From Methanobacteriota archaeon (GTDB lineage Archaea > Thermoplasmatota > Thermoplasmata > RBG-16-68-12), in the NCBI GenBank assembly GCA_005878915.1, contig VBML01000056.1:1-39241 (forward strand): 39,241 nucleotides of DNA, read 5' to 3'. The position numbers and the translations under genes are program-made. How positions within the stretch are numbered: position 1 is the first letter of the stretch; every line of letters starts with the position of its first letter. This document shows, in pieces, positions 1 through 39,241 of the stretch. The notes under the pieces were generated by a model that was given only the letters and a program-made list of their open reading frames with translations, did not search any database and had not been told where the DNA came from.

Positions 1-893
1 ACGAACGAGAACACGTATGCAACGGCGACGGGGACGATGAACGGGAGTTGCGGGGTGACCCAGGCCTCCCGGAAGCCCGCGCCCCGGAGGTCCCGCGTGA
101 TCGCCGCGCGGTCCTGCCGTTTCGCGGGGAAGTACACCCGAACGTGTTCACCGTCGATAATCTGGTCGATGAACCAGGCGTACGAGGGCACGCGGTCGAG
201 CTGAGCTTTGTAGCCGACGAGCGCCATCGGGAGCTGCGCGTGGCCACGGGTTGCGTTGTACACGAGAAGGACGACGGGCCCGAGGGCGAGCAGGAGGGCG
301 GCATTCAGGAGGATCAGGAGGGAAAAGGGGAACGCGATTCGCATGGCATCCTGGAGGTTGGCTCCGAGGGCAAACAGCGGGAACGGCGGGAGGGCAGGGT
401 ATTGCGGGACGAACGCCGCAAGGACGATCATCCCCTTCGCGTCCGCGCCCCCCTTCAGCAGGTGGACCTCGTACATCCCGCGGAACACGAGCATCATGAT
501 CGGGACCGTCAGATACTGCAAGAGGACGTTCGTCGCGTCGCGGTCCCCGTTCACGTCCCACACTGCGAATGCGGTCGAGCCGAGGGCGATGGCAAACGCC
601 CCGATCGACCCGAGCGGGAACTTCCATCCGTCGTCCGTCCGGAACTCCGAGCCGATCAGGGGATCGTACATCAGGACCGCCGCGGGCACGAGGACAAGGC
701 CGATGACGGGGTCAATCCCCGCGACAGGGTCAACGCTCTGGAGATACAGATCGACGCCGAACAGGACGAGACCGACAGTCCCCATCGCGATCCAGAGACG
801 ATCCTTGACCGTCCGCGTGCGAAAGTCCGAGACCGCCGCGACCCCGAGGAACGCGGCTCCCAGGACGAGCCTGGAGAGGTCTAGGTACGACAC
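1..893 (-). CDS. Archaeal type IV prepilin / preflagellin peptidase (A24 family), partial, runs off left edge
   Basis: My minus-strand translation from GTG at 893: VSYLDLSRLVLGAAFLGVAAVSDFRTRTVKDRLW...LLKGGADAKGMIVLA... with the two aspartate motifs of the A24 family and several TM segments; not in ORF track because no stop is in the window. Confidence 0.85.
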   Translation of the reverse strand, partial: MSYLDLSRLVLGAAFLGVAAVSDFRTRTVKDRLWIAMGTVGLVLFGVDLYLQSVDPVAGIDPVIGLVLVPAAVLMYDPLIGSEFRTDDGWKFPLGSIGAFAIALGSTAFAVWDVNGDRDATNVLLQYLTVPIMMLVFRGMYEVHLLKGGADAKGMIVLAAFVPQYPALPPFPLFALGANLQDAMRIAFPFSLLILLNAALLLALGPVVLLVYNATRGHAQLPMALVGYKAQLDRVPSYAWFIDQIIDGEHVRVYFPAKRQDRAAITRDLRGAGFREAWVTPQLPFIVPVAVAYVFSF

Positions 894-1070
894 GGCGGAT
901 AATAATATTCAGGCTTAAAGGATATTTATCCGCGCCCGACGTGCGATGTCGTCAGGGAAAGCGGGTGAAAAGGGCTTTATAGCTCGTGACGGAATCGGTG
1001 CCCGAATGGAATCCCCTCGGGGAGGGCCCGCCCGCGCTCTCCCTCGCGCCTGGGTCCGGGGGCCGAGGCC

Positions 1071-1619
1071 GTGATCGTCGAGCCCCGCCGGATGAAATCG
1101 AAAATCTGCCTCGTGGGCGAGCACGCCGTCGGCAAGACCTCCCTGATCCGCCGCTTCGTGCTCGATGAGTTCGACGATCGATACATCGTGACGCTGGGCG
1201 CGAAGGTCTCGAAGAAGGAGCTCACGTTCCCCATGAAGGACGGCACCCTCGTCCACATGGACATGACGATCTGGGATATCATGGGGTCGAAGGGGTTCCG
1301 GGAGCTCCTGCGGGAGGCGTACTTCCACGGGGCCCAGGGCATCCTCGCGACGTGCGACACGACGCGATACGAGACCCTCGAGGACCTCGACTCCTGGGTC
1401 GAGTCCGTGTTCCGGACCGTCAGCGAAATCCCCGTAGTTTTCGCGATCAACAAGGCGGACCTGAAGGACCAGGCCGCGTTCGGCGAGGACCAGATCAAGC
1501 TCGCCACGGAGGGGTTCGACGCGCCGTGGTTCCACTGTTCCGCGAAGTCCGGGGAGAACGTCGAGGCGATATTCCGTTCCCTCGGGGAGACGATCGCGGG
1601 GAACACCTTCGAGAAATAG
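1071..1619 (+). CDS. Small Ras/Rab-like GTPase
   Basis: GEHAVGKTSLIRRF (G1), WDIMG (G3), NKADLKD (G4), CSAK (G5); TATA-like TTTATAG near 976; start could also be ATG 1092. Confidence 0.85.
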   Translation: MIVEPRRMKSKICLVGEHAVGKTSLIRRFVLDEFDDRYIVTLGAKVSKKELTFPMKDGTLVHMDMTIWDIMGSKGFRELLREAYFHGAQGILATCDTTRYETLEDLDSWVESVFRTVSEIPVVFAINKADLKDQAAFGEDQIKLATEGFDAPWFHCSAKSGENVEAIFRSLGETIAGNTFEK

Positions 1620-1663
1620 GTTCCGCGAAAAGGCTTTAGCGGCGGTCCTATCGTGGCGCCCCG

Positions 1664-4015
1664 ATGGTCGAGGCTTCGAGGTCGGACACCGTCCGGATCA
1701 AGGTCACGCGGGACCTCGGGCTTCGCGACGTCGTCCTCGTCGGCCTCGGAGCGATGGTCGGGGCGGGAGTCTTCGTCCTCACCGGCACGGTCGCCCGCGT
1801 CGCCGGCGTCGCCGCGGTCCTCGGGATCGGGATGGCGGCGTTCGTCGTCTTTCTCAACAGCCTCGCCTACGCTGAGCTTGCGGGCGCGCGACCGGATGCC
1901 GCGGGCGGCGGCTACGGCTGGGTGCGGGAGACGCTCCCGCCGCCGAGCGGCTTCCTGAGCGGGTGGCTGTCCTGGGCCGGTCATCTCGCCGCGGCGGCCC
2001 TCTCCGCCGCGGGGATCGGCCTTCTCGCGGACTACCTGCTCGACGAGGTGTTCAACGTATCCGGAATCCCCATTGGAGTGTCCATCGGCGGCGGGACGTA
2101 CAACGTCTCCGAGAAGATCATCGCGACCGTCGTGTTCCTCGCATTCGTGGCGGCGGGGACGCGCCGGGTCGGTCCCCCCGCCCGTCGCTTCCGGTGGATC
2201 GGTATCCTGAAGATCGCTCTCGTTGCCCTCTTTGTCGGAGTCGCCGCCGTGGCGCTTCTCTGGGTGCCGAACCTGAGCCTGAAGTTCGGGTCTCCGCTGT
2301 CCCCCGCGCCGATCCCCGGCATCACCCTCGCTGCGGGAATGTTCTTCGTCGCGTTCCAAGGCTTCGAGACGATCGCCCAGTCCGCCGATCGCGCGAAATC
2401 GCCGCACCGGACGGTCCCCGCGGGGATCTTTGCAGCCCTCGGCATCTCGTTCATCCTGTACCTCGCGTTCTACCTCGTCCTCCTCGGGAATGTGACGACC
2501 AGCGGCGGGAGCTGCACGACGGCGTGGGAGTGCCTCGCGGCTGGCCCCCGGAATCTTAAGGAGCCCGAGCTCGGATCGTTGTTCGCGGCGGGCTCGATTG
2601 CAGGCCCGACGGGATGGCCCGTCGTGCTGTTCCTCGGCGCGGCCGTGATTGCGATGACGACCGCCCTCGCCTCGAACCTCGCGTCCGCGACGCGGGTGTC
2701 CTTCACGATGGCGCGCGACGACAACTTGCCTGCGGCCCTCGGCAACATGCGCGAGAAGACCCACACCCCGGTCCCCGCGCAACTCGCCGGCGGAGCGTTC
2801 GGCCTCGTCTTCCTCCTCCCCCTCTCGATCGAGGGGCTCGCCGCGGCCGCGGGAATCCTCTTCCTCCTCCTGTACGCTTTCGTGAACCTCGCGCTCATCG
2901 CGGAGCGGCGCCACGAGCGCGCTGCGGCCCGCGGGTTTCGCGTCCTCCTCGTCCCGGTCGTGCCCGCATTGACAGCGGCGGTGGACCTCGCCCTCGCAAT
3001 CGACTTGTACGCCTTCCCCCGTTTCTCCGACGAGGTCTTCTCGCCCGGGCAACTGGCCTGGTACGTAGTGAGTGTGTGGATTGCCGTTGGTCTCATCTAC
3101 CAATACTTCTCCAGCACACGAGCTCCGCGGACCCGAGTCGCGGGCAAGCCGCGCGTCGAGCTGTACGATGTCCTCTCCGCGAAAGAGGATCGATTCGATC
3201 CCGCCCGCTATCGGGTCTTCCTGCCCCTCCGGGAGTTCGACGACCCGGACCTCGTCGAGTTCGGTGCCGTGGTGGCGAAGGCGAGGGAGGGCGAGCTCAG
3301 CCTCCTGAACGTCGTCGAAGTGCCCGCGAGCCTCCCGCCAAAGGCGATCAAGTTCCGATACGTCGACGACCGGATCCATGGCCTGCAGAAGCTCGCGCGG
3401 GTCGGCGAGCGGATGGGCGTCGACACGCGCGCGGTGGTGAAGATCGGGAACCGTGTGTACGAGATCATCCTCGACACGCTCAAGGAGGAGGACGTGAACG
3501 TCCTCGTCATGGGTTGGCGGGGAGAGCGGATCGAGGGGGACCGCCGGGTCCTCGGATCGAACATCGACTACCTGATCGAGAACGCCCCCTGCGACGTCGT
3601 CGTGTTCAAGACGAAGGGGCTGCGCCACCCGATTCGACGGATCGTCGTGCTCAGCTCCCCTCTGTGGAGCGTCCAGGGGGTCGACGAGATCGCGACGATT
3701 CTCGCGAAGCGCTACGGGGCGGCGGTCACGGTCTTGAGCATCGTGGACGACCCGACGAAGGCGGACGCGATCAAGGCGGACGCCCGCGCGTTCCTCGACA
3801 AGGCGCTCGCCTCCGGCATCCACGTCGAACAGAGGGTCGTGTACTCAAGCGCGTACGAGTCCTCTGCATTGCGGGAAAGCGGGGACGCCGACCTTCTCCT
3901 CGTCCGCACGAGCCCTGCCGGGCCCCTGCGGCGGTATTCTCTCGGACCCGTCGAGGACCGGATTGCGAAGCTCGCGAAGGTGCCCGTCCTCATCTTCCGG
4001 AAAGGCGCCCGCTAG
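1664..4015 (+). CDS. APC-family amino acid permease with C-terminal universal stress protein domains
   Basis: N-terminal GLGAMVGAGVFVLTG and about 12 hydrophobic segments; C-terminal tandem Usp-like domains (NVLVMGWRG..., DVVVFKTKG, ADLLLVRTSPAG..., KVPVLIFRKG); TTTAG box about 25 nt upstream. Confidence 0.88.
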   Translation: MVEASRSDTVRIKVTRDLGLRDVVLVGLGAMVGAGVFVLTGTVARVAGVAAVLGIGMAAFVVFLNSLAYAELAGARPDAAGGGYGWVRETLPPPSGFLSGWLSWAGHLAAAALSAAGIGLLADYLLDEVFNVSGIPIGVSIGGGTYNVSEKIIATVVFLAFVAAGTRRVGPPARRFRWIGILKIALVALFVGVAAVALLWVPNLSLKFGSPLSPAPIPGITLAAGMFFVAFQGFETIAQSADRAKSPHRTVPAGIFAALGISFILYLAFYLVLLGNVTTSGGSCTTAWECLAAGPRNLKEPELGSLFAAGSIAGPTGWPVVLFLGAAVIAMTTALASNLASATRVSFTMARDDNLPAALGNMREKTHTPVPAQLAGGAFGLVFLLPLSIEGLAAAAGILFLLLYAFVNLALIAERRHERAAARGFRVLLVPVVPALTAAVDLALAIDLYAFPRFSDEVFSPGQLAWYVVSVWIAVGLIYQYFSSTRAPRTRVAGKPRVELYDVLSAKEDRFDPARYRVFLPLREFDDPDLVEFGAVVAKAREGELSLLNVVEVPASLPPKAIKFRYVDDRIHGLQKLARVGERMGVDTRAVVKIGNRVYEIILDTLKEEDVNVLVMGWRGERIEGDRRVLGSNIDYLIENAPCDVVVFKTKGLRHPIRRIVVLSSPLWSVQGVDEIATILAKRYGAAVTVLSIVDDPTKADAIKADARAFLDKALASGIHVEQRVVYSSAYESSALRESGDADLLLVRTSPAGPLRRYSLGPVEDRIAKLAKVPVLIFRKGAR

Positions 4016-4072
4016 GGTGCTGCAGCGATCGCCCGCCAAACTTCATCTATCGTGCCCGGGTTCCGCGCGTGC

Positions 4073-4921
4073 ATGCACTTTGCCTCCATGCGGCAGTACA
4101 TCGTCGTCCTCATCATTGCCGCGGTCGTGGCCCTCGCGGTCACGGCCTATCTCTCCCTCCCTCGCGCGTATCTTCTCATGGCCACGACGACGAGCACTCG
4201 GGACACCGGACTCCTCCCGCCCATGCTCCGAAACTTCACGCTCGACACCGGCATCGAGGTCCGCTACATCGCGGTCGGGACGGGTCAGGCGCTCGATGCG
4301 GGCCGGCGGGGGGATGTGGATGTCGTGATGGTCCACGCCCCCGCTCTGGAGGCGGAGTTCATCGCGTCCAAGGATGGTCTTTGTCGAAACCAGATCATGT
4401 ACAACACCTTCGTGATCGTCGGCCCGGCGGGCGACTCCGCGGGCGTGCGAAACGCGACCTCTGCCCCGGACGCGCTCGCGCGCATCTACGACAACCGCTC
4501 GCGCTTTGAGTCCCGCGCGGACAACTCCGGGACGAACATCAAGGAACTCGCCCTGTGGTCGGCGGCGGGCCTCAACGCCTCCTCGTTCGGAACGTGGTAC
4601 GAGAAGACGAACCAAGGGATGGGCGCGACCCTCACGATCGCCAACGAACGGGCGGCATACACCCTCTCGGACGATGGCACCTGGTTCGCTCGCGAGCCGA
4701 CCCTCCCGTACCTCGGGCTCCTGTACAACCGGACCGACTCCGTTCTCCGGAATCAGTACTCCGTCATCCCTGTGAATCCGGCCACCCACCCGGGGGTCTT
4801 CTCGGAGCGGGCGCTCGCGTTCGCCCAGTGGCTCGTGGGCCCGAGAGGCCAGTCCTTCATCGGAGCGTTCAAGGTGCACGGGCACACCATCTTCACTCCG
4901 GATGGTACGGGGGATTGTTGA
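4073..4921 (+). CDS. tupA: Tungstate/molybdate ABC transporter substrate-binding protein (TupA-like)
   Basis: LMATTTSTRDTGLLPPML...GIEVRYIAVGTGQALDAGRRGDVDVVMVHAP; N-terminal TM/signal. Confidence 0.88.
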   Translation: MHFASMRQYIVVLIIAAVVALAVTAYLSLPRAYLLMATTTSTRDTGLLPPMLRNFTLDTGIEVRYIAVGTGQALDAGRRGDVDVVMVHAPALEAEFIASKDGLCRNQIMYNTFVIVGPAGDSAGVRNATSAPDALARIYDNRSRFESRADNSGTNIKELALWSAAGLNASSFGTWYEKTNQGMGATLTIANERAAYTLSDDGTWFAREPTLPYLGLLYNRTDSVLRNQYSVIPVNPATHPGVFSERALAFAQWLVGPRGQSFIGAFKVHGHTIFTPDGTGDC

Positions 4922-5568
4922 CCCTGGCGGGCGACATCCTCCAGATCACCGCGCTCTCCCTGCTCGTCGCGGGCACGTCGACCCTCGTCGCCACCCTCAT
5001 CGCGGTGCCGATCGGGACCGTCCTCGGCCTCCGCGAGGTCGGCAGCGCGCGGCTCCTCCGGAACATCCTCTTCACGCTCTATGGATTACCGCCGGTCCTC
5101 GCGGGCCTCCTTGTGTTCCTTCTCCTCTCCCGCGCGGGGCCTCTGGGCCCGCTGCGGCTGCTGTACACTCCCCTCGGGATGGTCATCGCCCAGGTCGTCA
5201 TCGTCACCCCGATCATCCTTGGGATCACGATGTCCGTCGTGTCGACCGTGGAGCGCCGCGTGAAGGACACGGCGTTCGTCCTGGGGGCGGACCGATATCA
5301 GCTCTCAATCACGGTCCTCCGGGAGGCCGCTGCGGGCGTCCTCACCGCGATCATGGTCGGCTTCGGTCGCGCGATCTCTGAGGTCGGGGCCGTCTTCATC
5401 GTCGGGGGGCATATCGAGGGGCAGACGCAGGTCCTCACGACGACGATCATCACGGACGTCGCCCAGGCAGAGTACGGGCACGCCGTCGCCCTGGGCGTCA
5501 TCCTCCTACTCCTGGCCGCGGTCATCTATTCGCTATTGTATCGAATCCAGGAGCGCACGCTTCCGTGA
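4918..5568 (+). CDS. tupB: Tungstate ABC transporter permease (TupB-like)
   Basis: Hydrophobic permease with EAA-type loop; overlaps tupA stop (TTG start) and tupC start. Confidence 0.85.
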   Translation: MTLAGDILQITALSLLVAGTSTLVATLIAVPIGTVLGLREVGSARLLRNILFTLYGLPPVLAGLLVFLLLSRAGPLGPLRLLYTPLGMVIAQVVIVTPIILGITMSVVSTVERRVKDTAFVLGADRYQLSITVLREAAAGVLTAIMVGFGRAISEVGAVFIVGGHIEGQTQVLTTTIITDVAQAEYGHAVALGVILLLLAAVIYSLLYRIQERTLP

Positions 5569-6299
5569 CGATGTCCCTCGAGGTCTCCGGCCTCGTGAAG
5601 TCGTTCGGCGCGCGGGAGGTCCTGCGCGGAATCGACCTTCGAATCGAGCCCGGGGAAATCTTCGCCATCGCAGGCCCGAGCGGTGCGGGTAAGACGACCC
5701 TCCTCCGCTGCGTGGACTTCCTGCTCCGTCCGGAGACGGGGTCGATTCGCTATGACGGGGCGACGACTCCTGCGGAACCCGCCCCCGCGATCGCGCTTCG
5801 GCGGCGGATCGGGATGGTGGCTCAGAACCCGCTGCTTTTCCGGGGGAACGCGGCGTACAACGTCTCCTTCGGCCTCTGCATCCGAGACGTCGACGAGCCC
5901 GAACTGTCGCGCCGCACCGCGGACGCCTTGAAGGCCCTCGGGATGTCAGACCTCGCGGCGACAAGGGCCTCGGTCCTCTCCGCGGGGGAGGCCCAGCGCG
6001 TTGCGTTCGCGCGGGCCGTCGTCGTCCGGCCGGACTTGCTCTTGCTTGACGAGTTCACGGCGAACCTCGATCCGACGAACGTGAACATCCTGGAGGGCGC
6101 CGTCCGGGAGTACAACCGCTCGACGGGGGCAACGGTCATCCTCGTGACCCACAACATGTTTCAGGCGAAGCGGCTCGCGAATCGCGTCGCTCTTCTCTTA
6201 GAGGGCCGAATCGTCGAGGTTGGAGCGGTTCCGGAGTTCTTCGAGAACCCCAAGGATCCTCGGACGCGGGCGTTCGTGACCGGCGAATACGCGTACTAG
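5565..6299 (+). CDS. tupC: Tungstate ABC transporter ATP-binding protein (TupC-like)
   Basis: Walker A GPSGAGKTTLLR, signature LSAGEAQRVAFARA, Walker B LLLLDEFTANLD. Confidence 0.9.
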   Translation: MTMSLEVSGLVKSFGAREVLRGIDLRIEPGEIFAIAGPSGAGKTTLLRCVDFLLRPETGSIRYDGATTPAEPAPAIALRRRIGMVAQNPLLFRGNAAYNVSFGLCIRDVDEPELSRRTADALKALGMSDLAATRASVLSAGEAQRVAFARAVVVRPDLLLLDEFTANLDPTNVNILEGAVREYNRSTGATVILVTHNMFQAKRLANRVALLLEGRIVEVGAVPEFFENPKDPRTRAFVTGEYAY

Positions 6300-6556
6300 A
6301 GGAGAGAGATCTCCGTCGTCTCGACGCCGCCGACCCCGGGAATCCCGCCAAGGGCGGTCTCGATCCCTTCCATCTCGCCGCTCGCGTCGTCCACTACGAC
6401 AAGCACGTCGACGGCCTTGAGGCCGAACGCGACTGGGTTCACCGTCAGCTTCTTGAGCTTCCCGCCGAGGGCCTCGCGCACCCTGGCTTGAACGGCAGCA
6501 AGGTCGACCTCAAGTCCCTCGGGCATGATCCGGAACGAGACGGCGACCTTCCCCAT
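6296..6556 (-). CDS. ef1b: Archaeal elongation factor 1-beta
   Basis: MGKVAVSFRIMPEGLEVDLAAVQARVREALGG...VNPVAFGLKAVDVLVVVDDASGEMEGIETALGGIPGVGGVETTEISLL. Confidence 0.9.
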   Translation of the reverse strand: MGKVAVSFRIMPEGLEVDLAAVQARVREALGGKLKKLTVNPVAFGLKAVDVLVVVDDASGEMEGIETALGGIPGVGGVETTEISLL

Positions 6557-6566
6557 CGACAGACCC

Positions 6567-6737
6567 CTAGGGACCCTGAAACCCGCATTCCGGGCATCGG
6601 TACGCAACGGACTGGTCCCGGCATTGCGCACAGCGTCCGATCGTCGACTTCCCGCAGCTCGGGCACAGAAACGCCGTCGTGCCCGGTCCTTGCAGCACAA
6701 CCCCGCAGGAAGTGCATCGGCGCTCGACGCGCAGCAT
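6567..6737 (-). CDS. 56-aa double zinc-ribbon protein (resembles the small archaeal zinc-finger protein encoded upstream of EF-1beta)
   Basis: My translation: MLRVERRCTSCGVVLQGPGTTAFLCPSCGKSTIGRCAQCRDQSVAYRCPECGFQGP*; four CxxC motifs; absent from ORF track (<60 aa). Confidence 0.85.
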   Translation of the reverse strand: MLRVERRCTSCGVVLQGPGTTAFLCPSCGKSTIGRCAQCRDQSVAYRCPECGFQGP

Positions 6738-6928
6738 GAGGTCGCCTCACAACTCCGGTTTCTATTTCAATCTATGGCGTGGCGGCTCACCCCATCGAGC
6801 GCGGGACGCAGGCGCGATTGTCTCGCACGCGTGCAGGCCTCCCGGGGACGCACGTCCCTCCCATACGACAAAGTTTAACTAGAACGTCGCAATAGAAGCG
6901 GGGTCGCATGGACCGCCGCACCCCCCGC

Positions 6929-7114
6929 GGGCCCGTAGCTCAGCTAGGTTGGACGGCGGCGGAACAACGCCATCGTCCCTAGAAAGAGCATCCGGCTTTT
7001 AACCCACAGGCTCTCGGGTTCGCCCAAGAACCAGCGGGTGAAGAAACCGGATGGTCCGGGGTTCGAAAGCGCCTTGTTGCTCCGCGACAGGGCCCGAAAA
7101 TCCCCGCGGGCCCG
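6929..7114 (+). tRNA. tRNA-Lys(UUU) with three introns; exons about 6929-6949, 6985-7001, 7046-7067, 7101-7114
   Basis: Joined exons give GGGCCCGTAGCTCAGCTAGGT-AGAGCATCCGGCTTTTA-ACCGGATGGTCCGGGGTTCGAA-TCCCCGCGGGCCCG: acceptor 7/7 bp, D-stem GCTC/GAGC, anticodon stem TCCGG/CCGGA, loop CTTTTAA, T-stem CGGGG/CCCCG, T-loop TTCGAAT, discriminator G. Confidence 0.9.
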
Positions 7115-7176
7115 TCCGGGGGAACCATGCACAACCAAGGGAGAACGCAGACGCTGGTCAGGGAGGCGACCGCAGG

Positions 7177-7428
7177 ATGAAATTCAACGTGCTCCAGCAC
7201 AAGCTCGTCCCGGAGCATCGGCTGCTCGCGGCCGACGAGGCCGAGCGGGTCCTGAAGACCCTGCGCATCACGAAAGACCAGCTCCCGAAGATCAAGAAGA
7301 ACGACCCTGTCATCAAGGTCCTCGAAAGGGTCCACGGCCCGATCGCCGAGGGTCGCATCATCAAGGTCACGCGCCTGTCCGAGACCGCGGGGGTCACGGA
7401 GGCGTACCGTCTCGTGATTGGGAGGTAG
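7177..7428 (+). CDS. rpoH: DNA-directed RNA polymerase subunit H
   Basis: MKFNVLQHKLVPEHRLLAADEAERVLKTLRITKDQLPKI...; immediately upstream of rpoB. Confidence 0.95.
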   Translation: MKFNVLQHKLVPEHRLLAADEAERVLKTLRITKDQLPKIKKNDPVIKVLERVHGPIAEGRIIKVTRLSETAGVTEAYRLVIGR

Positions 7429-7431
7429 AAC

Positions 7432-10400
7432 ATGCGGGAACTCGTGGAAGCGTTCTTCCGGGAACGTTCAATCGTCAACCACCACATCGCCTCGTTCAAC
7501 GACTTTCTGCCGACGATCGACAACCCGAGCTCGCGGATGCAGAAGATCGTCGACAGCATGCGCTCCTCCCCGGAGGATGACCGGCGGGGAATCTTCAAGC
7601 TCGACGAGGACCGGACGGAGGGTGACATCATCGAGATCCGGATTGGCCGCCGCCGGGACGACCGCGGGCGCGCGGACATCGACGCGAAACCGACGATCTC
7701 CGTCGGGACGCCGATCGTCAAGGAGGCAAACGGCGCGACGCACGCCTTGACACCGATGGAGGCCCGTCTTCGGAACCTGAACTACACCGCCCCAATCTAC
7801 CTCGACTTCACCGTCGTCGAGAACGGGATCGAGCGGGAGCCGGAGCGGGTCCACATCGGGAACCTGCCAATCATGGTGAAGTCGAAGAAGTGCTCCCTTC
7901 ACAAGGAGAACCTCGAGATCGAGGGCGAGCTCACCGAATCCGAGTACCGCCAGAAGCTGATCGAGATCGGGGAGGACCCGCACGACCCCGGCGGGTACTT
8001 CATCATCGGAGGCACGGAGCGGGCGCTGATCTCCCTCGAGGACCTCGCGCCGAACCGCGTCCTCGTGGAGTACAACGAACGGTACGGCCGCCGCGTTCCC
8101 GTGGCGAAGGTGTTCTCCCAGCGGGAGGGGTACCGAGCCCTCACCCTCGTCGAGATGAAGAAGGACGGGATGCTCATCGTGACCGTCCCGACCGCCTCCG
8201 GCCAGATCCCGCTCATCATCCTGATGAAAGCCCTCGGCACGGAGAAGGACGAGGAGATCTACAACGCCGTCGTCTCCGTTCCGGAGATGGCGAACATCGT
8301 GTACGCGAACATCGAGGAGTGCCAGAACAAGAAGCTGTACCCGCCGAGTGGGATCTTCTCCCGCGACGACGCGGTGAACTACCTCGAGAAGAAATTCGCG
8401 ACGGGGCAGGCGAAGGAATACCGGACGAAAAAGGTCGAATCGATCCTCGACCGCTCCTTGCTCCCCCACCTCGGCGACACGCGGGAGGACCGGATCAAGA
8501 AGGCCGTCTTCCTCGGTCGGGTCGCGCGGTCCGTCCTCGAACTCCATCTCGGCAAACGGCGGGAGGACGACAAGGACCACTACGCGAACAAGCGACTGAA
8601 GCTCGCCGGCGACCTCATGGAGGACCTGTTCCGGGTCGCATTCGCGAACCTCGTCAAGGACCTGAAGTACCAGCTCGAGCGGTCCTACGCCCGCCGGAAG
8701 GAGATCAAGATCAGCTCCGCGATCCGGCCCGACCTCTTGAGCCAGCGGCTCCTGCACGCCCTCGCGACCGGGAACTGGGTCGGGGGCCGCGCCGGGGTGA
8801 GCCAGCTCCTCGACCGCACGTCGAACATGTCCGCCCTCAGCCACCTCCGGAGGGTCACATCGCCGCTCACGCGGTCCCAGCCGCATTTCGAGGCCCGCGA
8901 CCTACATCCGACGCAGTGGGGCCGGCTGTGCCCGAACGAGACGCCGGAGGGACAGAACTGTGGTCTCGTGAAAAACTGTGCGCTCGTGATCGACGTGTCC
9001 GAAGGGTTCCCCGAGGAGGAGGTCAAGCTCCTCCTCGCTGACCTCGGCACCCGTCAAGTCCGGGGCCAGACCACGGCAACGCGGGTTTACGTGAACGGGG
9101 ACCTGGTCGGCCTTCACGAGGATCCCGCCACGCTGATCTCGGAGATCCGCGACCGTCGGCGGGCCGGCCTCCTCAGCCCCGAGGTCAATGTCCACTTCGA
9201 CGAGAACATGAACGAGGTCCTGATCAACTGCGACGAGGGCCGGATCCGCCGGCCGCTCCTCGTCGTGAAGACCGGCCACCTCGTCCTGACGCGGAAGCAT
9301 CAGGAGGACCTCAAGATCGGCAAGTGGCGGTTCAGCGACCTCATTCGAAACGGGATCGTGGAGTGGATCGACGCGGAGGAGGAGGAGGACACGTACATCG
9401 CCCTCTATCCCTACGAAGTCCCGCCACGGTGCAAGGAGTGCAAGGAGCCGATCAGCCGGAGCGACGTCGAGTGGGCGAACCTCGGCGCAGCGAGCGAGAC
9501 CGTGGACCTCCAGTGCAAGCGGTGCGGAAAGACGTTCAGCGTGAAGTCGTCCCTGACGGCGGACCACACGCATTGCGAGGTGGACCCGCTCGTGATCCTC
9601 GGGGTCGCCAGCGGCCTCGTCCCCTATCCGGAGCACAACTCCTCGCCGCGGGTCACGATGGGCGCGGGCATGGCGAAGCAGTCGCTGGGCCTCGCCGCGA
9701 GCAACTACCGGACACGGCCGGACACGCGCAGCCACCTCCTCCATTACCCGCAGCAGCCCACGGTCCAGACGGAGTCGATGAAGTACCTCTCGTTCAACGA
9801 ACGCCCGGCGGGACAGAACTTCGTCGTCGCGGTGATGTCCCACCACGGCTATAACATGGAGGACGCGATCGTCATGAACAAGGCGTCCATCGACCGCGGG
9901 CTCGGCCGATCCTCGTTCATGCGGACGTATCGCGCGGAAGAGCGACGGTACCCTGGGGGGCAGGAGGACCATTTCGAGATCCCCTCGCCGGACGTGCGGG
10001 GCGCTCGCGCAGACCTGTCGTACGCGAATCTGACGCCGGACGACGGCTTGATCTCCCCCGAGGTCCTCGTCCAGGGTGGGGAGGTGCTCATCGGGAAGAC
10101 CAGCCCGCCCCGATTCCTGGAAGAGGAGACGGACTTCCTCACGCCGCAGAAGCGGCGGGAGACCTCGATCACCGTCCGCCACGGGGAGAGCGGGTGGGTC
10201 GACTCGGTGATGCTCACGGAGAGCGAGAACGGCTCGAAGCTCGCGAAGGTGAAGGTCCGCGACCTGCGGGTCCCCGAGCTGGGGGACAAATTCGCGTCGC
10301 GTCACGGGCAGAAGGGGGTCATCGGTCTTATCGCGCCTCAGGAGGACTTGCCGTTCACCGGGGACGGGATCATACCGGACCTGATCATCAATCCCCACGC

Positions 10401-11022
10401 GATTCCGTCGCGGATGACCGTTGCCCACGTCCTCGAGCAGATCGGCGGCAAGGTCGGGGCGATGGAGGGCCGGTTCATCGACGGCACGCCCTTCAGCGGC
10501 GAGCGGGAGGAGTCCCTCCGCGCCGCGCTCGAAGCGAACGGCTTCAAGACGAACGGCAAGGAGATCCTCTATGACGGGGCAACGGGTCGGATGATCCCCG
10601 CGGAAATCTTCGTCGGCGTGATCTACTACCAGAAGCTGCACCACATGGTCTCCGGGAAGCTCCACGTGCGTTCCCGCGGCCCCGTGCAGATCCTCACCCG
10701 CCAGCCCACGGAGGGGCGCTCCCGCCAAGGCGGGCTGCGGTTCGGCGAGATGGAGCGGGACTGCCTGATCGGCCACGGGGCGGCGATGGTGATCAAGGAC
10801 CGCCTGTTGGACGAATCGGACGGGACGATCCAGTACGTCTGCGGGAACGCCGAATGTGGCCACTTCGCGATCAAGGACCGGAAGGGCATGCTCCGGTGCC
10901 CCGTCGACGACAACACGTCGAAGATCTACCCCGTGCAAACGTCGTACGCGTTCAAGCTCCTGCTCGATGAGATGCTGTCGCTTGGGGTCGCGATGCGTCT
11001 CCAGTTGGAGGACTTGAAATGA
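7432..11022 (+). CDS. rpoB: DNA-directed RNA polymerase subunit B (unsplit)
   Basis: 1196 aa; [85 protein letters not shown]. Confidence 0.97.
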
Positions 11023-14000
11023 TGGGCATCCGCGGTCTCACGAAACGGATCCGGGCGATCCGGTTCGCCCTCCTCAGCCCGGACGAGATCCGGCGGATGT
11101 CGGCGACGAAGATCATCACGGCGGACACGTACGACGACGACGGTTTTCCGATCGACATGGGGCTAATGGACTCCCACCTCGGCGTCATCGAGCCTGGACT
11201 GAGGTGCAAGACGTGCGGCGGCAAGGTCGACGACTGCCCCGGGCACTTCGGGCACATCGACCTCGCGATGCCGGTGATTCACGTCGGGTACGTGAAGGAG
11301 CTCAAGAAGCTCCTGCAGGCAACGTGCCGCCGATGCGGACGCCTCCTCTTGACGAAACAACAGGCGGAGGAGTTCCGCGTGGAGATGGAACAGATGGAGG
11401 AGCTCGGGGGCGAGCAGGACCTCCAGTACGTCACGAAGGAGACGGCACGGGAGGCGACGAAACGCCAGCGTTGCCCGCACTGCGGGGAAGAACAGCAGAA
11501 GATCACCCTCGACAAGCCCACGACGTTCCGGGAGAACGGCCACAAGCTGACGCCGAAGGAAGTGCGAGAGCGGCTCGAGCGGATCCCGAACGGGGACCTC
11601 CAGGTCCTCGGGATCAATCCGGATGTCGCGCGGCCGGAGTGGATGATCCTCACCGCCCTCCTCGTGCCGCCCGTCACGGTGCGTCCGTCGATCACGCTGG
11701 AAAGCGGGGACCGCTCCGAGGACGACCTGACCCACAAGCTCGTCGATGTCCTGCGCATCAACCAACGGCTCCGGGAGAACCGGGACGCGGGCGCGCCGCA
11801 GTTGATCGTCGAGGACCTGTGGGAGCTCCTCCAGTACCACGTCACGACGTACTTCGACAACCAGACGAGCGGGATTCCGCCCGCCCGGCATCGGTCGGGC
11901 CGGCCGCTGAAGACGCTCGTCCAGCGGCTCAAGGGAAAGGAGGGCAGGTTCCGGTCGAACCTCAGCGGGAAGCGCGTGAACTTCAGCGCCCGAACGGTGA
12001 TCTCACCGGACCCGGTCCTCTCCATCAACGAGGTCGGCGTCCCTGTCGAGGCGGCGCGGGAGCTCACGGTGCCGATCCATGTCCAGTCGTACAACATCGA
12101 TTTCGTGAAGGAGTGGGTGAAGCGGGGGCCCACGCCCGCTGCGCCCGTCGGGGAGTTCTACATCCCCGGCGTGAACTACGTGATCCGATCCGATGGGCGC
12201 CGCATCCGGGTCACGGACAAGAACGCGGAGGCCGTCTCGGACACGGTGGAAATCGGGTATGTCGTCGAGCGCCAGCTCCTCGACGGGGACATCGTCCTCT
12301 TCAACCGGCAGCCCTCGCTGCACAGGATGTCGATGATGGCCCACGAGGTCCGCGTGATGCCGCACAAGACGTTCCGCTTCAATTTGGCCGTGTGCGTTGC
12401 GGGTGGGACTAGGGTCGACGTCGGTGGCGTGTCACGGCCCATCGCCCAGCTCCGCAACTGCTGGAAGGAAAGCTCGGTGGCCACGTATGACTGGGAGGGC
12501 AGGCGCCCCGCGGAGACCGAGCTCAGCGCCTATTGGGCCTTGAAGCCTCGGGAGTTCGGACTGGAAGTCTTCCAATTCAGGACTCAATCCGGACGAGAGC
12601 TAACCGCGACCGGCGATCACCCCATCTACACTCAGGGGGGAAGAGTCCCCTGCAGGGACTTGAGGGTCGGGGACCGGGTAATTGCCAAACCGGAGGCGTA
12701 TCCGGAATACGAGGAGCGCGAGCTTGTGCTCCTGACCGAAGACCAATTCGTCCGCAGGGCGCCACGGGGAACGTACATCGCCCATGCGATTCAGGAACTC
12801 TCCAAGCGAGGCCTTCTCCCGCTGAAATCCCTCAATCAACCCCGGGCCCTGGCCGTCGCGAGGCTCGTCGGACATCTCTTCGGGGACGGGACCCTGATTG
12901 TGAACGGGCCCACCCCGCGAGCGGTCTTCCGGGCTGCTAAGGAGGACCTCGAAGCCATCCGGCAGGATCTGCAGTCCCTCGGCTTCCCACCGGGGAAACC
13001 GAAGAAGCGCTCCGGGGGAGGCATCATCCACACGGTCTCTGGAAAGGAGCTCGTCGTGTCGGGGGAAGGCTGGAGCATGGAGGTCCGGAGCAAGCCGTTC
13101 TGTGCATTCCTCTATGCCCTCGGGGCCCCCGCGGGTGACAAGGTGAAATCCCAGTATCGAGCCCCCCCGTGGGTTCGGACTCGGGGAACGCCGGCGCAGC
13201 TCAAGAAGGCTTTTCTCGCGAGCTATTTCGGCTCGGAGCTCTCCCTCCCCGCAGTGAGGATCCACCATCCCGGCAAGTTCCGCGATCCCGTATTCAAGGT
13301 GAGCAAGGTCGAAGGCCTGGAAGCCTCTGGAACGAGATGGATTCGCGACATCGGCGCGATGCTGCGTCCCTTCGGCGCCGGAATCGTCTCCGTTGCCCAA
13401 TCCGAGGGCAACATCCGAAAGGACGGGAGCCGGACGGTCGTCCTCGCGGCCCGCCTCCGCGCGGGTTCCCGCGACCTCGTGAACCTGTATGGCAGAGTGG
13501 GGTATGGATACAACCAACGGGCCGAAGGCAAGGCGCGGATCGCCTACGCGTACCTCGGTGAGAGCTCTGCCTTCTTGGAGCGCCGGGCAAACGCCCTGCG
13601 GCAGGTACGCCGCATGGGCCGGTGGCCCCGCAACCGGATCAGGGCGGTGGCCCTGGAGTCGGGGATTCCGGTCGCCACTCTCTATGGATGGCGGAGCCGG
13701 GGAAGGGGCGCCGCCGAGCTGAGGATGACTCCGGAGTTCCCCACCCTGGACGAATGGGCGAAGGGGGCGGTGTTCGACGAGCGGGCGGGCCTGGTCTACG
13801 ATACGGTTGTCACGAAAGAGCCCGCTGTGGTCCCCGAGGTCTACGACGTCACCACTGCCGCTGAAACCCACACGTTCTTTGCGAACGGCATTCTTACCGG
13901 TAACTGTCCCCCATATAACGCTGACTTCGACGGCGACGAGATGAACCTCCACGTCCTCCAGAGCGAGGAGGCCCGTGCGGAGGCCCGCGTCCTGATGCGG

Positions 14001-15320
14001 GTGCAGGAACACATCCTCAGCCCCCGGTTCGGGGGGCCGGTGATCGGCGGGATCCACGACCACATCACGGGCGCCTTCCTCCTGACGTACAAGGACGCGA
14101 AGTTCACGAAGGAGGAGACCGCGTACATCCAGAGCAAGATCGGCATCCGGGACCTGCCCCCGCCGGCGATCAAGAAGGGAGGCCAGGAATACTGGACGGG
14201 CAAGCAGTTGTTCTCGATGATCCTGCCGAAGGACCTGAGCCTCACGTTCAAGTCGTCGATCGCCCCGAAGGGGCTTATCTCCCTGAAAGAGCTGAAGGAG
14301 GAAGACGCCCTCGTCGTCATCAAGAACGGCCAGGTCGCGAGCGGGACGATCGACGAGAACGCGGTCGGTGCGTTCAAGGGGAAGATCCTGGACAAGATCG
14401 CACGGGACTACGGGCCCGACGCCGCGCGGGAGTTCATCGATAAGACGACGAAGCTCGCGATCGGGGCGATCATGGTCCGCGGGTTCACGACGGGCATCGA
14501 CGATGAGGACATTCCGGAGGAGGCGAAGAAGCAGATCGCGGAGGTCCTTCGCAAGGCCGTCGCGGACGTCGAGGAGCTCGTCGAGGCGTACAAGCGCGGC
14601 GAGCTGGAGCAGATGCCCGGCCGGTCTCTCGAGGAGACCCTCGAGGTCGACGCGATGAAGACCCTCGGGCGGGCACGTGACCAAGCAGGGCAGATCGCGT
14701 CGAAACACCTCGGGATGGAGAACTCCGCGGTGATCATGGCCCGCTCCGGCGCGCGCGGCTCGATGCTGAACCTGTCCCAGATGGCGGGGTCGATCGGCCA
14801 GCAGGCGGTCCGGGGCGAGCGGCTCTCCCGGGGGTGCTGGAACTGAACGCTCCCGCACTTCAAGAAGGGCGACCTGGGCGCGGAGGCCAAGGGCTTCGTC
14901 CGGTCCTCGTACAAGTCCGGGCTCTATCCCACGGAGTACTTCTTCCACGCGATGGGCGGGCGCGAGGGGCTCGTCGACACCGCGGTGCGGACATCGCGGT
15001 CGGGCTACATGCAGCGCCGGCTCATCAATGCCCTCGAGGACCTGAAGGTGAAGGAGGACGGCACCGTGCGGAACACGGGGGACACGATCATCCAGTTCCG
15101 GTTCGGCGAGGACGGCGTCGACCCGTCCCGGTCCGTCCAGGGGAAGCCCGTGGACGTCGACGATATCCTCCAGGAGGTCCTCGGCGAGGAGCCGTCCTGG
15201 CAGGAGCGGCTGAAAGAGCAGGACGTCGCGTCGTACGGCCTCACGGAGAAAGACATGTCCCCGGAGATCAGCGAGGAAGAGGTCGAGGTCGAAGAGGAAG
15301 AGCCCACCACGGAGGAGTGA
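11019..15320 (+). CDS. rpoA1: DNA-directed RNA polymerase subunit A', intein-containing and interrupted by an in-frame TGA at 14844-14846
   Basis: ATGA overlap with rpoB; ...[78 protein letters not shown]... stays in the same frame on both sides of the TGA and ends at 15320. Confidence 0.9.
12393..13904 (+). mobile_element. Intein in RpoA' (504 aa) with LAGLIDADG-type endonuclease region
   Basis: [15 protein letters not shown]...[13 protein letters not shown]...[11 protein letters not shown]...[36 protein letters not shown]: the host motif is rejoined exactly. Confidence 0.95.
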
Positions 15321-15323
15321 GGG

Positions 15324-18300
15324 ATGAGCAAGGCGTCGACGGTGGACGCGCTTCGGAAACGAGGCGTCGCGAAGCGCACGGCGGAGATCCTCGCGAACGC
15401 CGGGTTCACGCTTGAGAAAATCGCCGGGTCCAAGCCGGACCGGCTGAAGAAGTTCATCGGGGAGAAGGATGCGACCCGCATCCTCCAGAAGGTTGGCGGT
15501 GCAACGGCCGAGAAGGCCCCTCCAACCTCCAAGGGGAAGGCGCCCGCGGGGCCGAAGGTGAAGCCCAAACCCGGGGCCCCGGCGATCCCCGCGGAGGGCG
15601 AGGCGCCGCCGGAGCTCCCGGCGAAGGCCCCCCAGGTCTCCAAGGGAGAGCACGAGATCTACGACGGCCTCAAGGAGATTGGCCGGTACCTCCCGCGCTC
15701 CCTGGTCGGGGAGCTCGCCACGAAGATGCACGGGATCAAGGTGGGGCGGAAGAAGCTGCTCGAGGTCCTTTCACGGGTCTCCGACCGGTACGAGTCCCAC
15801 CGGATCGACCCGAACGAAAGCGCGGGGATCGTGTCCGCGCAATCGATCGGTGAACCCGGGACTCAAATGAGCCTGCCCTACGAAGAGAGAATCATCCTGC
15901 GCGATCGAGACGGGCTGCGCGTCGTCCGCATCGGGGAGGCCGTGGATGAGCTCATGGCCCGGCACCACTCGAAACACGAGGGCCCGACGGAATGGTGCGA
16001 TCTCCCTGCGGCTGCGGCCCTCCGGGTCCCTAGCCTCACCGGCGATGGGCGGATCGTTTGGAAGCCGGTTCGGTCCGTCAGCCGCCACGCCCACGACCGG
16101 CCGCTGGTCCGGATTCGAACGCGAACCGGTCGCACGGTGACCGCAACAGGCGACCACTCGTTCGTTACACGGCGTGGGGGCCGCATTACCCCCGTTCCCG
16201 GGCGTTCCCTGAAGCGGGGAGACCGAATCCCCGTCATGCGCCGCTGGTCGGTTCCCGACCCCGACTCGATCCTCGACATGAGCCGCGTCCTTCCGAAGGA
16301 AGAGTTCTGGTACGGGAGCGAACTGGGAAAGGCCCGCGCCCTTGGCCGAGCTTGGCGGAAGGGCTTCGGCCGAGATTTCGTCGTCCCGGTAGGTCCCGAC
16401 ATGCTGATGCGCCATCTTGACGGACGGTCTCAGATCGCAATCGACGAGGGGTTCGTCTACCCCTACCAGAACCACAGTCGCGCCCGCATCCCTGAGCGCC
16501 TCCCCCTCGACCCGACCTTGGGCTGGCTGCTTGGCGCGTACTTGTCAGAGGGATGGGCGGCCCGATATTACGTCAATATCTCCAACTCGGAAACTCGGTT
16601 CCTCGAAAGAACTCGTGACGCCGCGCGGAGGTTGGGCCTCCACTACGGCGAATACGACAACCGCCGGGGTTTCTCGGCGGGCCATGATCTTCATGTTCGG
16701 TCGACCGTCCTCGCGACGTTCCTCCAGGCGGTGTGCGGGGTTGGGTCGTCGGAGAAGCGGGTGCCCGAGTTTGCCTACAGCGCCAACGATGCGTGCGCGT
16801 CCGCTCTGTTGCGCGCGTATTTCGAAGGCGATGGGAACGTTTCCGTCGCGCGCGGAGCGATTCGCGTGAGTTCGAACTCGAAAGAGTTGGTCGACGGAAT
16901 CGCCCTCCTGCTTTGCCGATTCGGAATTCTCTCGAGCAAGGGCGTGACGGGAAGCCAGCATACACTCTGGATCCCGCGAAGGTACGCGGCCCGGTTCCGC
17001 GACGAAATCGGCTTCGAGTCCGTGGAGAAGGTGAAGCTCCTTCAGGAGCTCTGTTCCCATCCGAGTGCCGCGTACACGTACGATGCGCTGGACATCGTTG
17101 CGGGACAAGGGGAAATCCTGCGCGACCTGGCGGTGAAACTCAAGATTCCCACGCGACACGTAAACAACTTTACACGACGCCAGCGGATCGGGCGAGCGAC
17201 ACTGGCGCGCTACATGCTCCGGTTCGAAGCGCGCGCCCGAGAGCTAGGGGTCGTCATCGACAAGGAGATGCTCCGTTTGCAAGCCTTTGTCGATGAGGAC
17301 GTCACATGGGACGAGGTCCTGGAGGTCGAAGAGCTTTCACCCCCCGACGGGCCCGTCTACGACTTGTCTGTGCCCGGCCTCGAGACGTTCACGACTGCGG
17401 AAGGGATTGTCACGCACAACACAATGCGTACGTTCCACTACGCGGGTGTCGCCGAAATGAACGTGACGCTCGGACTCCCGCGTCTCATTGAGATCGTCGA
17501 CGCGCGACGGGTGCCGTCCACACCGATCATGGAGATCCACATCAAGGAGGGGACGAGGGAACTCGACAAGATGCGGAAGATCGCGCAAGAGATCGAGATG
17601 ACAAACCTCGAGGACATCACGGACATCGAGACGGACCTCGTGAACATGCAAGTGCTGATCTTCCCGGACGATCACCGGATGAAGGCACGGGGGGTGACGC
17701 ACTCCGAGCTCGAGGAAAAGCTCCGGAAGTTCGCGACCCCGAAGGAGCTGAAGCGGACCGTGGGGACGGCGACGAAGGTCGTGAAGGGCTTCGTCGTCGA
17801 GGCCGGGGAGGCGTCCTTCAAGAAGCTCCAGCGCATCCTCGAGCAGATGAAGGGCACCCGGATCAAGGGAATCGATGGCATTCGTCGCGCGATCATCCGG
17901 AGACGGGGAGAACGGTATGTGCTTTACACAGAAGGCTCGAACCTCGCGAAGGTCCTCGAGCTGCCGTACGCGGACCCGTCGCAGACGACGACGAACTCAA
18001 TCCAAGAAATCTATGACGTCCTCGGAGTGGAGGCGGCGCGCAACTCGATTATCAAGGAGGCGTACGACACCCTGCAGGAACAGGGGCTCACCGTGGACAT
18101 CCGCCACATCATGCTCGTGTCGGACATGATGACGAACGACGGGGACGTCAAGGCGATTGGTCGCCACGGGATCTCGGGGCGGAAGTCCAGCGTCCTGGCC
18201 CGGGCCGCGTTCGAGATCACCGCGCACCACCTCCTTCATGCGGCGATCACCGGAGAGGTGGACGCCCTCGACGGCGTGGCGGAGAACGTGATTGTGGGGC

Positions 18301-18380
18301 AGCCGGTCACCCTGGGAACAGGGGCCGTGAACCTCGTCTACCAGCCGCCGAAGCTGGCGAAGCCCGAGGCGTCGAAGTGA
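15324..18380 (+). CDS. rpoA2: DNA-directed RNA polymerase subunit A'', intein-containing, with N-terminal extension
   Basis: RIDPNESAGIVSAQSIGEPGTQM[intein]TMRTFHYAGVAEMNVTLGLPRLIEIVDARR...; GRHGISGRKSSVLARAAFEITAHHLLHAA. Confidence 0.96.
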   Translation: MSKASTVDALRKRGVAKRTAEILANAGFTLEKIAGSKPDRLKKFIGEKDATRILQKVGGATAEKAPPTSKGKAPAGPKVKPKPGAPAIPAEGEAPPELPAKAPQVSKGEHEIYDGLKEIGRYLPRSLVGELATKMHGIKVGRKKLLEVLSRVSDRYESHRIDPNESAGIVSAQSIGEPGTQMSLPYEERIILRDRDGLRVVRIGEAVDELMARHHSKHEGPTEWCDLPAAAALRVPSLTGDGRIVWKPVRSVSRHAHDRPLVRIRTRTGRTVTATGDHSFVTRRGGRITPVPGRSLKRGDRIPVMRRWSVPDPDSILDMSRVLPKEEFWYGSELGKARALGRAWRKGFGRDFVVPVGPDMLMRHLDGRSQIAIDEGFVYPYQNHSRARIPERLPLDPTLGWLLGAYLSEGWAARYYVNISNSETRFLERTRDAARRLGLHYGEYDNRRGFSAGHDLHVRSTVLATFLQAVCGVGSSEKRVPEFAYSANDACASALLRAYFEGDGNVSVARGAIRVSSNSKELVDGIALLLCRFGILSSKGVTGSQHTLWIPRRYAARFRDEIGFESVEKVKLLQELCSHPSAAYTYDALDIVAGQGEILRDLAVKLKIPTRHVNNFTRRQRIGRATLARYMLRFEARARELGVVIDKEMLRLQAFVDEDVTWDEVLEVEELSPPDGPVYDLSVPGLETFTTAEGIVTHNTMRTFHYAGVAEMNVTLGLPRLIEIVDARRVPSTPIMEIHIKEGTRELDKMRKIAQEIEMTNLEDITDIETDLVNMQVLIFPDDHRMKARGVTHSELEEKLRKFATPKELKRTVGTATKVVKGFVVEAGEASFKKLQRILEQMKGTRIKGIDGIRRAIIRRRGERYVLYTEGSNLAKVLELPYADPSQTTTNSIQEIYDVLGVEAARNSIIKEAYDTLQEQGLTVDIRHIMLVSDMMTNDGDVKAIGRHGISGRKSSVLARAAFEITAHHLLHAAITGEVDALDGVAENVIVGQPVTLGTGAVNLVYQPPKLAKPEASK
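15870..17420 (+). mobile_element. Intein in RpoA'' (517 aa) with LAGLIDADG endonuclease
   Basis: GTQM|SLPYEERIILRDRDG...TATGDHSFVTRRGG...LGWLLGAYLSEGW...LLRAYFEGDGNVSV...VYDLSVPGLETFTTAEGIVTHN|TMRTFHY. Confidence 0.95.
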
Positions 18381-18652
18381 TCGACGAGGCCCGCGCGCTC
18401 AAGGTCGCCGTGGACACCGGGAAGGTCATCTTCGGCATCCGCCGCACGAAGATGGCGGCGAACGAAAAGAAAGCACGACTCCTCGTCGTCGCGTCGAACT
18501 GTCCGGACGTCGAGTTGAAGTCCTTTCGGGGGGTCAAGGTCCACGCGTTCCGAGGGACGAACGCGGAGCTCGGCGCCGCGTGCGGAGTGCCCTTTTCCGT
18601 CTCCGCGCTCGCCGTGCTCGACCCGGGCGAGTCGAACATCCTGTCCCTTTAG
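18377..18652 (+). CDS. rpl30e: Ribosomal protein L30e
   Basis: IDEARALKVAVDTGKVIFGIRRTKMAANEKKARLLVVASNCP...; position directly after rpoA2. Confidence 0.92.
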   Translation: MIDEARALKVAVDTGKVIFGIRRTKMAANEKKARLLVVASNCPDVELKSFRGVKVHAFRGTNAELGAACGVPFSVSALAVLDPGESNILSL

Positions 18653-18661
18653 GGCTCCTGA

Positions 18662-19087
18662 ATGGCTGAAGTCACGTTCACCGGCGACACCCTGCGATAC
18701 GCGTCCCTGTTCCAGGATGTGACCCGGACGACGGTCGTGGATTGCCTCGACACGCCGGACCGCATCGTGTACGTCGTGCAGAGGGGAGACATCGGCCGAG
18801 CGATCGGCAAGAAAGGAGAGAATGTGGCCAAGCTCCGCCGCCTGATGAACCGGGATCTGCTTGTCGTCGAGTTCGCGGAGGACGCGGAGACGTTCATCGC
18901 GAACGTGTTCCGGAACTACAAGGTCAAGAAGGTGGAGATCGAGCAACGCGGAGACGTTACCCACGCGACGGTGACCGTGGACGCGTCCCTGAAGGGGAAG
19001 GCGATCGGCCGGGAGGGAAAGAACCTGCGGATCGCCCGCGACCTGATCGCGCGGCATTTTCCCATCGAAAGCGTGAGCGTCGCGTGA
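18662..19087 (+). CDS. nusA: NusA-like KH-domain transcription factor
   Basis: VQRGDIGRAIGKKGENVAKLRRLMNRDLLVVEFAED...GKAIGREGKNLRIARDLIARHF (two GxxG KH motifs). Confidence 0.92.
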   Translation: MAEVTFTGDTLRYASLFQDVTRTTVVDCLDTPDRIVYVVQRGDIGRAIGKKGENVAKLRRLMNRDLLVVEFAEDAETFIANVFRNYKVKKVEIEQRGDVTHATVTVDASLKGKAIGREGKNLRIARDLIARHFPIESVSVA

Positions 19088-19189
19088 GAGGGCGGGTCCC
19101 CCGCGGAACCTTTAACCACGCGCGCCGGAATTGTGGCTCCGCCCGCGCTCCACGGTGAGGGCGAATTTCGACGCACGGACCACGCGCGA

Positions 19190-21286
19190 ATGAGCCTCGG
19201 CGACGCATTCCAGGGATGGGAGCTCGTCCACTTCGCGAGCAAGGCGAAGCGGCACGACGTGCTCGATAACGAGCGACGCCTAGCCTTGTACGAGGCGGGC
19301 CGCCTCCGGATGCGGGGAGAGGCCCCGGACGTTGCATCAGCCGCGCGACTGGAGGACCTTCTGGAAGCCCTCGTGGCATCGAATCTCGGAGAGGCGGACT
19401 GCGACCGGGGAGACTGCGAGGCGTGCGGGCGACTCGCCGTCCTCGAGTCGGAACGCCCGGCTTCGCCCCCACAGGTCGGGCCTGAGCGGCCGCCCCCGCC
19501 ACCCACCACGGGCGCGGAGCCAGAGGTCCTCCCGTCTTTTATCTACACGCCCTCGCGGATCCCTGGCCTTCGGTTCTCCCCTCGCAATTCAGAAGTCCTC
19601 GCAAAGGTCCGAGACGGAATTATCGAGGATGCCGCGGATTGGGTGTTGCACTACCAAGCCCTCCTCCTCGACGCCCAGTCTGGTTTCGACCGGCTGCTCT
19701 GCATTCCCCTGATGCGGGGCGTCCGGCACTATAAGTATCAAGTCGACACCGCCCTAAAGGTCCTCCGCGAGATGCGCGGGCGGGCGATCCTCGCCGACGA
19801 GGTCGGACTCGGCAAGACGATCGAGGCGGGGATGGTCCTCAAGGAGCTCATCGTTCGCGGGCTCGCGAGGAAAGTCCTGATCCTCACGCCCGCATCTCTC
19901 GTTACCCAATGGAGGGAGGAGATGGACGTCAAGTTCGGGCTGGCGTTCGAGATCATGGACGAGTTCGAGGACTGGGCCCGTCACGAGTTCGTGATCTCCT
20001 CGATCGACACTGCGAAGCGGGGGGTCCACAAGGAGGAAATCCAGCGCCTCTCGTACGATGTCGTGATCGTGGATGAGGCGCACAAGCTGAAGAACCGGGC
20101 CACGCAGAACTGGAAGCTCATCGCCTCCATCCGCAAGAAATACATGCTCCTCCTGACAGCGACTCCCGTGCAGAACGACCTCGAGGAGCTCTTCAACCTG
20201 GTAACCCTCCTCCGGCCGGGCCAGCTGAGCTCGTACGGCGGGTTCAAACATCGCTTCGTGCGCCGCGGCGATCGTCGAACCCCCTCGAACCCCAGGGAGT
20301 TGAGACGGCTCCTGAAGGAAGTGATGATCCGGAACCGGCGGAGTTCGGTTCTCGTCTTGCCCCCCCGGCGTGTCTTCTCCGCGGACATCGTCCTCTCCCG
20401 CGCGGAGCGGAGGCTGTACGAGGACGTCACGGACTTCGTGCGCGACCGCTACCCCGCATACGGGAGGAGGTCGACGAGCGTGAACAAATTATCCCTGATC
20501 ATCCTCCAGAAGGAGTTGGGGAGCAGCACGTTCGCCGCCGCGGAGACTCTCCGGAAGATGAAAGAGAGCCCCAACTTCCCGCTCGAGGACCGCCTCGTCC
20601 TCGCAGAGCTCCACGAACGTGCGGCGGCGGTGGCAGAGAACGAAAAGGCCCGGCGTCTCCGCCAGCTCCTTGGCCGAATCGACGACAAGGCAATCGTCTT
20701 CACCCAATATCTGCGCACCCTCCAGCACCTCAATGCCGTCCTTGGGGCGGACGGACACACGGTGTCCGTCTTCCACGGCGGAATGCCCCCGTGGGACAAG
20801 GATGAGAGCGTGCGCTCGTTCCGGGAAACGAACCGCGTCTTCCTCAGCACGGAAGCGGGCGGGGAGGGGCGGAACCTTCAGTTCTGCAACACCGTTATCA
20901 ATTTCGACCTCCCGTGGAACCCGCTCAAGATCGAGCAGCGAATCGGACGGGTCCACCGCCTCGGGCAAACGCGGGAGGTCCATATCGTGAACCTCTGGGC
21001 GAAGGACACGATTGAAGAGTACGTCATCGACTTGCTCGACAAGAAGATCAACATGTTCCAGCTGGTTGTCGGCGAGCTCGACCTCGTCCTGGGCCGGGCG
21101 GAGGAAGAGAGAACCTTCGAGGAGGTCCTCATGGATATTTGGACCGTGAAGGACATCGCACGACGTCGGGAGGAGCTCCAGCGATACGGGGAGCGCCTAC
21201 TCGCGGCGAAGGGACAGTACGAATCGATGAAGTCGTATCAAGATAACCTCCTGGGGCCTGAACTGGCGGCGGAGGCGAGTCCGTGA
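19190..21286 (+). CDS. SNF2/RapA-like helicase
   Basis: ILADEVGLGKTIEAGMVLKEL, VIVDEAHKLKN, LLLTATPVQNDLEELFNLVTLL, STEAGGEGRNLQFCNTVINFDLPWNPLKIEQRIGRVHRLGQ; start at ATG 19190 preferred because the TTTAA box at about 19110 would place the TSS near 19137. Confidence 0.93.
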   Translation: MSLGDAFQGWELVHFASKAKRHDVLDNERRLALYEAGRLRMRGEAPDVASAARLEDLLEALVASNLGEADCDRGDCEACGRLAVLESERPASPPQVGPERPPPPPTTGAEPEVLPSFIYTPSRIPGLRFSPRNSEVLAKVRDGIIEDAADWVLHYQALLLDAQSGFDRLLCIPLMRGVRHYKYQVDTALKVLREMRGRAILADEVGLGKTIEAGMVLKELIVRGLARKVLILTPASLVTQWREEMDVKFGLAFEIMDEFEDWARHEFVISSIDTAKRGVHKEEIQRLSYDVVIVDEAHKLKNRATQNWKLIASIRKKYMLLLTATPVQNDLEELFNLVTLLRPGQLSSYGGFKHRFVRRGDRRTPSNPRELRRLLKEVMIRNRRSSVLVLPPRRVFSADIVLSRAERRLYEDVTDFVRDRYPAYGRRSTSVNKLSLIILQKELGSSTFAAAETLRKMKESPNFPLEDRLVLAELHERAAAVAENEKARRLRQLLGRIDDKAIVFTQYLRTLQHLNAVLGADGHTVSVFHGGMPPWDKDESVRSFRETNRVFLSTEAGGEGRNLQFCNTVINFDLPWNPLKIEQRIGRVHRLGQTREVHIVNLWAKDTIEEYVIDLLDKKINMFQLVVGELDLVLGRAEEERTFEEVLMDIWTVKDIARRREELQRYGERLLAAKGQYESMKSYQDNLLGPELAAEASP

Positions 21287-22755
21287 TTTCGCCGACCTCG
21301 GTGGAGGGGTTCGTCCGGCGTTACTTCGAACGACGATCCGCCCCACTTCAGGAGGAGGAGACCGGCGTCTACCGCGCGATCCTCCCCGGGTCCTTGCTCC
21401 CCGCATTCGCGGGGGCGGCCTCCGTCCGTGTCGCCTTTCTCCCCGAACGCATGCCACCTGGCGGTGGGGTCGAACTCGCGGTGGTCGGGAGTTATCTCCT
21501 CGACCGCATCGTCGAGGACGCGACGGGAGCGGGATCGCACAGCGTCGCGCGCCTCTCTTTGGGCGACGTGTCCCCCCGAGAAGTCCTCGAGAAATCCATC
21601 CGGCCAAGAAACGCCAAGCTCTCTTTGGAGAGCGCGACGACCGAGTCCGTCCCTCATATCCTGTTCAACTTCACGGTCCGCCTCACCACGGACGAGCGGG
21701 TGGAGCGCGTGGAGTCGGTGCTCATCGACCTCCGGACGAGCGCGGAGCGTCGAGCCTCCCCTGTTCTATTTGAGGAGGGGGCGAGCCTTACGGAGGAACG
21801 CGCCCCCGACTGGACCGGAATCGAGGAGGCGTACCGGAGGGCGTGCGGGCTCCTTGAAGGGCGAATCGAAGCCGCCGTCATCGGGTTTCGGGACCAGGCC
21901 GAGAACCTCCGCAAGGCCGAGGTCGAACGCATCACCAAATACTTCAACGACTCAGTCACAGAGGCGCTTCATTCCAAGTTGACAGACGGGGCGGCGGAAG
22001 CCCAGGCCCTAGAGGTCGAACGCGACCGCCGCCTGGCCGAGGCGGAGGAGAAGTACCGCTTCGTGGGTGAGGTGGAACTGTGCAACGTCCGGACCGTCCA
22101 CCTTGACGTGACGAGGGCGGAGGCCAGTCTGTCGCACCGGGGGGCCCGGCGTACCGTGAGCGTGGAGTTCGACTGCTCAGATCCGGTGGCCCATCACCTC
22201 GTTTGCGACGAGTGCGGGATTCCTACGGAGTCGCCTGTTCTGTGCTTCGGCGGTCATCTTGTGGACCCCGCCTGCTCGCAGGGATGCGCGTTCTGCGACC
22301 GCGTGCATTGCCGGACCTGTATCGCGAAAGGAATGATCGCTCCGTGCGCGGAGTGCGCGCGGCCGATATGCATCGATCATCTCGAAGTGTGTGCGCTGAG
22401 CCGGCGGGGGTACTGTCCGGACCACATCCACACGTGCGCGATATGCGGGCGGACGGTCGGCCCCAACTATATCGCGAGATGCGTCAGCTGCGAGCAGCCG
22501 TACTGCGTGGTCTGCGTGGCCCCGCCAACGGATCGATGCGCAACATGCCGGGCCCTACAGGGAGCCACCACACAGGACCGTGCGGTTGCCGCGGTGCGGA
22601 GGTCGGACCCCGGCCTTGCGAAGATCACGAACTGGCGGCGAGCGTCAAACCCCCGGGTCACCGTCCTCGTAGGGAAGGGGCTCGTGTGGAACCATCTCCT
22701 CGTCATGGACGCCCGTGGCGCTGTGGTCGTGCGGAAGAAGGTCCTTGGCCGCTAG
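21283..22755 (+). CDS. Cys-rich multi-zinc-finger protein, coupled partner of the SNF2 helicase
   Basis: GTGA overlap with helicase stop; C-terminal CDECGIPTESPVLCFGGHLVDPACSQGCAFCDRVHCRTC...CAECARPICIDHLEVC...CPDHIHTCAICGRTVGPNYIARCVSCEQPYCVVCVAPPTDRCATC. Confidence 0.85.
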   Translation: MISPTSVEGFVRRYFERRSAPLQEEETGVYRAILPGSLLPAFAGAASVRVAFLPERMPPGGGVELAVVGSYLLDRIVEDATGAGSHSVARLSLGDVSPREVLEKSIRPRNAKLSLESATTESVPHILFNFTVRLTTDERVERVESVLIDLRTSAERRASPVLFEEGASLTEERAPDWTGIEEAYRRACGLLEGRIEAAVIGFRDQAENLRKAEVERITKYFNDSVTEALHSKLTDGAAEAQALEVERDRRLAEAEEKYRFVGEVELCNVRTVHLDVTRAEASLSHRGARRTVSVEFDCSDPVAHHLVCDECGIPTESPVLCFGGHLVDPACSQGCAFCDRVHCRTCIAKGMIAPCAECARPICIDHLEVCALSRRGYCPDHIHTCAICGRTVGPNYIARCVSCEQPYCVVCVAPPTDRCATCRALQGATTQDRAVAAVRRSDPGLAKITNWRRASNPRVTVLVGKGLVWNHLLVMDARGAVVVRKKVLGR

Positions 22756-23822
22756 GGGAGCGGTGTCCGCTCGACCTCGAGCCCGTCCGCTGTCGGGTAC
22801 TCCTCGACGAGGTAGGAGGGGCGCCCGAGATGGGGTGCGAGCTCTTCAAGAATCCACGGCGCGATCTCGATCCTCTTCCGAGGCCGATCCAGGCCCATCA
22901 GGCGAACCGGGACGCGGTGCCTCCCCGAGAGCTCCTGCATCAGGTCGTCGAGGCCTTCACCCTCGATGATGCCCTTCACCAGTGTGCCATCCCGGGTGAC
23001 GACCTCCCATGGTTGGGAGACGTTCTCCGCCCGCCGCTGAATCCGCGCCCGAAGCTGCCACGCGTCCTTGTACCCGCTCGTGCAGTAGTGGACCGTGATC
23101 CGCCACGGCTGCCCCAGGATTTCGAGCGCGGCCTCGTCAGAGCCCTTCACCCCGTACGACAGCTCGTGCTTCATCTCGTAGCCGCGGCTGAACATTCGGG
23201 CATAGTTCGCGTCCGAGAACTCGAGCTCGTTGAGATTCACAAACGAGAGCCCCTCCGCCTCGGCCCAATGGATAAGCTGGAGTAGGTCGCCCTTCCGCTC
23301 GGGGAGGAGAGGGACCTCCAGGCCCACGGTGAGGCCAAGGTTGCGGGCGACTCGGGAGCCCGCCACATAGGATGAGGCGCCCACGCGGGACCAAAGTCCC
23401 GGAGGAACGTGGAAGCGAAGCTCGTCGAGGCCTGCGTCGGCGAGCATCCGGATCTTGTCAACATCCGCGGTCATCGTGTAGAGGTGGGTATGGAACGCGG
23501 GGCCGAACTCCCCCTTCAGGAGGCGGATGTAATGACACGTACGGTCCAGCGCGTCAAGGGGGTCCCCGCCGGTGATCCCCGCGCCCATCGCCCGAATCGC
23601 CCGGGCCTCCTCTAGGACGTCCGCATCCGATGTGACGCGCTTTTCATCCGCGAATACGACATCCTGGTACATCTTCTCGTCGGACACCGGACAGTAGACG
23701 CAATGAAAACCGCACAGGCCCGTAACGAAGAGGACCATCTTCGCGCCCTCCTGGCACTGCCGGCAGCCGACGGGCAGCCTGCCCCGCACGGCCCCTCCGC
23801 AAGGGCGTTCCGCGAGCTTCAC
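22752..23822 (-). CDS. Radical SAM protein (resembles the COG2108 group)
   Basis: GCRQCQEGAKMVLFVTGLCGFHCVYCPVSDEKMYQD (Cx3Cx2C); GTG start at 23822 preferred, preceded by a TATA-like CTTTAT on the minus strand. Confidence 0.88.
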   Translation of the reverse strand: MKLAERPCGGAVRGRLPVGCRQCQEGAKMVLFVTGLCGFHCVYCPVSDEKMYQDVVFADEKRVTSDADVLEEARAIRAMGAGITGGDPLDALDRTCHYIRLLKGEFGPAFHTHLYTMTADVDKIRMLADAGLDELRFHVPPGLWSRVGASSYVAGSRVARNLGLTVGLEVPLLPERKGDLLQLIHWAEAEGLSFVNLNELEFSDANYARMFSRGYEMKHELSYGVKGSDEAALEILGQPWRITVHYCTSGYKDAWQLRARIQRRAENVSQPWEVVTRDGTLVKGIIEGEGLDDLMQELSGRHRVPVRLMGLDRPRKRIEIAPWILEELAPHLGRPSYLVEEYPTADGLEVERTPLP

Positions 23823-23979
23823 GAACCGGGTCCAACCGAGGGCGGGAGATAAAGATTCCCCGGGCGCTGAGGTTGGGTATCCGTGGGAGTTCCCGCACAA
23901 GGAAATTACAGGCAGACCGAACTGAACCGTTAAGCCCAAATACGTAGAGGTGCCATCGGTGGGGCAAGGAGGGAGACAC

Positions 23980-25710
23980 GTGTCGAAAGACATGGGCTCT
24001 CGGCGAGCATCGGTCATCCTGTTCGGACTGTGTCTGATTGCTGCTAGCGCGATCGCGGGCGTTGCCGTGTATCGATATATGTTCTGGGGAAACCAACTGC
24101 CCAACGGGTTCGCAATCAATGCCGTGGATCTCGACGGCGAGGGATCCGCGGAATACCTCATCGCGAAGGCCGTCGTGGACCTACCCGAATCGGGTGACTA
24201 TACCGCGGTCGCGCTGCTCGTCGATCCGTCTACGGGTGCGGCCGTCGCGACGACGACGGGTCGCGTCGAGATGGACCGGGGGCAGGATATCTTCGGGACC
24301 GGGTTCTGGACCCCGGAAATTCGCAAGGCCCAGGTCAGCGGCCCCTACGAGGTGCGGCTGACGTTCATCCGCGAGCAGAGCGACAGCATGTTCGAGCGCC
24401 CTGCGAATCCCGACATGGTGGGCCGGGTGTACCAGTGGACGTTCTCCACGCCTGCGTACGACTGGCGGTCCTTCCAAGAGCAACCAGCGGCCCTCACGAT
24501 CGCGGGGCCCGCGGTGTCGACGACGCAAGACTTTGACGGTGACGGACTCGCCGATGCGTTCGCAATCACTGTCCCCGTCAACGTCAACAAGGATGGAGTC
24601 TACGTAATTCACGCGGATAGTGACGCGCTCTTCCTCCCGGGCGTGACCGACCGATTCCTTGCTCGGGACGGGCCCGAGTTGGGGGCTCCGCAGTTCGTTC
24701 CGATGGCCTCCGGCCCTCAGACCGTCGAGATCGGTGTGCCACCTGAGCAACTGTACCTCAGCGGAATCGACGGCCCCTTGGATGTCCATATCACAATCTC
24801 GAGCGGTACGGAAACCGTCACCACCCATCCGTGTTGCGGGACGGTGAACCCGAGCTTTTCCGAGGATCCCGCGTTCGCTCCACCGCCGGAAGGCTCCGTG
24901 TTCGGCCTCCGGGCCCCATACGTGCTGCCCCCGACCCCGATCGGAGTCCGCGCTGAGGCCCACTTCTCGGGCGTCGTCCACTGGTTCGACTTCAAGAGAC
25001 CCTGGATGCCAATCGAGTTCACCGGTGATGTGCAGGACTTCGGGACCGATATGGACGGTGACGGGATGTTCGACTACCTCACGGTCCAGGCCGGGGTCAC
25101 CGTGCGGAACCCCGGAACCTACGACTTTTCCGGGACTCTCTACGCAGGGGGATCCGAGCCTAGCAACGAGGTCCTCGTGCGGAGCACTCCGGATCAGTCG
25201 AACGTCGTAACGACCGCGTGGACACGAATCCCGTTCAACGACTGGACGTACACGCAGGGTCCACAGACGGTCACTCTCAACTTCGCGGGCGCAGAGATTC
25301 TGGCAGCGCGTCTGAACGGTCCGTACGACGTGAAGCTGCGGATCGTGCCGGCAAACGTCGTGATCGATCCTGTCATCGCTCATACCACAGGGACGTACTC
25401 CACGTCCCAGTTCGAGGCCACGGGGGCGAAAGCCGCGAGACTCCCCTCCATTGCCGTCACCTCCTCGGAGCCCGGGGCGTTCGACATTCGGATGACATCC
25501 ACGGACCTCGGCTCCGGATACATGACGATGATCCGGATCATCCATGCGAACGGTGTCGTCGCTCTGGACGTGACGGCACAGACAGGAGATCTTCTGATCC
25601 TGACATTCCGGACAGACACTGCCCGTGCCGCGGACTTCGCCGTCGCCACGTACCTCGTCGGTCCGTCGGGCGAGGGCGTGGACTACCTCGAGATCCCGCT
25701 AACCCGCTAG
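23980..25710 (+). CDS. Membrane-anchored surface protein with repeated Asp-rich (Ca-binding-like) domains
   Basis: N-terminal TM; repeats DLDGEGSAEYLIAKAVVDLPESGDY, DFDGDGLADAFAITVPVNVNKDGVY, DMDGDGMFDYLTVQAGVTVRNPGTY; RBS-like GGAGGGA upstream of GTG. Confidence 0.75.
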   Translation: MSKDMGSRRASVILFGLCLIAASAIAGVAVYRYMFWGNQLPNGFAINAVDLDGEGSAEYLIAKAVVDLPESGDYTAVALLVDPSTGAAVATTTGRVEMDRGQDIFGTGFWTPEIRKAQVSGPYEVRLTFIREQSDSMFERPANPDMVGRVYQWTFSTPAYDWRSFQEQPAALTIAGPAVSTTQDFDGDGLADAFAITVPVNVNKDGVYVIHADSDALFLPGVTDRFLARDGPELGAPQFVPMASGPQTVEIGVPPEQLYLSGIDGPLDVHITISSGTETVTTHPCCGTVNPSFSEDPAFAPPPEGSVFGLRAPYVLPPTPIGVRAEAHFSGVVHWFDFKRPWMPIEFTGDVQDFGTDMDGDGMFDYLTVQAGVTVRNPGTYDFSGTLYAGGSEPSNEVLVRSTPDQSNVVTTAWTRIPFNDWTYTQGPQTVTLNFAGAEILAARLNGPYDVKLRIVPANVVIDPVIAHTTGTYSTSQFEATGAKAARLPSIAVTSSEPGAFDIRMTSTDLGSGYMTMIRIIHANGVVALDVTAQTGDLLILTFRTDTARAADFAVATYLVGPSGEGVDYLEIPLTR

Positions 25711-25756
25711 GGTCCTTGGGGACGCGACGGCGGGGCGCAACGTCCAGTTGCAATCG

Positions 25757-26050
25757 CTAGACCGGGCGCTTGCACTTCGCGCAGACGAGCCGACACTCCC
25801 GCTTACACTCGGTGCAAACGCCGTGGAGGAACCTCTCCTTCACGGGGGAATGGTGGCAGTCGCTGACGACGGAAACCATGTGACCGCAGTAGTCACACAG
25901 GTGTTGGACCGGCCTCTTGCCCGAGACGTACCTCTGGTAGGCCATGAGTCCCAATAGGATGAGAACAAGAACGCCGAGAATGGCACCGATGATGACGCAC
26001 TGGAGGCTCCCGCCGGTCTCCTGGAGCGGCAGGAGGGGGAGGATGGGCAC
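25757..26050 (-). CDS. Small TM protein with Cys/His-rich C-terminal zinc-binding region
   Basis: VIIGAILGVLVLILLGLMAYQRYV then CDYCGHMVSVVSDCHHSPVKERFLHGVCTECKRECRLVCAKCKRPV. Confidence 0.75.
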   Translation of the reverse strand: MPILPLLPLQETGGSLQCVIIGAILGVLVLILLGLMAYQRYVSGKRPVQHLCDYCGHMVSVVSDCHHSPVKERFLHGVCTECKRECRLVCAKCKRPV

Positions 26051-26134
26051 CGCCCATCAATCCCCGAAACTCTCTTAAATCTTGTCCGGTGGTTCCTCCC
26101 TCCAATACGCTATTTACCTGAGCGATTCCTTGCC

Positions 26135-26953
26135 ATGGTCGTGCAGGGCCGAACGGCCGCGGCGACGCTCCGGGAGCTTGGGGTTCGCGCGAGCCGGCGC
26201 CTCGGGCAACACTTCCTGCTCGACGAGGGCGTGGCCCGTCGCCAGGTCGACATCGCCGACATCCAGAAGAGCGAGACGGTCGTCGAAATCGGGCCCGGGC
26301 TTGGCGTGCTGACGCGGCTTCTGGCGGCGCGAGCGAAACGAGTGATCGCAATCGAGAAGGACTCCCGCCTCGCGTCAATCCTGGAGACGATTGGAGATCG
26401 CGTGGAAATCGTCCGGGGCGACGCGCTGAAGGTCGAGTGGCCCGCGTTCGACGTGATGGTTGCCAACCTGCCGTACCAGATCTCTTCGCCAATCCTCTTC
26501 AGACTCCTTGACCAGCGGTTCGATCGGGCCGTGCTCATGCTGCAGCGGGAGTTTGTGGAACGAATGGTGGCGCGGCCCCGGACGAAGGACTACTCGCGCC
26601 TGACGGTGAACGTCGCTCATCGTGCGGCATGCGAAATGCTCGAAACGGTTCCGCGGTCCGCGTTCTTTCCGCAGCCGCGGGTGGAATCCGCGGTCGTCCG
26701 CCTCGCGAGCCGGCCACCGCCATATCGTGTAGTGGACGAGAAGACGTTCCGCGAATGCGTAGACGGCTGCTTCGGCCATCGGCGGAAGACGATCCGGAAC
26801 GCGCTTGACCTCGAGTGGCGACGATTTGCACCCGACCGCGCGGGCTGGCGACAATCAATCCTCGAGCTCCCTTTCCTCGACCGGCGCGCCGACGCCCTCT
26901 CACCCGCGGAATTCGCGCATCTGTCCAATGCGATTGCGGTGGCGAAAGGTTAA
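26135..26953 (+). CDS. ksgA: 16S rRNA adenine dimethyltransferase
   Basis: RLGQHFLLDEGVARRQVD, VVEIGPGLGVLTRLL, VMVANLPYQISSPILFRLL. Confidence 0.95.
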   Translation: MVVQGRTAAATLRELGVRASRRLGQHFLLDEGVARRQVDIADIQKSETVVEIGPGLGVLTRLLAARAKRVIAIEKDSRLASILETIGDRVEIVRGDALKVEWPAFDVMVANLPYQISSPILFRLLDQRFDRAVLMLQREFVERMVARPRTKDYSRLTVNVAHRAACEMLETVPRSAFFPQPRVESAVVRLASRPPPYRVVDEKTFRECVDGCFGHRRKTIRNALDLEWRRFAPDRAGWRQSILELPFLDRRADALSPAEFAHLSNAIAVAKG

Positions 26954-26997
26954 TTGCCGTTTCGCAACTAACGCCCTCCCCTCTCACGGGAGCTCCT

Positions 26998-27870
26998 ATG
27001 GTCCGCAGGAAAGAGAAGTCCGAGCTGGATCAGGCGGAGATCAAGCTTGAAAGCCTGATCGAGAGGCGGGACGCTCTGAACGCGGAGGCCTCTGTATTCC
27101 GACAGGAGCGGGACCTCCTCAATAATCAGAAGATGGACCTCGCGGACGGGATGCGCAGCCTCAGGGCCGAGAGGAACCGGCTCGTCGACGAGATGCGGGC
27201 CCATCGCGACCGGAGGAACGAGTTCCAGAGAAAAGCTCGCGAGCTCGTGGACCTGAAGCGGCAGGTCCGGGGCCAGCTCCGGGGCTCCATCTCCGGGGAA
27301 GTCGACCGGCTGCGGAAGGAGATCAAGAGCCTGGAGATGCGCCAGCAAACGACAACCCTCGCGCTCAAAGAGGAGAACGCCCTCCTCGAGGACCTCCGGG
27401 AGAAGCTGAAGGATCTAAAGGGGCTCGAGCTTCTCAAAGGCGAGCAAGACAAGGTCGGGCGGGAGATAAAGGACCTTGACGCGTCGATCACCGACCTGTT
27501 CCGCACCGCAGACAGAGAGCACGACCTCGTCGTGAAGTTCAGCAACGAGGCGAAGGAGCGCCATGAGAAGATCGTGGAGCTCACCGCCCAGCTCGCCGCC
27601 CTTGCCACGGAGGCCGACAAGAAACACGAAGAGTTTCTGAAGATCCGGGCGCGGGCCGATGAATTCCATCAGAAAGCGACGGAGATGCGCGCGAAGGTCC
27701 TCACGATCGAGGACGCGCGTCGCTCGGAGATCCGCGAAGCACGGAACCTCCTTCGACAGCAGAACATCACGGTCCGCAAGGTGCTCCTTGACGAGAGAAA
27801 GCTGGACAAGGCCGCAGACGACGCGCTACAACTCCTGCTGAAGAAGGGGCGCGTGGAGATGAAGGGATGA
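26998..27870 (+). CDS. Archaeal coiled-coil protein (COG1340-like)
   Basis: Nearly continuous heptad-rich sequence from MVRRKEKSELDQAEIKLESLIERRD... Confidence 0.8.
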   Translation: MVRRKEKSELDQAEIKLESLIERRDALNAEASVFRQERDLLNNQKMDLADGMRSLRAERNRLVDEMRAHRDRRNEFQRKARELVDLKRQVRGQLRGSISGEVDRLRKEIKSLEMRQQTTTLALKEENALLEDLREKLKDLKGLELLKGEQDKVGREIKDLDASITDLFRTADREHDLVVKFSNEAKERHEKIVELTAQLAALATEADKKHEEFLKIRARADEFHQKATEMRAKVLTIEDARRSEIREARNLLRQQNITVRKVLLDERKLDKAADDALQLLLKKGRVEMKG

Positions 27871-28949
27871 AGGCGGTCATCCTCGCGGGCGGGGAGGGCA
27901 CCCGGCTGAAGCCGCTGACGTTCCACCTGCCGAAGCCGCTGATCCCCATCGCGGGGCGGCCGTGCATCGATTTCGTGATCCGGTCCCTCATCGCCTCCGG
28001 GTTCCGGGAAATCGTGATCACGACCGCGTACCTCTCGGACCGCTTGATTCAATCGATCGGCGACGGCCTCGACTACAACGCGTCCATCCTCTACTCCTTC
28101 GAGGGCACCCCTGCGGGGACCGCGGGCGCGGTCCGCCGGGTCGCGAACTTTATTGGCGAGACCTTCGTCGTCGCGATGGGCGACGTGCTTGCGGACGTCG
28201 ACTTCCGAGCCCTCTATGAATTCCACCGGGAGCGGGGAGGGGCGGCGACGATCGCCCTCACGCGCGTCACAGATCCCACTCAGTATGGAATCGCGGCTGT
28301 CGACGACCGTGGGAGGATTGTGAAGTTCCGCGAGAAACCGAAGCGTGACGAGGCGTTCTCCGACCTCGCGAATGCGGGGATCTACGTGCTCGAGCCGAAG
28401 GTCCTCGACTTCATACCGCCCGACCAGCCGTTCGACTTCGCCAAGGACGTCTTCCCGAGGCTGCTCGCCAAGGGGCTCCCTGTGTACGGGAAGGAGCTCG
28501 ACGGGGTATGGATGGATATCGGCCGCCCACGGGACCTCTGGCGGGCGAGCATGGAGGTCGTGCGGCGGGAGGGGAAGCCCCTCTCTATCCACGGGGTGGC
28601 GACGGAAGGACCTCTGATCCTGCAGGAGGGTGCGGTCGTCGCCGCAGGAGCGACGCTGCGGGGCCCCGTGTTCCTCGCCGCGGGGTCACGGATCGCAAAG
28701 GGGTGTTCCGTGAGCAACGCGTGCATCTACGAGGGTACGACAATCGACGCCGACGCGAACATCACGAACAGCATCGTCCTGGAACAGAGCCGGATCGGAG
28801 CGAGGAGCGAGGTCGTGGACAGTGTGGTTGCCCGGAGCTGCACGATCGAGGAAGACGTGCGGCTCGTCTCGAGCCTCATCGGCGATGACATGACCGTCAA
28901 GGCGCACTCCCGCCTGGAGAACGCAACGGTGTCACCGCCCCAGGAGTAG
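27867..28949 (+). CDS. NDP-sugar nucleotidyltransferase with left-handed beta-helix C-terminus
   Basis: MKAVILAGGEGTRLKPLTFHLPKPLIPIAGRP...; hexapeptide repeats at C-terminus; ATGA overlap with upstream gene. Confidence 0.92.
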   Translation: MKAVILAGGEGTRLKPLTFHLPKPLIPIAGRPCIDFVIRSLIASGFREIVITTAYLSDRLIQSIGDGLDYNASILYSFEGTPAGTAGAVRRVANFIGETFVVAMGDVLADVDFRALYEFHRERGGAATIALTRVTDPTQYGIAAVDDRGRIVKFREKPKRDEAFSDLANAGIYVLEPKVLDFIPPDQPFDFAKDVFPRLLAKGLPVYGKELDGVWMDIGRPRDLWRASMEVVRREGKPLSIHGVATEGPLILQEGAVVAAGATLRGPVFLAAGSRIAKGCSVSNACIYEGTTIDADANITNSIVLEQSRIGARSEVVDSVVARSCTIEEDVRLVSSLIGDDMTVKAHSRLENATVSPPQE

Positions 28950-28953
28950 TTGG

Positions 28954-30279
28954 TCATCGAAGCGGCGCGCGGTCGACGACGACGCGGCCCGCCTTGATCA
29001 CCTTCTCGACGAGGTTGCCGGAGACGCGGTAGCCGAGGTGGCCGACCGAGTCCGCGTCGAGGACGAGGAGGTCCGCGGCCATCCCCGGTTCCAGGGTCCC
29101 AACTTCCCGTCCCTTGCCGATCGCGAAGGCGGCGTTGACCGTGGCGGCGGTGACCGCCTCTTCTGGATACATCCCGAGCCTGTGCGTCGCAAGGGCGACC
29201 GAGGCCTGCATCGATTCGTTCCACGACCCCGGGCTGAGGTCGGTCCCAAGGGCGACCGCTACGCCGGCGTTGATGATCTTCCGCGCGTCCACAAACGGCA
29301 GCCTCCCCGCAAGGGACGTTGCAGGGAGAAGGACGCCAATGACGCCCGCATCGGCCATCGCCCGGAGGCCTGCATCGCTCGAATGGATGAGGTGGTCGGC
29401 GGACGTCGCGCCGACCTCCGCAGCAAGAGCGGCACCTCCGGAATCCGAGAGCTCGTCCGCGTGGACCTTCGCATCGAGCCCCCGCGCCTTGGCGGCCGCG
29501 AAGACCCGCCGAGCCTGCTCGGGGGTGAACGAGCCCTCCTCGACCCAGGCGTCGCAGAATCGCGCCCCCGAGCGGGTCGCGATCGCCGGGATCATTTCGT
29601 TCGCCACAAGATCAGCGTACGCGTCCCCGCGTCCCTCGAACTCGGGGGGGACCGCGTGGGCTCCCAGGAATGTGGAGACGATCCCCATCGGGTGGCCGTT
29701 CGAAATCTCCTCAATGGCGAGGAGGATTTCCAGCTCGGACTCGGGCGTCAGGCCGTATCCGCTCTTGACCTCCGCGGTCGTCGTCCCGAAGCGGAGCATT
29801 CCGTCGAGGCGCTTCCGCGTCGCTGCAATGAGCGCCTCCCGCGGCGCGGCCCGCGTGTCCCGGACGGTGCTCAGGATCCCCCCGCCCCGCGCGGCAATCT
29901 CCTTGTATGAGAGGCCTTCCGCCTTCCAGGGGAGCTCGTGATGGCGGGAACCCGCGAACGCGGCGTGGGTATGGGCGTCGACGAGCCCAGGCATCACGAC
30001 CTTCCCCGTGGCATCGATCACCTCCCGCGTGCCTCCGCGGAGGCGGAGGACATCGCGGGTATCCCCGACCTCCTTCAAGCGTCCACCCTCGAGATACACG
30101 GCGCCATCAGGAACGATCCCCAGATCCTTCATCTCTTCCCGGCGACGGGCGCGAGCAAAGGGCCCCCGAAGGGTGACGAGTTCCGCAGCATGAACGACAA
30201 GGAGACCGGGTGTGACTTGCGTGGGGGGCGCGACCGTCTCCCCTCGAGGACGAAGGACCTTGTGAGGACGCCGGATCAC
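28954..30279 (-). CDS. hutI: Imidazolonepropionase
   Basis: VMPGLVDAHTHAAFAGSRHHE, TTTAEVKSGYGLTPESELEIL, KVHADELSDSGGAALAAEVGATSADHLIH, ALGTDLSPGSW. Confidence 0.92.
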   Translation of the reverse strand: MIRRPHKVLRPRGETVAPPTQVTPGLLVVHAAELVTLRGPFARARRREEMKDLGIVPDGAVYLEGGRLKEVGDTRDVLRLRGGTREVIDATGKVVMPGLVDAHTHAAFAGSRHHELPWKAEGLSYKEIAARGGGILSTVRDTRAAPREALIAATRKRLDGMLRFGTTTAEVKSGYGLTPESELEILLAIEEISNGHPMGIVSTFLGAHAVPPEFEGRGDAYADLVANEMIPAIATRSGARFCDAWVEEGSFTPEQARRVFAAAKARGLDAKVHADELSDSGGAALAAEVGATSADHLIHSSDAGLRAMADAGVIGVLLPATSLAGRLPFVDARKIINAGVAVALGTDLSPGSWNESMQASVALATHRLGMYPEEAVTAATVNAAFAIGKGREVGTLEPGMAADLLVLDADSVGHLGYRVSGNLVEKVIKAGRVVVDRAPLR

Positions 30280-31202
30280 GGAGCGGCCTCCAGGCCCTTC
30301 GACTCCGTGGCCACGACGAACGCCTTCCCGCCCGCCCTCTCGATCGCGGTCCGCACGGCCTCGGGGTCGTCCGTGAGCGCAAACATGCTGCCGCCACCCC
30401 CCGCTCCCGTAAGCTTCGCGCCGAAGGCGTGCGGGCGCGCGGCGGCAACGAATTTCTCGAGCAGAGGGTGGCCGACCCCAAGGAGATTGAGCAGTTCATG
30501 ATCCCGGTCCATCAGTTCCCCCGCGCGCACGAAGTCCCCCCGCTCGAAGGCCCGGAGTCCGTCGATCGTAATCTCGCCGATTTCCCGAATCGCGTCCGCC
30601 GCCCTCGGGTCTCGCTCGACCCGGTCCTTCACCGCCGCAACCAAGGGCCCAGTCGGGGCTGCGATTCCGGTGTTGCCGACGACGAGGTTCGTAGTCGGGA
30701 GGGATGCGTGATGGAGAAGCCAGCGTCGGTCGCCCTTTTCAATCGCCCACAGAACGTCCTCGCCCTCCTGCCGGCGGACAACGACCGCCGATCCATGGCA
30801 TGACGTGCTCGTGTCAATCGGGCTCGCCCGGCCCTGCACGCTCTGTTCGACCTCGAACGCATCCTTCGCGAGGGCGCCGATATCGATCCGACCCTTTAGG
30901 GCGGCCAGGGCCCCCAGGGTCGCGACGGTCACGGCCGCGGAAGATCCGAGGCCGCAGCCAAGAGGGATCATCGAACGAATTTCAATCCACAGTGGCGGGC
31001 CATCCCAGGTGTTCTCGACCGCGCGCCGGACGTATGCGTACTTCGAGTCTTGCAGGGAGGCGCCGTCGACCAGCCATTCGTCATGCAATCGCGCGTACAC
31101 TTCCGTCCGCAGGTCGATCGCGGTCGCGAGGGCGGGCTCGCCGAAGACGACGGCGTGCTCCCCGTACAAGATGAGTTTCCCGGGCGCCGAGGCCCTCGCC
31201 AC
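30276..31202 (-). CDS. mvk: Mevalonate kinase (GHMP family)
   Basis: APGKLILYGEHAVVFGEPALATAIDL, IPLGCGLGSSAAVTVATLGAL, KLTGAGGGGSMFAL. Confidence 0.92.
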   Translation of the reverse strand: MARASAPGKLILYGEHAVVFGEPALATAIDLRTEVYARLHDEWLVDGASLQDSKYAYVRRAVENTWDGPPLWIEIRSMIPLGCGLGSSAAVTVATLGALAALKGRIDIGALAKDAFEVEQSVQGRASPIDTSTSCHGSAVVVRRQEGEDVLWAIEKGDRRWLLHHASLPTTNLVVGNTGIAAPTGPLVAAVKDRVERDPRAADAIREIGEITIDGLRAFERGDFVRAGELMDRDHELLNLLGVGHPLLEKFVAAARPHAFGAKLTGAGGGGSMFALTDDPEAVRTAIERAGGKAFVVATESKGLEAAP

Positions 31203-31282
31203 GCCGCGCGAATTCCGAGGGGCGGATATTAAGAGTTCGGAGCGGACGGACCCCTCTCCCCGGGCCTGGTCCAGCTCCCTGT

Positions 31283-33484
<2,202 letters not shown>

Positions 33485-33530
33485 TCACAGCGGTGTGGAT
33501 ACGGAAAGGAAATGGGAAAGGGGTGAAGGT

Positions 33531-34055
33531 CTACTCGACCTTCACAGTGATGGACTTCGAGGCCGGGGTCTGCTCTTGCTTCGGGAGTCGGACCTCCACG
33601 GTGCCGTCCTTCATCGTCGCGACGACCTTCTCCGGCACGACCTCTTCGGGCAACGGGAGACTCCGGTAGAAGGCGCTGTAGTTCCGCTCGCGGAAGACGT
33701 ACGTCTCGTCCTTCGTTTCCTGCTCACCGCGCCTCTCCGCGCGGATCTCCAGGCTCTTCGGCGTCGCTCGGATCTCCACGTCGTCCTTCGATACCCCAGG
33801 GATCTCCGCTGTGACGAGGAATTCGACGCCCTTGTCTTGCACGTCGATCGTAGGCTCCCGCACGGCCTCGCCGTTGCCTAGGGAGGTTCTGGACCTCGGC
33901 CAGTCAGCCCAGCGCTCATCGAAGTCCCGCCGGAGGTCGTCGAACCATCGGTCCACTTCGCGGAACCAAGCGAACGGGCTGTCGTCGATTCCCTTGCGCG
34001 CCATCCCCTTGTTCTCCTGTGGCGTGATGCCGGTTTCCTTGTTCTTTCGCATCAT
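33531..34055 (-). CDS. hsp20: Hsp20/alpha-crystallin small heat shock protein
   Basis: EPTIDVQDKGVEFLVTAEIPGVSKDDVEIRATPKSLEIRAERR...GTVEVRLPK; 55 nt upstream of cdc48 on the same strand. Confidence 0.92.
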   Translation of the reverse strand: MMRKNKETGITPQENKGMARKGIDDSPFAWFREVDRWFDDLRRDFDERWADWPRSRTSLGNGEAVREPTIDVQDKGVEFLVTAEIPGVSKDDVEIRATPKSLEIRAERRGEQETKDETYVFRERNYSAFYRSLPLPEEVVPEKVVATMKDGTVEVRLPKQEQTPASKSITVKVE

Positions 34056-34105
34056 CCTAGTCACCCCAACTAGGTAACTTGTTGTTGTATAGTAATAGAT
34101 ACTAT
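34056..34105. promoter_or_regulatory. Two perfect inverted repeats in the hsp20-cdc48 promoter
   Basis: CCTAGT-N7-ACTAGG (34056-34074) abutting the start codon and ATAGTA-N5-TACTAT (34089-34105) overlapping a TATA-like CTATAC on the minus strand. Confidence 0.6.
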
Positions 34106-34151
34106 CCCGTACTTAAGTCTTCGCTTTTCCGCGTGCGTGACGCGAGAGTTA

Positions 34152-34808
34152 ATGGAGCGCGGGGACGATGTCTGCCCTGTGCCGGAGAGCGGCGACCTTC
34201 CGCCTGTAAGCGAGATTACCATCGACACGTCCTGCCCCGCGTGCGGGGCGCCTGGTCTGCGGATGCGTTCCCTGGCGCTCGAAATCCCATACTTTGGAGG
34301 GGCCTTGCAAACGACGATTCTCTGCGGGGCGTGCGGGTTTCGCCACGCCGATGTCCTCCTCACCAACGAGGGCCCACCGACCCGCCACCGACTTCGCGTG
34401 CGGGGATCTTCCGACCTCAACGCGAGGGTCGTCCGATCAAGTTCGTGCACGGTTCGGGTTCCTGAACTCGGAGCCGTCATGGAGCCGAGCATGCGGAGCG
34501 AGTCGTTCATCTCCAACGCCGAGGGGGTCCTCCGCCGGTTCCGCGGGGTTTTCGAGTTCCTCGCCCGCAACGGCGACTCAGAGGCCCGTCGCCGCGCCGC
34601 CCGAAAGTCCCTCGGTGTACTGGAAAGGATGATCGACGGTCGCGAGCCCTTCACCCTCGTTCTCGAGGATCCTTCCGGGAACAGCGCGATCCTCCATGAG
34701 GCGGCGGAGGTCCGCACCCTCTCCGAGCGCGAGGCCCGGAGGCTGAAGCAAAACTCGTTCACGATGGACTTGCGCCCGGACGCGTCTCGAGCTCGCGCTT
34801 CACGGTAA
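34152..34808 (+). CDS. ZPR1 zinc-finger domain protein
   Basis: [49 protein letters not shown] box at about 34110. Confidence 0.88.
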
Positions 34809-34959
34809 TCGGGATCACCCCGCGGGTAAACTCCATCGTCGCAATGTCGATCGGATCGACAATCCGGTTCGGCAGTTCAATCAGGATCGGTGCTCCCATT
34901 GAAATCTGCAGCGCCCGTGCGCCGATGATGCGCGCCTCTTCGAAGCGGGTATACTTCAT
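34759..34959 (-). CDS. rpoK: DNA-directed RNA polymerase subunit K
   Basis: [56 protein letters not shown]. Confidence 0.93.
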
Positions 34960-34971
34960 CCGTCACTCCTC

Positions 34972-35637
34972 CTATGCTAGTGCGAACTCTCGCTCGATGC
35001 GTCGCAGGATGTCCGCAACGACCTTCTCCCTGAGGTTCAACGCTTCGGCGATCCGGTCTAGGGTCGGACCGCCTTCCTCAAGGAAGTAGTACAGGACCTG
35101 GCGCTCGTCGTAGCTACCAATCACGTCCTCGACGGTGCCCTGTGCCTCCCGCATCGTGGAGTCCTTCAGCTTCAGGAGGTACGATCGCCGTTCCTCCAGG
35201 CCGAGAATCTCTCGGTTCAGCCGACGGATCGCATCCGCGACGAGCCTCACCCGCCGGCGAGGGTCCGGTTCCTGCCGCGCCCCCTGCAACGCGTCCTCTG
35301 CCCATCCGTACTCCGGCACCTTCGAGGAGAGCTCTTGGAGGGGCCGCATCATTGCGTGGAACAAGCTCGGTCCCATGTCGATCTGTACGCTGTAGTATTG
35401 CTTCGCACGATAGGCGCGTCGGTTCGGCCCACCGAGGTCGCTCTTCTCCTCCGCCGACATGACGAGCCCGCACGCTTCCAACGCGCGGAGGTGCTTCACG
35501 ACCGCCTGTTGGCTCACGCCGAGCTCCTTCGACAGCTGGAGGGGATAGTGGCTCTCTCGCGCGAGGCGCTCGAGGATCTTCCGGCGCGTTGGATTCTCGA
35601 CTGCGCGAAGCAACGCGTCGAGAGTCGTCTCCCCCAT
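34972..35637 (-). CDS. ArsR-like winged-helix transcriptional regulator
   Basis: MGETTLDALLRAVENPTRRKILERLARESHYPLQLSKELGVSQQAVVKHLRALEACGLV; 12 nt upstream of rpoK. Confidence 0.88.
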   Translation of the reverse strand: MGETTLDALLRAVENPTRRKILERLARESHYPLQLSKELGVSQQAVVKHLRALEACGLVMSAEEKSDLGGPNRRAYRAKQYYSVQIDMGPSLFHAMMRPLQELSSKVPEYGWAEDALQGARQEPDPRRRVRLVADAIRRLNREILGLEERRSYLLKLKDSTMREAQGTVEDVIGSYDERQVLYYFLEEGGPTLDRIAEALNLREKVVADILRRIEREFALA

Positions 35638-35682
35638 GTTGGACCACTCATGGCCCTTTGCTTTGCGACCCGCCGTCAATTA

Positions 35683-35699
35683 GTGAACCTCAGGTTAAC
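35683..35699. promoter_or_regulatory. 17-bp quasi-palindrome upstream of the ArsR-like gene, probable operator
   Basis: GTGAACCTCAGGTTAAC, 7 of 8 arm positions complementary, about 45 nt upstream of the start. Confidence 0.5.
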
Positions 35700-35727
35700 A
35701 ACCGCGTCTGCATTCGCGACCTACGAT

Positions 35728-35886
35728 TTAACTCTTCGCGGCGGGCACACCTTCCCTCAAGCGGATCCGCTTCGAGCCACACTTCGGACAGCTCTCCAGG
35801 GGGCGCACAGATGCGAACGTACCGCATTTCGAAGGACCGCGGCACACTACCTCATAGAGCGCAGCCCGGACCGGCCCGGAGGTCAC
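35728..35886 (-). CDS. Putative 52-aa zinc-ribbon protein (unlisted)
   Basis: My translation: VTSGPVRAALYEVVCRGPSKCGTFASVRPLESCPKCGSKRIRLREGVPAAKS*; CPKCGSKRIRLRE knuckle; A/T-rich AAAGTTTCTTA about 25-30 nt upstream of GTG. Confidence 0.5.
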   Translation of the reverse strand: MTSGPVRAALYEVVCRGPSKCGTFASVRPLESCPKCGSKRIRLREGVPAAKS

Positions 35887-36060
35887 GAGTGGGGCATCTA
35901 CCGGAGCGGCGTAAGAAACTTTGGGGCCGTCGCTGACCTAGGGCAGTTTCGTCCTCGATTATCTCCGCTGAAATTTGGCCGAGAAGGGTCATAACCCCCG
36001 TCCTGCAACATCGATAGAGTATCTCGAGTGAAAGTCTAGGCGCCGTAGACGGGGATTCTC

Positions 36061-36693
36061 ATGGACGAAAAGATGTTCTCAAAGGCTGTAGCCCTCCTCT
36101 CCGGAGAACATAGCCTCGCAATCTTGCGATCCGTCGCGTCCGGGGAGTGGCGCATCGCCTCGGACGTCTCCCGGCTCCTCGGCATCCACACGACCACCGC
36201 CTCGAAGTTCCTAACGGGCCTTCACGCCCTCGGGTTCCTCGAGCGACGCGTGCGAAAATCCCGGACGCGGAGCGCGTTCGAGTATCGCCTCTCCTCGCCA
36301 CGCCTCGCCCTCAACCTCGAGTTCTCACCCGGGCCCGCTCCCGTGAGCGAGGCGAAGGACTTCTACCTCGACTACGTCTCGAAGGTACTCGACAAGGCGC
36401 GGCGCCTCGGATGGCCGGGCATTGCCGAAAAACTTGAGGCACGCCTGGAGAAGAACCGGGGCGGGCTGAAAGAGCACCTCTTCACTCGGATTGCGGACGG
36501 GGGCGTGGCGGGGGGAATGGACGACCTCCGCGCCCTCTTCCAGCAGATCCACCGGGAGTTCCTCGAGATCACCTCGGAGTCGATGGGGCGGCCAACGGCC
36601 CGTCGGCTGCTCTCGGGCGCCGCTGATGAGGCCCGGAGGGGACACGCGGACATCGTTGACCGGTACGGCCTTCGCAAGGTTCTGGAGGCCTGA
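36061..36693 (+). CDS. Winged-helix transcriptional regulator
   Basis: EHSLAILRSVASGEWRIASDVSRLLGIHTTTASKFLTGLHALGFLERRV. Confidence 0.75.
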   Translation: MDEKMFSKAVALLSGEHSLAILRSVASGEWRIASDVSRLLGIHTTTASKFLTGLHALGFLERRVRKSRTRSAFEYRLSSPRLALNLEFSPGPAPVSEAKDFYLDYVSKVLDKARRLGWPGIAEKLEARLEKNRGGLKEHLFTRIADGGVAGGMDDLRALFQQIHREFLEITSESMGRPTARRLLSGAADEARRGHADIVDRYGLRKVLEA

Positions 36694-36694
36694 G

Positions 36695-37405
36695 GTGGAC
36701 GAACGTCTCGCAACGGGAGTCGAGGGGTTCGACAGCCTCGTGCAGGGCGGCTTTCCGGAAGGGACGGTGAACCTCGTCGGAGGACCGGCGGGGAGCGGGA
36801 AGAGTTTGTTCTGCCTCCACTTCTGCCACTACGGGGCGCGCTTCCGCGACGAGCCGTCGATGTACGTCGCCTTGGAGGAAACGAAGGCGAGCCTCTCGCG
36901 GGTCCTGCGGACGTTCGGGATGAACGCGGAGAACCTCGAACGGACCGGCCGATTCCTCATGATCGACCTCGGTGAACTGCGGGTCTCGGGGCCGGAGGGC
37001 TCCCCCATCGGCTTCCGGGAGCTGCAAGAGTTCCTGGCCCCGTCCCTGAAGAGCGCCCGTGCCAAGCGGCTTGTCATTGATTCGCTGTCCGCGATCGGCC
37101 TTCACTATCCAACGCCGGGGGAGTTCCGGGAACGGCTGTTCGCCTTCTCCCGGTTCCTCAGGGACCAAGACGTCACGACCCTCTTGATTGCAGAGTCGGC
37201 GGACAGCTCCGGCTTCGCGGCCCATGGGGTCGAGGAGTTCATCGCCGATTCGTTCGTCCATCTGGGCCTCGAGGAGGTCAAGGGCGAGCTTCGCCGAACC
37301 CTCACTGTCCGCAAGATGCGCTTCACGAAGCACGACACGACGAAACACCCGATGTACATCACGGAGACCGGGCTCGTCGTCGCGGCGGACGAAAAGGTGG
37401 TCTAG
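36695..37405 (+). CDS. KaiC-like/RecA-superfamily ATPase (single domain)
   Basis: ATGVEGFDSLVQGGFPEGTVNLVGGPAGSGKSLFCLHFCHYGA, RLVIDSLSAIG, FIADSFVHLGLEE...RRTLTVRKMRFTKHD; GTG 1 nt after upstream stop. Confidence 0.85.
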   Translation: MDERLATGVEGFDSLVQGGFPEGTVNLVGGPAGSGKSLFCLHFCHYGARFRDEPSMYVALEETKASLSRVLRTFGMNAENLERTGRFLMIDLGELRVSGPEGSPIGFRELQEFLAPSLKSARAKRLVIDSLSAIGLHYPTPGEFRERLFAFSRFLRDQDVTTLLIAESADSSGFAAHGVEEFIADSFVHLGLEEVKGELRRTLTVRKMRFTKHDTTKHPMYITETGLVVAADEKVV

Positions 37406-39241
37406 GTGCGCGTCCGCACCGGCGTCGAGGGCTTTGACCCTATCGTGGGGGGCGGGGTGCCGGAGGGCGCGAGCGTCGTCGTCCAAGGGCCCGCGGGGAG
37501 CGAGAAGGAGACGTTCGGCCTCCAGTTCCTCGCGGAGGGGCTCCGGTCCGGAGAGGCCGTCGTCATCGTGATCTCCTCGACGTCGCCCGAACAGTACCTC
37601 GAGTCCCTTTCGAGGCTCCGCGTCCCCGTCAAGGAGGCGATCGAGGGGAACCGACTGAAGGTCGTCGACTGGCACTCCTATCAGGAGGAAAACGTCACGG
37701 GCGTGGAGGAACGCGGCCACGTCTACCGCTGCTCCGTCGATCTCACGAATGTCGGAATCGCGATCAGTCGTGCCCTCGGCAAGCTCGCCGTCGGAGTGCC
37801 GAGGCGTGCGGTCCTCGAGATCCTGTCCCCGGGCCTCCAAGTGTTCGAGGTCGGGCAGGTGTACGCCTTCGCGAAGAGCACGAAGGCGAAGCTGTCCCGC
37901 CACAAGGTCACCGCGCTCTTCCTCCTCGAAAAGGAGATGCACGACGCGGCGACGGTCTCGAGCGTCTCCCAGCCGTTCGATGGCGTGATCGACATCGACC
38001 GCCACCGGGAGGGCGACGCGATCGTCCGGAAGATCGCCGTCCTGTCGATGAAGGACACCGCCCCGGACGAGAAGTTCCACGAGTTCGTCATGATCACCGG
38101 GCAGGGGATGGTGATTGGTCGAGCCGGCAAGGTGACCGTCCCCGAGCCGGCACCGGAGGAGCCCGCAAAGCCCCCCACCCGCGGGCGGGTCGTGCGGGCC
38201 GCACCGTCGGCGTCCGCGCCGGACGCCGCGACCCCTTCCAGCCGCGCGGCGATGATCCTCCGAATCGCTGAAGAGCGCATCCGCGTCGACCCGAAGGACG
38301 CGGACGCTCTGTTCGCGAAGGCTTCCGCTCTCGCCTCGATGGGGGACGAGCAAGGGGCGGTCAAGGTCCTCAACGCCCTGGCCGAGGTCAATGACATGTA
38401 CCCCGGCCTATGGGTCCTCCGGACGAAACTGTTCTCGCGCCTGGGGGACGCCGATGGCGCGAAGGCCAACCGCAAGAAGGCGGAGGAAGTCGCCCAGCGC
38501 GAAGAGCGCAAAGCCCGCGGCGACATGGTCGCTTGCCCTCTGTGCGAGGGGCTCGCCCCCGTCGACGCGCTGGAGTGTCCGCATTGTGGGGCGGGCTTCA
38601 TCGAGGAAGTCGGGCTCGCGGACGAGCTGGACTCCCTAGGGAAGGCGGCCATCCAGGACCGGGTCGGCGAGGAGCTGTCCGTCGAGCCGGAGACAGGAAA
38701 CCGCGTCGAGCGGAAAGTCGCGGCGAAGCCCGTGGACCGCGTCGGCGAGCCGAAAGTCCCGGTTTCCACCGAGCCCGCTGGACGGCGGGGGATGACGAAC
38801 GGGCTCGCCCGACAATCTCCCCGTGGAGGGATGGGCCGGACCAACGGACTCACGAACGGTCTCGGAGGTCGGACGAACGGAGTCGGCCGGACGAACGGCC
38901 TCCAAGGGGGAGGCCAGACGAACGGACTCACGAACGGCCTGGCGAGCCTGCGCCGTGGGATGACGAACGGCCTGACGAACGGCAACGGGTTCACGAATGG
39001 CCTCGGGGCGGGTCGGTTCCAGCGTGAGGCCGCGGTGACGAAGTGGAAGCTGTACGTGATCCCGCTCCTGTCCGTAGTCCTCCTGATGCTTCCCCTTCTT
39101 GGCCCAAGCGGGACGCTGACGGGCCGGTACCCGATCCGGATCGACGGCGATCCGGCGGACTGGAACCCCGCCGCGATCGCAGCCGAGGTGCGGAGTGTCG
39201 GGCCGAACCCGGACGTCGACATCGTCCGGTTCGGGATCACG
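37406..39241 (+). CDS. Degenerate KaiC-like domain + zinc ribbon + TNGL repeats + TM helix + outer domain, partial, runs off right edge (unlisted ORF)
   Basis: 612 open codons from GTG directly after the KaiC stop: VRVRTGVEGFDPIVGGGVPEGASVVVQGPAGSEKETFGLQFL...; MVACPLCEGLAPVDALECPHCGAGF; GMTNGLARQ...GRTNGLTNGLGGRTNGVGRTNGLQGGGQTNGLTNGL; KLYVIPLLSVVLLMLPLLGP; IDGDPADW. Confidence 0.88.
   Translation, partial: MRVRTGVEGFDPIVGGGVPEGASVVVQGPAGSEKETFGLQFLAEGLRSGEAVVIVISSTSPEQYLESLSRLRVPVKEAIEGNRLKVVDWHSYQEENVTGVEERGHVYRCSVDLTNVGIAISRALGKLAVGVPRRAVLEILSPGLQVFEVGQVYAFAKSTKAKLSRHKVTALFLLEKEMHDAATVSSVSQPFDGVIDIDRHREGDAIVRKIAVLSMKDTAPDEKFHEFVMITGQGMVIGRAGKVTVPEPAPEEPAKPPTRGRVVRAAPSASAPDAATPSSRAAMILRIAEERIRVDPKDADALFAKASALASMGDEQGAVKVLNALAEVNDMYPGLWVLRTKLFSRLGDADGAKANRKKAEEVAQREERKARGDMVACPLCEGLAPVDALECPHCGAGFIEEVGLADELDSLGKAAIQDRVGEELSVEPETGNRVERKVAAKPVDRVGEPKVPVSTEPAGRRGMTNGLARQSPRGGMGRTNGLTNGLGGRTNGVGRTNGLQGGGQTNGLTNGLASLRRGMTNGLTNGNGFTNGLGAGRFQREAAVTKWKLYVIPLLSVVLLMLPLLGPSGTLTGRYPIRIDGDPADWNPAAIAAEVRSVGPNPDVDIVRFGIT
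38792..39015 (+). repeat. Coding TNG(L) repeat tract (10 TNG units)
   Basis: Recurring ACGAACGG(N)CT in frame: MTNGL, RTNGL, TNGL, RTNGV, RTNGL, QTNGL, TNGL, MTNGL, TNGN, FTNGL. Confidence 0.9.

Follow-up and report, generated by a model that had tools for sequence, protein, structure and literature searches.

A tRNA-Lys(UUU) gene with three bulge-helix-bulge introns in Thermoplasmatota, and an alpha'2-like splicing endonuclease in the same genome

We describe here an interrupted tRNA-Lys(UUU) gene situated upstream of the RNA polymerase genes rpoH and rpoB. The window, by which we mean the whole 39,241 nt stretch of DNA analysed, is contig C148 of a metagenome-assembled genome (2.12 Mb in 239 contigs, 83% complete and 4.4% contaminated). 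Three introns divide the gene into four exons (Table 1), which are contiguous and in linear order at the locus, with no sign there of a split or permuted tRNA gene, and joined in that order they give a complete canonical tRNA-Lys(ttt) in which every stem is paired. The coordinates, the intron lengths of 35, 44 and 33 nt and the mature length of 74 nt are exactly as an earlier note on this DNA had given them.

Table 1. Coordinates of the tRNA-Lys(UUU) gene and the genes that follow it (window positions).
Feature	Coordinates	Strand	Description	Support
tRNA-Lys(UUU) exon 1	6929..6949	+	acceptor 5' strand, D-stem 5' strand, D-loop to position 20	
Intron 1	6950..6984	+	35 nt, D-loop, position 20/21	central helix and covariation
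Exon 2	6985..7001	+	positions 21 to 37, anticodon UUU included	
Intron 2	7002..7045	+	44 nt, canonical 37/38	central helix
Exon 3	7046..7067	+	positions 38 to 59	
Intron 3	7068..7100	+	33 nt, T-loop, position 59/60	central helix, covariation, fold
Exon 4	7101..7114	+	positions 60 to 73: T-stem 3' strand, acceptor 3' strand, discriminator G73	
rpoH	7177..7428	+	RNA polymerase subunit H, 62 nt downstream of tRNA	Pfam RNA_pol_Rpb5_C 1.1e-25
rpoB	7432..11022	+	next gene after rpoH, source of species tree	

All three junctions place a 4-bp helix between two 3-nt bulges, as previously described, and the outer helix is adjacent in introns 2 and 3 and offset by 2 nt in intron 1. In the first motif CTAG (6944-6947) pairs with CTAG (6979-6982), with bulges GT/T and AA/A (the slash marks the predicted cut), and the D-stem outside it, GCTC (6938-6941)/GAGC (6986-6989), is offset from the central helix by the unpaired AG at 6942-6943. 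Intron 2 has CTTT (6996-6999) paired with GAAG (7040-7043), bulges TA/A and AA/A, and the outer helix CCGG/CCGG; an alternative register shifted by one base (39/40 by script count) pairs equally well and yields an identical mature tRNA, and the 37/38 register is unambiguous in relatives. For intron 3 the central helix is TTCG (7062-7065) with CGAA (7095-7098), the bulges are AA/A and AA/T, and the outer helix is GGGG/CCCC. Introns 2 and 3 are strict helix-BHB-helix motifs, with the anticodon stem and T-stem stacked directly outside. The D-loop motif is not strict, and this refines the earlier description: two unpaired nucleotides, A14 and G15 (A6942, G6943), separate the central helix from the D-stem and leave the 3' splice site within an internal loop, and the D-stem is open in the minimum-energy fold of the precursor.

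The prediction that gene finders may miss the locus is borne out, since neither ARAGORN nor Rfam detects a tRNA in the unspliced genomic sequence. An Rfam search of the source genome misses the locus, and a permissive Rfam threshold over it returns chance matches only. ARAGORN calls a tRNA-Lys(ttt) only when all three introns are removed, or when introns 1 and 3 are removed and an anticodon-loop intron is allowed. With an independent Woesearchaeal tRNA-Lys as spliced query against both strands of the window, the locus scores 72 and the best match elsewhere 33 (mean 13.4, sd 5.3). The 186-nt precursor folds with a z score of -5.75 relative to 200 shuffles, and the three central helices are present together in the predicted fold.

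The same gene is found well beyond this contig. A search of 60 genomes recovered the locus in the same genus, family and order, with full-length matches down to 67% identity, and spliced decomposition gives the identical three sites in every complete copy. On the RpoB tree, each of the order's 34 genomes carries three introns, at 20/21, 37/38 and 59/60, and the same tRNA is present in public MAGs labelled Thermoplasmata or 'Euryarchaeota' (e.g. EA_19 and RBG_16_67_27). The aligner put some junctions off the BHB register (42/43 in L061; 39/40 for intron 2 of L040), and 37/38 fits a BHB in both. Independent assemblies refute an artefact of assembling or binning a metagenomic contig: although the genome is fragmented and somewhat contaminated, the same structure lies beside the same rpoH in the order's other 33 tree genomes and in the named public MAGs, and we consider the probability of such an error negligible.

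Across the order the exons are near-identical and the introns have diverged. The mature tRNA, exon 1 included, is 92-100% identical to those of the relatives compared, and intron identity outside the genus falls to 30-74%, against a shuffled-intron baseline of 47%. The central helices show compensatory variants, CTAG/CTAG, CCAG/CTGG, CCCG/CGGG and TTCG/CGGA in the D-loop and TTCG/CGAA and TCCG/CGGA in the T-loop, and this support is strongest for the D-loop intron and weaker for the T-loop intron; there is little variation in the anticodon intron because the exon side of its helix includes the anticodon. In other lineages of the class a minority of D-loop helices have three of four pairs, or lie in another register that the aligner does not resolve.

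The source genome also encodes a tRNA-Lys(CUU) with one canonical intron. Under the wobble rules such a tRNA should decode AAG only and not AAA, yet rpoB and rpoH use eight and two AAA codons respectively, and this favours the interrupted gene as the genuine tRNA-Lys(UUU). The earlier note had named a second intact tRNA-Lys(UUU) gene as grounds for treating this one as a pseudogene, and a gene of that kind does exist on contig C98: it is intronless, ARAGORN calls it Lys(ttt), Rfam scores it at 42.5 bits, and the composition and genes of its contig are host-like, which could suggest that it decodes AAA in place of a tRNA-Lys inactivated by insertions. It does not, however, make a pseudogene of the interrupted gene. 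tRNAs carry U33, and because the C98 gene has C33 and its counterpart in G002, of the same genus, has lost the 5' half, the C98 copy is, judged by its sequence, not a convincing replacement; matches to the decaying array in which it lies are scattered and confined to few relatives. The insertions in the three-intron gene, moreover, are all at BHB sites, its exons are intact, and its introns drift across the order. We reject the pseudogene, which is extremely unlikely given the BHB sites and conserved exons, and with it a split or permuted gene, the exons being contiguous and in order at this locus. The locus is not a product of chance, gene decay or assembly error, and fold, conservation, synteny and covariation support the original reading of a functional tRNA-Lys(UUU) with BHB introns in the D-loop, anticodon loop and T-loop; as far as sequence can tell, the gene is almost certainly real and functional.

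The C98 array (L090:30-600 in the source genome, G000) is a dense cluster in which five tRNA-like genes, for Phe, Tyr, Pro and Lys-UUU and a class-II-like one with CUU, show unusual traits, C33 among them. It is partly conserved and decaying in a few members of the order, and a GatD-like gene is on the same contig. The tRNAs found in the source genome mostly have no intron or one, and a T-loop-intron pattern search found a 59/60 intron there solely in tRNA-Lys(UUU). In relatives belonging to some families of the order, 59/60 T-loop introns are seen in Met-CAU, Glu-UUC, Leu-UAA and Arg-CCG tRNAs (L208-L237).

Outside the order, three-intron genes are present in G037, G043, G047 and G060, and across the phylum Thermoplasmatota the tRNA-Lys next to rpoH has between zero and three of these introns. 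In most of 40 additional genomes of the phylum, the stretch preceding rpoH contains the same tRNA-Lys, with 0, 1 or 2 introns drawn from those three sites. A Methanomassiliicoccus gene has the D-loop and T-loop introns. The gene order itself is constant: wherever rpoH could be detected, at 139 loci that include those of Woesearchaeota, it lies downstream on the same strand, usually 30-160 nt away. The earlier note considered a three-intron tRNA notable in a Thermoplasmatota-type genome; the trait is not peculiar to this genome, being fixed in the order as sampled and widespread across its class. The RpoB tree (88 rows), which was built rapidly and has long branches and several forks left open, requires at least 6 state changes for the D-loop intron, 4 for the anticodon-loop intron and 8 for the T-loop intron. 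Two entries from G016 (L066 and L121) were excluded from the tree because the 3' part of the tRNA is absent beside rpoH; on its contig C174 this tRNA-Lys, in one family member, is apparently truncated past the anticodon region, directly before rpoH. The scan of relatives' contigs selected for D-loop introns, and the matches listed are examples rather than counts. In the Woesearchaeota entries L111, L136, L160 and L196 the tRNA-Lys(UUU) that precedes rpoH also has an intron in its D-loop, and the gene order, and perhaps the intron, may therefore predate Thermoplasmatota.

That both the introns and the tRNA-Lys/rpoH order are so deeply conserved might reflect a function of the introns themselves, for example in linking the maturation of tRNA-Lys to how the RNA polymerase operon 62 nt downstream is expressed. 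We regard this as very unlikely, because the intron sequence outside the splice helices diverges freely and intronless relatives retain the same gene order.

Typing of the splicing endonuclease, which the earlier note had proposed, gives an alpha'2-like enzyme with two fused repeats. EndA is a 351-residue protein on contig C181 with two PF01974 repeats in one frame, and is the sole PF01974 protein found in this 83% complete genome. Repeat 1 has no catalytic His, and the Tyr-His-Lys set is present only in repeat 2. Its relatives of solved structure include the A. fulgidus and M. jannaschii enzymes, and comparison with these reveals no loop insertion near the active site, at a loop position taken from the literature; over the stretch that aligns, the catalytic chain of the A. 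pernix enzyme (3p1z_B) has 8 more residues. Nearly all relatives with PF01974 matches have two, mostly in one frame, and neither a separate beta subunit gene nor a third EndA unit turned up in this genome or, with few exceptions, in the relatives searched. Within the set aligned, relatives with zero and with three introns have the same two-repeat architecture. EndA fits an alpha'2 enzyme lacking CSL and ASL, and by analogy with its A. fulgidus and T. acidophilum homologues would act as a homodimer. An RtcB fragment is present at a contig end. The supposition that the endonuclease would be of a type tolerant of non-canonical positions is thus not supported by its architecture, as no CSL/ASL-type insertion is apparent.

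The nature of the junctions suggests a plausible model for maturation. Transcription would yield a precursor of about 186 nt with one intron in each of the D, anticodon and T loops, and each intron, which has at its end four bases complementary to the exon just before its 5' splice site, would form a BHB. A homodimeric alpha'2-type EndA would then cut within the bulges, past the second bulge nucleotide on both strands, and an RtcB-type ligase would seal the four exons together, giving the 74-nt tRNA for AAA codons. Although we infer the steps of transcription, cleavage and ligation and the identity of the acting enzyme, we are highly confident in the overall reading of a genuine Thermoplasmatota tRNA-Lys(UUU) gene with three BHB introns excised by an alpha'2 EndA and exons joined by RtcB-type ligation. 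Counting against it are the intronless C98 gene, the departure of motif 1 from a strict BHB, and an assembly that at 83% completeness could miss an EndA subunit or a tRNA-Lys(UUU), the last being offset by the two-repeat EndA of nearly all relatives searched.

Reviews restrict alpha'2 enzymes to strict or canonical BHB motifs (PMC4033280, PMC6379350, PMC12397907), and one of them lists T. acidophilum EndA as narrow (PMC6379350). In the D-loop motif the two nucleotides opposite the 3' bulge are unpaired, and the D-stem does not close in the predicted fold. Excision might thus require a broad-specificity EndA absent from the assembly, or alpha'2 together with an accessory factor. However, neither a second EndA gene nor a loop insertion is seen in this genome or the relatives examined, and some alpha'2 tolerance exists, since the A. 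fulgidus enzyme reportedly processes a relaxed 37/38 motif when the pre-tRNA is full-length (PMC6379350); we consider the need for another factor unlikely. A stronger proposal is that a loop-less alpha'2 EndA has removed a relaxed D-loop intron and two others from an essential tRNA through the age of the order, such that the rule linking multi-intron tRNAs to CSL or ASL fails. This is a possibility that we take seriously without yet favouring it, and if it is true, the same three sites have both gained and lost introns in Thermoplasmatota under one enzyme type.

There are several known systems with which to compare the locus. Multi-intron tRNAs are known from Thermoproteales, with up to three introns (PMC8450103, PMC4090602), from Korarchaeum, ARMAN, M. 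kandleri and M. thermautotrophicus (PMC4033280) and from Asgard archaea (PMC11291895), and 20/21 and 59/60 are listed archaeal intron sites (PMC4090602, PMC3218864, PMC8450103). Thermoproteales such as Pyrobaculum and Thermofilum similarly have tRNAs with as many as three BHB introns, placed both canonically and elsewhere, but with an (alpha-beta)2 EndA containing a Crenarchaea-specific loop and large-scale intron transposition among tRNAs, whereas here there is a loop-less alpha'2-like EndA and a single gene whose three intron sites are constant throughout an order. The Asgard Atabeyarchaeia and Freyarchaeia, likewise uncultured soil archaea with non-canonical and multiple tRNA introns (PMC11291895), are a different lineage in which 92-95% of tRNA genes have introns, unlike the mostly intronless or single-intron tRNAs and the lone 59/60 intron seen here. 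ARMAN, with an epsilon2 EndA, provides multi-intron tRNAs outside Crenarchaeota (PMC4033280), but ARMAN-2 EndA has three units and an ASL loop (PMC12397907), neither of which we see. The tRNA-Ile(UAU) of Cyanidioschyzon merolae also has three introns, in its D-, anticodon and T-arms (PMC9602550), although this is a eukaryotic nuclear gene served by the Sen complex. The same EndA architecture is found in euryarchaea with alpha4 or alpha'2 enzymes (A. fulgidus, T. acidophilum), whose tRNAs are described with one canonical intron (PMC4090602) and whose enzymes are narrow (PMC6379350), in contrast to the three introns, two of them non-canonical, described here.

Searching the open-access literature, we found no earlier report of a multi-intron tRNA in Thermoplasmatota, of order-wide fixation, or of pairing with a loop-less alpha'2 enzyme. 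Single cases may sit in databases, because the tRNAscan-SE 2.0 models already drew on euryarchaeal non-canonical introns (PMC8450103). The tRNA-Lys(UUU) described here is a deeply conserved multi-intron tRNA in a new lineage with an unexpected type of enzyme, and inventories of Thermoplasmatota tRNAs built with simple finders omit it. Reviews attribute the single canonical introns of euryarchaea to alpha4 and alpha'2 enzymes that cut only strict BHB motifs, and this idea of intron-enzyme coevolution is directly testable with syntenic orthologues having 0-3 introns across the phylum and a two-repeat EndA in nearly all genomes of the class searched. The natural pairs with and without introns also lend themselves to the study of tRNA intron gain and loss.

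We also note two features of the RNA polymerase genes elsewhere in the window. Both large-subunit halves (11019-14846 and 15324-18380) contain intein splicing domains, with a LAGLIDADG domain in the second. The first rpoA frame stops inside Rpb1 domain 4 (about 14830-14960) and its expected continuation is seemingly in another frame, in what seems to be a frameshift in the assembly or the gene.
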